Under the pieces are notes generated by a model. That model was not told where the DNA came from and did no database searches. It saw nothing but the letters and a program-made list of their open reading frames with translations. 57,578 nucleotides of DNA from an uncultured Pelagibacteraceae bacterium (GTDB lineage: Bacteria > Pseudomonadota > Alphaproteobacteria > Pelagibacterales > Pelagibacteraceae): positions 1 through 57,578 of the forward strand of contig CACELK010000010.1 in NCBI GenBank assembly GCA_902560245.1, in the 5' to 3' direction. Shown here in pieces: positions 1 to 57,578 of the stretch. How positions within the stretch are numbered: position 1 is the stretch's first letter; each line of letters starts with the position of its first letter. A program made the translations under genes and the position numbers.

Positions 1-702
1 GAATGAATTTTCGTGATCCTTTATATCATCGAACGCTTTACCCAATGCAAAATGTAAATGCATTTTCTTAATTTCTACAATATTTTTATCTTTTAGTTTA
101 TTTTCAAAAATTTCGAAATCTTCATCTCCTTTTTTGTATTTTTTATTCATTCCCATTAATCTGTGAATTTCTGTGTTTTCTGGTCTAGAGACTAATGCTT
201 TTTTATAGTGCATAGTAGAAGTTACGAAATCACCTAAAAACTGATAAATTGTTGCTATTGTATAGTTTAAAAAAAAATTGTCTGGATAAAATTCTAAAGC
301 ATTTTTTAAAATTTTAATTGCATCATTATTTAGATTTAATTTTTCTTTTAAATGTGCAAGGTTAATCATAGCATTCAAAAAATTCGGTTGAATACCTAAA
401 GCTCTCTCGTAATATTCGTTTGCCTTTTTATAATTAGCCAAATTCCCATTAACTAACCCAAGATTGTTTAAAACATGTATATTATTTTGATCTAGTTTTA
501 ATGCCTTTTCTAAAATCTCAAGAGCCTCGTCGTTTTCACCTTTGTTCATTAACGATAAGCCTAAAGCGTTATAAAATGCATACTCATTTGGATATTTTTT
601 TATAAGAACTCTTGATTTAGAAATGACCTCGTCAAAGTTTTTGACTTCAACTAAATTTACTAATTTTAACAGTTCTTGTTTTTTAATTTCTTGGTTTTTC
701 AT
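1..702 (-). CDS. TPR repeat protein, N-terminal 234 residues (C-terminus outside window)
   Basis: The reading frame starts at ATG (702-700) and stays open to the window edge, so only the N-terminal part is seen. It holds about six tandem tetratricopeptide units with the usual spacing of Ala, Gly, Tyr and Pro (for example YAFYNALGLSLMNKG and HVLNNLGLVNGNLANYKKA). The last visible segment, LHFALGKAFDDIKDHENSF, resembles the junction in alphaproteobacterial proteins that join TPRs to a sulfotransferase domain. That is an inference, because the enzyme domain is not in view. Its first 20 bases overlap the end of the NlpC/P60 gene upstream, which suggests co-transcription. TPRs mediate protein-protein contacts; the substrate or partner cannot be told. 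Confidence 0.8.
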   Translation of the reverse strand, partial: MKNQEIKKQELLKLVNLVEVKNFDEVISKSRVLIKKYPNEYAFYNALGLSLMNKGENDEALEILEKALKLDQNNIHVLNNLGLVNGNLANYKKANEYYERALGIQPNFLNAMINLAHLKEKLNLNNDAIKILKNALEFYPDNFFLNYTIATIYQFLGDFVTSTMHYKKALVSRPENTEIHRLMGMNKKYKKGDEDFEIFENKLKDKNIVEIKKMHLHFALGKAFDDIKDHENSF

Positions 703-1423
703 TCTTTATAAATTTTACTTTTAATTTAGATTTTTTTTCAATTTCATTAATAGTTTCTTTAATATTCATAATAACAACCTTTTTTCTTGGACCATATGCA
801 TGAATTAATTCTTTATTTGATAAAGAAACAGCAACATGCCCCTTCCAAAATATTAGATTATTTTTTTTAATTTTGTTTATTTTAACATTTTTTCTAAAAT
901 ATTTCATTTGGTCTTTTGAGTCTCTAGGACAAAATTTATTATTAAATTTATAAAATATTTGAACTAGACCAGAACAATCTATTCCTTTAAAAGTTTTTCC
1001 TCCCCATTTGTATTTAACATTTTTAAAAATTTTTAATTTTGAGAATAGGGGTATTGTTTTTTCTATAGGAATAATATTTTTTTTATTTATCCAGTATTTA
1101 TCAAAACTAAGAAAGTTGTTTCTCATTTTCTTTATCTTTATACACGAACCGAAACTAATTTTTTTATTTAATTTATATTTTTTAGACGGTTTAGAATAAA
1201 GATTAGCTGACAATGTAAGAATTTTATGTGTAGGTTTAATATCTGTTTTATATTTTTTATTTTTTACATATCCGATATAATTATCGTAGAAAGTTTTTAT
1301 TTTAATAAATTTTTTATATTTTTTAATAATTTTAAATTTTTCACCGTATAGCATTTGTGTAGACAAAGGCGATTTTGAAGTTTTATTTTTATAAACGTTG
1401 AGAATTAAATTGTTATTTATCAT
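683..1423 (-). CDS. NlpC/P60 family peptidoglycan endopeptidase with SH3-like N-terminus
   Basis: A 246-residue protein with a C-terminal NlpC/P60 cysteine peptidase fold. The catalytic Cys lies in GIDCSGLV (C150), the His in KGHVAVS (H196), and the third polar residue is probably the His of HAYG (H208). The N-terminal 120 residues look like SH3-type wall-binding modules (LYGEKFKIIKKYKKFIKIKTFYDNYIGYV). The family cleaves stem-peptide bonds of peptidoglycan, commonly after gamma-D-Glu. No clear signal peptide is visible, so it may act on recycled muropeptides in the cytoplasm or be exported another way. It sits directly downstream of the AmpG-like permease, which fits a wall-recycling role (inference). 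The ATG at 1423 lies right after the AmpG stop. Confidence 0.88.
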   Translation of the reverse strand: MINNNLILNVYKNKTSKSPLSTQMLYGEKFKIIKKYKKFIKIKTFYDNYIGYVKNKKYKTDIKPTHKILTLSANLYSKPSKKYKLNKKISFGSCIKIKKMRNNFLSFDKYWINKKNIIPIEKTIPLFSKLKIFKNVKYKWGGKTFKGIDCSGLVQIFYKFNNKFCPRDSKDQMKYFRKNVKINKIKKNNLIFWKGHVAVSLSNKELIHAYGPRKKVVIMNIKETINEIEKKSKLKVKFIKNEKPRN

Positions 1424-1424
1424 T

Positions 1425-2882
1425 TTAATTTTTTACTGGTGCTACTTTTGCTAACCAAATAATTAATAATAAAACTGGCAAACCTAGTAAAGCTGTTAAA
1501 CAAAAGAAATTTGCATATCCAATAGAATTAACCCAACTTCCTGCATAGCCTGCTATAAATTTTGGTATAAACAACATTAAAGAACTAAAAAGTGCATATT
1601 GAGTAGCGGTAAACTTAATAGAAGTCAATCCAGATAGATAAACAACAAAAGCTGCACCCGCAAACCCACTTGATATGTTGTCGGCGGTAATTACTATTAT
1701 TAAAAAAGAAATATTAGGTTCATTTATGGCCAGCCAAGCAAATAATAAATTACTTAATGAAGCAACTAATGCCCCCAAAAAAAGAGCTTTCATAGTTCCA
1801 AATCTAAGAGAAAAAAAACCACCTAAGAATCCACCAATGATAGTTGCAAATACTCCAAAAAACTTTGAATATGTTGCGATTTCTTTTACATCAAATCCTT
1901 TTTCAAGATAAAATATATTTGCCATAACTCCCATTACTACATCAGCAATACGATATAAACCAATTAAAACTAATATAGAAATAGCAAATTTTCCGTATCT
2001 TTTTAAAAAATTAATAATTGGATTTAAATATATTTTTTTGATTTTTTCCTTAGAAAGAAATTTTAATTTAATAAATATAATAATAATTACAAACATAAGA
2101 AAAAAGCATAATAATATTCTTAAAGCTGCAAACAAAAAACCTTTAAGCATCTCTTGGGAATTATAAGGATTTTCAATTTGAGAATATAAGAATATAAAAC
2201 TAATAATAGCTAACAAAATTACAAATAAAAATTTTATGTGTTGTTTACTTTTTGAAAAACTATTTCTTTTAACATTTGGTTCTTCAGAAAATAGTGTTGT
2301 AAGAATACCGATAAACATTAATAGACCCATAAAAATATAAACAATCATCCATACAGATTGTTTATAAATTTCTACACCCAAATATGACGCTAGCCATAAA
2401 CTTCCTGCTCCACCAACTAACATTGCAACTCTGTATCCAGCTATGTACATTGATGATAACGGACCCTGCATATTTTGTGGAGCACTTTCAATTCTGTATG
2501 CATCGATAACAATATCTTGGGTAGCGCTAAAAATAGCCAAAAATACTATAGTTATTGCTGTCAAAAAAACATTTTTTGACGGATCAGTAATTCCAGTTGC
2601 GACCAAACTGAATAAAATCATTATTTGAGAAAAAAGAAGCCAACTTCTGCGATGACCTAATTTTTTAAAAACAGGGATATTAAAATTATCTACTATAGGT
2701 GACCACAAATATTTAAAAGCATAAGCAAAACCCGCCCAACTAAATAATGTTACTGTACTTCTATCTAGTCCTGCTTTATGAAGCCAGACTGACAACGTAG
2801 AAAAAACTAGTAAGATTGGCAAGCCCGATGAAAATCCTAAAAAAAGTAATTTTAAAACTTTTTTTTCTAAAAAAATTGACAT
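1425..2882 (-). CDS. ampG: AmpG-like MFS transporter (muropeptide permease family)
   Basis: Integral membrane protein of 485 residues with about 12 hydrophobic helices and the AmpG-family N-terminus: LGFSSGLPILLVFSTLSVWL, followed by FSWAGFAYAFKYLWSPIVD and the helix 4 motif TQDIVIDAYRIE. AmpG proteins import GlcNAc-anhydroMurNAc peptides from the periplasm for recycling. The adjacent NlpC/P60 gene and the amgK-murU pair elsewhere in this window support that role, but AmpG-like MFS proteins also carry other substrates. A TTG 12 bases upstream could also serve as start; I chose the ATG at 2882, which begins MSIFLEKKVLK as in the family. The gene is packed against trkH. Confidence 0.85.
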   Translation of the reverse strand: MSIFLEKKVLKLLFLGFSSGLPILLVFSTLSVWLHKAGLDRSTVTLFSWAGFAYAFKYLWSPIVDNFNIPVFKKLGHRRSWLLFSQIMILFSLVATGITDPSKNVFLTAITIVFLAIFSATQDIVIDAYRIESAPQNMQGPLSSMYIAGYRVAMLVGGAGSLWLASYLGVEIYKQSVWMIVYIFMGLLMFIGILTTLFSEEPNVKRNSFSKSKQHIKFLFVILLAIISFIFLYSQIENPYNSQEMLKGFLFAALRILLCFFLMFVIIIIFIKLKFLSKEKIKKIYLNPIINFLKRYGKFAISILVLIGLYRIADVVMGVMANIFYLEKGFDVKEIATYSKFFGVFATIIGGFLGGFFSLRFGTMKALFLGALVASLSNLLFAWLAINEPNISFLIIVITADNISSGFAGAAFVVYLSGLTSIKFTATQYALFSSLMLFIPKFIAGYAGSWVNSIGYANFFCLTALLGLPVLLLIIWLAKVAPVKN

Positions 2883-2895
2883 TTTATTTTTCAAT

Positions 2896-4341
2896 TTAGT
2901 TTCTCCAAAAAGATGGAAGAAATAAAACTAATATAGCAAACAATTCTAATCTTCCTAATATCATTGCTAAACTCAATATCCACTTAGAAATATCGGGTAA
3001 CAATGAAAAGTTTCCATTTGGTCCTATAATACTCCCTAAACCAGGTCCAACATTTGAAATTGATGTAGCTGCAGCAGAAATTGAAGTAATGAAATCTAGT
3101 CCACTTAGAGATAAAAAAGCAGTAAGTATAAAAAATATAGTTATATAAAGATATATAAAGGAAATAATGGATGACATAAATTTTTCATCTACATTATTAC
3201 TTTCATACTTTATTGGAAAAATACCTCTCGGATAAATAATTTTTTTTAGTTGATTTATTAAAAATAAATATAATATTTGAATTCTAAAGATTTTAATTCC
3301 ACATGTCGTTGAGCCAGCACAACCCCCAATGAACATCAAAATAAGAAAGAATATTAGTGGAAAACTTCCCCAATTATCAAATTCATGTGTCACATATCCA
3401 GTACCTGTTAAAATTGAAATTACATTAAATGAAACTTGTCTTAAAATTTTTATGGAAAATGTTTCAGTTTTTAAAATTTGATAAAGAGTTAATATCAAAA
3501 TTGAGATTAAAACTATTTTTATAAAAGATTTAATCTGCATATCAGATATAAAAATTTTTCTATCACCACTTAAAAATTTTATATAGGCAATAAATGGTAT
3601 ACTTCCTGAGATAATAAATATCATTGATGTTAATTCAATACTGGCACTATTAAAAAATCCTATAGATTCATTATAATTTGAAAAACCACCAGTTGCTATA
3701 GTAGTCATTGAGTGCGTTATACTATCAAAATAGTTCATACCGAAAATTTTATAAAAAAAAGAACAAGAAAAAGTTAAAATTAAATAAATTAAAATAAGTC
3801 TTAAGGATATTTGTTTTGTTTTAGGTAAGATTTTTTCAGACGCATCGTTGCTAGAAATTTTAAAAAGCTGCATACCTCCAACATTCATTATTGGCATTAA
3901 TGTAATTGTCATTACAATTATTCCAATGCCCCCAAGCCATTGAAGAATAGCTCTCCATATTAGAATTCCTTTTGGACATAAATTTAAATTTGTTATAATA
4001 GTAGATCCAGTGGTTGTTATTCCTGACATGCTCTCAAAAAAAGCATCTGTGATGCTTAATTGCAAATTTGAAAAAATGAAAGGCAATGATCCAAATATCG
4101 CAATGCTTAACCATGATAAGGCAGTCAACAAAAAAGCTTGTTGTAAATTTAATTTTTTCTGATGATCTAAATTAGACAATGAGAATAATACACCAAATAT
4201 AATAGTTATTATAGAAGCACCAATAAACGAGGAGTCTAGTTCATTAAATATTATTTGAAATATAATTGGAATAACCATGGATATTCCAAGAATAATTTGC
4301 AGTATTCCTAATGTGAAAAAAACAGTTTTATAATTAGGCAT
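2896..4341 (-). CDS. trkH: TrkH-type potassium uptake channel subunit
   Basis: A 481-residue membrane protein of the Trk/Ktr/HKT superfamily. Repeated pore segments are visible as SMSGITTTGSTI, TIATGGFSNYN, ILTGTGYVTHEFDNWG and TSISNVGPGL, each with the filter-type glycine. The length matches bacterial TrkH. It normally imports K+ under control of the cytoplasmic NAD-binding protein TrkA; no trkA lies in this window. It starts at ATG 4341 and is divergent from lysyl-tRNA synthetase across a 89-base AT-rich gap. It heads a minus-strand run with the AmpG-like, NlpC/P60 and TPR genes. Confidence 0.92.
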   Translation of the reverse strand: MPNYKTVFFTLGILQIILGISMVIPIIFQIIFNELDSSFIGASIITIIFGVLFSLSNLDHQKKLNLQQAFLLTALSWLSIAIFGSLPFIFSNLQLSITDAFFESMSGITTTGSTIITNLNLCPKGILIWRAILQWLGGIGIIVMTITLMPIMNVGGMQLFKISSNDASEKILPKTKQISLRLILIYLILTFSCSFFYKIFGMNYFDSITHSMTTIATGGFSNYNESIGFFNSASIELTSMIFIISGSIPFIAYIKFLSGDRKIFISDMQIKSFIKIVLISILILTLYQILKTETFSIKILRQVSFNVISILTGTGYVTHEFDNWGSFPLIFFLILMFIGGCAGSTTCGIKIFRIQILYLFLINQLKKIIYPRGIFPIKYESNNVDEKFMSSIISFIYLYITIFFILTAFLSLSGLDFITSISAAATSISNVGPGLGSIIGPNGNFSLLPDISKWILSLAMILGRLELFAILVLFLPSFWRN

Positions 4342-4430
4342 TTTTAAAGAACATTATTTTATGGTAAATAAATTTCAACTCTATAAGAATTAATAAAAAC
4401 GCCAAAAATAAGATATATTGAAGAAAAATT

Positions 4431-5993
4431 GTGATTCAAAAAAATAATTTAGATAAGACTAACGCTTGGCCTTTTGTAGAAGCAAAAAAAATATTGCGTG
4501 ATAGAAAAAAGGTAATAGAAAAAAAAAATAAAATTATTTTACAAACTGGATACGGTCCAAGTGGTTTGCCTCATATTGGAACTTTTGGAGAGGTTGCCAG
4601 AACGACCATGGTTGTTAATGCTTTAGATCACCTTATTGACATACCTAAGGAGATAATTACATTTTCAGATGACATGGATGGACTTCGAAAAGTACCAGAT
4701 AATGTCCCAGATAAAAATTTGTTAAGTAAAAATTTACACAAGCCTTTAACAAATATTCCAGATCCATTTAAAAAATATAATAGTTTTGGTGAACATAATA
4801 ACGAAATGTTAAAAAATTTTTTAGATAAATTTGAATTTAAATATACTTTTAAAAGCTCTACTGCTCTTTATAAATCGGGTTTTTTTAATTCTACACTTCA
4901 AAAAATTTTAGAGAACTATCAAGGTATAATGGATATTATCTTACCAACACTAGGCAAAGAACGACAAAAAACTTACTGTCCTTTTTTACCTATATGTCCC
5001 GATACAGGAATTGTTTTAGAGATACCTGTATTAGAAATTTTAAAAAGTAAATCTAGAATAGTATTTGATAATAGTGGTAAAAAACTTGAAGTAAGTATTT
5101 TAGATGGTAATTGTAAATTACAGTGGAAAGTAGACTGGGCAATGAGATGGTATGCATTAGATGTAGATTTTGAAATGTATGGAAAAGATCTTATTGAGAG
5201 TGCAATTTTATCATCGAAAATAATTAGGTTACTTGGAAAAGAAAATCCATCAGGTTTTGCTTATGAATTATTTCTTGATGAAAAAGGAGAAAAAATATCA
5301 AAATCAAAAGGAAATGGTATTACTATTGAAAAATGGCTTGATTATGCATCTCCAGAAAGTCTCTCATTGTTTATGTATCAAAATCCAAAGAGAGCAAAAA
5401 AATTGTATAAGGAGATAGTACCTAAAGCGGTAGATGAATATTTAGACTTTATTGAAAAAAGTAAATCTCAAAATGAATTACAACTTTTACTTAACCCAGT
5501 CTGGCATGTTCATAACGGGCAGATTCCAAAAGAAAAATCAATAATGACTTTTTCAATGCTATTAAATCTAGTTGAAGCCAGCAACGCGGAAACAAAAGAA
5601 CTTTTGTGGAAATTCGTAAAAAAATATAAAAAAGATATTATTGAAAATGAATTCCCAATCTTTGATAATTTAATGGGTTTTGCTATTAAATATTTTAATG
5701 AAGTTATAAAGCTCCAAAAAAAATATAAAAAACCTAATGAGAGTGAAAAGAAGGCTTTGCAAGCCTTAATTTTAACATTAGATAAATGCAATGATGAAAT
5801 GTTGCCTGAAGAAATTCAAAGTTTAATTTATTCAACTGGCAAAGAAAATGGTTACGATGAGAAACTTAGAGAATGGTTTAAACTAATTTATGAAGTCGTT
5901 TTTGGTGATCAAAATGGGCCAAGAATGGGTTTTTTTATAAGTTTTTTTGGAGTTGCCGAAACTAAACAGCTTATTAAAAGTAAATTAAAATAA
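4431..5993 (+). CDS. lysS: Class I lysyl-tRNA synthetase
   Basis: The 520-residue product charges tRNA-Lys, but it is of the class I (archaeal/alphaproteobacterial) type and unrelated to the class II LysS of E. coli. The ATP-binding HIGH-type motif appears as GPSGLPHIGTFGE near residues 42-54, and KMSKS appears as KISKSKGNG near residue 289. The DDMDGLRKVPDN segment and the alpha-helical anticodon cage in the C-terminal third are also typical. Translation probably begins at GTG 4431 (MIQKNNLDKTNAWPF). The stop overlaps the pyrD start by one base (TAATG), so the two are probably translationally coupled. Confidence 0.95.
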   Translation: MIQKNNLDKTNAWPFVEAKKILRDRKKVIEKKNKIILQTGYGPSGLPHIGTFGEVARTTMVVNALDHLIDIPKEIITFSDDMDGLRKVPDNVPDKNLLSKNLHKPLTNIPDPFKKYNSFGEHNNEMLKNFLDKFEFKYTFKSSTALYKSGFFNSTLQKILENYQGIMDIILPTLGKERQKTYCPFLPICPDTGIVLEIPVLEILKSKSRIVFDNSGKKLEVSILDGNCKLQWKVDWAMRWYALDVDFEMYGKDLIESAILSSKIIRLLGKENPSGFAYELFLDEKGEKISKSKGNGITIEKWLDYASPESLSLFMYQNPKRAKKLYKEIVPKAVDEYLDFIEKSKSQNELQLLLNPVWHVHNGQIPKEKSIMTFSMLLNLVEASNAETKELLWKFVKKYKKDIIENEFPIFDNLMGFAIKYFNEVIKLQKKYKKPNESEKKALQALILTLDKCNDEMLPEEIQSLIYSTGKENGYDEKLREWFKLIYEVVFGDQNGPRMGFFISFFGVAETKQLIKSKLK

Positions 5994-7042
5994 TGTATTC
6001 TAAACTTAAAAAGTTAATTTTTAAAATAGACCCTGAAACAGCTCATAATTTAGCAATTAAATCATTAAAATTTAATTTAACATCAAATATTTTTGATGAG
6101 AATATTAATAGCCCAATATTTGAAACTAAATTATTTGGAAAAAAAATAGACAATCCAATTGGTTTAGCTGCAGGTTTTGATAAGAACGCAGAGGTTTATA
6201 ATTCAATGTACAATTTAGGTTTTGGTTTTGTTGAAGTTGGAACTGTAACTCCTTTAAAGCAGATTGGAAATCCAAAACCGAGAGTTTTTAGATTAGTTGA
6301 GGACCAAGCATTAATTAATAGATTGGGGTTTAACAATTTAGGAGCAAAAAATATTAGCTCTAGAATAAGATTAAACAGACCAAAAGGATTATTAGGTGTA
6401 AATCTAGGACCAAACAAAGATAGTGAAAATAGACTTAATGATTATGTAATTGGACTAAAAACATTTTATGATATAGTTGATTATATAACTATAAACATTT
6501 CTTCACCCAACACCGAAAAACTTAGAGATTTTCATGAAGATGATAATTTTGAAAAATTGATGACATTAGTATTTAATGAAAAAGAAAAATTAAATTCAAA
6601 AATACCTATTGCTGTTAAAATTTCTCCTGATATAGAAAATAATCAAATAGAAAAAATTTCTTCAATGTTAATCAAATTTAAAGTAAATGCTGTAATAATA
6701 TCTAACACAACTGATGGACTTAGAGATAATCTATTAGGTAATTTTAAGTATCAAAAAGGAGGCTTGTCCGGAAAACCATTAGAAAAAAGATCAAATTTGC
6801 TAATTAAAAAATTTTATGCTTTTTTAGGTAATAAAATTGACATCATAGGAGTCGGAGGCATAGACTCAGGCAAGAGTGCATTTGAAAAATTTCTAGCTGG
6901 GTCTAGCTATTTACAACTCTATACTGGAATGGTTTATCAGGGTCCTAACATTATATCTAAAATAAAGAGAGAGCTTAAAGAAATATTAATAGAAAAAAAA
7001 GTCAAAAATTTCAGAGAAATAATTGGTAAAAGTTTGAATTAA
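5993..7042 (+). CDS. pyrD: Class 2 (quinone-dependent) dihydroorotate dehydrogenase
   Basis: Oxidises dihydroorotate to orotate in pyrimidine synthesis, passing electrons to the quinone pool. The 349-residue length, the N-terminal helical extension (MYSKLKKLIFKIDPETAHNLAI) and a catalytic-serine loop TINISSPNTEKLRDF identify the membrane-associated class 2 enzyme. FMN and substrate motifs are NPIGLAAGFDKNAE, KISPD, NTTDG and GVGGIDSG. The start codon shares a base with the lysS stop. The downstream rpmB has its own promoter, so the operon probably ends here. Confidence 0.96.
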   Translation: MYSKLKKLIFKIDPETAHNLAIKSLKFNLTSNIFDENINSPIFETKLFGKKIDNPIGLAAGFDKNAEVYNSMYNLGFGFVEVGTVTPLKQIGNPKPRVFRLVEDQALINRLGFNNLGAKNISSRIRLNRPKGLLGVNLGPNKDSENRLNDYVIGLKTFYDIVDYITINISSPNTEKLRDFHEDDNFEKLMTLVFNEKEKLNSKIPIAVKISPDIENNQIEKISSMLIKFKVNAVIISNTTDGLRDNLLGNFKYQKGGLSGKPLEKRSNLLIKKFYAFLGNKIDIIGVGGIDSGKSAFEKFLAGSSYLQLYTGMVYQGPNIISKIKRELKEILIEKKVKNFREIIGKSLN

Positions 7043-7052
7043 TTTATTAAAC

Positions 7053-7081
7053 TTGACGTTGTTTAAAAGCCATCTTATATA
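7053..7081 (+). promoter_or_regulatory. Sigma70-type promoter of rpmB
   Basis: A -35 box TTGACG (7053-7058), a 17-base spacer and a -10 box TATATA (7076-7081) make a near-consensus housekeeping promoter. Transcription would begin near 7087-7089, leaving only about 6-8 untranslated bases before the rpmB ATG at 7095. The mRNA would then be almost leaderless. The match is read directly from sequence; activity is inferred. Confidence 0.7.
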
Positions 7082-7094
7082 GTCAAATATTATT

Positions 7095-7376
7095 ATGACT
7101 AAAAAATGTGAACTAACTGGAAAAAACCCTCTTAAGGGCCACAAAGTAAGCCATGCAAATAATAAGACTAAAAGAAGATTTCTTCCAAACTTAAAAAAAG
7201 TAAGTTTTAAAAGTACTATCTTAAAAAGAAGTTTAAAACTTACTGTATCGAATGCCGCTGTAAGATCTGTAGATAAAAAGGGTACATTTGACCTTTTTCT
7301 TAAAACTGCCAAAAACAAAAATCTTTCAACAAGACTAAAAAAAATTAAGAGAGTTTTACTTGCTAAATCTGCATAA
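7095..7376 (+). CDS. rpmB: 50S ribosomal protein L28
   Basis: A small basic ribosomal protein of 93 residues. The N-terminus [33 protein letters not shown] is the L28 signature, and the RLKKIKRVL tail fits. It belongs to the large subunit. It is preceded by a strong sigma70-type promoter at very short range. Its stop overlaps the next ATG by one base (TAATG at 7374-7378). Confidence 0.97.
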
Positions 7377-7924
7377 TGAATAAACTTTTTATTTTGCTCT
7401 CATTTTTGATGGGGGTTATAGTTTTATTATCAAACTATTTAGTCCAGTTTCCAATAAAATATTTCAATTTACAAAATATTTTAACTTACGGGGCATTTAG
7501 TTATCCAATAGCATTTTTAATAACTGATTTAGCAAATAGATCTTACGGAAAGTTAATAGCTAGAAAAATTGTTTATTTAGGTTTTTTTATTGGTATTATT
7601 TTTACTTTAGTCTTTTCAACGAATTTTGTTGATTTAGTTTCAATTAGAATTGCTGCTGGTTCTGGAGTAGCGTTTATTGTTGCTCAATTACTAGACGTAC
7701 AAATATTTGACGAATTAAGAAATAAAAAATGGTATATAGCTCCATTAACCTCATCTTTAATTGGTTCGGCAATTGATACATTTTTATTCTTCTCCATTGC
7801 TTTTTATGGAACAGGAATACCTTGGATAACTCTATCAATAGGAGATTTAATGGTAAAAATATTCGTAGCGCTTATAATGCTAATCCCTTTTAGATTGCTT
7901 CTAGCTACTATGAAACCGATTTAA
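7376..7924 (+). CDS. YhhQ/VUT family transporter (possible queuosine precursor importer)
   Basis: A 182-residue protein with about six membrane helices. The motif AFLITDLANRSYGKLIARKIVYLGF is diagnostic of the VUT/YhhQ family (COG1738), and VAQLLDVQIFDELRNK and SSLIGSAIDTFLFFSIAFYG match its second half. E. coli YhhQ imports 7-deazaguanine precursors of queuosine, so the same is plausible here, but the family is broad. It overlaps rpmB by one base and is probably co-transcribed. It converges on the agmatinase gene with only three bases between. Confidence 0.8.
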   Translation: MNKLFILLSFLMGVIVLLSNYLVQFPIKYFNLQNILTYGAFSYPIAFLITDLANRSYGKLIARKIVYLGFFIGIIFTLVFSTNFVDLVSIRIAAGSGVAFIVAQLLDVQIFDELRNKKWYIAPLTSSLIGSAIDTFLFFSIAFYGTGIPWITLSIGDLMVKIFVALIMLIPFRLLLATMKPI

Positions 7925-7927
7925 ATT

Positions 7928-8806
7928 TCATTTAATAAGAAATTTGTAAGCTAAAATTTTATAGGCTAATTTAGCAACTAAAAAATTATAAGAATCAAAT
8001 CCTTTTATTGGAGCAAGTTCATTAATATCGGCACCAACGATATTTGAATGTTTTGCGGCAAGTTTAATAATATTGAGTGTTTCATCCCATTGGAGACCCC
8101 CTGGTTCAGGGGTACCGGTTGCTGGCATGATACCTGAATCAAACCCATCAACATCAAATGTTAAATAAACATTTTTATTTTTAATCATATTTTTAAATTT
8201 GACTAGATTCCATTTAGCCTTATTTTTAGCCCAAAAGATTTTTATTTTTGAATCATTTCTTTTTAAAAAAGTAATTTCGCTTTGAGATATATTTCTAATA
8301 CCAAAAGATATAACTGAAACATTTTTATTATCTAAACATCTTCTAATAGCTGATGCATGAGAGAATTTTTCACCGTTATAACTCTCCCTTAAGTCTGCAT
8401 GCGCATCAAAATGTAATAAATATAATTTTTTATATCTTTTTAGAAACGGTTTAATACATCCAGGCGTAATTGAATGTTCCCCCCCAAGTGTTAAAGGAAA
8501 TATGTTTTTAGCTAAAATCTGTTCATTTAAATTTGATATTTTTTTTAAGGCTTTTTTAATATTTTTATCTATTTTAAATGGTTTTAATGTTTTAATTCCA
8601 ATTTTCTTATATGGTTCACAATTTAATTCTTCATCGTAAAGCTCAACTTGATGAGAAGCTTTTATAATCTCTCTTGGACCGTTTTTTGTACCACCTCCGT
8701 AACTTACAGTTTTTTCTAATCCAAATGGCACAATAATTACCTTCTCTTTAATACTGAACTTATTGTCAATTCCTAAAAAACCATTTTTGTTAGATAAATA
8801 TTTCAA
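7928..8806 (-). CDS. speB: Agmatinase / ureohydrolase family enzyme
   Basis: Ureohydrolase of 292 residues. The binuclear manganese ligands are visible in GGEHSITPG, HFDAHADLRE and TFDVDGFDSGIMPATGTPEPGG. The family hydrolyses agmatine to putrescine and urea; related enzymes use arginine, guanidinobutyrate or others. It sits at the end of an operon with a DHS-like enzyme and a PLP decarboxylase, which supports a polyamine role. No ATG lies near the expected N-terminus; TTG at 8806 (MKYLSNKNGF) is the most likely start, because a stop codon lies six codons upstream. Confidence 0.88.
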   Translation of the reverse strand: MKYLSNKNGFLGIDNKFSIKEKVIIVPFGLEKTVSYGGGTKNGPREIIKASHQVELYDEELNCEPYKKIGIKTLKPFKIDKNIKKALKKISNLNEQILAKNIFPLTLGGEHSITPGCIKPFLKRYKKLYLLHFDAHADLRESYNGEKFSHASAIRRCLDNKNVSVISFGIRNISQSEITFLKRNDSKIKIFWAKNKAKWNLVKFKNMIKNKNVYLTFDVDGFDSGIMPATGTPEPGGLQWDETLNIIKLAAKHSNIVGADINELAPIKGFDSYNFLVAKLAYKILAYKFLIK

Positions 8807-8808
8807 TT

Positions 8809-9852
8809 TTATATAAATATTTTAGAGAAGTTTTTTCTAGTTCTATTTTTCCAATTACCTTTATGGTACACATCACTAACGATTAACGGAAGAACGGAAG
8901 TTGCCTCAGCAAATACCATCTGTTCTTTAGCAATATTGACTTTACCCCATGAGCTTGCTTCTTTCAAAGTTGAACTGCTACATGCTCCATCACGAGAGTC
9001 AGCTACAGTTATTTGAACTGCATATTTATGCATATCTACTTCTTTTCCTAACAGTTCTGCACATATTACTGTATCTTGAATAAAATTTTTTGGGACTCCT
9101 CCACCAATCATAAATAAACCAGAACCTTTTGACTTAATTTTTATCTCAGTTAGTTCTCTAAATTCTCTTATGGAGTCTATAGTTAAATGTTTCTTTGGAT
9201 TTTTTTCTTGATGCATCACTAATCCAAATCCAGCACTAGAGTCGGTAAATGCTGGGCAAAAAATTGGAACGTTATTATCGTAAGCAATTTCGATTAAAGA
9301 ATCTTTCTTTTTTGAATTTTTTTTAAGAAATCTTCCTATCTCTTTTATAAACTCTCTAGAGGTATAACTTCGAGGCTCTAATGAATCTGCAATTTCGCAG
9401 ATTTTTTTATCACAAATTTGTAGCTCATCTTCATCTATATAAGTGTCATAGATTCTGTCTATATAGTTATTTCTTAATTTTGTATCATCTTGAAATTGTG
9501 AGCCTTGATAGTGCTTGAAGCCTAACGCCTCAAAGAAATCCATGTCTATAATAGATGCACCTGTTGCTACTATTGCATCTACCATATTGTATTTAACCAA
9601 ATCTTTGTAAATACTCATACAGCCAGCAGCCGATGTTGAACCTGCGAGCGTGAGAAAGATTGTGCAATCTTTATCTTTTATCATCTCATTAAATATGTTA
9701 GCTGCATTAGCTGTTTCTCTGGAAACAAAAGACATTTTTTCCATTGATGAAATTATTTTTCTAGAATCGAAAGATGTAATATCTATATGTTTTACAGGAT
9801 TTTTAAGTAAATCTTTTTTACTATTATGACCAATTTTTTTTTTATTAGACAT
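8809..9852 (-). CDS. Deoxyhypusine synthase family protein (bacterial DHS-like, polyamine aminobutyltransferase)
   Basis: A 347-residue protein of the deoxyhypusine synthase fold. It keeps NAD-binding segments (TLAGSTSAAGCM, MIGGGVPKNF) and the catalytic lysine in SSWGKV (K304), equivalent to Lys329 of human DHS. In eukaryotes and archaea the enzyme moves an aminobutyl group from spermidine to eIF5A. Bacteria lack that target, and bacterial relatives are thought to transfer the group to a small amine, for example to make homospermidine. The gene lies between agmatinase and decarboxylase genes, overlapping the latter by one base, so a polyamine product is likely. The exact product is unknown. 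Confidence 0.85.
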   Translation of the reverse strand: MSNKKKIGHNSKKDLLKNPVKHIDITSFDSRKIISSMEKMSFVSRETANAANIFNEMIKDKDCTIFLTLAGSTSAAGCMSIYKDLVKYNMVDAIVATGASIIDMDFFEALGFKHYQGSQFQDDTKLRNNYIDRIYDTYIDEDELQICDKKICEIADSLEPRSYTSREFIKEIGRFLKKNSKKKDSLIEIAYDNNVPIFCPAFTDSSAGFGLVMHQEKNPKKHLTIDSIREFRELTEIKIKSKGSGLFMIGGGVPKNFIQDTVICAELLGKEVDMHKYAVQITVADSRDGACSSSTLKEASSWGKVNIAKEQMVFAEATSVLPLIVSDVYHKGNWKNRTRKNFSKIFI

Positions 9853-11030
9853 TAAGCCACAAGAAATGCTTTACTAGCTTCTTTGTCGTACATGCTCATA
9901 ATAGGTTTATCTTCTACTTCATAAATTTCATCTGAATAAAAACCATTAAATTGAGTTCTGAAAGTTAAACCATAAGCTCCTAACTGCCCCAATTCAATAT
10001 AGTCATTTTCTTTAACATTATTAGGAAGTAGAAAAGGCCCCTTCATATAATCCATACTATCACATGTTGGTCCATAAAAATCAAAAGATGTTAATTTTTT
10101 AGAAATTACTCTTCCATTAGTTATTAAACGTGATGGATAAACTATATTTGGAACTCCTGCATCAAAAAGTGATCCATATGTACCATCATTTATATAAAGT
10201 TTTTGTTTTTTTCTTAAATTTACTCTCACAATTGTTGAACCACTTTCTGCAACAATAGCTCTTCCTGGTTCACATAAAATAGCTGGAACTTTTTCAAGCT
10301 TTAAGTTTATTAAACTTTTTTTAATCTCATCAAAATAATTGTTCAATGATTGTGGGACAAGATCAGGATAAATAGCAGGGAATCCGCCGCCAATATTTAT
10401 GTAATCAGGATTTATTTTTGTTTTTTTAATAATATTTCCAATTTCTGCAATTCCTTTCGAATAGGAAATAGGATGCATGCATTGAGAACCAACGTGAAAA
10501 CTTAAACCAATTTTTTTTGCATATTGTTTTGCTAATCTTAATAATCCAAAGGCTTCTGAATTTAAAGCTCCAAATTTTTTTGATAAATCAATTTCTGCAT
10601 GTTCATTTGAAACTGAAACTCTAACAAATAATTCTAAATCACTTGCACTATCAGTTGAGTTGATTATTTTTATAAACTCTTCTTTCGTATCTAATGAAAA
10701 ACTTTTGACATTATATTTAAAATACGCTTCTCTGATACTTTCTCTACTCTTGACAGTGTGCATAAAAGAACATTTAACATTTGGGTTAATTTTATTAATA
10801 TCTTTAATTTCTTTAATTGAGGCAACATCAAAATTGTCAATACCACTTTCAATTATTGTTTTTAGAACTTCAGGGTGAGGATTTGTTTTAACAGCATATA
10901 AAATCTTTCCAGGAAACTTTTTTTGAAATGTTTTAGATGCTATTTGTATCGATTTTTTTCTGATACAATAAATTGGATCAATAGGTTTTAGTTGACTTAC
11001 AAGCTCATCAACACTTTTAAATTTTTGCAT
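9852..11030 (-). CDS. Ornithine/lysine-type PLP decarboxylase (alanine-racemase fold)
   Basis: A fold-III, PLP-dependent decarboxylase of 392 residues. The PLP lysine is in ILYAVKTNP (K48 from the ATG used here). Other landmarks are FHVGSQ, the phosphate-binding INIGGGFPA, EPGRAIVAESG, and GPTCDSMD, which carries the active-site cysteine contributed across the dimer. Family members make putrescine from ornithine or cadaverine from lysine; the sequence alone does not fix the substrate. A TTG at 11045 is in frame, but the ATG at 11030 follows a GGGGG stretch and gives a normal N-terminus. It is first in the polyamine operon and divergent from regA. Confidence 0.9.
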   Translation of the reverse strand: MQKFKSVDELVSQLKPIDPIYCIRKKSIQIASKTFQKKFPGKILYAVKTNPHPEVLKTIIESGIDNFDVASIKEIKDINKINPNVKCSFMHTVKSRESIREAYFKYNVKSFSLDTKEEFIKIINSTDSASDLELFVRVSVSNEHAEIDLSKKFGALNSEAFGLLRLAKQYAKKIGLSFHVGSQCMHPISYSKGIAEIGNIIKKTKINPDYINIGGGFPAIYPDLVPQSLNNYFDEIKKSLINLKLEKVPAILCEPGRAIVAESGSTIVRVNLRKKQKLYINDGTYGSLFDAGVPNIVYPSRLITNGRVISKKLTSFDFYGPTCDSMDYMKGPFLLPNNVKENDYIELGQLGAYGLTFRTQFNGFYSDEIYEVEDKPIMSMYDKEASKAFLVA

Positions 11031-11178
11031 CTCATATGCCCCCAAAAAAATTTAACAAAAAAAAGAATTTTAGAATCTCTAAAAAACTTTATATTTTCGA
11101 CCCATTAAGCCAATACTTACTTAAAGTAAAGCAAATAATGTCTATTGAATTTTAGTAATTCACACCCATATACCCTGC

Positions 11179-11751
11179 ATGAATGAAACTACGAATACAA
11201 CTATTACTGATAAAATAAGCAAATTTAGCGATAAATCATTACTAATTGTTGATGATGATAACCCTTTTAGAGATAGATTATCTAGAGCAATGGAAAAAAA
11301 AGGTTTTGTTGTAACGCAAGCTGAAGGTGTAAAAAAAGCAATCGCGCTACTTAAAGAAAAAAAACCAGCATTTGTGGTAGTTGATTTAAGATTAACTGAT
11401 GGTAATGGACTTGAGGTTGTAAAAGAAATTAAGAATCTAAAATTAAACAGTAGAATTGTAATGCTAACAGGGTATGGTAACATTCCAACTGCAGTTGCAG
11501 CTATCAAAGAAGGCGCAATTGACTACTTGGCTAAACCAGCAGATGCAGAAGATGTAGAGAAAGCTCTTTTAGCAGACCCTGATAAAAAACCACAACCACC
11601 TGAAAACCCAATGTCTGCGGATAGAGTTAAATGGGAACATATTCATAGAGTTTTTGAATTGTGCAATAGAAATGTGTCTGAAACAGCAAGACGTCTTAAA
11701 ATGCATAGACGAACTTTACAAAGAATATTATCTAAAAGATCACCTAGATAA
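11179..11751 (+). CDS. regA: RegA/ActR/PrrA-type redox response regulator
   Basis: Receiver domain (residues about 18-130) with the acidic pocket IVDDD, phospho-acceptor D69 in VVDLRLTDG, the switch TGYG and the conserved lysine in YLAKPAD. A proline-rich linker (DKKPQPPENPMSADRVKWEHI) precedes a C-terminal Fis-type helix-turn-helix (NVSETARRLKMHRRTLQRIL). This exact layout is the global redox regulator RegA of alphaproteobacteria, controlling respiration and other redox pathways. Its partner kinase RegB is not in the window, so the regulator stands alone. The 3' end overlaps bioY by eight bases on the opposite strand. Confidence 0.94.
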   Translation: MNETTNTTITDKISKFSDKSLLIVDDDNPFRDRLSRAMEKKGFVVTQAEGVKKAIALLKEKKPAFVVVDLRLTDGNGLEVVKEIKNLKLNSRIVMLTGYGNIPTAVAAIKEGAIDYLAKPADAEDVEKALLADPDKKPQPPENPMSADRVKWEHIHRVFELCNRNVSETARRLKMHRRTLQRILSKRSPR

Positions 11752-12295
11752 ATTTTCTTAAACTAAGGATTTTTTTAGTCAATAGAGTTAGCAGAGAAAT
11801 CTTAAATAACTCTGCTAGTATAAATGGGAAGAGACCCAGCTCCAGCAAAGGTTTATCCCAACCTATTAATAAACCTAACCAAAAAATACCAATAATATAG
11901 ATAATAGAAACTGACAAAATTAATTTTAAAAAAATAAATGATATTGTTGTATTTAAATTTAGATATCCAGCAGCAAAGGCAGCAAATAAAAAACCAATTA
12001 AGTACCCCATTGTTGGTCCAGTAAAATAGACTAATCCAATACCTTTCTCAGGAGTTCCTGCAAATACTGGCAGACCAACCAGGCCTTCACATAAATATAA
12101 AAGGATAGTACTTAAACCAATTTTCCAACCAAACGCTATACCTATTAAAAGAACTACAAAAGTTTGCATAGTCATTGGCACAGGATAAAAAGGAATTTTT
12201 ATTTTTGCAGAAATTGTCAAAAGTAATGAGCCTAAAAAAATTGCGAAAAAATATTTAACCAGTTTTTGATTTAATGCTACTTTTATATTTTCCAT
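11744..12295 (-). CDS. bioY: BioY biotin transporter substrate-binding subunit
   Basis: S-component of an energy-coupling-factor biotin importer, 183 residues with about six membrane helices. Signature segments are IKIPFYPVPMTMQTFVVLL, LLYLCEGLVGLPVFAG and TGPTMGYLIGFLFAAF. No bioM or bioN genes are adjacent, so it may work alone, as some BioY proteins do, or use a shared ECF module elsewhere. The neighbouring ATPase gene is of a different ABC family. The tail-to-tail overlap with regA is eight bases. Confidence 0.93.
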   Translation of the reverse strand: MENIKVALNQKLVKYFFAIFLGSLLLTISAKIKIPFYPVPMTMQTFVVLLIGIAFGWKIGLSTILLYLCEGLVGLPVFAGTPEKGIGLVYFTGPTMGYLIGFLFAAFAAGYLNLNTTISFIFLKLILSVSIIYIIGIFWLGLLIGWDKPLLELGLFPFILAELFKISLLTLLTKKILSLRKFI

Positions 12296-12331
12296 ATAGG
12301 TAGAATAATATACTATTTAAAAAAATTTAAT

Positions 12332-13270
12332 CTAGTTTTTTGTTAAATTTGTAAACACATCCTCTAGATCACCATCATCACTTGAAATATCAAGAATTTT
12401 TACTTTTGCCTTATTAAATATTTCAATTATCTCATCCATTGTGATTGAATTTTTTTCGTAAGATATACAAATTTCATCTTTATTATTATAAATCACATTA
12501 AGTGATTTATTAATAAACTTATCAGAATTAAAAGCTGAGTCGATTTTAAACTTAACTTTTTTTGTTTGAATTTTATTGAGTAAATTTTGTGTACTATCTA
12601 AAGCAACTAAACTACCTTTGTTTAATATTCCAATTCTATTACACATCTCCTCTGCTTCCTGAAGATAATGTGTTGTTAATATAATTGTAACACCTAATTT
12701 GTTAAGTACTTTTACGCTATCCCAAAGATTTTTTCTCAGATTTACATCAACACCAGCAGTTGGTTCATCTAAAAAAAGTATAGGTGGTTGATGCACTAAG
12801 GCTTTGGCCATCAGCAATCTTCTTTTCATTCCTCCAGATAGACTTCTTGCATAGCTATTAGCTTCCCTCTCCAAAGAAACCAGTTTAAGAACCGTATCTG
12901 TAATTCTATCTTTTTTTTTTACTCCGTACATTCCAGCTTGTAGCTCTAAAAGTTTTCTTGGACTAAAAAATGGGTCTAAATTTACTTCTTGAGGGACAAT
13001 CCCAATCGAGGCTCTCACTTGTCTTGGGTTAATGTCTAAATTAAATCCCCAAACATTTACCTCTCCAGAAGTTTTAATGACCGTTCCTGAAAGGATGTTA
13101 ATAAAAGTAGTCTTTCCTGCTCCATTAGGACCTAAAAGTCCAAAAATTTCTCCTTCTTTCACCTCCAAGTTTAAATTTTTCAGAGCATGAACATTATTTG
13201 GTGATTTACTAGAATTTAAAGAATAAATTTTATTTAAGTTTTTAATATAAAGTACTGTTTTTTTGTTCAT
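12332..13270 (-). CDS. ABC transporter ATP-binding protein (drug/polysaccharide export type), no adjacent permease
   Basis: A complete nucleotide-binding subunit of 312 residues: Walker A GPNGAGKT (47-54), signature LSGGM (144-148), Walker B ILFLDEP (164-170) and H-loop H201. The first 225 residues resemble the NodI/CcmA/DrrA exporter group, and a C-terminal regulatory region of about 90 residues follows. Such ATPases normally pair with an ABC2-type permease encoded next door; here the neighbours are bioY and polA. The partner must lie elsewhere, and the substrate is unknown. Confidence 0.88.
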   Translation of the reverse strand: MNKKTVLYIKNLNKIYSLNSSKSPNNVHALKNLNLEVKEGEIFGLLGPNGAGKTTFINILSGTVIKTSGEVNVWGFNLDINPRQVRASIGIVPQEVNLDPFFSPRKLLELQAGMYGVKKKDRITDTVLKLVSLEREANSYARSLSGGMKRRLLMAKALVHQPPILFLDEPTAGVDVNLRKNLWDSVKVLNKLGVTIILTTHYLQEAEEMCNRIGILNKGSLVALDSTQNLLNKIQTKKVKFKIDSAFNSDKFINKSLNVIYNNKDEICISYEKNSITMDEIIEIFNKAKVKILDISSDDGDLEDVFTNLTKN

Positions 13271-13321
13271 TGAGATTTATACAGATATAACATTCATTAC
13301 ATTTAAGTTAATATTATATAA

Positions 13322-16087
13322 ATGGATAAAATAAAAAAAAGTGATCATTTTTACCTAATTGACGGTTCAGGCTATATTTTTAGAGCGTATTATGCTCTTC
13401 CTCCACTATCAAGAAAGAGCGATGGTCTCCCAGTCGGGGCAGTAAGCGGTTTTTGCAATATGTTATTTAAGCTTATAGAAGATTCTAATTCTAAAGATAA
13501 TTTGCAAAAACCTTCACACTTTGCTGTAATTTTTGATTCCGCTAGAAAAAATTTTAGAAATAAAATTTATTCAGATTATAAAGCAAACAGGTCAGAAGCC
13601 CCAGAAGATTTAGTGCCTCAATTTGAATATATAAGAAAATCAGTTACAGCTTTTAATCTTCCCTGCATTGAACTTATAAACTATGAAGCTGATGATTTGA
13701 TAGCAACTTATACTGAACAGATTTTAAGCAATGGTGCCAAGGTTACTATAGTTTCATCTGATAAAGATTTAATGCAACTTTATAAAAAAAATGTCCGTAT
13801 TTATGATCCAATGAAAAATAAGTTTATTAATGAAAAAGATGTAAAGGATAAATTTGGAGTTGATGCAGATAAAGTAATTGATGTTCAATCATTAGCAGGC
13901 GATAGTAGTGATAATGTCCCAGGAGTTCCTGGAATAGGAGTAAAAACTGCTGCTGAACTAATTAACCGTTATGGAACTTTAGAGAATTTACTTGATAAAG
14001 CTAAAGAGATTAAGCAAAATAAAAGGAGAGAAACAATTATTGCAAATAAAGACAAGGCTTTACTAAGTAAAAAACTTGTAACACTTGAAAAAAAAGTACC
14101 GATTAAGAATAAAATAGAGGAATTTAAATTTAAATCTCCCGACAAAGATAAACTTTATAAATTTTTAAGAGAAATGGAATTCAATCGTCTTCTTAGTTCT
14201 GTAATATCAGTTTATGGTGAGCCAGAATTAAAAGAAAATCCCAGAGCTCTATTTGATAAAGAAAAACAGTTACAAATTAGCAAAAAAAACTACCATTTAG
14301 TGGATAAAGAAGATGGGATCGATAAATGGTTAAAAGAGGCTGAGGAAAATGGTGAAATTGCAATTGATACAGAAACATCCTCTTTAAATCCTCATCTAGC
14401 AGATTTAGTGGGTATTTCTTTAAGCACTAAAGTTGGTAGTGCGTGTTATATTCCCATTGGTCATAAAAGTTGTAAATCTTTAAGCGAAGAAAAAATCTTA
14501 AAAAAATTAAAGCCTATTCTAGAAGATAAAAGTATAAAAAAAATTGGCCAAAATATAAAATTTGACTTTATTATTCTAAAGCATAGAGGAATTACTATGA
14601 ATGCAATGGAAGATACTATGCTTATGTCTTATGTGCTTGATGCAGGCAAAAATAGACATAATATGGATACTCTATCAGAAATTCATTTAAACCACAAAAC
14701 TATCTCTTTTAAAGAATTAGTAGGTTCTGGAAAAAAAGAAATTAATTTTAGTGAAGTAGAAATTAGTAAAGCTATGGAGTATGCAGCAGAAGATGCAGAT
14801 ATTACATTTAGATTATACAAAATTTTTCAAAAAAATTTAAAACTGGAAAAACTTTTTAATATTTACGAGTTATTTGAAAAACCTTTGATTGAAATATTGG
14901 CAAACATGGAAATAAATGGAATAAAGGTTGATAGTAATTTTTTAAATAAATTATCAATAAAATTTGAAAATAAAATTAAAAATTTAGAAAAAGAGATATT
15001 TAAATTAGCAGGAAAAAAATTTAATATTGGATCTCCAAAGCAACTTGGGGAAATTATATATAATGATCTTAAAATTGCAGTTTTAAAAAGAACTAAAAAA
15101 GGAAGTTTTGCTACTAGTGCAAATGTTCTTGAGGATTTATCTTTTAAAGGGCACAATTTTCCAAAATTGATTTTAGACTGGAGACAAGTTTCTAAGTTAA
15201 AAAATACTTATTCTGACTCTTTAAGGGAGCATATAAATCCAAAAACCGATAGAGTACATACATCTTTTTTATTGGCTGCAACAACAACTGGAAGACTTGC
15301 ATCTAGTGATCCAAACTTACAAAATATTCCTATTAAATCAGAAGATGGAAAAGAAATTAGAAAAGCTTTCATTGCAGAAAAAGGGTGTACACTTATTTCA
15401 GCAGACTATAACCAAATAGAAATGAGAATTTTGGCTGACCTAGCGGATGTTAAAGAATTAAAAAGTGCGTTTAAAAAAAATGAGGATATTCACTCCTTAA
15501 CCGCAAGCCAGGTATTTAATCTAGATATTGAAAAAGTTGATAGGGACTTGAGAAGAAAAGCAAAAGCAATTAACTTTGGAATTATATATGGTATTTCACA
15601 ATATGGACTGGCTAAACAACTTTTGGTCTCAAATAATGAGGCTGAAAATTTTTTAAATTCTTATTTTTTAAAATTTCCAGAAATTAAAGATTATATGGAA
15701 AGAACAATAAAATTTTGTAGAAAAACTGGTTACGTTAATAATATTTTTGGAAGAAGGTCGTATATTTCAGGAATTAATGATAAAAACTATAACATAAGAA
15801 ACTTTCAAGAAAGAGCAGCTATAAATGCTCCTATTCAAGGCTCAGCAGCTGAAATAATGCGTTTAGCAATGATAAGGTTAAATAAAAAAATTAAAGGTTT
15901 AAAAATAAAAACTTTATTACAAATTCATGATGAGTTGATTTTTGAAGCACCAAACAATCAAGTTGAAAATTTTTCTGAAATTATAAAGGAGGAAATGATA
16001 AGTGTTAAAGATAGTGATTTGCATTCTTTTTCAACTCCTTTAACTGTAGATGTTAATACTGGAGATAACTGGGGAATACTTCACTAA
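13322..16087 (+). CDS. polA: DNA polymerase I
   Basis: A full-length 921-residue family A polymerase for repair and Okazaki-fragment processing. The N-terminal 290 residues are the 5'-3' exonuclease (YEADDLIATY, DVQSLAGDSSDNVPGVPGIG). The proofreading domain keeps its acidic residues: IAIDTETSS near 349, IGQNIKFD near 409, YAAEDAD near 486. Polymerase motifs are SADYNQIEMR (A, about 693), RRKAKAINFGIIYG (B, about 743) and QIHDELIFE (C, about 867). So unlike many polymerase I proteins, all three activities seem intact. It starts at ATG 13322, divergent from the ABC ATPase. Confidence 0.97.
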   Translation: MDKIKKSDHFYLIDGSGYIFRAYYALPPLSRKSDGLPVGAVSGFCNMLFKLIEDSNSKDNLQKPSHFAVIFDSARKNFRNKIYSDYKANRSEAPEDLVPQFEYIRKSVTAFNLPCIELINYEADDLIATYTEQILSNGAKVTIVSSDKDLMQLYKKNVRIYDPMKNKFINEKDVKDKFGVDADKVIDVQSLAGDSSDNVPGVPGIGVKTAAELINRYGTLENLLDKAKEIKQNKRRETIIANKDKALLSKKLVTLEKKVPIKNKIEEFKFKSPDKDKLYKFLREMEFNRLLSSVISVYGEPELKENPRALFDKEKQLQISKKNYHLVDKEDGIDKWLKEAEENGEIAIDTETSSLNPHLADLVGISLSTKVGSACYIPIGHKSCKSLSEEKILKKLKPILEDKSIKKIGQNIKFDFIILKHRGITMNAMEDTMLMSYVLDAGKNRHNMDTLSEIHLNHKTISFKELVGSGKKEINFSEVEISKAMEYAAEDADITFRLYKIFQKNLKLEKLFNIYELFEKPLIEILANMEINGIKVDSNFLNKLSIKFENKIKNLEKEIFKLAGKKFNIGSPKQLGEIIYNDLKIAVLKRTKKGSFATSANVLEDLSFKGHNFPKLILDWRQVSKLKNTYSDSLREHINPKTDRVHTSFLLAATTTGRLASSDPNLQNIPIKSEDGKEIRKAFIAEKGCTLISADYNQIEMRILADLADVKELKSAFKKNEDIHSLTASQVFNLDIEKVDRDLRRKAKAINFGIIYGISQYGLAKQLLVSNNEAENFLNSYFLKFPEIKDYMERTIKFCRKTGYVNNIFGRRSYISGINDKNYNIRNFQERAAINAPIQGSAAEIMRLAMIRLNKKIKGLKIKTLLQIHDELIFEAPNNQVENFSEIIKEEMISVKDSDLHSFSTPLTVDVNTGDNWGILH

Positions 16088-16138
16088 TATCAAGTATTGC
16101 CCAAATTAAAACAATTTAGTATTTTTATAATACTTCTT

Positions 16139-16840
16139 ATGAAACAAACTATAGCCTTAATAGATGATGATAGGAATATTCTTACTAGTATAAGTATAGC
16201 TTTAGAAAAAGAAGGTTACAAAGTTCAAACTTATTTAGATGGTGAGAGCGCACTTATTGGTTTGACAAGAACTCCTCCTGACTTAGCGGTAATCGATATT
16301 AAAATGCCAAAAATGGATGGCGAGGAACTTTTAAAAAAATTGAGAAAAAAAACTTCTTTGCCTGTTATTTTTTTAACTTCTAAGGATGACGAAGTTGATG
16401 AATTATTAGGTCTTAAATTAGGAGCAGATGATTTTATTAAAAAATCTGGAGGCTTTTCAATTAAAGTTTTAATCGAAAGAATAAGAGTTCAATTAAGAAA
16501 AAAAAATATTAATAATTTAGATGAAAATAAAAATATTATTTCTCATGGAAAATTAAAATTGGACCCGTCGCAGCTTGAATGTGAATGGGCAGGTAAAAGA
16601 TTGCCTGATAAATTGACGACAACCGAGTTTCTTATTGTTCAAGAGCTTGCTAAGAGACCAGGTATTATTAAAGAGAGATCTCAATTAATGGACATAGCAT
16701 ATAGGGAGGACACGGATATAGAGGATAGAACTATAGATAGTCACGTCAAAAGAATTAGAAAAAAATTTAAAAAAATCGATGAGAGTTTTTCTGCAATAGA
16801 AACTAGATATGGAAGTGGTTATAGGTGGAATATTAGTTAA
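16139..16840 (+). CDS. chvI: ChvI-type two-component response regulator
   Basis: OmpR-family regulator of 233 residues. The receiver has ALIDDD, phospho-acceptor D53 in VIDIKMPKMDG, FLTSKDD and a C-terminal winged helix (IEDRTIDSHVKRIRKKFKK ... RYGSGYRW). Its pairing with the following kinase matches ChvI/ChvG, the alphaproteobacterial envelope- and acid-stress system. The ATG at 16139 is preferred over a TTG at 16097, because it gives the standard MKQTIALIDDD start. A perfect TATAAT at 16126-16131 lies only seven bases ahead of this ATG, hinting at a leaderless message, though no good -35 is seen. The stop overlaps chvG by one base. Confidence 0.93.
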   Translation: MKQTIALIDDDRNILTSISIALEKEGYKVQTYLDGESALIGLTRTPPDLAVIDIKMPKMDGEELLKKLRKKTSLPVIFLTSKDDEVDELLGLKLGADDFIKKSGGFSIKVLIERIRVQLRKKNINNLDENKNIISHGKLKLDPSQLECEWAGKRLPDKLTTTEFLIVQELAKRPGIIKERSQLMDIAYREDTDIEDRTIDSHVKRIRKKFKKIDESFSAIETRYGSGYRWNIS

Positions 16841-18378
16841 TGTTTAGTGCTTTATTGAAAAATTTATCAATACTCAAAAAATTTTTGTTTGTAAATTTGA
16901 TTTTTTTTTTAATTATAGGATCTTTTACAATAATTTATTTAAGCAATGTTCAGCCTAATTTAATAAAAAAAAAATCGACAAATCATATTCAAATTATAAA
17001 TAACACAATCAGCCATTTAAATAGATTAAGTATAAAATTTAATAATGATGATATAAGAAAATTCTTATTCTCAACTAGATTTCTCTTCCAAAATTTAGAT
17101 AGAGTTATTTTTTATGATAATAATTTTAATTTAATTGGAGATACCGATACACTTGATCTTGATCCAAGATCATTTTCTCAGAGATCAGAAAGCATAGTCC
17201 TTGAAGGGCTCGATCAAAATAATAAAAAAAAACAGGATAAAATAAAAAAAAATGAAAAAGGAAAAAAAGGTTCGTTAAAAGATATGATGATCGTATATTC
17301 GAAGTCTAGAGAATTTGGCAAACCTTATACCTTTGTTCAAGAAAGTTATAATCAATTTTTGTTAGCAACAACTAAAAATATAAATATTAATGGTGAAAAT
17401 ATTGGTTTTATTACAATTACAGAAAGTGCAAATGATGTTAAGAATGCGATTGACGAAAGAAAAACATTTATTATTAGAACTGCTATAATAGTAGCAGTTG
17501 TAATTCTAATATTTTCAATCATTTTAAATCGTTATTTTTTAAAACCAATTAAAAACCTTGTTGACTATACAAAGATTATTAAGGAAAAAAGTAAAAAAAA
17601 AACCAATATAAATATTCTAAAGAATAGAAATGATGAGCTTGGAACTTTATCTACATCTTTAGACGATATGACAAATAATCTCCAAAGAAGAATTCAAAAT
17701 GCAGAAAACTTTTCGACAGATCTTGTTCATGAAATTAGAAATCCACTGGCATCATTAAAAAGTGCAACTGAAATATTAAACGAAACAAAAGACCAACCTG
17801 AGCGAACAAAACTACTAAACATTTTAGAACATGATATTCAAAGAATTGAGAGATTAATTACTGATTATTCTCAAATGTTAAAAGATGAAGTTGCTTTAAG
17901 TAAAGAACAAATGATAATTATTGATCTTAAACATGTAGTTAAATCAGTTGTAGATGATTTTAATAGCATTTATGAAACCAAGAGAGGGATCAAAATAGAA
18001 TTAATATACAAAAACAGCACAAATGAATATAAAATTTTAGGAATTGAAAATAGGATTGAACAAATAATTGCCAATCTATTAGATAATTCAATTTCTTTTA
18101 GTAAAGACAAAAAAAAAATTTTTGTTCAACTAGAAAAAAATAGCAATATGAATGTGGTCTTAAGAGTGATTGATGAAGGTCAGGGCTTTAAAGAGAAAGA
18201 TACAAATAAAATTTTTAAAAGATTTTATAGCAATAGACCAGAAAAATTTGGTGAACATTCAGGATTAGGTTTAAACATAGTTAAAAATCTCGTTGATCTT
18301 CATGGAGCATCTATAAAAGCGTCAAATAATCTCAATCAAAAGGGTGCAAATGTTGAAATAATTTTTCCAAAATCGTGA
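16840..18378 (+). CDS. chvG: ChvG-type sensor histidine kinase
   Basis: Inner-membrane kinase of 512 residues: first membrane helix about 16-37, a periplasmic sensor of about 170 residues, second helix about 209-229, HAMP, then HisKA with phospho-accepting H297 in DLVHEIRNPLASLKSA. The HATPase domain has N-box IIANLLDNSISFS, DEGQGF and the G-rich lid HSGLGLNIVKNL. The periplasmic part holds a Lys-rich insertion (NNKKKQDKIKKNEKGKKG). It is cognate to chvI (TAATG overlap). In rhizobia this pair responds to acid and envelope change; here the signal is unknown. Confidence 0.93.
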   Translation: MFSALLKNLSILKKFLFVNLIFFLIIGSFTIIYLSNVQPNLIKKKSTNHIQIINNTISHLNRLSIKFNNDDIRKFLFSTRFLFQNLDRVIFYDNNFNLIGDTDTLDLDPRSFSQRSESIVLEGLDQNNKKKQDKIKKNEKGKKGSLKDMMIVYSKSREFGKPYTFVQESYNQFLLATTKNININGENIGFITITESANDVKNAIDERKTFIIRTAIIVAVVILIFSIILNRYFLKPIKNLVDYTKIIKEKSKKKTNINILKNRNDELGTLSTSLDDMTNNLQRRIQNAENFSTDLVHEIRNPLASLKSATEILNETKDQPERTKLLNILEHDIQRIERLITDYSQMLKDEVALSKEQMIIIDLKHVVKSVVDDFNSIYETKRGIKIELIYKNSTNEYKILGIENRIEQIIANLLDNSISFSKDKKKIFVQLEKNSNMNVVLRVIDEGQGFKEKDTNKIFKRFYSNRPEKFGEHSGLGLNIVKNLVDLHGASIKASNNLNQKGANVEIIFPKS

Positions 18379-18423
18379 TGTAAAAGTTGATTATTTTAGA
18401 TTTAATTGTTAGAAGACCATTTT

Positions 18424-19710
18424 ATGAATGATTATAAAGTAAAAGATATCTCCCAAGCTGAATTTGGAAGAAAAGAAATTTCATTAGCTGAGACTGAAAT
18501 GCCAGGATTAATGGCAATAAGGGAAGAGTATAAAGGAAAACATCCACTTAAAGGTGCAAAAATTTTAGGTTGTCTTCATATGACAATTCAGACAGCAGTA
18601 TTGATTGAAACGTTAGTTGAACTTGGAGCAGAAGTAAGATGGTCATCATGTAATATTTTTTCTACCCAAGATCACGCAGCAGCAGCAATTGCTAAAGTAG
18701 GAATTCCAGTGTTTGCATGGAAAGGTGAAACTGAAGAGGAATACTGGTGGTGTGTAAAGCAAACAATAGAAGGAAAAAAAGGATGGGAACCAAATATGAT
18801 TTTGGATGATGGTGGTGACCTCACAGCTCTAATGCATAAAGATTATAAAAATTTATTGAAAAACGTAAAAGGACTAAGCGAAGAGACAACAACTGGTGTT
18901 TTAGCTTTAAAAAAAATGCAAGAAAAAGGTACTTTGATGGTACCCGCAATAAATGTGAACGACTCTGTAACAAAATCGAAGTTTGATAATTTATATGGCT
19001 GCAGAGAAAGTTTGGTTGACGGAATCAAAAGAGCAACAGATGTAATGATGTCAGGTAAAGTTGCAATTGTTGCTGGATTTGGAGATGTTGGCAAGGGCAG
19101 TGCTGCATCTTTAAGACAAAGTGGAGCCAGAGTTATGGTTACCGAAACTGATCCAATTTGTGCTTTACAGGCTGCAATGGAAGGTTATGAGGTAGTTCTA
19201 ATGGATGAGATGATAAAGGAAGCAGATATTGTTGTAACTGCAACTGGAAACAAAGATATTGTTACAGCAGATCATATGCGAGAAATGAAGGATAGAGCAA
19301 TATTATGTAATATTGGTCACTTTGATAACGAAATTCAAGTAGAAGCATTAAAAAATTATAAGTGGGATGAGATCAAGCCTCAGGTACATGAAATAACTCT
19401 CCCTAGTAAAAAAAGAATAATCCTATTAGCTGAAGGTAGACTGGTTAATCTGGGTTGTGCAACTGGTCACCCAAGTTTTGTCATGAGCGCTTCTTTTACT
19501 AACCAAGTTACTGCTCAAATAGAATTATGGAATAATTACAAGAAATACGAAAATAAAGTTTACGTTTTACCAAAACATTTGGATGAAAAAGTTGCGAGAC
19601 TTCACTTAGAAAAAGTTGGAGCAAAACTAACCCAAATGTCGAAGGACCAAGCCGACTATATTAGTGTTTCGCCCGAGGGTCCTTATAAGCCAGATGCCTA
19701 TCGCTACTAA
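18424..19710 (+). CDS. ahcY: Adenosylhomocysteinase
   Basis: The enzyme hydrolyses S-adenosylhomocysteine to homocysteine and adenosine, removing the inhibitory product of methylation. The 428 residues include [39 protein letters not shown]-binding [17 protein letters not shown] and the C-terminal signature KPDAYRY with its NAD-contacting Lys and Tyr. The ATG at 18424 is chosen over a TTG at 18406, since [10 protein letters not shown] is the family N-terminus. The 45 bases upstream contain no recognisable SAH or SAM riboswitch. The 3' end overlaps tsaE by 17 bases. Confidence 0.97.
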
Positions 19711-20146
19711 AAGTAGCAAATTTGACATATCAAAAGAGAGCGATACAGCTAAAATTGCAAGAAAATTTTCTAAAAGAATAAAAAAGGGAGATACCTTACT
19801 TTTTTTTGGAGAAATTGGAGTTGGAAAAACGACATTTATTAGATATTTTATAAACAATTTCCAAAAAACAAAGCGAGCAAAACAAACAGAGGTTACAAGT
19901 CCAACTTTTACATTATTAAATGAATACGATATCAAAGATTTGGTAATACAACATTATGATTTGTATAGATTAAAGAACAAAAAAGAACTCAAAAATATAG
20001 GTTTTTTAGATAACTTTGAAAACGAGATAACATTAGTTGAATGGGCTGAAAAAGTAGCAAAAAAACCAAAAAATAGAATCGAATTACACTTTGAATATAA
20101 AGCAAAATTAGACAAGAGAATTTTAAAAATTTATGACTTTAGATAA
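19694..20146 (+). CDS. tsaE: tRNA t6A biosynthesis ATPase TsaE
   Basis: A small P-loop protein of 150 residues: GEIGVGKT (39-46), [26 protein letters not shown] and LVEWAEKV are the TsaE (YjeE) signature. It supports the TsaB-TsaD complex in making threonylcarbamoyladenosine at position 37 of ANN-decoding tRNAs. The ATG at 19694 lies inside the end of ahcY. The 3' end overlaps the sugar kinase by 14 bases. The tsaE-amgK-murU order is widespread in alphaproteobacteria. Confidence 0.94.
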
Positions 20147-21092
20147 AAATCTAACTAAGATAGAAGGAGATGCATCTTCAAGAAGCTTCTATATTAAAAG
20201 AAAAAATAAAAGAAGATCTATAGTAATTTATTCAGAAAAAAATAAAGAAAAAAATCTTTTAATTTATGATTCTATCAATAAAATTTTAAATAAGAATGGT
20301 ATTAAAGCTCCAAAGCTTTTAAATCAAAAATATAACAAAAGTTTAATTGAAATAGAATTTTTAGGTGATTATACTATTCACTTTCTACTTAAATTTCAAA
20401 AAAAAAATAAACTAGTAATATTTAAAGATATTTTATCTTTACTAAATAAAATACAGAAAATTAAAACTAATAAGATTAAAAATTTTAATAATAAAATTTA
20501 TAAAATCCCAATTTATTCTAAAACAATCCTTTTGAAAGAAACAGAACTTTTTCTAAAATGGTATGTGCCAAAAGTTATTAAAAAAGAAAAAGTATTAAAT
20601 ATAGAAAAAATTTTAAAAAAAGAAGTCATAAAATTATTATCAAAATTAAAATTAAAAAATAACACCTTTGTTCATAGAGATTTTCATGTGTCAAATTTAA
20701 TAAAATCTAATAAAAAAATTGGGGTTTTAGATAGTCAAGATGCGCTTATTGGAAACAGAGCTTATGACTTAGCTTCTTTAGTAGATGATGTTAGATTAAA
20801 AACATCAACTAAATTTAAAAAATCAATATATAATTATTATTTAAAACTTAATCAAAATGCATTTGATATAAAAAAATTTCAAAATGATTTTGATATTTTA
20901 TCAGTTTTGAGAAATTTAAAGATTATAGGAATTTTTACTAGACTAGCTATAAGAGATAAAAAAAAGAAGTATTTAAAATTAATACCATATGCATGGAAAT
21001 TGATAGAATTAAGAATGGAGAATAATTCATCTTTTTTAAACTTAAAAAAATGTCTAGATGATAATTTTAGTATAAAATTAAGAAAAAAATGA
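20133..21092 (+). CDS. amgK: AmgK-like cell-wall amino-sugar kinase (aminoglycoside phosphotransferase fold)
   Basis: A 319-residue APH-fold kinase. The catalytic loop is FVHRDFHVSNLI, and the metal site is VLDSQDALIGNRAYDLASLVDD. The N-terminal EGDASSRSFYIKRK matches the family's 'GDaSfRrYfR' signature. AmgK phosphorylates MurNAc/GlcNAc at the anomeric position, and MurU then activates it to UDP-MurNAc, bypassing de novo synthesis. Placement between tsaE and murU supports the call. The protein is unusually rich in Lys, and overlaps both neighbours, so it is almost certainly co-expressed with them. Confidence 0.82.
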   Translation: MTLDKNLTKIEGDASSRSFYIKRKNKRRSIVIYSEKNKEKNLLIYDSINKILNKNGIKAPKLLNQKYNKSLIEIEFLGDYTIHFLLKFQKKNKLVIFKDILSLLNKIQKIKTNKIKNFNNKIYKIPIYSKTILLKETELFLKWYVPKVIKKEKVLNIEKILKKEVIKLLSKLKLKNNTFVHRDFHVSNLIKSNKKIGVLDSQDALIGNRAYDLASLVDDVRLKTSTKFKKSIYNYYLKLNQNAFDIKKFQNDFDILSVLRNLKIIGIFTRLAIRDKKKKYLKLIPYAWKLIELRMENNSSFLNLKKCLDDNFSIKLRKK

Positions 21093-21784
21093 AAATTAAA
21101 ACTGCTTTTATTTTGTGTGCTGGATATGGGAAAAGACTGAATCCGCTTACTTTGGAAAATCCCAAACCATTAATTAAACTGAATAATCAAACTTTACTTG
21201 AAAATACTATTAATATTGCTGAAAAATTAAACATTGAAAATATAAAAATAAATACATTTTATTTAGAAGATAAAATAAAAAATTTTTTAAGTAAAAAAAG
21301 TTTTAATATTAAAATTGATTTAATAAGTGATGGAGATAATATTCTTGATACTGGTGGTGGTATATATAATTTAATAAAATCGTCGGCAGATCAAGAAAAT
21401 TTTATAGTTTTTAATCCTGATACCGTTTGGAATTTAGAATATATTAATTTTATTGAAAAAATGGAAGATTATTATTTTGAACAAGAATTAAATAATATTT
21501 TGTTAGTAGTAAAAAAAAAATTCAGTTTTGATAAGAGTCTAAATGGTGATTTTTGCATGGAAAAAAATCTATTAACTAAACAACATAATAATGATTATAT
21601 TTTCACTGGATGCCAAATAATAAATAGAAAAAACTTTAATTATGTTAAAGATACTAAATTCTCAATTCTAGATATATGGAAAGAAATGATGCAAAAAAAT
21701 AAATTATTTGGCTTTGAGAGTAAATGTGAATTTTTTCATGTAACAAACTTAAAAATTTATAATCAATTATTAAAAAGCAATTAA
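21089..21784 (+). CDS. murU: MurU-like N-acetylmuramate 1-phosphate uridylyltransferase
   Basis: A 231-residue sugar-1-phosphate nucleotidyltransferase. The nucleotide-binding signature is CAGYGKRLNPLTLENPKPLIKL, followed by DTGGGIYN and the metal-site segment FIVFNPDTVWN. MurU makes UDP-MurNAc from MurNAc-1-phosphate in the anhydromuropeptide recycling branch that avoids the fosfomycin-sensitive step. The substrate is inferred from the amgK neighbour (four-base ATGA-type overlap), since related enzymes use other sugars. The 3' end overlaps gpmA on the opposite strand by 15 bases. Confidence 0.83.
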   Translation: MKIKTAFILCAGYGKRLNPLTLENPKPLIKLNNQTLLENTINIAEKLNIENIKINTFYLEDKIKNFLSKKSFNIKIDLISDGDNILDTGGGIYNLIKSSADQENFIVFNPDTVWNLEYINFIEKMEDYYFEQELNNILLVVKKKFSFDKSLNGDFCMEKNLLTKQHNNDYIFTGCQIINRKNFNYVKDTKFSILDIWKEMMQKNKLFGFESKCEFFHVTNLKIYNQLLKSN

Positions 21785-22486
21785 GTCGTTTGCTCTAGCT
21801 TGATCTAAATACTTACATTCAGTTATTTTATTGTTGATACTGAATTTTATTAAAAGTGGATTCCCGGTTGGAATTTCCAAAGAAGTAATTTTCTTTTCAT
21901 TTAGTTTGAATAAGTACTTACATAATGACCTTATTGAATTCCCATGAGCGGTAATAAGAATATTTTTATCGTTAATTAATTTGTCTTTTATATTTTTTTT
22001 AAAATATGGAATTACTCTATTGAATGTATCTTCCAATGACTCTGTATCTGGAACAAGGTCTTTAGGAACATCTTTGTAAACTTTAATATTAATAGGATGA
22101 TATGGATTATTTTTACTTAAAGGATTAGGCTTTATACTCCAAGATCTTCTAAATTCTTGAATCTTTTTTTCCCCAAGTTTCTTTTTCATTTCATCTTTAT
22201 TTAATCCAGTAAGAGATCCGTAATGTCTCTCATTAAGCTGCCAAGCTTTTGTAAAATTATTTTTAATTCTCATAGTATTTAGAATTAATTTTAATGTATT
22301 TATCGCTCTTATCTGATAAGAAGTGAAAAAATAATCAAATCTTAAGTTTTTTTCTTTTAATAGTTCTCCAGCTTTACATGCCTCTAATTTACCCTTTGCA
22401 GTTAAATCTACATCAACCCAACCAGTAAATCTTTTTTCAAGATTCCACTCACTTTGGCCATGTCTTACTAAAATTAAATGACTCAT
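21770..22486 (-). CDS. gpmA: 2,3-bisphosphoglycerate-dependent phosphoglycerate mutase
   Basis: Interconverts 3- and 2-phosphoglycerate. The 238 residues open with LVRHGQSEWNLEKRFTGWVDVDLTAKG, carrying the phosphohistidine (H9). RHYGSLTGLNK, YPINIKVYKD-like substrate residues and the second His in ITAHGNSIRSLCKYL complete the active site. The length and insertions are those of the cofactor-dependent dPGM rather than the short phosphatases. The gene is convergent with murU and divergent from the VanZ-like gene. Confidence 0.95.
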   Translation of the reverse strand: MSHLILVRHGQSEWNLEKRFTGWVDVDLTAKGKLEACKAGELLKEKNLRFDYFFTSYQIRAINTLKLILNTMRIKNNFTKAWQLNERHYGSLTGLNKDEMKKKLGEKKIQEFRRSWSIKPNPLSKNNPYHPINIKVYKDVPKDLVPDTESLEDTFNRVIPYFKKNIKDKLINDKNILITAHGNSIRSLCKYLFKLNEKKITSLEIPTGNPLLIKFSINNKITECKYLDQARANDLIAF

Positions 22487-22518
22487 GAATAAAATTTATT
22501 TATAAGATAATTTTATAT

Positions 22519-22878
22519 ATGACAAAATTAGTTTTTCATATTTTAAATATAATTTTTATTATATTCTATCTTTTTCCAGGAAGTATTTCAGGGTTTTTAA
22601 TCTATAAAAATTTACAAAAACAGCCACAAATTTTACCAGATTTTATTTTTTCATCTAATCACGTAATAGCATTAGCTTTATTGTCTTTTTTTGGCTTTGT
22701 TGTTTACTCTAATATTTATAAGAAGTTAATAATATATTTTTTATTCATTTCCATAATTTTTGAATTTTTTCATATGTTTATACCAAATAGAAGTTTTCAA
22801 TTTGCGGACTTATTTGGTAATATAATTGGTGTTTTTATTGCTATAGGATTATTTTATATTTTTAAAAAAAAATTATGA
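22519..22878 (+). CDS. VanZ-like family membrane protein
   Basis: A 119-residue protein with about four membrane helices. The family signature is visible as EFFHMFIPNRSFQFADLFGNIIGVFIAIGLF, equivalent to the 'E.hQ.f.p.R..s..Dl..N..G' pattern of VanZ-like proteins. VanZ itself gives slight teicoplanin resistance; the general function of the family is unknown, and nothing here implies resistance. It overlaps the zeta subunit gene by four bases (ATGA). Confidence 0.75.
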   Translation: MTKLVFHILNIIFIIFYLFPGSISGFLIYKNLQKQPQILPDFIFSSNHVIALALLSFFGFVVYSNIYKKLIIYFLFISIIFEFFHMFIPNRSFQFADLFGNIIGVFIAIGLFYIFKKKL

Positions 22879-23183
22879 ATACTTTTGAAGATAGAAAAAA
22901 AAGTTTTGAAAAAAAATTTGCCCATGATGAAGAAAAACTATTTAAGATTTCAGCAAAGAGAAATAAATATTTAGCAGAATGGGTATCCACAATTTTGAAA
23001 TATACAATCGTGGAACAAGAAAAGTATTTACAAGATATTATTAAAGCTGATTTCCAAGAAGTGGGCGATGAGGATGTTTTTAAAAAAATTAAAAGAGATT
23101 TAGAATTATGTAATATTTCTGATCAAGAGATAAGAAATAAAATGAAAGAGCTTAATGATAAGGCAAAATCCGAATTTCAATAA
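22875..23183 (+). CDS. F1-ATPase inhibitor zeta subunit (DUF1476)
   Basis: A small, charged, helical protein of 102 residues. The opening MNTFEDRKKSFEKKFAHDEEKLFKISAKRNKYLAEW is the DUF1476 signature. In Paracoccus this zeta subunit binds F1 and blocks wasteful ATP hydrolysis by the ATP synthase, mainly through its N-terminal segment. The N-terminus here is well conserved, so an inhibitory role is likely. The ATP synthase genes are not in this window. Its last 29 bases overlap the SLT-type lipoprotein in another frame. Confidence 0.88.
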   Translation: MNTFEDRKKSFEKKFAHDEEKLFKISAKRNKYLAEWVSTILKYTIVEQEKYLQDIIKADFQEVGDEDVFKKIKRDLELCNISDQEIRNKMKELNDKAKSEFQ

Positions 23184-23766
23184 ATATTCATTTTTCTTAT
23201 TTCTTTTAATTTTAACCTCTTGTTCATCCATACCTAAAAATACTGCCGATAGCTGTTTAATATTTACTGAGAGATATTTGTGGTACAAGCATGCAAAAAA
23301 AACTGAGAGAAAATGGGGGACTCCAATATATATTCAGCTGGCAATTATAAAAATGGAATCTGACTTCGATTGGTTAGCAAAACCTAAAAGAAAAAAAATA
23401 TTTAAGATTATACCCTACAAAAGGCCATCAAGTTCATTTGGTTACTCACAAGCTGTAAAGGGGACATGGAAACAATATAAAAATGAAACTGGTAATTCAT
23501 TTGCTCGAAGAACAAGATTTAAAGACAGCGTTGATTTTATAGGGTGGTATACTACTAAAACTGAAAAAATTTTAAAAATTTCTAAAGGAGATGCTTTTAA
23601 ACAGTATATTGCTTATCATGAAGGGTGGGGAAACTATAAAAATTATAAAAATAATCCAAAAGTAATTGAATTGGCAAAAAAAGTAAAAAAACAATCCGAT
23701 AAGTATAAATATCAGCTTGATAAATGTAGTTCAAAATTAAATAGAAAAAAATATATATTATTTTAA
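23155..23766 (+). CDS. SLT-type lytic transglycosylase-like lipoprotein
   Basis: A 203-residue exported protein. Residues 10-23 form a lipoprotein signal ending in LTSC (lipidation at C23). The following domain has the lysozyme-like pattern with a candidate catalytic glutamate in IKMESDF (E68), then SSFGYSQAVKGTWKQY and AYHEGWGNY, which match the SLT active-site groove. Such enzymes cut the glycan strands of peptidoglycan to 1,6-anhydro products, the substrates of AmpG-type recycling. It starts at ATG 23155 inside the zeta gene and converges on the RND pump gene with a four-base overlap. Confidence 0.8.
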   Translation: MIRQNPNFNKYSFFLFLLILTSCSSIPKNTADSCLIFTERYLWYKHAKKTERKWGTPIYIQLAIIKMESDFDWLAKPKRKKIFKIIPYKRPSSSFGYSQAVKGTWKQYKNETGNSFARRTRFKDSVDFIGWYTTKTEKILKISKGDAFKQYIAYHEGWGNYKNYKNNPKVIELAKKVKKQSDKYKYQLDKCSSKLNRKKYILF

Positions 23767-26700
23767 TTTAATTCTTTTTTAAGTCGAATATCTATCTCAT
23801 CAATTCGTTTAGTATTTTTTGCAAGTGCAAGATACATTGTAGGAGTTACATATAATGTAAAGAAAGTTGAAATTATCATTCCTCCAAATATTGTAGAACC
23901 TATTGCGAGTCTAGAACCTTCACCTGCTCCTGGGCCTATATTTCCAATTATAAGTGGCAACATAGCAATCATAGTGCTCAAAGATGTCATAATAATAGGT
24001 CTAAACCTTAAGTCACACGCCTCTTTTATGGAATTTTCAATATTTTTTCCGGCAAGTCTTAATTGATTAGCATAATCGACAATTAAAATACTATTTTTTG
24101 TAGAAATACCAATTAAAATTACCAAAGCAATTTGTGAAAAAATATTTATTGAACTATTTAAAAATAATATAAAAATTAAACCACCAAAAACAGCTAGTGG
24201 AACCGTTAAAATAATTATGAAAGGATGGATAAATGAATTAAACGTTGCTGCCATAACTAGATAGGCAGTTAATAAAGCTAAGACAAATATAATATATAAC
24301 TCGTTAGTTGTTTCTTTTAATTCTTCAGATTTCCCTTTCCAAGCAATTTGTTTTTCGGGGTCAATTTTGGTCATGCTATCCTCTAAAAACTTTATGGCTT
24401 TATCTAAGGTATAATTTTCTGAAATATTTGCTGAGATTGTAACAGCTCTTTGTCTATTGTATCTAGATAGTTTGTTTGCAGCACCCTCTTCTTCAAAGCT
24501 TACTAGGTTTGCCAAAGAAATTAGTTTGTTATTATTTTCTGATCTAACAAAAATTTTACTTAAACCTTCTTTACTTTTTCTATCATCAAAATATTGTTGT
24601 AAAATAATTGGATACTCTTTTCCTAATTTGTTAAATTTGGTAACAGTTTTTCCTCCATATAAAGTTTCAAGTGTTTGTCCTATTGACTGAGTAGATATAC
24701 CTAAATCTTTTGCTTTATTTTTATTAACTACTAACTTTATCTCTGGTTTCTTTCTAGTATAGTCAGATTCTATTCTAGATAAATTTTTATTTTCTCTTAA
24801 TATTTTAATTAATTCGTCTTGAGTTTTTTCTAAATCTTCGTATGTGCTTCCTAATATAACCATTTGAACTGGTTTATTATAGTTTGAAACTCTTATAGAC
24901 TGTGGAGATATTGGAAAAGCAACTGTTTGAGGTACTGTCACAATTTTTCCAATTGCTTTTCGCATAACCGTTTGAGACCCTTCATTTCGATTTTCCCACC
25001 TATTTAAAAGTGCGATAATTAAAAAGCTATTTTCTGAACCAAATCCAGGAACGATCATTAAAAATTTGTTATAAGGGCTATCTTCTTTCTTTAATAAAGG
25101 TATTAATCTTTTTTCTACATCTTCAGCTCTTTGTTGAGTATATTTAAAAGAGCTTCCTTCATCTGTTAGACCAATTACCAAATATGCACCTCTATCTTCC
25201 ATAGGAAGCAGTTCTTTCTTAGAAAAATTATATAAAAGGCCTGATGCAATAACTATTGATATGATAAATATTGATATTATCTTTATTTTGTCTAGCCAAA
25301 ATTTTAATGTATCTTTATAGAAATCTAAAAAACTTTGAAAGAATTTATCAAATTTTATATTTACAAAATTTTTCTTTTCCTTTTTATTTAAAAATTTACT
25401 TCCAAGCATAGGAGATAAAGTTAATGCAACAAACGATGAAACCACTATTGCAAAAGTTAGAGCAATTGCAGTTTCTCTAAACAGAGTTCCTGAAATTCCC
25501 TCTATAAAAATTAAGGGCAGAAAAACCGCTATCAATATTAGTGTAGTTGCTATAATTGCAAATGTTATTTGTTTTGATCCTCTGTATGATGCAACCAATG
25601 GAGTTTCACCTTTTTCTATTCTTCTATAAATTGCATCAGTCATTATTACAGAATCATCAGTAATTATGCCTATTGCTAGAATAAAGCTTAATAAAACAAA
25701 TATATTTATTGATAAATCGAATAAATAAAGACCTAAAAAAGTTGCAACAAGACTTACAGGAAGAGCGATAGCTGGAACAATAACAGCTTTAAGATTACCT
25801 AAAAACAAATAAATTATAAGAACAACCAATATGAATGCTATTAATAAAGTTTTATAGACTTCATTAATTGCAGCACCTATATAGTTTGCCCTATTAAAAG
25901 CAATTTCTATTTTAAGACCATCTGGTAATGTTTTTCTTATCTCTTTAACTTTTTTTTTAATTTCTTTTGAAAGTTCTACTGTTGATGCTCCACTTCTAGC
26001 GTAAATTCCAATTCCAACAGTTTTTAAATTAAGTGCATTTTTACTTTGTGATCTAAATAGTGCTTTTTCAGACACTGGTCCAAACTCTATATTTGAAATA
26101 TCGCCTAGTCTTACCAAATTATTTTTATCTTTTTTGATAGGTAATTCTTTTAATTGATCTAAATCACTATATGACTTATCTAGATTAATTGTTAAATCTA
26201 TATTATTTGACTCCAAGGTACCTGCTGGTAAACTTACATTCTCATTTCTCAAAGCATTTTCAACCTCTTGTATAGTTAGATTATTTGCAGCTAGTCTAAT
26301 TGGATTTATCCAAACTCTAACACTCAGGTCTCTAAGTCCGCCAGTTCTGATTCTTCCAACGTTTTTTATACTGGAAAATTGATCAACTAAATATCTTTCA
26401 GCATAATCACCTAGCTCTAAGTCGGTCCATGTTGGAGAAGATAATGCAATCCACATAGTTGTAGTAAAACCTGCGGCCTGTTTTAATATTTGAGGTGGGT
26501 CAGCTTCAGAAGGCAGGTTGTCGACTATCCTAGCTACTCTTTCTCTAATATCGTTTGCAGCATTATCCAAGTCTATTTCAGTATCAAATTCTACATTGAT
26601 AGTACTCTTTCCGTTTTCTGATTTTGAGTCGATGTTTTTTACTCCTTCTGCACCACCAATTACATCTTCAATAACTTGTGTTACTTCTTCATCTACAATT

Positions 26701-26873
26701 GGCGCAGAAGCCGATTTGTATTCAACTTTAATTTGAACCACTGGAGGCTGGATACCAGAAGGCAATTCTCTTACTGGCAATTTCCAAAAAACAAATAATC
26801 CAAAAACTATGAGAATAAGAGACATTACCCATGATACTACCGGTCTTTTAATACTTATTTCTGTCAAATACAT
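23763..26873 (-). CDS. RND family efflux transporter, inner-membrane pump (AcrB/MexB-like HAE1 group)
   Basis: A 1036-residue proton-driven pump. The N-terminus MYLTEISIKRPVVSWVMSLILIVFG, the helix 4 motif with paired acidic residues (LAIGIITDDSVIMTDAIYRRIE, the relay aspartates), and the second-half repeats GISTKNSILIVDYANQ and LRFRPIIMTSLSTM match hydrophobe/amphiphile exporters. Two large periplasmic loops are present. It is followed directly upstream by its adaptor gene with no gap. No TolC-like outer-membrane channel is in the window. The substrate is unknown. Confidence 0.93.
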   Translation of the reverse strand: MYLTEISIKRPVVSWVMSLILIVFGLFVFWKLPVRELPSGIQPPVVQIKVEYKSASAPIVDEEVTQVIEDVIGGAEGVKNIDSKSENGKSTINVEFDTEIDLDNAANDIRERVARIVDNLPSEADPPQILKQAAGFTTTMWIALSSPTWTDLELGDYAERYLVDQFSSIKNVGRIRTGGLRDLSVRVWINPIRLAANNLTIQEVENALRNENVSLPAGTLESNNIDLTINLDKSYSDLDQLKELPIKKDKNNLVRLGDISNIEFGPVSEKALFRSQSKNALNLKTVGIGIYARSGASTVELSKEIKKKVKEIRKTLPDGLKIEIAFNRANYIGAAINEVYKTLLIAFILVVLIIYLFLGNLKAVIVPAIALPVSLVATFLGLYLFDLSINIFVLLSFILAIGIITDDSVIMTDAIYRRIEKGETPLVASYRGSKQITFAIIATTLILIAVFLPLIFIEGISGTLFRETAIALTFAIVVSSFVALTLSPMLGSKFLNKKEKKNFVNIKFDKFFQSFLDFYKDTLKFWLDKIKIISIFIISIVIASGLLYNFSKKELLPMEDRGAYLVIGLTDEGSSFKYTQQRAEDVEKRLIPLLKKEDSPYNKFLMIVPGFGSENSFLIIALLNRWENRNEGSQTVMRKAIGKIVTVPQTVAFPISPQSIRVSNYNKPVQMVILGSTYEDLEKTQDELIKILRENKNLSRIESDYTRKKPEIKLVVNKNKAKDLGISTQSIGQTLETLYGGKTVTKFNKLGKEYPIILQQYFDDRKSKEGLSKIFVRSENNNKLISLANLVSFEEEGAANKLSRYNRQRAVTISANISENYTLDKAIKFLEDSMTKIDPEKQIAWKGKSEELKETTNELYIIFVLALLTAYLVMAATFNSFIHPFIIILTVPLAVFGGLIFILFLNSSINIFSQIALVILIGISTKNSILIVDYANQLRLAGKNIENSIKEACDLRFRPIIMTSLSTMIAMLPLIIGNIGPGAGEGSRLAIGSTIFGGMIISTFFTLYVTPTMYLALAKNTKRIDEIDIRLKKELN

Positions 26874-27743
26874 TTATTTATTTATTGGCTTTATTTTGCC
26901 CTTAGGATTTATTTTTTTTAGTCCTTCAGCTGCAATTATATTGTATTCCTCCAGACCTTCTAAAACTTCAACATAACCTTCACTTCTATTGCCTATTTCT
27001 ATTTCAACTTTATTTACTGAGTTATCATCTAAAATTTTATAAACATAAGCTTTATTTCCCTCTAACATTACACTTGTATCAGGTATCCCAAGTTTTTTTC
27101 TTGAATTGAATTTAACTGTAACTTCTAATAATGAGCCAGGGATAAGTTCAAAACTTTTGTTTTCAATTTTTATTCTTGTCAAAATGCTTCTTGTTTCTGC
27201 GTTTATCCTACTAGATACTCCATCAACATATCCGTTATAAATTTTATTTTTGTTTCCTGAAAACTTAGCTTCAATTGGAAGACCTTTTTTTAATACTGAT
27301 GCGAAAGTTTCTGGTATTTTAAGATCCGAATAAATTATTGAGCTATCGTCCAAGGTTATTATAATAGAATTATCTGATCCCAAAGTATCTTCGGTAAGAC
27401 CCCTGTATCCAAGTATTCCACTAAATGGCGCTATAATATTCCTATCTTTTAAATTTATAATAGTTTCACCTTTTTTGATGTAATTTTTAAGTTCTAGCTC
27501 AGCATTTAACTCATTTTTCTTAATTCTAAAACTTTCAGTTTTTTTTGAAATAGCTGTACCAAAACTTTCTATTTTTTCAGAAAAATTTCTATTTATAACT
27601 TCAGCGACTATTATACCTGGTGGAGGTCTTTTACTAAATTTTTTTGCGAAATGCGAACCTATCATCATCCTTGCAATAATTACTCCAGATATTATCACAA
27701 AGAATATAAGTATTATTGACGTAACTTTTGTTGATCTTTTCAT
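26874..27743 (-). CDS. RND efflux periplasmic adaptor, short form apparently lacking the alpha-hairpin
   Basis: A membrane-fusion-type adaptor of 289 residues; family members usually have 350-400. Residues 8-27 are an N-terminal membrane anchor. The first lipoyl half (about 60-98, ending KKGETIINLKD) runs directly into the second half (RNIIAPFSGILGYRG, from about 102). The alpha-helical coiled-coil hairpin that normally separates the halves and contacts TolC therefore seems absent. The beta-barrel and membrane-proximal domains follow (LPIEAKFSG ... VYKILDDNSVNKVEIEIGNR ... IAAEGLKKINPKGKIKPI). It is paired with the RND pump gene with no intergenic gap. Confidence 0.88.
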   Translation of the reverse strand: MKRSTKVTSIILIFFVIISGVIIARMMIGSHFAKKFSKRPPPGIIVAEVINRNFSEKIESFGTAISKKTESFRIKKNELNAELELKNYIKKGETIINLKDRNIIAPFSGILGYRGLTEDTLGSDNSIIITLDDSSIIYSDLKIPETFASVLKKGLPIEAKFSGNKNKIYNGYVDGVSSRINAETRSILTRIKIENKSFELIPGSLLEVTVKFNSRKKLGIPDTSVMLEGNKAYVYKILDDNSVNKVEIEIGNRSEGYVEVLEGLEEYNIIAAEGLKKINPKGKIKPINK

Positions 27744-27749
27744 TTGTAT

Positions 27750-28568
27750 TTATTTTATCATACCATACTCAGCCCAAGATCCATCATATATGGTTGGTAA
27801 ATATCTATCATTAATTAAAGAATAAGCTAGACTTAAAACTGTAGCTGTAATTCCTGAACCACACGAAAATACAACATTATTTTCATTTTTTATTCCTACA
27901 TTTTGAAATTTTTTTTTTAAAATATTATTATCAAGAAATGTTTTATCTGTTTTATTTATCACTTCCATGAAAGGCATACAAATTGAATCTTGTATTGATC
28001 CACTTCTTAATCCTGGACGTGGTTCTTTTTCTTTTCCTAAAAAACGATTTTTACTTCTTGCATCTATAACTTTAAATTTTTTTTTAATTATATTTTCATC
28101 TATTTCATCCTTTGATTTGACTAAATAGTTTTTTTTAAATGATATATAATTTGTTTTAATTGGCTGTTTAATGCTATCTGTGATTTTTCTATTCTCATTA
28201 GTCCATTTATAAAAACCACCATTTAAAACTGAGACCAAATCTGGCTTGTGGCCAAAAAATATAAATGTATACCAGCACCTACAAGAGCTTATAACATCTG
28301 AATTATCATAAATAATAATTTTATCTGAGTTAGAAATTCCTAGCCTAGAGACAGTTCTTTCCCATTGTTCTTTATTTGGTAACATATGTGGGATTTTAGT
28401 TTGATGATTAGAATTATTATCGATGTCAAAAAAAACTGAATTATTAATGTGTGCTTTTTTAAACTCCTCAAAGCCATTTCTATTTACATTTGGCATATGC
28501 CAACTTGCATCAATAATTTTTACTTTTGAATGATTTTTTTCTAACCATTCTGTAGAAACTAAAGACAT
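27750..28568 (-). CDS. sseA: Sulfurtransferase (SseA-like, tandem rhodanese)
   Basis: Two rhodanese domains in 272 residues. The catalytic one is C-terminal, with C236 in VFSCGSGITATVLSLA; the CGSG(V/I)TA loop is typical of 3-mercaptopyruvate sulfurtransferases. The N-terminal inactive domain contains VKIIDASWHMP and FFDIDNNSNH. The enzyme transfers sulfur from mercaptopyruvate or thiosulfate to an acceptor thiol. The stop of msrA shares a base with its ATG (28568), so the two are co-transcribed. Confidence 0.92.
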   Translation of the reverse strand: MSLVSTEWLEKNHSKVKIIDASWHMPNVNRNGFEEFKKAHINNSVFFDIDNNSNHQTKIPHMLPNKEQWERTVSRLGISNSDKIIIYDNSDVISSCRCWYTFIFFGHKPDLVSVLNGGFYKWTNENRKITDSIKQPIKTNYISFKKNYLVKSKDEIDENIIKKKFKVIDARSKNRFLGKEKEPRPGLRSGSIQDSICMPFMEVINKTDKTFLDNNILKKKFQNVGIKNENNVVFSCGSGITATVLSLAYSLINDRYLPTIYDGSWAEYGMIK

Positions 28569-29017
28569 TATAGATTTCTTTTTTGGAAATATTTTTGATG
28601 ATATTCTTCTGCTTTACAATAATTATTTAATTTTGAAATATTTGTAATTATTTTTCCATCAAATTTTTTATTTAACTCTAGTTTTAAGTTTTCAGCAATT
28701 TTTTTTTGTTCCTCGCTCGTATAAAAAATTTCGCTCCTATATTGCGTTCCTATATCAGGTCCTTGCCTATTAAGTGTGGTTGGATCATGAATATCGAAAA
28801 AAAAATTTAAAATTTTTTCAAATGAGATAATTTTTTCATCAAATTCAATTTTTACAACCTCTGCATGATTGGTTGTTCCACTACAAACATCTTCATAAGT
28901 TGTTGATTTTGAATTACCTCCACAATAACCTACTTCAGTTGTCACAACTCCCCCCAACTTAGAGAATTTTTCTTCAGGTCCCCAAAAACATCCTAATGCT
29001 AATATAGCTATTTCCAT
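28568..29017 (-). CDS. msrA: Peptide methionine-S-sulfoxide reductase A
   Basis: Repairs oxidised methionine. The active-site motif LALGCFWGPEEKF places the nucleophile at C10, and VTTEVGYCGGNSKSTTYEDVCSG, HAEVVKIEFDE and GPDIGTQYRSEIFY are standard MsrA segments. At 149 residues it is a compact form, with few C-terminal residues beyond the core; the resolving cysteine may be C130-region KAEEYHQ-adjacent (NYCKAEEYHQ). It is the first gene of the minus-strand pair with the sulfurtransferase and is divergent from the DMT transporter. Confidence 0.95.
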   Translation of the reverse strand: MEIAILALGCFWGPEEKFSKLGGVVTTEVGYCGGNSKSTTYEDVCSGTTNHAEVVKIEFDEKIISFEKILNFFFDIHDPTTLNRQGPDIGTQYRSEIFYTSEEQKKIAENLKLELNKKFDGKIITNISKLNNYCKAEEYHQKYFQKRNL

Positions 29018-29052
29018 TGATTATTATTTTAAATTATCTAAAAGTTATTCGT

Positions 29053-29934
29053 ATGTTGTCTAAAAATCAATTGGGCTTTTTGTACATGTTTCTTTCAGTG
29101 TGTGCGTTCTCAATAATGGATATAATTGTAAAATGGTCAGAAAATTACCCGTTGGGAGAAGTTTTATTTTTTAGAGGTTTTTTTGGATTAATATTTTATT
29201 TTTTGATAATGCCCAAAGGGAGAATTAAAAATTTTTATTATACAAAAAGAGCTGGATTACATTTTTTAAGATGTTTTTTTGGATTGATAGCACTTTTAGC
29301 AATATTTACTGCATTAAGAAATCTACCTCTAGCTACTGTCGTTAGCATTTCTTTTGCTGCTCCAATTTTTACAACTATTTTTTCTATTTTCTTCTTAGGA
29401 GAAAAAGTAGGTTTTTTTAGATGGCTTGCAGTTTTTGTTGGCTTTATTGGTATTATTATAATTACAGAGCCAGGATTTAGTTCATTGAATATATTTTACA
29501 TTTATCCAATTATCTTTTGTCTTGGGCTGTCTTACGTTGCTATAGCTATAAGACAATTATCGACTACAGAACCAGTTTGGTTAATTTCATTAAATTTCTC
29601 TGCAGCAATAACTTTAGCAGGTTTATTTACGATTCCTTTTGGGTGGATAATGCCTGGAATAAAAGATTTATTTTTATTATCTTTAATAGGCATTTTCGGA
29701 GGTGTTGCGAATTTGTGGTTAAGTCAATCATATAAATTTTCAGAAGTTTCGTTAGTAACACCTTTAAAATATTTAGGATTAGTTTTTGCAATATTTTTTG
29801 GTTTTATAATATGGAATGAAATACCAACTTTTAAAACGGTTTTTGGAGCGCTTTTAGTAATAGCTTCATCTATTATTATATTTAGAAGAGAGATAATTTT
29901 AAAAAAACAACTATCTATTCCTCGTAATGACTAA
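29053..29934 (+). CDS. DMT (EamA) family drug/metabolite transporter
   Basis: A 293-residue protein with about ten membrane helices in two EamA repeats. The first repeat contains AFSIMDIIVKWSENYPLGEVLFFRGFFGLI and LPLATVVSISFAAPIFTTIFSIFFLGEKVG, and the second EVSLVTPLKYLGLVFAIFFGFIIWNEIP. Substrates of such carriers range from amino acids to cofactors and are not predictable here. The ATG at 29053 is preferred over a TTG that would lie on the msrA start codon. It overlaps the DNA glycosylase gene by eight bases. Confidence 0.9.
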   Translation: MLSKNQLGFLYMFLSVCAFSIMDIIVKWSENYPLGEVLFFRGFFGLIFYFLIMPKGRIKNFYYTKRAGLHFLRCFFGLIALLAIFTALRNLPLATVVSISFAAPIFTTIFSIFFLGEKVGFFRWLAVFVGFIGIIIITEPGFSSLNIFYIYPIIFCLGLSYVAIAIRQLSTTEPVWLISLNFSAAITLAGLFTIPFGWIMPGIKDLFLLSLIGIFGGVANLWLSQSYKFSEVSLVTPLKYLGLVFAIFFGFIIWNEIPTFKTVFGALLVIASSIIIFRREIILKKQLSIPRND

Positions 29935-30553
29935 ACCTCCTAAATATTGGAATAAAGCAAAAATATATTTATCTAAAAAAGATAGGGTAATGAAAATCTT
30001 AACAAAAAAATATAAAGATAAAACTTTAATTACAAGAAAGGATATATTTTTTTCACTTTGCAAAAGTATTATTGGACAACAAATTAGTGTTGCTGCTGCT
30101 GACTCTGTATTTAAGAAATTTAATAAACTTTGTAGAAATAAAATTAGACCAATTACTATTCAAAAAATTAGTTTACAAAAGTTAAGAAAATGTGGTCTAA
30201 GTAGACAAAAGGCAAAAGGAATTAAGGAACTATCATCAAAGTTTTTAAGCAAATCTTTCAATCCAAATTTAATTAAAAATATGAGTGATGAAGAAGCAAT
30301 TATATATCTATCTAGTTTGAGACAAATTGGAAGATGGTCTGCTGAAATGATATTAATTTTTACTTTTAATAGACCAGATGTTTGGCCTACCCAAGATATA
30401 GGTTTATTAAGAGCAATATCAAATAATTATAAAAAAAAATATTTTCCACCTAAAAGTTTTCTATATAAACTAAAAAAAAAGTTTTCACCTTATTGCTCAG
30501 TAGCCACTTGGTATTTATGGAGATCTATTGATAATGAACCAATACAGTATTAA
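29927..30553 (+). CDS. HhH-GPD DNA glycosylase (AlkA-like 3-methyladenine glycosylase)
   Basis: A base-excision repair enzyme of 208 residues. It shows KSIIGQQISVAAADSVFKKF, the helix-hairpin-helix LRQIGRWSAEMILIFTF and, after it, the catalytic Asp in WPTQDIGLLRA. The absence of a C-terminal Cys cluster rules out the iron-sulfur EndoIII/MutY forms. AlkA-type enzymes remove alkylated purines. It begins inside the end of the DMT transporter gene. Confidence 0.9.
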   Translation: MTKPPKYWNKAKIYLSKKDRVMKILTKKYKDKTLITRKDIFFSLCKSIIGQQISVAAADSVFKKFNKLCRNKIRPITIQKISLQKLRKCGLSRQKAKGIKELSSKFLSKSFNPNLIKNMSDEEAIIYLSSLRQIGRWSAEMILIFTFNRPDVWPTQDIGLLRAISNNYKKKYFPPKSFLYKLKKKFSPYCSVATWYLWRSIDNEPIQY

Positions 30554-30562
30554 AAATAAAAT

Positions 30563-31456
30563 TTATTTTTCAATCCAGTTTTCAAGCTTATCTTTATTTT
30601 CTGAAATATATTTTGGTAAGATATTAATATTTACTTTGCTTAATTTATTTCCACCTCCAAATTGATTAAGCCTTTGGTCTATTTTTAAATTATATATAGT
30701 TTCTTTTTGTTTAATCAATTTTTTTATTTTTTTTACTCCTATAGGATTTAGTTCATATTCCCTGTGATGAAGATAAGATTTTAATTTTTTTTCGATCTCT
30801 TCAGGTGTTTTTAAATAAGAAAAGTGCCAACCTCCATCATCTATAAACTTTATACTTCTATACTTGCTCTTTGAAAAAAAAGTATCTAAACGCCACCATG
30901 GATATGATCTATCCTTAATATTTCTAAGCCATTGTGGAGAAAGTAAATTCTTCATTCTACAAGCTTTAGTTCCAACCCATGTAAAGTTTTCGATTTTTAA
31001 ATTAAATTTGTAATACATCATCTCTTGCTTAAAAAAAATAAACTGATTTTTAATATTTTTAAAATCAATATTTTTCAAATTTGGTAATTCATCCACATCA
31101 GAAATTATAATCCAATCATTATCATTAGCCTCTGATAAGCAATTTTTAATATAGTTCCTTTGAAAGTTTTCTCTTTTTACAGCATTTAAAATATATTTAG
31201 CACTAGTATCTGGACTCTTGTCGTCAAACTTAACTTCATCTATGTCCTTTGGTTGTTCATCTATTAAAATATATTCAATTTTATCGTCAAATTTTTTAAA
31301 TTTTTCTCTTTTAAAGTTGGGTTTTTTTTTTTCACCTTTGTGATCATAATTAGATTCAACTATTATAAATTTATCTACAAATTTATTAAGATAATTCAAC
31401 CTAAGATCTAGTAACAATTCTTCATCAAAATACATGAAGCAATCAAATATTTTCAT
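30563..31456 (-). CDS. Glycosyltransferase family 17 protein
   Basis: A 297-residue protein with the GT17 layout: MKIFDCFMYFDEELLLDLRLNYLNKFVDKFIIVESNYDHKG at the N-terminus, then WIIISDVDELPNL (DxD-type metal site), and GGWHFSYLKTPEEI. In animals the family adds the bisecting GlcNAc to N-glycans; bacterial members probably decorate a surface polysaccharide or lipid. No signal peptide is seen. Acceptor and donor are unknown. It converges on the DNA glycosylase gene with nine AT-rich bases between. Confidence 0.87.
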   Translation of the reverse strand: MKIFDCFMYFDEELLLDLRLNYLNKFVDKFIIVESNYDHKGEKKKPNFKREKFKKFDDKIEYILIDEQPKDIDEVKFDDKSPDTSAKYILNAVKRENFQRNYIKNCLSEANDNDWIIISDVDELPNLKNIDFKNIKNQFIFFKQEMMYYKFNLKIENFTWVGTKACRMKNLLSPQWLRNIKDRSYPWWRLDTFFSKSKYRSIKFIDDGGWHFSYLKTPEEIEKKLKSYLHHREYELNPIGVKKIKKLIKQKETIYNLKIDQRLNQFGGGNKLSKVNINILPKYISENKDKLENWIEK

Positions 31457-31503
31457 AAATTTATATTATTTTAAATAATTTTAATTATGATAGCAAAATT
31501 AAT

Positions 31504-32031
31504 ATGAGCAATAAATTAATTATTAGTTTTGACGAATATTTAGATACAGTAGAAAAATTGGCTACAATAATCCATAAAAATTACAAGCCAACTGTTTTAG
31601 TTGGAATAATGCGCGGTGCGGCACCGATTATAGATATACTTTCAAGACTTCTAAAACTTCCAACAGCGTATATTGTGATTCAAAGTTATTCAGGAAAAGG
31701 CATGGAAGATAAACAAGGGAAGCTAATGTTTGCTCGTGAGATTAGCTCATTAGCAGTTGCAAAAGATTTTAGCAAAGTATTACTCGTCGATGATTTGTCT
31801 GACACTGGACTGACTTTAAATAAAAGTATTGAATGGTTAAAAAACTATAATCCTATAAAAGATAATATTAATGAGATTAAAACAGCTTGTCTTTGGAAAA
31901 AAAAATCATCTATTTTTAAACCTGACTTTTGTCCAGTTTTGTTGAGCTCAGATCCTTGGATTGTACAACCAACTGAGCATTATGAGGAAATTGATATAGA
32001 CGAAATAGTATCTAAACATAAAAAGGGCTAG
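31504..32031 (+). CDS. Purine phosphoribosyltransferase (xanthine/hypoxanthine type)
   Basis: A 175-residue PRTase. The PRPP-binding loop is VLLVDDLSDTGLTLNKS, the pyrophosphate loop is VGIMRGAAPI, and the C-terminal DPWIVQPTEHYEE resembles archaeal/bacterial hypoxanthine or xanthine PRTases ('ivfPWE'). It converts a free purine to its nucleotide. It faces a purine permease gene tail to tail across a shared terminator, so the two probably serve purine salvage. The stop codon TAG (32029-32031) lies inside the terminator stem. Exact base specificity is unclear. Confidence 0.86.
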   Translation: MSNKLIISFDEYLDTVEKLATIIHKNYKPTVLVGIMRGAAPIIDILSRLLKLPTAYIVIQSYSGKGMEDKQGKLMFAREISSLAVAKDFSKVLLVDDLSDTGLTLNKSIEWLKNYNPIKDNINEIKTACLWKKKSSIFKPDFCPVLLSSDPWIVQPTEHYEEIDIDEIVSKHKKG

Positions 32032-32049
32032 AATTAATCTAGCCCTTTT
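32021..32049. terminator. Bidirectional rho-independent terminator
   Basis: Perfect 12-bp stem AAAAGGGCTAGA / TCTAGCCCTTTT around a five-base loop (ATTAA). A-rich and T-rich arm ends give a U-tract on either strand, so it can stop both the PRTase and the permease transcripts. It overlaps the PRTase stop codon and ends 11 bases before the permease stop. Confidence 0.88.
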
Positions 32050-32060
32050 AAAAATTGAAA

Positions 32061-33371
32061 TTAAGCAACAGTAAAGCTTATAACACTTAACACTGCTATA
32101 ACCCATATAGCAGGTGAAGTTTTAGACGCTTTTCCAGTAAATATTTTTATTAGTGCGTAAGAAACAAATGCGAGAGCAATACCATTACTAATACTATATG
32201 TTAATGGCATCGTTATCATAGCAACAATAGCTGGCGCAGACTCTGAAATATCTTCCCATTCTATATCAGTTATATTTCTTACGAATAAAACTGCAACATA
32301 AAGAAGAGCAGCTCCATCAATCTCTTTTGGTAAACTTGTAGCCAAAGGAGAAAAAAATAAACAGGATAAAAATAAAATACCAATAACTAATGAGGTCATA
32401 CCTGTTCTTCCACCCGCTTTTACTCCAGCCCCAGACTCTACATAACTTGTTACTGTAGTTGTGCCCATTAATGCTCCAGCAACAGTTCCCACGCTGTCAG
32501 ACAACATTGCTTTGTTTATATCCTGTACTTTTCCTTTGCTATCAACTTTTCCTGCAACATTTGCTACCGATGTTAAAGTACCTGCTGTATCAAAAAAATC
32601 TATAAACAATAAAGTAAATATAACAGTAGACATTCCTGCTGTCATCGCAGCCGTTAAATCAAAATCAAAAAGATAGGTCATTGGCGGGGGAGAACTAACA
32701 ACACCATTAAATTTTGCTAATCCACTGACCCAGGCAATAATACTAAAAATAATAATACCAATAATGATATTTCCTTTAATTTTTAATTTCTCAAGTACAA
32801 CCATTGAAACAAAAGCTAGGCATCCAAGTAAAACTAAAGGATTTTTAATATCACCTAAAGTTACTAGTGTAACCGGATGATCACCAACTACCCCCATTAT
32901 TTCCAAACCAATAATTGCCAAAAATAATCCTATACCAGCGCCAATACCTAATTTTAAACTTTTAGGAATTGAATTTATTAACCATGCTCTAATTGGAGTT
33001 AAAGAAATTATTAGAAATAATATACCTGCAACTAACACTGCTCCAAGCGCTGCCTGAGGTGTATAGCCCATCCCGGCAACAACCCCGAATGCTACAAATG
33101 CGTTTATACCCATTCCCGGAGCTAACCCTATTGGCCAAGTCTTTCCGTAAAAGGCCATTATAAAGCATGCAATTGCTGTTGCGAGAATTGTAGCAGTAAA
33201 CACTGCTCCAAAGTCAAAAAAACCTTTCTCAGGTCCTGCAAATTCTCCAGATAATATAAATGGATTTAAGAACATTATATAAGCCATCGTCAAGAAAGTA
33301 GTTATTCCTGCTATTACCTCTGTTTTAAAATCCGTTTTGTATTTTTTATAATTAAAATATTTTTCTAACAT
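32061..33371 (-). CDS. NCS2/AzgA-type purine permease
   Basis: A 436-residue nucleobase-cation symporter. The N-terminus FKTEVIAGITTFLTMAYIMFLNPFILS and the segments GLAPGMGINAFVAF, LLFIDFFDTAGTLTSVA and GTTTVTSYVESGAGVKAGGRTG match the AzgA (adenine/guanine/hypoxanthine) group. It imports purine bases by proton symport. A GGAGG Shine-Dalgarno sits five bases ahead of ATG 33371, which decides the start over a TTG at 33383. It is opposite a purine PRTase. No purine riboswitch is seen upstream. Confidence 0.92.
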   Translation of the reverse strand: MLEKYFNYKKYKTDFKTEVIAGITTFLTMAYIMFLNPFILSGEFAGPEKGFFDFGAVFTATILATAIACFIMAFYGKTWPIGLAPGMGINAFVAFGVVAGMGYTPQAALGAVLVAGILFLIISLTPIRAWLINSIPKSLKLGIGAGIGLFLAIIGLEIMGVVGDHPVTLVTLGDIKNPLVLLGCLAFVSMVVLEKLKIKGNIIIGIIIFSIIAWVSGLAKFNGVVSSPPPMTYLFDFDLTAAMTAGMSTVIFTLLFIDFFDTAGTLTSVANVAGKVDSKGKVQDINKAMLSDSVGTVAGALMGTTTVTSYVESGAGVKAGGRTGMTSLVIGILFLSCLFFSPLATSLPKEIDGAALLYVAVLFVRNITDIEWEDISESAPAIVAMITMPLTYSISNGIALAFVSYALIKIFTGKASKTSPAIWVIAVLSVISFTVA

Positions 33372-33504
33372 TTTTCCTCCCAAAATTTTTTTTTATAAGA
33401 TATTTGATTCTTAAAAAAATTACTCATTAAATTCAAAGTTTATTAACATTTTACAACTTATAAGTTTATATTTAAGTAATTTTAAACCTGATATCTTGAT
33501 GATT

Positions 33505-33810
33505 ATGAAAAAATATATTCTATTTATCTTTGGGGCTATAATATTTATTTTTCTTTCAAACTGTCAAAGCATAAAAGATAAAACTGATGAGATTGTAAAA
33601 GAAGAGAACAAAAAATTAAGTCAATTTATTGGGCAACCAGTTTCAGAGCTAAAGATCGTGATGGGAAGACCAACAAGAGAATCTAAAAGTGAGACAGGTG
33701 CAAAATTATTGATATTTAAAACAAAAAAATACGGGATTCCGTGTGAGAGAAAGTTTGAAATAAACAATAATGATATGGTAATTGGATTTCAGTCCAAAGG
33801 ATGTTTTTAG
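33505..33810 (+). CDS. Small lipoprotein of unknown function
   Basis: A 101-residue exported protein starting MKKYILFIFGAIIFIFLSNCQS, a clear lipoprotein signal with lipobox LSNC. The remainder, FIGQPVSELKIVMGRPTRE ... KYGIPCERKFEINNNDMVIGFQSKGCF, has the short beta-rich look and paired Cys of SmpA/OmlA-like periplasmic domains, with which it may be distantly related. Other possible starts are ATG 33499 and TTG 33496. Downstream lies a GGGGAC hairpin shared with the hsp20 gene on the other strand. Confidence 0.72.
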   Translation: MKKYILFIFGAIIFIFLSNCQSIKDKTDEIVKEENKKLSQFIGQPVSELKIVMGRPTRESKSETGAKLLIFKTKKYGIPCERKFEINNNDMVIGFQSKGCF

Positions 33811-33813
33811 ATA

Positions 33814-33838
33814 CTTGCGGGGACTATGTCCCCACAAG
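33814..33838. terminator. GC-rich hairpin between lipoprotein gene and hsp20
   Basis: CTTG-C-GGGGAC (33814-33824), a three-base loop TAT, then GTCCCC-A-CAAG (33828-33838) pair into an 11-bp stem with one C/A mismatch. It is by far the most GC-rich element in its surroundings. It lies four bases after the lipoprotein stop and 11 bases beyond the hsp20 stop on the other strand, as expected of a two-way terminator. Neither side has a long U-tract, so the role is only probable. Confidence 0.6.
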
Positions 33839-33848
33839 CAAGGTTTAC

Positions 33849-34295
33849 TTATTTAATTTCTATAAGTTTTTTCTTTTTATATTCGGGCACTATTCTTTCA
33901 CAGGCTATTGTCAAAAGACCATCTTTTAGTTCAGCACCACCCACCTTTACATCATCTGCAATTGTGAATGATCTCGCAAATTGTCTTTGAGAAATGCCTT
34001 TATGAATAATTTCACCGTCTTCATTTTTATTATCTGATTTATTAATATGCTTTGTTCTAACAGTTAATAAATTGTCTTCAAACTCGACCTCAACATCTTT
34101 TTTATTAAAACCAGCAAGAGCAACTTCGATAGAATATTTATCTTTTCCAGTTTTTCTAATGTTGTATGGTGGATAGTTTGATTGCATAGTTAGCCCTCCG
34201 TTACCCAACATATTTTCAAATTGATCAAACATATCGTCAAAACCAATTGAAAACGGTCTTAGAGAGTTAAATATTGATAGATCCTTACTTGTCAT
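33849..34295 (-). CDS. Small heat shock protein Hsp20 (IbpA-like)
   Basis: An ATP-independent holdase of 148 residues. The alpha-crystallin domain runs from YPPYNIRKTGKDKYSIEVALAGFNKKDVEVEFEDNLLTVRTK to DGLLTIACERIVPE, with the I-x-I/V-like tail motif (RIVPE). The N-terminus MTSKDLSIFNSLRPFSIGFDDMFDQFENML is typical of proteobacterial IbpA-type proteins. The ATG at 34295 is decided by an AGGAGG six bases upstream. The gene is preceded by an RpoH-type promoter and by a leader that pairs this AGGAGG, so both transcription and translation seem heat-controlled. Confidence 0.95.
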   Translation of the reverse strand: MTSKDLSIFNSLRPFSIGFDDMFDQFENMLGNGGLTMQSNYPPYNIRKTGKDKYSIEVALAGFNKKDVEVEFEDNLLTVRTKHINKSDNKNEDGEIIHKGISQRQFARSFTIADDVKVGGAELKDGLLTIACERIVPEYKKKKLIEIK

Positions 34296-34300
34296 ATTAT

Positions 34301-34346
34301 CCTCCTTTGTTAGCAAGGTTATTTACAAGCCCCATTAGGCGACTTG
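34301..34346 (-). promoter_or_regulatory. Predicted ROSE-type RNA thermometer in the hsp20 leader
   Basis: The leader folds into two hairpins on the minus strand. Hairpin I (34346-34326) pairs CAAGUCGCC with GGGGCUUG around a UAAU loop, with one bulged G. Hairpin II (34318-34301) pairs CCUUGCU with the Shine-Dalgarno AGGAGG around an AACAA loop, leaving the G of UUGCU unpaired or in a non-canonical pair. This UYGCU anti-SD with the extra G opposite AGGA is the defining feature of ROSE elements, which hide the SD of small heat shock genes at low temperature. The AUG lies five bases beyond the SD. The fold was done by eye. Confidence 0.8.
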
Positions 34347-34353
34347 CTTACTT

Positions 34354-34382
34354 TAAATGGGTATTATTTTTTTTTTTTCAAT
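34354..34382 (-). promoter_or_regulatory. Predicted RpoH (sigma32) promoter of hsp20
   Basis: On the minus strand ATTG (34382-34379), then 17 bases (mostly A), then CCCATTT (34361-34355). This fits the alphaproteobacterial RpoH pattern CTTG-N17/18-CYTATNT with one mismatch in each box. The start point would fall near 34347, exactly where the first leader hairpin begins. Confidence 0.68.
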
Positions 34383-34391
34383 ATCTAAAAA

Positions 34392-36467
34392 TTAAATTTT
34401 TTTGGTAATTTTTAATGCAAACGCGTAATCAAATGCTATCTCTTCTATTGCTCCATCTCTTCCAGATTTACCACCGTGGCCAGCGTTCATCTCAGTCTTT
34501 AAAAGCAAGAGGTTATTATCCGTTTTATAATCTCTAAGTTTTGCAGTAAATTTTGCTGGCTCATCAAACAATACTCTGTTGTCGCTTAAACTAGTTGTAA
34601 TCAAGATATTTGGATAATCCATTTTTTTAATATTATTATATGGGGCATAAGAAAAAATATAATCGAAATGTTCTTTTATATCTTTAGCATTTCCAAATTC
34701 ATCGAACTCTCCAACAGTTAGAGGAAGGGAATGATCAAGGTTGGTTGTTAAAGAGTCAACAAAAGGGACCGCCATAATTATTCCTAAAAATAAACTGGGC
34801 TCCTTATTAACTACTGCTCCCATTAAAAGGCCCCCAGCCGAACCACCCATACCAATAATTTTATTTTTTGAAGTGTACTTTTTATCTATTAAATATTTTG
34901 CTACTGCTAAATAGTCTGCAAATGTATTTTTTTTATTTAAAAGCTTTCCCTCTTTCCACCATTTCATTCCTCTTTCCATCCCACCTCTTATATGTGCAGT
35001 GACCCATATTATATCTCTATCAATCAAAGAAAACCTAGTAGATGAAAATCCAGGCGACATAGAGTTTCCATATGATCCATAACCATAGAGCAATAAGTTT
35101 GCAGATCCATCAATTTTGGTTTTTTTATGTCTTGTTATAGTAATTGGAACAAGTCTCCCATCATGCGAAGGACACTCGAGTCTTTCAACAACATAATTGT
35201 TTGGGTTGTGTCCAGATGGAATTTCTTGCTCTTTAATAAGTTTTTTTTCACCTGTTCTTAAATTAAACGAATAAACTCTATTTTGAGTTTTTGGAGAAGA
35301 ATAACTTAAATGTATTAAATCAGTATTTCTATCTCTCTGTTTAAGTGAAATTCCTGGATCAATTACTTCTTCATCAGTAAATTTTATTTCTTTTTCTATA
35401 TTTGTTTCTAAATTTTTTACATATATTTTACTTAAAGCATTTGATACTTCGCTTCTCATTATCCAATTATTTAAAAAGGTAAGTCCACCAATTAAAACTT
35501 CGTTTTTGGCGGGTATATATGGTTTCCAATTTTGAATTTCTAAATTATCACAAATATCAATTTTGAAATCTTCTGCATCTTTATTTGTGTGATTATAAAA
35601 ATTATTGTTCCAAGAATTTACTGAGTAGATTATTCCTTTTTCTCTCTTCTTAATAATTTTGGGTTTTGGATTTTCTTCATCTTTATGAAAATAGTATTGT
35701 TCACTCGTATTATGATCAGAGGTGATGATAAAATAATATTTTTCATCAGAACTTAATCCTATACTTACAGTGAAGGCTTCACTGTTTTCCTCAAATATTA
35801 GCTGGTCTTCTTTTGTTGGAGTTCCCAATTTATGTCTAAATACTTTTCTTGGCCTATGATATTTGTCAAGTTTTGAGTAATAAATAAATTTATCATCTAA
35901 GCTAAAAAGAATACTTCCACTTGTTTCTTCAATTTTTTCTGAAACAAGTTCACCAGACTTTATATCACGGACATAAATTGTGTAATACTCAGACCCTTTT
36001 AAATCTAAAGAGTAACCAAGATATTTATCATCGTGACTTACTTCTAAATCTCCTACTCCAAAGTATTCAGTTTTTAATTTTTCTTTTTCTTTATCTCCAT
36101 TCCATATTTCTTCTACGTCATTTGAATCAATTTTTTTTCTTAATTTGATTGAGTAATTTCCTTTAACCGTTGTTTTAGTCCAATATTCATAAGTATGATC
36201 TTTAAAAGGTAAGCTTTCATCATCTAATTTAATTCTCCCCTTAATTTCCTGGAATAAATCCTTCTGGATTTTTTTGGTATCTGACATGTTGTGAAGTGTA
36301 AATGCATTTTCTTTTTCTAAGTAATTTCTCACCTCTGGATTAAGTTTTTGGCTATCCTTTAAAACTTCCAATATATTTTCTTGATGTATCCAGCTATAAT
36401 TATCTACCCACTCGGTGTTGTGACAAGATTTATTTTCAGGTTTTTTACTTAATTGTGGTATTTTCAT
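34392..36467 (-). CDS. ptrB: Oligopeptidase B (S9A serine peptidase)
   Basis: A prolyl-oligopeptidase-family enzyme of 691 residues. A seven-bladed propeller-like N-terminal part (about 1-410) precedes an alpha/beta hydrolase domain. The nucleophile is in GMGGSAGGLLMG (S543), with HIRGGMERGMKWW just before it, and the histidine of the triad is probably in MNAGHGGKSG. Oligopeptidase B cleaves short peptides after Lys or Arg in the cytoplasm. No signal peptide is present. It is divergent from the J-domain protein. Confidence 0.92.
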   Translation of the reverse strand: MKIPQLSKKPENKSCHNTEWVDNYSWIHQENILEVLKDSQKLNPEVRNYLEKENAFTLHNMSDTKKIQKDLFQEIKGRIKLDDESLPFKDHTYEYWTKTTVKGNYSIKLRKKIDSNDVEEIWNGDKEKEKLKTEYFGVGDLEVSHDDKYLGYSLDLKGSEYYTIYVRDIKSGELVSEKIEETSGSILFSLDDKFIYYSKLDKYHRPRKVFRHKLGTPTKEDQLIFEENSEAFTVSIGLSSDEKYYFIITSDHNTSEQYYFHKDEENPKPKIIKKREKGIIYSVNSWNNNFYNHTNKDAEDFKIDICDNLEIQNWKPYIPAKNEVLIGGLTFLNNWIMRSEVSNALSKIYVKNLETNIEKEIKFTDEEVIDPGISLKQRDRNTDLIHLSYSSPKTQNRVYSFNLRTGEKKLIKEQEIPSGHNPNNYVVERLECPSHDGRLVPITITRHKKTKIDGSANLLLYGYGSYGNSMSPGFSSTRFSLIDRDIIWVTAHIRGGMERGMKWWKEGKLLNKKNTFADYLAVAKYLIDKKYTSKNKIIGMGGSAGGLLMGAVVNKEPSLFLGIIMAVPFVDSLTTNLDHSLPLTVGEFDEFGNAKDIKEHFDYIFSYAPYNNIKKMDYPNILITTSLSDNRVLFDEPAKFTAKLRDYKTDNNLLLLKTEMNAGHGGKSGRDGAIEEIAFDYAFALKITKKI

Positions 36468-36485
36468 ATAAAATTTAATTAATAC

Positions 36486-36995
36486 ATGAATATTTTTTTC
36501 TTAACACTTATTATTTTTGTCCTAGTTTATTTTATTCTTAATTGGTTCGTAAAAACTTCTAGCAAAAAAATTTCAAAAAGTATTAGATCATTTACAATAA
36601 TTTTGTCTATTATTCTCGCAATTCTTATGGCGTTTGCTGGAAGATATATATTTTCTTTACCCTTTTTATTGATGATACTTCCTTTAGTCAAAACTAAGGC
36701 TGGTCTAACATTGTTACAAATTGTAAGAATTTGGGGTTTGCTGAGATTTTTAAAAAATTCGGGTAGATTTACTTTTAACGGTATTAATAGAAATCTCAAT
36801 GCAGGAAGTATATCTTTAGAAGAAGCATATAAAATTCTTAATTTAGACTCTAAAAAAAAATATAGCAGAGAAGAAGTTATGAAATCATATAAGAAAATTA
36901 TGAAAAAGATTCACCCAGACATAAGTCCAGAATTAACAAGGTTAGCCTCAATTGTTAATGAAGCTAAAGAGTTGGTTTTAAAAGATACTTTATAA
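36486..36995 (+). CDS. Membrane-anchored J-domain protein
   Basis: A 169-residue protein with N-terminal membrane helices (about 1-20 and 35-65) and a C-terminal J-domain. LEEAYKILNLDSKKKYSREEVMKSYKKIMKKIHPDISPE contains the HPD tripeptide that stimulates DnaK. This order of membrane part then J-domain resembles the Tim14/Pam18-like alphaproteobacterial proteins, which are related to the mitochondrial import motor. Its chaperone target is unknown. The 3' end overlaps the GT9 gene by six bases on the opposite strand. Confidence 0.85.
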   Translation: MNIFFLTLIIFVLVYFILNWFVKTSSKKISKSIRSFTIILSIILAILMAFAGRYIFSLPFLLMILPLVKTKAGLTLLQIVRIWGLLRFLKNSGRFTFNGINRNLNAGSISLEEAYKILNLDSKKKYSREEVMKSYKKIMKKIHPDISPELTRLASIVNEAKELVLKDTL

Positions 36996-37931
36996 TTTTA
37001 AAATTGAACAAATTTTTTCAAATACCTTTTCCACACTAATTGATTTATTTGAGTATCTAGAATCATGTGTTATCTGATTTTCATTAATATTATTAGGCAA
37101 AACTCTAAATTGATTTCTACTATAATCTGTATAAGCTTTTGGAGTATCAAGCATAATAACTATGCTTGGAATATTGCACTGCGATGAGACATGATGACCA
37201 AAGGAGTCGTTTCCAACATAAAGATTTGTTAAAGATATTATAGGTATAATTTCTGAAATATTTTTACTATGAAGTGGCAAACAATACTTTGTACCTATTT
37301 CCTTTATAATTTTATCAGATTGATCTTTATCATTTTGACCACAAAGAAGGAAAAAGAAGAAATCATTCTTTCTAAGCATTTTTTTTATTAAATTTATATA
37401 ATTTTCTGATCCCCACTTAGTAGTTGGTCCAGAGGATCCTATTCCAAGAATTATATTTATTTTATTTTTAACTATAAATTTTGATGCAATTTCCTTATCA
37501 AATTTGTCAATGTAAATATTCGTTTCGGTTGGACAGTTTTTTATATTTAGGATTTTTTTAGTAAAATTTTTTGCAGCATTTACTAAGTGTAATTTTTTTT
37601 TTCCATAAAACAAATAACATTTTACATTTTTAATTTTAGCTATTTTGCTAGCTAAAAAAAACCTTATACTAGGATAAAAAATAAAAATATTATCAATTTC
37701 TAATTTTGACAAAAAATTACTTAATTTCAAAATATCGCTAATTTTTTTTTGGTATTTGTCTAAAAATATTACTTCTTTGATTTTTGGATCTTTAGCTAAA
37801 ACTTCGTTTAAGTTTTTACAAAATGTAATTACAGTCACTGGACCATATTTTCGTGCTATCTGGTGACAATATGCTAGATGAAGTAGATTAGATCCAAGAC
37901 CTTTATAGCTTAAAAATATAGCTGTTTTCAT
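36990..37931 (-). CDS. Glycosyltransferase family 9 (heptosyltransferase-like)
   Basis: A 313-residue GT9 protein. The donor-binding half contains IILGIGSSGPTTKWGSENYINLIKKM, followed by FFLLCGQNDKDQSDKII and the signature LTNLYVGNDSFGHHVSSQCNIPSIVIM. GT9 members add heptose or related sugars to the lipopolysaccharide core. With the LpxL-like gene at the far end of the window this suggests a lipid A-based outer membrane. The precise sugar is unknown. Confidence 0.85.
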   Translation of the reverse strand: MKTAIFLSYKGLGSNLLHLAYCHQIARKYGPVTVITFCKNLNEVLAKDPKIKEVIFLDKYQKKISDILKLSNFLSKLEIDNIFIFYPSIRFFLASKIAKIKNVKCYLFYGKKKLHLVNAAKNFTKKILNIKNCPTETNIYIDKFDKEIASKFIVKNKINIILGIGSSGPTTKWGSENYINLIKKMLRKNDFFFFLLCGQNDKDQSDKIIKEIGTKYCLPLHSKNISEIIPIISLTNLYVGNDSFGHHVSSQCNIPSIVIMLDTPKAYTDYSRNQFRVLPNNINENQITHDSRYSNKSISVEKVFEKICSILKL

Positions 37932-38013
37932 AAATTACAAAGTTTTATTAAATATATTTACTATAAATTTCATTTGATAAATAATATTAATTTTTTTAAA
38001 CTAAAATGAAATC

Positions 38014-38877
38014 ATGACACAAATAAGTGGAATTTTTGCTGCCGGTATGTCCATTTTGGACGAAAATCTAGGTTTAAATATTAATAAAACAATTGAACAC
38101 TCAGAAAATTTAATTGCTAAAGGTTGCCATGGTGTTGCAGTTTTTGGAAGTACTGGTCAGGCTCAACTTATTTCTATAAGTGAAAAAATTAATTTGTTAA
38201 ACAAATTATCTGATAGCAAATTTAAAGAAAATTTTTTAATTGGAACAGGATTAAATTCTTTGACTGAGATAATTAATTTTATGAAAATATCTAGTTCGTT
38301 AGGGTTTAAAAAATTTTTAATTATGCCTCCTGCATATTATAAATATGGAGACAAAGAAGTAATAGAATTTTACGCCAGAATTATTAATGAAGTTAATGAA
38401 TCCAAGATCATTCTTTATAATTTTGAAAAATTATGTGGATATAAATTTAGTTTATCATGTGTCGAAGAGTTAGTGAAAAAGTTTCCAGAACAAATTATTG
38501 GATTAAAAGATAGTTCTTATAATTTATATAAAGAAATAAATATAGACGGTTTTTCAATTTTACCTGGTTCAGAATTAAAGCTATTAGAAGGACTAAAAGG
38601 AAGGTGTACAGGAATAATTACCGCAACTTGTAACGTTACCGCTGAATTATCAAGAAAAGTTTATGACGACTTTCTGCAAAATAAGGAAAGTTCAAAAAAT
38701 GGAAAATTGTGCGATGTTAGAAAAATATTTGATCAATTTAATTTAATCTCTGGATTACATACCTTTCTGAGTAAAAAAGATAAAATTTATAAAAATATTC
38801 TTCCACCACTTACTCTTTTAAACAAAAAAGAAGAAAAAAAACTACTTGAAGATTTAGAAAAACTGGATTTTAATTAA
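38014..38877 (+). CDS. DapA/NanA family aldolase (dihydrodipicolinate synthase-like)
   Basis: A TIM-barrel lyase/synthase of 287 residues. It has GVAVFGSTGQAQLISISEK (the GTTGE-like loop), the Tyr in IILYNFEKLCGYKFS and the Schiff-base Lys in QIIGLKDSSYN. The GTTGE motif is altered to GSTGQ, and the protein lies outside a lysine operon, next to a lipid methyltransferase gene. It may therefore act on another 2-keto acid substrate rather than being the biosynthetic DapA. The substrate is unknown. Confidence 0.83.
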   Translation: MTQISGIFAAGMSILDENLGLNINKTIEHSENLIAKGCHGVAVFGSTGQAQLISISEKINLLNKLSDSKFKENFLIGTGLNSLTEIINFMKISSSLGFKKFLIMPPAYYKYGDKEVIEFYARIINEVNESKIILYNFEKLCGYKFSLSCVEELVKKFPEQIIGLKDSSYNLYKEINIDGFSILPGSELKLLEGLKGRCTGIITATCNVTAELSRKVYDDFLQNKESSKNGKLCDVRKIFDQFNLISGLHTFLSKKDKIYKNILPPLTLLNKKEEKKLLEDLEKLDFN

Positions 38878-38893
38878 AAACCTTATATGTGTT

Positions 38894-40081
38894 ATGCAAT
38901 TAATAAAATTTTTAAATAATCTTTTTCAAAAAGATGGATTTTTACTTATCGACGCTAATTCCAAAAAATATGTAATTGGAAAACCAGATAAGGCTAACCC
39001 AATTACTTTAAAAATTTTAGATAAAAGTCTTCATTTAAAACTTTTGATAAATCCTGATCTATATTTTGGTGAAGCATATACTGATGGAACTTTGATAATA
39101 GAAAATGGAAATTTAACCGATTTTTTAGAATTAGCTTTTAAAAATATTGGTAGAGGAGAAATAAATAAGTATGGATATATATTAAAAAAAATTAAAGGGA
39201 CTTATAGATATTTTACCAGTTTTAATTTTGCAAAACAGTCTAAAAAAAATGTCGCTCATCATTACGATTTATCTGATGATCTTTATAATTTATTCTTAGA
39301 CTCAAAAAGGCAATACTCATGTGGATATTTTAAAAATCAAAGTGATACTTTGGAGCAGGCTCAAAATAATAAAATAAATCATATTATTAAAAAATTAAAT
39401 CTTAAACCTAATCAAAAAGTTTTAGATATAGGATCTGGATGGGGATCACTTGCTATAGAAATAGCAAAACAATCTAAGTGTGAAGTTACTGGAATTACTT
39501 TATCTGAAAAACAATTAAAGTATTCAAATGATAAAGCAAAAGAAAATAATCTTGAAAACCAAGTTAATTTTAAATTATTAGATTATAGAGTTTTGAAAGA
39601 AAAGTTTGATAGAATTGTAAGTGTGGGAATGTTTGAGCATGTAGGTAGGAAATTTTATAAAACATTCTTCAAGCAAGTTAGCAATCTTTTAAAAGATGAT
39701 GGTTTGGCATTAATTCATACAATTGGTTCAGTAAACGAACCAAGAGACCCACAACCTTGGATTTCAAAATATATCTTTCCTGGAGGATACACCCCAAGCA
39801 TGAGTGAAGTAGCAGGACCAATTGAAAAATCTGGGTTAGTTATTTCTGATATTGAAGTTTTAAGAGTGCATTACGCTCATACTCTTAGAAATTGGAAAGA
39901 AAATTGTATTAAAAATAAATCAAAAATAGTCAATATGTTTGATGAGAGATTTTTTAGAATGTGGGAATTCTATTTAGCATCATGCGAAATGGCTTTTAAA
40001 TGGGGTGATCAGGTTGTATTTCAATTTCAACTTACGAAAGATTTTATCACAGCTCCCAATACAAGAGACTATATTTATTAA
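38894..40081 (+). CDS. Cyclopropane-fatty-acyl-phospholipid synthase family methyltransferase
   Basis: A SAM-dependent enzyme of 395 residues. It has the SCP2-like N-terminal half, NVAHHYDLSDDLYNLFLDSKRQYSCGYF, motif I VLDIGSGWGSLAIEIA, VSVGMFEHVG and WISKYIFPGGYTPS. The family adds a methylene bridge to unsaturated acyl chains of membrane phospholipids; close relatives make other methylated lipids. It follows the DapA-like gene by 16 bases, so the two may be co-transcribed. Confidence 0.9.
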   Translation: MQLIKFLNNLFQKDGFLLIDANSKKYVIGKPDKANPITLKILDKSLHLKLLINPDLYFGEAYTDGTLIIENGNLTDFLELAFKNIGRGEINKYGYILKKIKGTYRYFTSFNFAKQSKKNVAHHYDLSDDLYNLFLDSKRQYSCGYFKNQSDTLEQAQNNKINHIIKKLNLKPNQKVLDIGSGWGSLAIEIAKQSKCEVTGITLSEKQLKYSNDKAKENNLENQVNFKLLDYRVLKEKFDRIVSVGMFEHVGRKFYKTFFKQVSNLLKDDGLALIHTIGSVNEPRDPQPWISKYIFPGGYTPSMSEVAGPIEKSGLVISDIEVLRVHYAHTLRNWKENCIKNKSKIVNMFDERFFRMWEFYLASCEMAFKWGDQVVFQFQLTKDFITAPNTRDYIY

Positions 40082-40115
40082 TCTTTTATTGATAAATTTT
40101 AAATCAATTTAAGAA

Positions 40116-41282
40116 ATGAAAAAAAAAAATAAATCAAAAAAATTAAATAAAACCTTAAAAAGAAGAAAAAGAGTTTCTAAAAGAAAATTTATAAAGAAAA
40201 AAAAGTATATAAAAATCAAAAAATTAAAAACAATTAAAAAGGGTAAAAAAATATACGAGAGAAAAGTATATAAAAGGCCAAGGAATCTTTTATTAAAGAT
40301 CGCTAGATTACAAAATAGTTTAAAGTTTAACCTTAAATTTGAAATTAATGTATTTTCTATAATTGAAAAAAGTATTCAAAACTTTTTTGCTGGAATTGAA
40401 AAAAATATTCAAGAATATAAAGCGATTCAACAAGAGGAAAAAAGAAGAAAAAAACTCGAAGAAATAGAAATTAAGGAAAAAGAAAGATTAGAAATTAAAC
40501 ATGCGAATGAGGAAAAGAAAAAATTAGAAATAAAACTTAAAGAGCAACACTTAAAAGATGAAATTAAATTAGAAAGAGAAAGAACAAAAGATCTTAAATT
40601 ATTCCTTCGTAAGGAGCAGGCAATTGTACGAAAAGAACAGGCTGAAAAACAAAGACAATTTTTAAGACAGATAAAATTAGAAAAACAAATTGAAAAATTT
40701 AGAATTAGAGAAGTAAAAGAATTAGAGAAACTCGAGAAAATATCCCTTAAGGAGCAAAGGGAAGATTATGCTGGTTTGCAAGAAAGAATAGAAAAGCTTA
40801 AAGAGAAATATCGAATAATAAGAGACCAAAAAATTAGAGAGAGAGTAGAAGCTTTAGGCATTAAAACAGAAGGAGATGAGGATAGAGAGACACTTCTTTT
40901 AAAAGAAAAAGAATACACTTTAGCAAGACAAAAAATAGAACTTTCTCTGGAAAGTTTTTATAGAAGTGCAAATAGCTTAGTTTTTCAACTTAACAAAAGA
41001 CATATAACTAGAAACATGTCTATTTTGAGATGTATAGATCGAAGGTTTGAGACAGGAGAAATTTTTATTAAATGGGATGAGTCAAGCGATGATGATTGGT
41101 TGGTATTAATATATATTAAAAATAATTCACCAGATGAAGGGATTGTTATTGAGGACAAATCAAATCCAGAGAAAAATATTTCACACGAGTATAAGTCAAA
41201 CGAAATTTTTAAAGCATCAGACATGATGGTTGACTCGTTAACTCTGCTAATTTCAAAAGAAAGATCTAAAAAAGGAAACTAA
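40116..41282 (+). CDS. Basic coiled-coil protein of unknown function
   Basis: A 388-residue protein I do not recognise. The first 55 residues are extremely basic (about 31 are Lys or Arg). Residues about 95-265 form a near-continuous charged coiled coil of alternating Lys/Arg and Glu, such as KEKERLEIKHANEEKKKLEIKLKEQ. A final 115-residue part looks globular (LVFQLNKRHITRNMSILRCIDRRFETGEIFIKWDESSDDDWLVLIYIKN). No membrane helix or signal peptide is seen. The basic tail suggests contact with nucleic acid or the inner membrane surface, but this is only inference. It lies 34 bases after the CFA-synthase-like gene. Confidence 0.75.
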   Translation: MKKKNKSKKLNKTLKRRKRVSKRKFIKKKKYIKIKKLKTIKKGKKIYERKVYKRPRNLLLKIARLQNSLKFNLKFEINVFSIIEKSIQNFFAGIEKNIQEYKAIQQEEKRRKKLEEIEIKEKERLEIKHANEEKKKLEIKLKEQHLKDEIKLERERTKDLKLFLRKEQAIVRKEQAEKQRQFLRQIKLEKQIEKFRIREVKELEKLEKISLKEQREDYAGLQERIEKLKEKYRIIRDQKIRERVEALGIKTEGDEDRETLLLKEKEYTLARQKIELSLESFYRSANSLVFQLNKRHITRNMSILRCIDRRFETGEIFIKWDESSDDDWLVLIYIKNNSPDEGIVIEDKSNPEKNISHEYKSNEIFKASDMMVDSLTLLISKERSKKGN

Positions 41283-41297
41283 GCTCTAAGAAAACTA

Positions 41298-42722
41298 TCA
41301 GTCACTTACGTATACCGATATACCTCTTGAATTTATGTCTACATCAAATTTTTTATGCAAAGGTGGAAATGCCCTTTGAGAACAATCAAGTCTATCACAT
41401 GTTCTACATGAGACACCAATTGGAATTTCAGTTTTTTTATCGTTAATATTTAGATTTTCTGTATAAACAAAATCTTTTGCATATTTAGCTTCACAACCAA
41501 GACCTATTGATAAAATACTTTTTGCTTCACCAAATCTTCCAACACCTTTTTCTACAGTTCTTGCTATACAAACATACTTTTCCCCATTGCTCATTTTGCT
41601 TACTGCTGCCTGAATGATACCTGGTCTTGTAAAAGCTGAGTAAACATTCCATCTAGGGCAAGCACCACCATACCTTGGAATTTCAATTCCAGATAAAGAA
41701 AATCTTTTTGATATATTTCCAGCAATATCAACTCTTAAAAAATGAAAAGGGATTCCTAGTAGTTTAGGATCTTGCAAACATGTTACTCTATGTGCAATTT
41801 GCTCAAAAGTAGTTGCAAAAGTATTTTGCAGTAATTCAAGATCATATTTATTTTTCATACACTCGTGATGAAATAATTTATACGGCATCAAAATTGCAGC
41901 TCCACAGTAATTCAATAAAGCTACTTTTGTCAATTTTTTTGACTCTTCACTTGGGAATGTAAATTTTGAAAGATATTCATTTATATCTTTAATTGCACCT
42001 TCATGAGCAATTTGCGATGACGCATAGAGTTTTTTTGTTTCTAAAGCTACATAATCACTAAGTAGTAACTCTTTTTTATTTTTATTAAATATTTTCGAAA
42101 ATGGCTTACCTTCTTCTGGGAGTACATCTTTAACCAATATTCCATACTCTTTCTTTAAAAATTCACAAAGTCCAAAATAAGTTGATCTATTATTTACTTG
42201 AATTTTTTCAAAAACAGAATTTGCGAAGTCCTCTAGTTTTGGAAAATAATTTTTATTTTCTTGGAGAAAATCCGAAACTATCTCTCCAGGAAAAGCTGCT
42301 TTCCTGCTATCAATTATTTTGCCAGATAAATTTTCAACTCTGTTTACGATGTCATGATCTTTTTGTTTAAAATTGTCACCCAATTTTATTAATGCTCTAG
42401 CAATTTTTGGATTAGTGTTAACTAAATCTTTTATTTCAGGTCCCAAAATATCTAGATCCTCAAATAGTTGATCATCTAAAAGCTCAGATATATCATTTAC
42501 TAAATTTAGGTCTGATTTTACCGAAAGATCTGAGAGCTCAATTTTCAATTCTTGACAGACTTTTAAAAGTAAATCGCCATCAATTTTTCTTTTACCTCCC
42601 TCAATAAGATTTAAATAACTTGGAGAAATGCCCAACTGATCTGCAAGTTTATTTGCTTGAATCCCAAGCTTACGCCTAAAAGCCTTAATTTTTGGTCCAA
42701 TTTTCAAGTTTATTTGACTCAT
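41298..42722 (-). CDS. ScfR-type (short-chain fatty acid) XRE regulator with IrrE-like and DUF2083 domains
   Basis: A 474-residue transcription factor. The N-terminal XRE helix-turn-helix (about 7-65: KIKAFRRKLGIQANKLADQLGISPSYLNLIEGGKRKID) is followed by an IrrE/ImmA-like region whose zinc motif is degenerate (ATTFEQIAHRVTCLQ). A C-terminal DUF2083 part follows, with RYGGACPRWNVYSAF and a cysteine cluster at 439, 442 and 447 (SCRTCDRLDCSQRAFPP). This layout is that of RamB/PrpC-operon regulators of acetate, propionate and glyoxylate genes. It is transcribed away from isocitrate lyase across shared operator-like repeats, strongly suggesting it controls aceA and itself. Confidence 0.9.
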   Translation of the reverse strand: MSQINLKIGPKIKAFRRKLGIQANKLADQLGISPSYLNLIEGGKRKIDGDLLLKVCQELKIELSDLSVKSDLNLVNDISELLDDQLFEDLDILGPEIKDLVNTNPKIARALIKLGDNFKQKDHDIVNRVENLSGKIIDSRKAAFPGEIVSDFLQENKNYFPKLEDFANSVFEKIQVNNRSTYFGLCEFLKKEYGILVKDVLPEEGKPFSKIFNKNKKELLLSDYVALETKKLYASSQIAHEGAIKDINEYLSKFTFPSEESKKLTKVALLNYCGAAILMPYKLFHHECMKNKYDLELLQNTFATTFEQIAHRVTCLQDPKLLGIPFHFLRVDIAGNISKRFSLSGIEIPRYGGACPRWNVYSAFTRPGIIQAAVSKMSNGEKYVCIARTVEKGVGRFGEAKSILSIGLGCEAKYAKDFVYTENLNINDKKTEIPIGVSCRTCDRLDCSQRAFPPLHKKFDVDINSRGISVYVSD

Positions 42723-42730
42723 TTTTTACT

Positions 42731-42836
42731 ATTTGTAAATTTTGTAAATTTAAATTTACAATAAATTATCATATTTTACAAGTTTTTTTTGCTTTTTTAT
42801 GGAAAAAGTAAATTTTGTAAATTATAAAGTTTACAT
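42731..42836. promoter_or_regulatory. Operator-like repeat array between the ScfR-type regulator and aceA
   Basis: The motif TTGTAAA or its complement TTTACAA recurs here: ATTTGTAAAT (42731-42740), a perfect 20-bp palindrome TTGTAAATTTAAATTTACAA (42742-42761), TTTTACAA (42774-42781), GTAAATTTTGTAAATT (42808-42823) and AAAGTTTACA (42826-42835). RamB in corynebacteria binds AAAGTTTGCAAA-like sites in front of aceA and aceB, which these resemble. The array starts eight bases ahead of the regulator ATG, so autoregulation is likely. Binding is inferred. Confidence 0.65.
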
Positions 42837-43002
42837 GAACAACAAAAACAATAACAAAAACTTAGAAAACAAAGCTCAAACAGCTAATCACGAAAATAGC
42901 TCTCAGAGCTCAAAGTCAGGCATCTATTTAAGAGATGATCATTGTGATTGGGGTTCAAGTGGTATGAACGAGTTCACTAATGAGTACAGTGAATCCAATT
43001 AG
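42835..43002 (+). CDS. Possible small polar protein ahead of aceA
   Basis: An open frame of 55 codons from ATG 42835 (or 67 codons from ATG 42799) ending 45 bases before aceA. The product is Asn- and Ser-rich and probably disordered at the N-terminus (MNNKNNNKNLENK), then has a more distinctive end: IYLRDDHCDWGSSGMNEFTNEYSES. It has no match I recognise. No Shine-Dalgarno is evident for either start, and an operator-like copy covers the ATG at 42835. It may be a genuine small gene, or only the aceA leader. Confidence 0.4.
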   Translation: MNNKNNNKNLENKAQTANHENSSQSSKSGIYLRDDHCDWGSSGMNEFTNEYSESN

Positions 43003-43047
43003 TACTTAATTTCTAACTACAAATTCACACATGGGGAATAAAATAAT

Positions 43048-44325
43048 ATGAGTTCAGAGGCTAAAGTTTCATATGATTTGAAAAGATTTGCAGGAATAAA
43101 AAGAGACTATACACCTGAAGAAGTTGAGAGGTTAAGAGGGTCGATTAAAATAGAGTATTCTCTTTGCAAACATCAATCTGAAAAGTTGTGGAAATTATTA
43201 AACTCGGAATCGTATGTTAATACTTTAGGATCACTCTCAGGAAATCATGCAGTTCAGCATGCGAAAGCAGGACTAAAAGCAATATACCTAAGTGGTTGGC
43301 AGGTTGCTGCAGATGCTAACAGTGCTGGAGAAATGTATCCAGATCAATCATTATATCCATATGATAGCGCTCCAAAGTTAGTTGAGTCAATGAATAATGC
43401 TCTTGTAAGAGCAGATCAAATTCAACATATGGAAATTAAAGATGGAGAAATGAAAGAAGAAAACAAAGTAGATTATATGCTTCCAATTATTGCTGATGGC
43501 GAAGCAGGATTTGGAGGACCTTTAAATGTTTTCGAGTTAGCAAAAAAATTCATAAAAGCTGGTGCCGCTGGAGTTCATTTTGAAGATCAATTAGCTAGTG
43601 AGAAAAAATGTGGCCATATGGGTGGCAAAGTTTTGGTACCTACAGGAACTATGATAAAAAATCTTAAAGCAGCCAGACTTGCAGCTGATATAGCAAACGT
43701 ACCTTTAATAATTTTAGCAAGAACAGATGCAAATGCCGCAAAATTAATTACCAACGATCATGATGAAAATGATAAACCTTTTTTGACTGGAGAAAGATCC
43801 CCTGAAGGTTTTTATTATGTTAAGCACGGGATAGAACAGGCTATTTCAAGAGGTTTAGCATACGCTCCTTATGCAGATTTAATATGGTGCGAAACTGCAA
43901 CTCCAAATTTAGAGGAAGCAAAAAAATTTGCAGATGCAATTCATAAAAAATATCCTGGTAAAATTTTAGCTTACAACTGTTCGCCATCATTTAATTGGAA
44001 AAAACACTTATCTGATGACCAGATAGCAACTTTTCAACAAAAAATTGGTGAGATGGGATATAAATTTCAATTTATAACACTTGCAGGTTTTCACGTTCAA
44101 AATATTGCTGTTTTTGAACTTGCAGAGAAATATAAAAAAGAGGGAATGTCTGCATATTCAAAAATTCAACAACAAGAATTTGCAAGAGAAAAAGATGGTT
44201 ACACAAGTGTAAAACATCAAAGAGAAGTAGGAACTTCTTATTTTGATGCTGTTTCAAATACTATTAGCTCTGGGAAAAGTTCAACAACCGCTATGGAAGG
44301 TTCAACAGAGTCTGAACAATTTTAG
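43048..44325 (+). CDS. aceA: Isocitrate lyase
   Basis: First enzyme of the glyoxylate shunt, splitting isocitrate to glyoxylate and succinate. The 425-residue product has [41 protein letters not shown] and the catalytic signature [13 protein letters not shown] (C188). The C-terminal cap includes [13 protein letters not shown] and the '[14 protein letters not shown]' segment. Its length is the usual compact bacterial form. A weak GGGGA lies upstream of ATG 43048. Probable regulator sites and the ScfR-type gene lie upstream; no malate synthase gene is in the window. Confidence 0.97.
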
Positions 44326-44334
44326 AATTATAGA

Positions 44335-44628
44335 ATGATAACAAATGCTTTCATGTTATTAATCTGTTATTTGCTCTTCAAATACACTACTTCTTGGATA
44401 AAATATTATAATCAACTTGATGAAAGGATGCCGGATTCTCTTTGGAGATATACTTGTGATTATCCAGTAGTTGGCATTAGAGATATATCTGATCTTGACG
44501 ATAAACCATTTGTGAGATTAAGAAGAAAAAGAAATAGAATAGTAACTATAATGTATTTTATAGTTGTTTTAGCATTTATCTTTTCAAATAATTTAATTGC
44601 CAGTTTATTAATTAAAATTTTTAGTTAG
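44335..44628 (+). CDS. Small membrane protein of unknown function
   Basis: A 97-residue protein ten bases after aceA. Two membrane helices (about 4-20 and 70-93) flank a polar middle with RMPDSLWRYTCDYPVVGIRDISDLDDKPFVRLRRKRNRI. I do not recognise the family. The close spacing suggests co-transcription with aceA. Its end overlaps the DUF6134 gene by four bases on the opposite strand. Confidence 0.65.
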   Translation: MITNAFMLLICYLLFKYTTSWIKYYNQLDERMPDSLWRYTCDYPVVGIRDISDLDDKPFVRLRRKRNRIVTIMYFIVVLAFIFSNNLIASLLIKIFS

Positions 44629-45314
44629 TTAATTTCAAAATTTTTAAGCCTATACTCCCATTTTCCAGCTTTTTCATAAGTGATTTTATAAATTAGATTA
44701 TTTTTTGGATTTAACCAAATATCAAAATCAAGTCTTTTATCTTCAGGCAAATTACTGTTTTGAGACATCAATTTATAGTGATGTAAAATATAATTTTTTT
44801 TGTTAAATTTTATACTCTCTGTTCCTATAAATTTAACTGTTTGTTTTTTAATACTTCCGGAAATTGGACTTATCTGTTTATCGGATTTTAAAATTTTATG
44901 ATTCCACCAGTGCCCTATAATTGTGTTAGGATCGGCTCTTCCTTTATAAGAAGACCCATCAATATAAAAATTATTATATTGTTCATCAAACTTCAATTTT
45001 ACATATTTTTCTTTATCATTCTGAAATGTCGTTGAATGATAAGAAACTAGTTTTCCATCTTTATATTTTTCAAGACTCTCTCCAGAAATAGAAAAAATTA
45101 CTAATTTCAAAAGTTTCACTTTGAACTTAGTATAATTTTTAACTTCAAGAGTGTTTTTACCATGAGTAAAAAAATAATTGCTGTAGCCAATTAATTTTCC
45201 ATTTCGAAATACATCCATATTAATTACTTTAATTCCTTTATAATGAGATGTATGAGCACTAATATTTGAAATTGATAAAAAAAATAAAATTAAACTAAAT
45301 AGTGCTTTTTTCAT
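44625..45314 (-). CDS. Exported DUF6134-family protein
   Basis: A 229-residue protein with a cleavable signal peptide (MKKALFSLILFFLSISNISAHTS, cleavage near residue 20). The mature part is beta-strand rich, with INMDVFRNGKLIGYSNYFFT, VKLLKLVIFSISGESLEKYKDGKLVSYHSTTFQNDKE, GHWWNHKIL and DIWLNPKNNLIYKITYEKAGKWEYRLKNFEI. This is the pattern of the DUF6134 family in alpha- and gammaproteobacteria, whose function is unknown. The location is periplasmic or outer membrane. Confidence 0.75.
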   Translation of the reverse strand: MKKALFSLILFFLSISNISAHTSHYKGIKVINMDVFRNGKLIGYSNYFFTHGKNTLEVKNYTKFKVKLLKLVIFSISGESLEKYKDGKLVSYHSTTFQNDKEKYVKLKFDEQYNNFYIDGSSYKGRADPNTIIGHWWNHKILKSDKQISPISGSIKKQTVKFIGTESIKFNKKNYILHHYKLMSQNSNLPEDKRLDFDIWLNPKNNLIYKITYEKAGKWEYRLKNFEIN

Positions 45315-45383
45315 AATTTATAATTTATTTGAATTAATAGCTATGAGTAGATCAATATTAGTAGTAAATAGATTTCTGTAAAT

Positions 45384-46031
45384 ATGTTTTTATCAATAAA
45401 AAATATACCAAAAGTTAAATGGAGCTCAAAAAAACCACTAAATTTTAAGCCTAAGTTATCTACCTTTTTTTATTTATGTATTGGCTTAGGAATTTTTGGT
45501 TTAGGGGAGGGTCTTTTAATAATTTCGTATACTGGCGCTTCACCATGGAGCGTCTTAGCACAAGGCATTTCTTTGAATATTGGCTTTTCTATAGGATTAG
45601 TTACTTTTTTTGTTAGTGTGTTTGCATTATCTTTGTGGATATTTTTAGATCAAAAACCAGGAATTGGCACAGTATTAAATATAATTATAATTGCAGCTAT
45701 GATCGACTTTTCAATAGCATTTATTGAAACTCCCGAGAGTTATTTATCTAAATTAATTATGGCAATAATTGCAGTATTGCTTGTTGGATTAGGAAGTGGA
45801 ATATATTTAATAGCAAATTTAGGTCCAGGACCAAGAGATGGTTTGATGACTGGAATACAAAGAAAAACAAATTTTCCAATAGCAGCAGTAAGGGCTTTTC
45901 TAGAAATAACAGTTGTTTCTGTAGGGTGGTACTTAGGTGGAACAGTTGGAATTGGTACACTGCTATTTGCTTTTGGGATAGGCCCAGCAGTTGCGCTAGG
46001 TTTATTTACAGTTAAAAAAATTTTCTCTTAA
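45384..46031 (+). CDS. YczE/YitT-like membrane protein
   Basis: A 215-residue protein with about five membrane helices. Landmarks are LGIFGLGEGLLIISYTGASPWSVLAQGIS and the C-terminal GSGIYLIANLGPGPRDGLMTGIQRKTNFPIAAVRAFLEI, the conserved YczE/YyaS core ('G.g.a.pRDgLm...'). Function is not established; some relatives sit near transcription factors or transporters. It is divergent from the DUF6134 gene, with a 69-base gap holding both promoters. Confidence 0.82.
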   Translation: MFLSIKNIPKVKWSSKKPLNFKPKLSTFFYLCIGLGIFGLGEGLLIISYTGASPWSVLAQGISLNIGFSIGLVTFFVSVFALSLWIFLDQKPGIGTVLNIIIIAAMIDFSIAFIETPESYLSKLIMAIIAVLLVGLGSGIYLIANLGPGPRDGLMTGIQRKTNFPIAAVRAFLEITVVSVGWYLGGTVGIGTLLFAFGIGPAVALGLFTVKKIFS

Positions 46032-46143
46032 TAAGTGATACTTACAACCTTACTTATAAAATAGAATCATCTGATGTGGTTTGTTAGAAAAAGACTACAT
46101 AGATTTGTAAGATTAACTTTTAGACCGCCTTGAAATGATAAAA

Positions 46144-46171
46144 AAAAAGGGCAGTAAAAACTGCCCTTTTT
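46144..46171. terminator. Rho-independent terminator of groESL (bidirectional shape)
   Basis: A 12-bp perfect stem AAAAAGGGCAGT / ACTGCCCTTTTT around an AAAA loop. It lies 26 bases past the groEL stop on the minus strand, with an eight-base U-run following on that side. It could also stop transcripts from the plus strand reaching this point. Confidence 0.9.
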
Positions 46172-46197
46172 GAATTTTTGTTTGAGTAACTTGGGGA

Positions 46198-47877
<1,680 letters not shown>

Positions 47878-47880
47878 TTA

Positions 47881-48171
47881 TTATTTTGATGAAATTCCCA
47901 TGATATCGGACTCTTTCATTATGCTATATTCCTTACCATCAATTTTAACTTCGGTACCTGACCATTTCCCGAATAAAACTTTGTCCCCAACTTTAACATC
48001 CATTGGGATTATTTTTCCATCCTCTGTTTTAGCTCCTTTGCCAATTGCTACAACTTTCCCTTCTTGAGGTTTTTCTTGTGCTGTATCTGGTATGATTATT
48101 CCACCAGCAGTTTTTTCGCTGCTATCTAAAACTTCTATTAATACTCTATCGTGTAAAGGTTTAAATTTCAT
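47881..48171 (-). CDS. groES: Co-chaperonin GroES
   Basis: The 96-residue lid of the GroEL cage: [44 protein letters not shown], with the mobile loop (EKTAGGIII) and [22 protein letters not shown]. The ATG at 48171 is chosen because AAGGAG sits six bases upstream; an in-frame ATG at 48198 would place that site inside the gene. An RpoH-type promoter lies just upstream. Confidence 0.97.
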
Positions 48172-48196
48172 ATTTTCTCCTTTTAATATGCGACTC

Positions 48197-48224
48197 ATAT
48201 AGCTACTTGCCAGGCTATTTCAAG
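48197..48224 (-). promoter_or_regulatory. Predicted RpoH (sigma32) promoter of groESL
   Basis: On the minus strand CTTG (48224-48221), a 17-base spacer and GCTATAT (48203-48197) match the alphaproteobacterial consensus CTTG-N17/18-CYTATNT with one mismatch. The spacing is the same as in the hsp20 promoter of this window. There is no CIRCE inverted repeat (TTAGCACTC-N9-GAGTGCTAA), so HrcA control is unlikely. Confidence 0.7.
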
Positions 48225-48294
48225 ACAAAGGAATAAATATTTAATATGCAAAAAAGCAGAGAAATTGTGGTTTTTATCGGATATATGTCATTTA

Positions 48295-49113
48295 ATGACA
48301 AAAAATTTAGATACTGAGGGCTTAAAATCAATAGCGCAAAATTATGATTTATTTTTTATTGATTTATGGGGGGTAGTTCATAATGGCATAAACCTTCATT
48401 CAAAGGCAATCGAAGTCTTAGTTGAGATTGAAAATTGTAAAAAAAAATATGTTCTTCTAACTAACGCGCCCAGACCAAATTCTACAGTGAAAAAGTTTTT
48501 GAAAAAACTTGGAATGAATGAAAAAATTTTACAAAACGTATATACATCTGGTGAAGCTGCATTAACTTATCTTAAAAAAAAACATTTAGGAGAAAATTTT
48601 TATCATATTGGGCCACCAAGAGATTTCGATTTATTTTTGGATTTTGAGAAAAATAAATCTAAAGATATTAAGTTATGTAACTACATATTATGTACTGGGC
48701 TATTTGATAATTATGATAACGACCTTAGCTATTATAAAGATTTACTTAATAATCATACAAAAAAAAAAATGATTTGTACAAATCCAGATTTAATAGTTGA
48801 TAGAGGAAATAAAAGAGAGCTATGTGCAGGCTCAGTTGCTATGGTTTTTGAAAAATTAGGTGGAGAAGTAATTTATTTTGGAAAACCTTACCCAGAGGTT
48901 TATAATCAGTCAACAGACAATAAAAATAAAAAAATCTTAGCAATTGGCGATAATTTGAATACAGATATAAAAGGTGCAAATTTATTAAATTACGATTCCA
49001 TGATTATTACAAATGGAATTCATAAAGAAGAAATTAATAGAGATGGAATTGAAAAAGTTTGTAAAAATTATGAAGCTCTTGTAAATTTTATGCAAAGTGA
49101 GCTGAAATGGTAA
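48295..49113 (+). CDS. HAD-superfamily class IIA hydrolase
   Basis: A 272-residue phosphatase-like protein. Motif I is YDLFFIDLWGVVHNG (DxW in place of DxD for the second Asp, as in this subfamily), with LLTNAPRPNSTV as motif II and KPYPEVY ... AIGDNLNTDIKGANLLNYDSMIITNG as motifs III-IV. The family (TIGR01459-like) is common in alphaproteobacteria, often near ribF, as here; its substrate is unknown. The ATG at 48295 is preferred over GTG 48265. It overlaps ribF by seven bases. Confidence 0.85.
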   Translation: MTKNLDTEGLKSIAQNYDLFFIDLWGVVHNGINLHSKAIEVLVEIENCKKKYVLLTNAPRPNSTVKKFLKKLGMNEKILQNVYTSGEAALTYLKKKHLGENFYHIGPPRDFDLFLDFEKNKSKDIKLCNYILCTGLFDNYDNDLSYYKDLLNNHTKKKMICTNPDLIVDRGNKRELCAGSVAMVFEKLGGEVIYFGKPYPEVYNQSTDNKNKKILAIGDNLNTDIKGANLLNYDSMIITNGIHKEEINRDGIEKVCKNYEALVNFMQSELKW

Positions 49114-50042
49114 AAAAAATTAAAAATTACAAAAACTTTAATATTTTAAGTAAGCATAGAAAATCTATAATTTTAATTGGAAACTTTGATGGAGTTCACT
49201 TTGGACATCAAAAATTATTTAAATTAGCAAGAAGATATAAAAAAAAATTGAGATCAAAAATTGGTGTCATCACCTTTGAGCCAATGCCAAAGATGTTTTT
49301 TAATCAAAATATAAAAAACTTTAGAATATCCAGTTTAAAACAAAAAGAGATTTTATTGATGAAGCAAGGTGTTGATTTTATTATTACTAAAAAATTCGAT
49401 AAAAAATTTTCTAAAATAAAATACTTAAGTTTTATTAAAAATATTTTATATAAAAAAATAAATGCGAAATATATATTTGTTAGTAACAATTTTAGATTTG
49501 GCAATAAAAGAGAAGGCAATGTAAAAAAATTAATACTAAATGAAAAAAATTTTAATTATAAAATAATTAAGCCTAAACCAATAATCTCAAAGCGTAAAAT
49601 TGTATCTTCTACACATATTCGAAAACTTTTATCTAAAGGTAATTTAAATTATGCAAATAAACTTTTAGTTAGAAATTGGAGTATAGAGGGTTTAGTGCAA
49701 AAGGGCAGGCAAATGGGAAAAAAAATTGGTTTTCCAACATGTAATCTGGATATTAAAAATTATGTAATTCCTAAACTTGGAGTATATGCTGTTAGAATTC
49801 GAATAAAAAATTCAAACAAAATACTAAAGGGTATAGCAAATATAGGGTTTAGACCTACTTTTAACCAAAAAAAAATACTTTTAGAAGTACATATCTTTAA
49901 TTTTTCTGGAAATCTTTATAATAAGGTTTTAACTATTGATTTCATTAGTTTTATAAGAAATGAAAAAAAATTTAAAAATATTAATCAGCTAAAAAAACAA
50001 ATTAGTTCAGATTTAGTTATGGCTAAAAAAAGTTTAAATTAA
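49107..50042 (+). CDS. ribF: Bifunctional riboflavin kinase / FAD synthetase
   Basis: Makes FMN then FAD from riboflavin. The 311 residues comprise an N-terminal nucleotidyltransferase domain (IILIGNFDGVHFGHQKLF; SSTHIRKLLSKGNL) and a C-terminal kinase domain (GRQMGKKIGFPTCNLDIKNYVIPKLGVYAVRI; ANIGFRPTF; LEVHIFNF). It starts at ATG 49107 within the HAD gene end and lies three bases before ileS. The HAD-ribF-ileS-lspA order is typical. Confidence 0.96.
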   Translation: MVKKIKNYKNFNILSKHRKSIILIGNFDGVHFGHQKLFKLARRYKKKLRSKIGVITFEPMPKMFFNQNIKNFRISSLKQKEILLMKQGVDFIITKKFDKKFSKIKYLSFIKNILYKKINAKYIFVSNNFRFGNKREGNVKKLILNEKNFNYKIIKPKPIISKRKIVSSTHIRKLLSKGNLNYANKLLVRNWSIEGLVQKGRQMGKKIGFPTCNLDIKNYVIPKLGVYAVRIRIKNSNKILKGIANIGFRPTFNQKKILLEVHIFNFSGNLYNKVLTIDFISFIRNEKKFKNINQLKKQISSDLVMAKKSLN

Positions 50043-50045
50043 TTT

Positions 50046-52775
50046 ATGTCTAAAGAAAATATAAATTTACCCAAAACAGCTTTTTCAATGAAAGCAAATT
50101 TACCTACTAGGGAGCCCGATATTATAAATTATTGGGAAAAAATTGGATTATATAAAGAGTTAAGATTAGCGAACAAAGGTAAAGAAAAATTTGTTCTACA
50201 TGATGGTCCTCCATATGCAAATGGAGATATACATATGGGTACAGCCTTAAATAAAATTTTGAAAGATATAGTGGTAAAATTTCATCAAATGGAAGGTAAG
50301 GACTCCGTCTATGTTCCAGGATGGGATTGTCATGGTTTACCTATAGAGTGGAAAATCGAGGAACAATATAAAAAAAACAAAAAAAATAAAAATGAAGTTC
50401 CTATAAATGAGTTCAGAAAAGAATGTCGAGATTTCGCAAGTAAATGGATAGAGGTACACAAGGAACAATTTCAAAGACTTGGAGTGATCGGGGACTGGAA
50501 TAATTATTATTCTACTATGAGTTTTGATGCAGAGGCTCAAATTGTAAGAGAACTTGGTAAATTTTTAAATGAAGGAAGTTTGTATAGAGGATATAAGCCA
50601 GTTCTTTGGTCAACAGTGGAAAAAACTGCCTTAGCAGATGCAGAGGTCGAGTATAAAGATCATAAATCAGATACAATCTATACATCATTTGAAGTAAAGA
50701 ATTCAAAGGATAATAAATTAAAAGATGTTGAAATAATAATTTGGACTACAACACCTTGGACAATCCCAGCGAATAAAGCTTTAGCTTATAATAAAAATCT
50801 AAAATATATGGTTATAAAAATTGAAGACGAAACCGATTATAAAGATAGAAAAATTTTAGTAGCTGATGCATTACTAAAATCTGTTTTAGATGAGTGCAAA
50901 ATAAAAAAATTTAGTAAAGTTTTAGAATTAAATGGCCAAAATCTTGAAGGAACTATATGCAAACATCCATTTTCTAAAATAGGCTTTGATTACGATATAC
51001 CTATGCTAGAGGCAAATTTTGTCACTACAGAACAAGGAACTGGAATTGTTCATTGCGCACCTAGTCACGGACCTGACGATTTTAATCTCTGTTTAAATAA
51101 TGGAATACAAGCCATAGAGACTGTTGATGGAGATGGAAAGTATACAGATATCATTCCTTTATTTAAAGGGATGCATATTTTTAAAGCAAATAGTTTAGTT
51201 ATTGAAAAATTAAAAAATGAAAAAAATCTCTTGGCGAGTGGTGAATTAATTCATTCTTATCCTCATTCATGGCGTTCCAAAGCCCCACTAGTTCACAGAG
51301 CTACGCCCCAATGGTTTATATCAATGGAAAGTCACGATCTTAGAAAAAAAGCTCTGAAAGCAATTGATGATACAAAGTTTTATCCTAAAAAAGGAAAAGA
51401 GAGATTAAAATCAATGATCGAAACAAGACCTGATTGGTGCGTTTCAAGACAAAGGGTATGGGGTGTTCCTATACCTGTTTTTATATCAAAAAAAACAAAT
51501 AAAGTTTTGATAGATGATGAGGTTACAGAAAATATTGCAGCTATTTTTGAGAAGGAAGGCGCTGATTGTTGGTTTGAGGATGATGCTCAAAAATTTTTAG
51601 GAAAAAAATACAAAAGCTCAGATTATGAAAAATTAAATGATATTGTAGAGGTATGGTTTGATAGTGGATCAACTCACAGCTATGTGCTCGAAAAAAGAGA
51701 GGATCTAATGTGGCCAGCTTCAATGTATTTAGAGGGCTCAGACCAACACAGAGGATGGTTTCATTCTTCACTATTAGAGTCTTGCGGAACTAGAGGTAGA
51801 GCACCTTTTGACTCAATTCTTTCTCATGGTTTTGTTGTGGATGGAAAAGGACTAAAAATGTCAAAGTCTCTTGGAAATATTATGGCGCCACAAGATATAT
51901 TAAAAAAATATGGCGCGGATATTTTGAGAATTTGGGTAGCAGCATCTGATTATGCTGAGGATTTAAGAATAGATAAATCAATATTAGAACAACATGCTGA
52001 GTCTTACCGAAAAATAAGGAATACTTTCAGATATATTCTTGGGAATATTAAAGACAAACATGAAAAAGTTGATTATGAAAAATTAGATCCTAAAAAGCTA
52101 CCTGAGTTAGAGCAATATATGCTTCATAAACTTTATCTTTTAAGTAAAAATTTTAATAAAAACTTTGATCGGTATAATTTTCATGCCCTTTATAAAGATA
52201 TTTTAAATTTTTGTACTGTTGACTTATCAGCATTTTATTTTGATATTAGGAAAGACACTTTATATTGCGACAAATTAGAAAGTGAAAAAAGAAAATCAAC
52301 AATTTTATTTTTAAATATTCTTTTAGACGTACTACTGAAATGGTTTGCTCCAATTTTATCTTTTACTACTGAAGAAATTTATTCTCTTGTAAATAAAAAT
52401 GGAAAAAGTATCCATTTGGAAAAATTTCCCTCTATCCCCGAAAATTGGAAAAATAGCAATCTTGAGACAAAATGGTTAGAATTAATTAAAATTAGAGATA
52501 TCTGTAATATAAGCATTGAGGAAAAAAGAGCATCAAAGGTAATTGGCTCAAGCCTGGAGGCTAATTTAGTAATTAAACTGGAAGATAAATTAATTGACTT
52601 AACCAAAGATGTAGATTTTTCTGAGCTATGCATTACCTCTAATGCAGTAGTTGAAAAAAATATTTCAAAAGAAATTAAAGTTGAAACTTTAAAAGCTGAA
52701 GGTCAAAAGTGTCCTGTATGTTGGAAAATTAATAAAGACAAATGTGAGAGACATCCACTTTCTTTTAACAAGTGA
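50046..52775 (+). CDS. ileS: Isoleucyl-tRNA synthetase
   Basis: A 909-residue class I synthetase. HIGH is seen as PPYANGDIHMGTALNK near residue 60 and KMSKS as KGLKMSKSLGN near 602. The CP1 editing domain is intact (WTTTPWTIPANKALAY; TGIVHCAPSHGPDDF). The C-terminal zinc finger CPVCWKINKDKCERH retains its cysteines. The stop (TGA at 52773-52775) overlaps the lspA ATG by one base, a conserved pairing. Confidence 0.97.
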   Translation: MSKENINLPKTAFSMKANLPTREPDIINYWEKIGLYKELRLANKGKEKFVLHDGPPYANGDIHMGTALNKILKDIVVKFHQMEGKDSVYVPGWDCHGLPIEWKIEEQYKKNKKNKNEVPINEFRKECRDFASKWIEVHKEQFQRLGVIGDWNNYYSTMSFDAEAQIVRELGKFLNEGSLYRGYKPVLWSTVEKTALADAEVEYKDHKSDTIYTSFEVKNSKDNKLKDVEIIIWTTTPWTIPANKALAYNKNLKYMVIKIEDETDYKDRKILVADALLKSVLDECKIKKFSKVLELNGQNLEGTICKHPFSKIGFDYDIPMLEANFVTTEQGTGIVHCAPSHGPDDFNLCLNNGIQAIETVDGDGKYTDIIPLFKGMHIFKANSLVIEKLKNEKNLLASGELIHSYPHSWRSKAPLVHRATPQWFISMESHDLRKKALKAIDDTKFYPKKGKERLKSMIETRPDWCVSRQRVWGVPIPVFISKKTNKVLIDDEVTENIAAIFEKEGADCWFEDDAQKFLGKKYKSSDYEKLNDIVEVWFDSGSTHSYVLEKREDLMWPASMYLEGSDQHRGWFHSSLLESCGTRGRAPFDSILSHGFVVDGKGLKMSKSLGNIMAPQDILKKYGADILRIWVAASDYAEDLRIDKSILEQHAESYRKIRNTFRYILGNIKDKHEKVDYEKLDPKKLPELEQYMLHKLYLLSKNFNKNFDRYNFHALYKDILNFCTVDLSAFYFDIRKDTLYCDKLESEKRKSTILFLNILLDVLLKWFAPILSFTTEEIYSLVNKNGKSIHLEKFPSIPENWKNSNLETKWLELIKIRDICNISIEEKRASKVIGSSLEANLVIKLEDKLIDLTKDVDFSELCITSNAVVEKNISKEIKVETLKAEGQKCPVCWKINKDKCERHPLSFNK

Positions 52776-53260
52776 TGATAAAAAAAAATTTTTACAGAAA
52801 CATAGCATTTTTTTCTATTTTTATTTTAATATTTGCGGTTGATCGCCTAACTAAATTATATATTTTAAATTTAGTTGAAAAAAACGATTATTTAAATTTA
52901 TATATTACTTCTTTTTTAAATTTTTATTTAATATGGAATAAGGGAATAGCTTTTGGTTTATTATCTTTTGATCAAAATTTTACCTATAAACTAATCACTT
53001 TTTTAATTTTAATTATAACAATCATAATTTTTATTATTGCTATAAAATCTAGGGATTATAAGGGATATTTTTTTATAATTATTTTTAGCGGTTCTATAGG
53101 AAACTTATATGATAGAATTTACTATTCAGCTGTACCCGATTTTATAGATTTTCATTTTAATGGATTTCATTGGTTTATTTTTAATGTTGCAGATATATTT
53201 ATCTCGTTGGGTGTGATATGCCTTATTTTTGTTGAAATCTTTTTTAAAAAAACAAGTTAA
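52775..53260 (+). CDS. lspA: Lipoprotein signal peptidase
   Basis: The aspartic signal peptidase II, 161 residues with four membrane helices. It cuts the signal of lipidated prolipoproteins. Catalytic aspartates are in GNLYDRIYYSAVPDFIDFH and FNVADIFISLG; the N-terminal motif is DRLTKLYI, and WNKGIAFGLL is the conserved first loop. ATG 52775 is preferred over the GTG three bases earlier. It is co-transcribed with the lipoprotein that follows (TAATG overlap). Confidence 0.95.
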   Translation: MIKKNFYRNIAFFSIFILIFAVDRLTKLYILNLVEKNDYLNLYITSFLNFYLIWNKGIAFGLLSFDQNFTYKLITFLILIITIIIFIIAIKSRDYKGYFFIIIFSGSIGNLYDRIYYSAVPDFIDFHFNGFHWFIFNVADIFISLGVICLIFVEIFFKKTS

Positions 53261-53583
53261 TGAAAAATATTAATAAACTATTTTTTATCGTTTTTACTTT
53301 ATCAATTTTTTTTCTAAATAGTTGCAAAAGTGTAAAAGAAAATTTATCCATAAAAAAAAAGGATAGTACAGATGAATTTTTAGTTGAAAAAAAAAATCCA
53401 TTAATTTTACCTCCAGATTATAAAGATTTACCAAAACCTTTAAGCGAGGAAAATGCTTTGGAGCCAAAAGAAAAAGAAGTAGATTTGAGCAAAATATTTA
53501 AAAATTCAGAAAAAAAACAAAAAAACTCTTCAGATGTTAACAGGTCTATAGAGGAACTAATACGTGAAAAAATCAAAAACTAA
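53260..53583 (+). CDS. DUF3035 lipoprotein (BamF-like)
   Basis: A 107-residue lipoprotein with signal MKNINKLFFIVFTLSIFFLNSCKS (lipobox LNSC). The mature N-terminus STDEFLVEKKNPLILPPDYKDLPKP is the DUF3035 signature ('DEFaV..r.PL.lPPd'). The tail is highly charged and ends SIEELIREKIKN. DUF3035 proteins are annotated as BamF, an alphaproteobacterial subunit of the outer-membrane beta-barrel assembly machine; this naming is from memory and the match is partial. It sits directly after lspA, as in many relatives. Confidence 0.72.
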   Translation: MKNINKLFFIVFTLSIFFLNSCKSVKENLSIKKKDSTDEFLVEKKNPLILPPDYKDLPKPLSEENALEPKEKEVDLSKIFKNSEKKQKNSSDVNRSIEELIREKIKN

Positions 53584-53586
53584 AAA

Positions 53587-54747
53587 ATGTTAACAAAAAG
53601 TATTAAATTTAAAAACTATTTAATTAAATCTAATAACTCTATTGTAAAAAAAAATTTAAAAAAAATATTAAATAACAAAAGCCAGATTTTAAACTCTCTT
53701 ACATTAAATTATAAATACAGTTTTTCAAAAAATATAATTAAAAGATATAAGAAGTATTTAACAATAAGAGTTATAGGAATGGGGGGATCAATACTAGGTA
53801 CAGAAGCTATTTATAGTTTTTTAAAAGATAAAATAAAAAAAAAATTTTTTTTTATAAATAATCTTAGAGCTAATAGCAAAATGTATAAAGAAAAAAATTT
53901 ATTAAATATCATAGTATCAAAATCTGGTGATACGCTTGAGACAATTTCAAATTCAAATATTTTAATTGAAAAAAAAAATAAGAATATATTTATAACTGAA
54001 AATCAAGACAGTTATTTAAAAATTTTAGCTCAGAAACTTAAAGCAGAAATTGTTAATCATAATAATTTTATCGGTGGAAGATATTCTGTTTTATCTGAAG
54101 TAGGAATGCTTCCAATTGAGCTTGCTGGTTTAGACTCAAGAAAATTTAAAAGATTAAATTTTTTAATAAAAAATAAAAATTTTATTAATTCTTTAGTGAA
54201 AAATGTGTCTAGTACAATAAATCTTTTAAAAAAAAAAAAATTTACTTCAATAATTTTAAATTACGACGAAAGATCAGAAAATTTATTTAAGTGGTATCAA
54301 CAATTAATAGCTGAAAGTTTAGGAAAAAAGGCAAAAGGAATTTTACCAATAGTATCATCTATGCCAAAAGATAATCATAGCGTAATGCAATTTTATCTAG
54401 ATGGCCCCAAAAAAAATTTTTTTACTTTTTTTTATGTTTTTTCAAAAAACTCTTCAAAAATAAATAATGAAATGATCCTACCAAGCCATAAATACCTTAA
54501 ATCAAGAACATTAGATCAAATATTATACTCTCAAAAATTAGCTACAGAAAAAACCTTTATAAAAAAAAAATTACCTTTCAGAAGCTTTGAGATATTAAAA
54601 CGAGATGAAAAAACAATTGGTGAACTTTTTTGTTTTTTTATTTTAGAAACAATATTACTTGGTAGAGCTTTAGAAGTTAATCCTTTTGATCAACCATCTG
54701 TTGAATTAATAAAAAAGGAGACCAGAAAAATTTTACTTAAGAACTAA
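53587..54747 (+). CDS. pgi: Glucose-6-phosphate isomerase (short form)
   Basis: A 386-residue SIS-fold isomerase, about 160 residues shorter than E. coli Pgi. It has RVIGMGGSILGTEAIYSFL, IVSKSGDTLETISNSN, NNFIGGRYSVLSEVGMLP, KWYQQLIAESLGKKAKGILPIVSSMPKDNHSVMQFYLDG and the catalytic-Lys region NPFDQPSVELIKKETRKIL. No frameshift or internal stop is seen, so the short length looks real. It converges on rsmD with an 11-base overlap. Confidence 0.93.
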   Translation: MLTKSIKFKNYLIKSNNSIVKKNLKKILNNKSQILNSLTLNYKYSFSKNIIKRYKKYLTIRVIGMGGSILGTEAIYSFLKDKIKKKFFFINNLRANSKMYKEKNLLNIIVSKSGDTLETISNSNILIEKKNKNIFITENQDSYLKILAQKLKAEIVNHNNFIGGRYSVLSEVGMLPIELAGLDSRKFKRLNFLIKNKNFINSLVKNVSSTINLLKKKKFTSIILNYDERSENLFKWYQQLIAESLGKKAKGILPIVSSMPKDNHSVMQFYLDGPKKNFFTFFYVFSKNSSKINNEMILPSHKYLKSRTLDQILYSQKLATEKTFIKKKLPFRSFEILKRDEKTIGELFCFFILETILLGRALEVNPFDQPSVELIKKETRKILLKN

Positions 54748-55300
54748 CCAAAAAAATAATTTTTGATATACCATAAACTCTTTCAAGTTTAGTATAGAAT
54801 TCTTTTGGTAAATCGTTTATTTCTTTTCTATGCCTATGAATAATCAATAATCCATTTTTTTCTAATAACCCAATTTTATGAATTCTTTTAAGCAATAAAT
54901 TTAATTTTTTTTCTTTATAAGGTGGATCAATAAAAATTAATTCAAACTTTTCGTTTAATTTTTCTAAGCAACCTTCATGAAATATATTTTTCTCAACTAT
55001 GTTAACCTTTTTCTGTGATTTCATATTAGTTATATTTAATTTTAAAACTTTAACAACTTCCGGATAGTTTTCGAAAAAAGTAACTGATAGAGCTCCTCTT
55101 GATATACATTCTAACCCAAATGAACCTACTCCTGAAAATAAATCTAACACTTTTGATTTTTTTATATTTACATTTAGTAAATTTGAATGATTAATTATAT
55201 TAAATATAGACTCTTTTGTTAAATCTTTTAAAGGTCTAGTAAGTTTATCATTAGGTTGATGAATTTTCTTTCCTCTAAAGTTGCCTGATATTATTCTCAT
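54737..55300 (-). CDS. rsmD: 16S rRNA (guanine966-N2)-methyltransferase
   Basis: A 187-residue SAM-dependent enzyme that methylates G966 of 16S rRNA. It begins MRIISGNFRGKKIHQPNDKLTRPLKDLTKESIFNII and has motif I VLDLFSGVGSFGLECISRGA and catalytic IFIDPPYKEKKL. Its ATG shares a base with the purD stop (TAATG), so the two are co-transcribed. Confidence 0.95.
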   Translation of the reverse strand: MRIISGNFRGKKIHQPNDKLTRPLKDLTKESIFNIINHSNLLNVNIKKSKVLDLFSGVGSFGLECISRGALSVTFFENYPEVVKVLKLNITNMKSQKKVNIVEKNIFHEGCLEKLNEKFELIFIDPPYKEKKLNLLLKRIHKIGLLEKNGLLIIHRHRKEINDLPKEFYTKLERVYGISKIIFLVSS

Positions 55301-56562
55301 TATTTAATTACTTTGTAACCGATATCTTTACGATAGAAACCATGAGACCAATCGACTTTATTGATCATATCAATATTACTATCCCTTGCATCTTTAAAAC
55401 TATTAGATAGGCTCACGAAATTCAAGACCCTCCCACCATTTGATAGTATTGTATTTTTCTTATTTTTTGTTCCAGCATGAAATATTTTTTGGTTTTGATT
55501 TAAAATAATTTTGTCAAGATTATTTATAATTATATTATTTTCATATTTGTCAGGATAACCTTTAGAACATAAAACCGTGCAGAGACTATTTTTGTCGTAC
55601 CACTCAATTTCAGTTTCATTCAGTTTTTTTTTAATACATTTTAAAATTATATCTAAAAAATCGGTTTTTAATTTAGGCAATATGGTTTGGCATTCAGGAT
55701 CTCCCATTCTTACATTATATTCAATTAAATATGGTTCATTTTGAACAATCATCAAACCTGCATATAGAAAGCCTTTATACTCACAATTCATTTCTTCTAG
55801 CGCTTTTAAGGTTGGATGAATAATTTTATTTAGAATTTTTTTATCTAAACTATCATTAATTAATCTAGATGGAGAATATGCTCCCATACCTCCCGTATTT
55901 TTTCCTGTATCTCCCTCTCCAACTCTTTTATGATCTTGAGCAGTTTGAAATTTTACAATCGTTTTACCATCACTTATAACAAAGTAACTCATTTCTTCTC
56001 CAATAAGAAATTCCTCTAATAAAATACATTTAGCAGCACCAAATTTGCCATTAAAGATTTCATCGATTGCCTTTTCAGATACCTCTTTATTTTCACAAAT
56101 ATAAACTCCTTTACCGGCCGCTAAGCCATCAGCTTTTACAACTATTGGAAACTTTGAATTTTTTAAAAAAGATTTTGCATCATTAGTATTTTTAAAAATT
56201 CCAAACTTCGCAGTAGGTATATTATATTTTTCACAAATTTTCTTTGTGAAAGTTTTTGACCCCTCAAGTTGTGATGCGAATTTGTTTGGTCCAAATATTT
56301 GAATTTTATTTTTTTCGAAAAAATCCACTATACCATCAACCAGAGGTTTTTCAGGTCCGACAATAATTAATTCAACATTTTCTGAGATAATAAATTTTTT
56401 CAAATTTTCAAAATTTTCTATATCTATATCAATATTTTCTGCAATTTTTTTTGTACCAGCATTTCCTGGTAAACAATAAATTTTACTAACTTTTTTTGAA
56501 TTGCTTAATGCTTCACAAATAGCATGCTCTCTTCCACCACTTCCAATTATTACAACTTTCAT
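55300..56562 (-). CDS. purD: Phosphoribosylamine-glycine ligase
   Basis: Second step of purine synthesis, an ATP-grasp enzyme of 420 residues. It opens MKVVIIGSGGREHAICEALSNS and has FGPNKFASQLEGSKTFTKKICEKYNIPTA, VVKADGLAAGKGVYICEN, DHKRVGEGDTGKNTGGMGAYSPS and YNVRMGDPECQTILP. It is complete and not fused to other pur domains. It is divergent from the DUF2093 gene with 21 bases between, leaving little room for two separate promoters. Confidence 0.97.
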   Translation of the reverse strand: MKVVIIGSGGREHAICEALSNSKKVSKIYCLPGNAGTKKIAENIDIDIENFENLKKFIISENVELIIVGPEKPLVDGIVDFFEKNKIQIFGPNKFASQLEGSKTFTKKICEKYNIPTAKFGIFKNTNDAKSFLKNSKFPIVVKADGLAAGKGVYICENKEVSEKAIDEIFNGKFGAAKCILLEEFLIGEEMSYFVISDGKTIVKFQTAQDHKRVGEGDTGKNTGGMGAYSPSRLINDSLDKKILNKIIHPTLKALEEMNCEYKGFLYAGLMIVQNEPYLIEYNVRMGDPECQTILPKLKTDFLDIILKCIKKKLNETEIEWYDKNSLCTVLCSKGYPDKYENNIIINNLDKIILNQNQKIFHAGTKNKKNTILSNGGRVLNFVSLSNSFKDARDSNIDMINKVDWSHGFYRKDIGYKVIK

Positions 56563-56583
56563 GTATTGATATATAAACTAAAA

Positions 56584-56781
56584 ATGTTCAAAAAATTAGC
56601 AAAATTAAAGTATTTACCGAATAACTTCGAAATTCTTGAAAATGGAGATCATGTAATATGTGGAGTATCACGAAAAAAAATAAGTCTTAATGATCTTAAT
56701 TACTGGAATGTAGATCTTCAAGAACCTTATTATTCTTATAAAGAGGCTCATTTAAAAAATGAAGAAATAAAAAAGAAATAA
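56584..56781 (+). CDS. DUF2093 domain protein
   Basis: A 65-residue protein matching the small alphaproteobacterial family DUF2093: LAKLKYLPNNFEILENGDHVICGVSRKKISLNDLNYWNVDLQEPYYSYKEA. The invariant 'G.hV.CavtgkpI.ld.LrYWsv..QE.Y' pattern is nearly complete. A single Cys lies in the ICGVS segment. Function is unknown; the family often lies next to purD, as here. The ATG at 56584 gives the standard length. Confidence 0.88.
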   Translation: MFKKLAKLKYLPNNFEILENGDHVICGVSRKKISLNDLNYWNVDLQEPYYSYKEAHLKNEEIKKK

Positions 56782-56789
56782 ATTCTTTG

Positions 56790-57578
56790 TTATTTCCATC
56801 TATTATGGGACCAGATCCATTGATCTGGATTGAGCAATATCATTTCTTCTAATTTTTTATTAAGCTCGTATGTAATTTTTTCTAAAGAGTCTTTTTCTGC
56901 AAAAACGATAGGCTTATTTATATACATTTTAAAATAATATTTATTTTTTCTTTCTATATAAATTGGCACTGTATCAATTTTATATTTTTTAACTAATTGT
57001 GCAGGTATTGTTGTAGTTAAAGCATCTCTACCAAATAATTCAGATTTTATGCCTTCGCTGACTCTTTGATCAATCATAAGAGCAACTGAGTACCCGTCTT
57101 TGAATAATTGTAATAATTTTCTCGTTCCTGATTTACCTTTTTTTATTTGATTTTTACAAATATAATTTTTTCTAATTCTTTCCATTATCCCATTTAAGAA
57201 AATATTATTTAAAGGCCTATAAATAGCTGCAACATTTAATCCTGAGTTTTCAATTTGCATTGCCATTAACTCAAAATTATTAAAATGACCAGATACGAAA
57301 ACAACTTTTCTATTTTTTTTTTTTATTTCATTCAAGTGTTCAATTCCTTCAATTTCAATATAATTTTTAAATATATTTTTTTTAAATTTTTCTAAATATG
57401 GATATTCAGCTAATATTCTTCCATAGTTACCCCACATGTTTCTAATAATCTTTTTCCTTTCAAAATCATTTGAACCAATGTTTGAGTTTTTTAAATTGTT
57501 ATGAATTTTTTCTTTTGATCTAAACAATGGACCAAATAAAATACCAATTTTTTCTCCCAGATTAGATGCATTCTTATA
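56790..57578 (-). CDS. LpxL-like lipid A / lysophospholipid acyltransferase, partial (N-terminus outside window)
   Basis: The frame is open to the right edge of the window, and its first visible residues (YKNASNLGEKIGILFGPLFR) match the family N-terminal region, so the true start is beyond 57578. At least 262 residues are present. The HX4E catalytic motif is FVSGHFNNFELMA, followed by AIYRPLNN, IRKNYICKNQI and LMIDQRVSEG. LpxL/HtrB-type enzymes add the secondary acyl chain to lipid A in the inner membrane. The substrate could also be another lipid. It converges on the DUF2093 gene, eight bases away. Confidence 0.9.
   Translation of the reverse strand, partial: YKNASNLGEKIGILFGPLFRSKEKIHNNLKNSNIGSNDFERKKIIRNMWGNYGRILAEYPYLEKFKKNIFKNYIEIEGIEHLNEIKKKNRKVVFVSGHFNNFELMAMQIENSGLNVAAIYRPLNNIFLNGIMERIRKNYICKNQIKKGKSGTRKLLQLFKDGYSVALMIDQRVSEGIKSELFGRDALTTTIPAQLVKKYKIDTVPIYIERKNKYYFKMYINKPIVFAEKDSLEKITYELNKKLEEMILLNPDQWIWSHNRWK

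Follow-up and report, generated by a model that had tools for sequence, protein, structure and literature searches.

A probable ROSE-type RNA thermometer in the leader of the SAR11 hsp20 gene

Introduction

Does the short leader of hsp20 in SAR11 bacteria sense temperature, and if so, by which kind of element? ROSE elements are RNA thermometers whose established mechanism is the melting of a hairpin that holds the Shine–Dalgarno (SD) sequence, and the leader of E. coli ibpA is a studied example (PMC3669281). An earlier note on the DNA analysed here, which comes from an uncultured Pelagibacteraceae bacterium, proposed that a streamlined marine organism carries a minimal, two-hairpin ROSE thermometer behind an RpoH promoter, and knew of no such element described in its group. 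In the open-licence literature, no gene-level description of an RNA thermometer in Pelagibacter/SAR11 was recognised. A 2019 paper speaks of "a possible RNA thermometer" in SAR11 HIMB5, with gene and structure not given in its main text as far as accessible (PMC6429828); this may be the same locus as the hsp20 leader. The main text of PMC2704228 has no mention of hsp, heat shock, ibpA or chaperon, and RNA thermometers come up only in general terms in the available part of PMC2864753.

Loci and comparisons

The window is the whole stretch of 57,578 nucleotides that was analysed. It was compared with a SAR11 set of 111 loci—80 from Pelagibacteraceae, 30 further loci of the family (own genome included), and L001. 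The set is partly redundant, as L001 and L082 both correspond to the window and some other loci come from the same genome. At least 100 nt of upstream sequence is present for 109 loci (L006 and L063 were dropped as too short), and leaving out the duplicate L082 gives the 108 leaders of the geometry counts. The set holds 95 unique leaders and 88 unique hairpin stretches. Alignment A1 comprises 52 of these 88 stretches, the 36 dropped being mostly close repeats, and served to build a covariance model of the leader. For a class-level comparison, 40 hsp20 leaders were hand-picked from about 150, one per other alphaproteobacterial family, with the highest-scoring ones left out.

Architecture of the locus and its promoter

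The features of the locus are collected in Table 1. On the minus strand, from 34381 to 34281, TTGAAA and CCCATTT stand 14 nt apart and are followed by a stem-loop. A short spacer rich in A leads on to CCUUGCU, which a loop of 5 nt separates from AGGAGG, and the AUG comes last; re-reading this strand bore out the coordinates of the earlier note.

Table 1. Features of the hsp20 locus in the window
Feature	Position	Strand	Basis
RpoH-like −35 element TTGAAA	34376..34381	−	TTGAA[AT] in 109/109 leaders
RpoH-like −10 element CCCATTT	34355..34361	−	position and relatives
Hairpin I: seven pairs, bulged G (34340), two C-G pairs, 4-nt loop (34337-34334)	34325..34347	−	folding and covariation
Anti-SD strand CCUUGCU with ROSE UYGCU motif, extra G = G34314	34312..34318	−	sequence and relatives
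SD AGGAGG, 3' strand of hairpin II	34301..34306	−	sequence and relatives
hsp20 coding region, 148 aa, AUG 34295-34293	33849..34295	−	HSP20 Pfam PF00011, E 2e-17
AGUAAGG, codons 3-5 of hsp20, seven-base alternative anti-SD partner with one G-U pair	34283..34289	−	folding and relatives

Taken by itself, the window does not make the case. The motif TTGCT-N3-10-AGGAG occurs once in its 57.6 kb against 0.76 occurrences expected by chance, and the fold of the leader is not exceptional (z = −1.46); window-only statistics were hence rejected as proof of an element. Across relatives, the arrangement is beyond chance by sequence comparison: TTGCT, AAGGAG, and TTGAA[AT] are all present in 109 of 109 leaders, a simple pattern for hairpin I fits 104 of these, and CUUGCU precedes AGGAG by 5–9 nt in 108 of 108. 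UUGCU might also have had a coding role, the window ORF being extended in frame to a TTG; this was rejected, since the frame shifts among relatives through indels that lie between UUGCU and AUG.

The promoter is RpoH-like, i.e., of the sigma-32 type, as judged by its match to the consensus. Its geometry in relatives supports the RpoH-type promoter that the earlier note had placed before hsp20: the spacer between the −35 and −10 elements measures 14 nt in 103 of 108 leaders, with CCCATAT (41 leaders) and ACCATAT (30) among the variants of the −10 element. The start of hairpin I lies 7 nt past the end of the −10 box in 100 of 108 leaders, and this fixed spacing implies that hairpin I starts about at the expected transcription start—as had been suggested for the 5' end of the mRNA.

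Hairpin I

Hairpin I, first placed at 34346-34326, forms as described and gains one outer G-U pair (34347-34325). It covaries among SAR11 leaders. In alignment A1, 97.9% of its cells are paired, compared with 90.1 ± 0.7% after shuffling and 26–60% when the strands are slid against each other; 30 cells are changed on both sides versus 7.1 in shuffled alignments, and five of the nine pairs are doubly changed. This comparison establishes hairpin I as a genuine helix. In the leader of E. coli ibpA (L163, NC_000913.3), the same shape is predicted for the first hairpin, with a bulged G and a YGCC-loop-GGG arrangement, and the structure line of the Rfam family ROSE_3 leaves a G unpaired at the place of the bulged G. 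The bulged-G hairpin common to E. coli ibpA and SAR11 possibly represents a module conserved in ROSE leaders that serves binding or folding.

Hairpin II

As the earlier note described, CCUUGCU faces AGGAGG around a five-base loop (AACAA, 34311-34307) with one extra G. UUGCU and the SD can pair in the canonical ROSE register (U-A, C-G, extra G, U.G, U-A, C-G), with a G.G-mismatch register being about equally stable in the folding model. Within SAR11, hairpin II shows no compensatory change: 94.6% of its cells are paired, which equals the shuffled value (slid versions, 62–81%), and RNAalifold of the SAR11 leaders omits this hairpin. This absence of covariation follows from the near invariance of the UUGCU and SD strands.

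The expected covariation of hairpin II, absent inside SAR11, is found for homologous hairpins across Alphaproteobacteria. UYGCU lies near the SD in 31 of the 40 class leaders. In these 31, the lower stem—four pairs below the core—forms 106 of 124 possible pairs (85%) versus a maximum of 66% in 1000 permutations, a comparison that somewhat favours the observed pairing since the SD register was picked for most pairs. On average, they pair 7.4 of 8 positions in the extra-G register, which was likewise chosen by fit. At 25 °C, the segment folds with a median energy of −4.8 kcal/mol in 88 SAR11 leaders, −4.4 kcal/mol in 58 further leaders of the family, and −10.1 kcal/mol in the 31 class leaders (L279, whose start was misread, was left out of the class energies). 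Judged by sequence, SAR11 hairpin II keeps the core, mostly without the lower stem of its relatives, and is in this sense the stripped form that had been proposed.

Relation to known ROSE elements

Rfam gave no match at gathering level in the window, in 20 SAR11 relatives, or in 16 loci from the class search. The search of the Rfam ROSE models proposed along with the earlier note thus returned nothing at this score, and yet RF02523 (ROSE_3), the closest Rfam family, matches the window end to end (model positions 1-69, 14.2 bits, E 0.91 over 4227 families). In the 20 other SAR11 leaders, ROSE_3 provides the only matches with E < 1—in five leaders, all at full length, with a best E of 0.013—and the other 15 have none below E 10 among the matches listed. 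As a positive control, E. coli ibpA matches ROSE_2 (RF01832). The gathering score is a curated threshold and not a defining feature of the ROSE mechanism. Among 19 other alphaproteobacterial hsp20 leaders (between L195 and L231), none reaches it with the Rfam ROSE models, in spite of UYGCU in 18; this marks the models as narrow and points to a coverage gap.

The SAR11 leader shares with ROSE_3 the two hairpins, the bulged G in hairpin I, and a GCU anti-SD facing the SD, but scores 14–27 bits where the gathering score is 43. With E. coli ibpA, it has in common the shape of hairpin I including the bulged G, and an anti-SD (UCGCU in E. coli) that faces AGGAG; the E. coli leader is longer, bears extra sequence between the hairpins, and has an SD hairpin that is more stable in RNAfold. 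The short ROSE-like leaders of Pseudomonas ibpA, 61-62 nt long, consist of two hairpins, stand under sigma-32 control, and have been shown to be temperature-responsive (PMC3669281). They resemble the SAR11 leader in the two hairpins, the U(U/C)GCU anti-SD, sigma-32, and the small heat shock gene. The SAR11 leader, a candidate by sequence, differs from them in having a partner for its anti-SD within the ORF.

We class the SAR11 leader as a ROSE element on the ground of the end-to-end ROSE_3 matches and the known two-hairpin ROSE of Pseudomonas. It carries UYGCU facing the SD, a register that allows an unpaired G, a stable 5' hairpin, a sigma-32-type promoter, and a small heat shock gene. The ROSE identity put forward in the earlier note is supported by comparison, namely by the end-to-end match to ROSE_3, UYGCU in 31 of 40 class leaders, and the covarying hairpin I. 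From such sequence evidence, the leader in the 5' UTR of hsp20 is probably a ROSE-type RNA thermometer, and it is very probably a ROSE relative that has changed little across the group and represents a small and weak form. Two-hairpin ROSE under sigma-32 is not new in itself, being already known from Pseudomonas (PMC3669281). What appears new is a hairpin II without the lower stem of its relatives, and an anti-SD with a second, more stable partner predicted in invariant codons of hsp20.

Distribution across genomes

Of the 297 genomes of the family, 219 match the leader model at E 0.1 and 214 contain a match to hsp20. The leader model is also matched by 212 of these 214, although for close kin a match is to some extent built in, as the model was made from family members; the exceptions, G252 and G020, have no leader match even at E 0.2. 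Adjacency of element and gene in the family was compared by eye and only for places present in both match tables. In seven genomes, the element is matched but hsp20 is not; six of these matches are weak (E 0.016–0.076), and the seventh, in G055, lies where the contig breaks off within the first part of hsp20. The own genome contains a single strong leader match (E 7e-15). Further copies there were rejected, with nothing better than E 0.87 and 2.3, and the inspected secondary matches in other SAR11 genomes—without UUGCU, or at or in unrelated genes—were taken as chance.

A blind search of the class found 29 places in 28 of 385 genomes at E 0.1. Eighteen of the 29 lie directly before hsp20, 13 of these outside the SAR11 family, which bears out the position before hsp20; one precedes rpoH and ten lie elsewhere, at E 0.0019–0.099.

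The match before rpoH (L123, E 2.6e-4) is a separate observation. It lies upstream of the gene in an alphaproteobacterial family, f91, with genomes of 0.9–1.8 Mb. The rpoH leaders of this family (L123 and L323-L346; e.g., G664:C25:43710-43777) show UYGCU facing AAAGGA and a covarying lower stem. UYGCU stands near the SD in 21 of 24 (one of the 21, L338, is without a stem by eye), and the remaining three bear UAGCU or UGGCU at the same place. In alignment A2 (23 of the 24, L338 dropped), 97.3% of the cells of the SD hairpin are paired versus 93.2% after shuffling, with nine double changes versus 2.5; in the count of pair types, the leaders do not exceed the shuffles (137 of 500). Before rpoH of SAR11 and its neighbours in the order, UYGCU was found in 0 of 15 loci (L347-L361), which by eye have no clear SD, as if leaderless. 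A search of the open-licence literature found no title or abstract describing a ROSE-like thermometer on rpoH. If true, such a thermometer on sigma-32 would, going by these sequences, be a notable variant.

Possible repression by Hsp20 itself

Instead of or alongside thermosensing, the leader might act as a protein operator: Hsp20 would bind the apex of hairpin I together with hairpin II and repress translation until titrated by unfolded protein. The precedent is E. coli IbpA, which represses its own translation through the 5' UTR and for which R93 is essential and the positive charge of K98 is needed (PMC10474464). Equivalents of R93, Y34, and R97 are present in all 112 SAR11 Hsp20 rows (111 loci plus the window), R93 and Y34 are also kept in 15 of 15 more distant homologues, and the bulged-G shape of hairpin I is as in E. 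coli. The position of K98, on the other hand, is Ser in 112 of 112 SAR11 rows. By this analogy, feedback of Hsp20 on its own leader is possible, and we hold the operator reading to be a tentative one that is less probable than not.

Predicted folding and a possible second partner for the anti-SD

The temperature series in RNAfold suggested with the earlier note yields no thermosensing through UUGCU in nearest-neighbour models. With 12 nt of ORF included, the mean SD pairing of the 88 unique leaders at 15 °C is 0.43, versus 0.58 with the upstream part shuffled, and it exceeds the leader's own shuffled mean in 24 of the 88, the window among these. From 5 to 45 °C, the mean falls from 0.44 to 0.41, and the value for the window from 0.77 to 0.60. 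With 30 nt of ORF, the four middle SD bases of the window change from about 0.97–0.99 paired at 5 °C to 0.2–0.25 at 45 °C, mostly by loss of pairs with the coding region and not of UUGCU pairs. The E. coli ibpA control also stays closed up to 45 °C; hence, ROSE melting is judged poorly by the model, and the RNAfold curves were set aside as proof of thermosensing. One cause for the missing UUGCU melting in the model is unexpected and had not been seen in the earlier note: codons 3-4 of hsp20 compete with the SD for the anti-SD.

These codons, AGU AAG, are complementary to CUUGCU of the anti-SD, and when the alternatives are forced, the helix with the ORF is favoured by about 2.6–5.3 kcal/mol between 5 and 37 °C. 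In 100 unique SAR11 coding sequences (of 111; those not of 148 codons or repeated were dropped), codons 2-4, ACA AGT AAG (window 34292-34284), are invariant at the nucleotide level. Use of a single codon at 99% is reached by only seven of the 107 hsp20 codons with a conserved amino acid, codons 2-4 included. The invariance of codons 2-4 stands against the codon usage in the hsp20 genes of the SAR11 set, where AAA encodes 76% of Lys and AGT 16% of Ser. A control gene, weak in this role because the amino acids of its codons 2-3 are not conserved, reaches 99% at two of 83 codons with a conserved amino acid, codon 4 being one of the two. AGTAAG also occurs in 36 of 40 further leaders of the family; three have GGTAAG and one AGTAGG (S-to-G or K-to-R), with the pairing kept via G-U.

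The leader might hence be a switch and not a zipper: on warming or ligand binding, the anti-SD would move from the SD (closed) to AGUAAG in codons 3-4, and the SD would be released. Both the invariance of codons 2-4 and the G-U exchanges in the further leaders fit this reading, as does the predicted shift in the 88 leaders from 5 to 45 °C, in which anti-SD–SD pairing drops from 0.49 to 0.25 and anti-SD–ORF pairing rises from 0.47 to 0.89. However, the ORF helix is favoured in the model in the cold as well, and a loop that encloses SD and AUG might equally be repressive. ACA is equally invariant, yet outside the helix, and the native codons rank a median 10th of 96 synonymous choices, never among the top three (30 of 88 leaders). 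Moreover, AGTAAG is absent from all 18 readable starts of other SAR11 clades (g5, g7, g8, g9, and parts of g3, g6, and g12; 20 loci, of which L292 and L279 are not readable). A switch is thus rather unlikely, and the predicted codon pairing is taken as a putative clade-specific second layer, which may be a switch. Somewhat more doubtful is the combination in which, in the main Pelagibacter clade, SD and AGU AAG would share the anti-SD in a bistable ROSE with a low set point, temperature and perhaps Hsp20 setting the partner. That only the RpoH promoter is regulated, with hairpin I stabilising the mRNA and UUGCU being incidental, is very improbable: the strongly conserved promoter geometry and the weak predicted folding of hairpin II would fit, but UUGCU is invariant although the leader spacers vary, and homologous hairpins covary throughout the class.

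Proposed mechanism and meaning

For the ROSE-type thermometer as the preferred reading, the following sequence of events may be envisaged. On heat or unfolded protein, RpoH would make hsp20 mRNA, of which hairpin I would fold first and protect or isolate the 5' end. As long as the sea is at its normal temperature, hairpin II would hold the ribosome-binding region closed—in the main Pelagibacter clade possibly together with the competing helix that the anti-SD may form with codons 3-5—and warming would open this region, so that Hsp20 is made. The stability predicted for hairpin II, about half that of other Alphaproteobacteria, would suit a low set point.

The ROSE models of Rfam do not pick up the alphaproteobacterial leaders tried here; the comparison also suggests that ROSE set points are perhaps tuned by loss of the lower stem. 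SAR11 bacteria are described as the most abundant marine planktonic heterotrophs, bearing few transcriptional regulators (PMC13198564). With its conserved candidate for an RNA heat sensor, their hsp20 would provide a direct handle on the response of these bacteria to warming.
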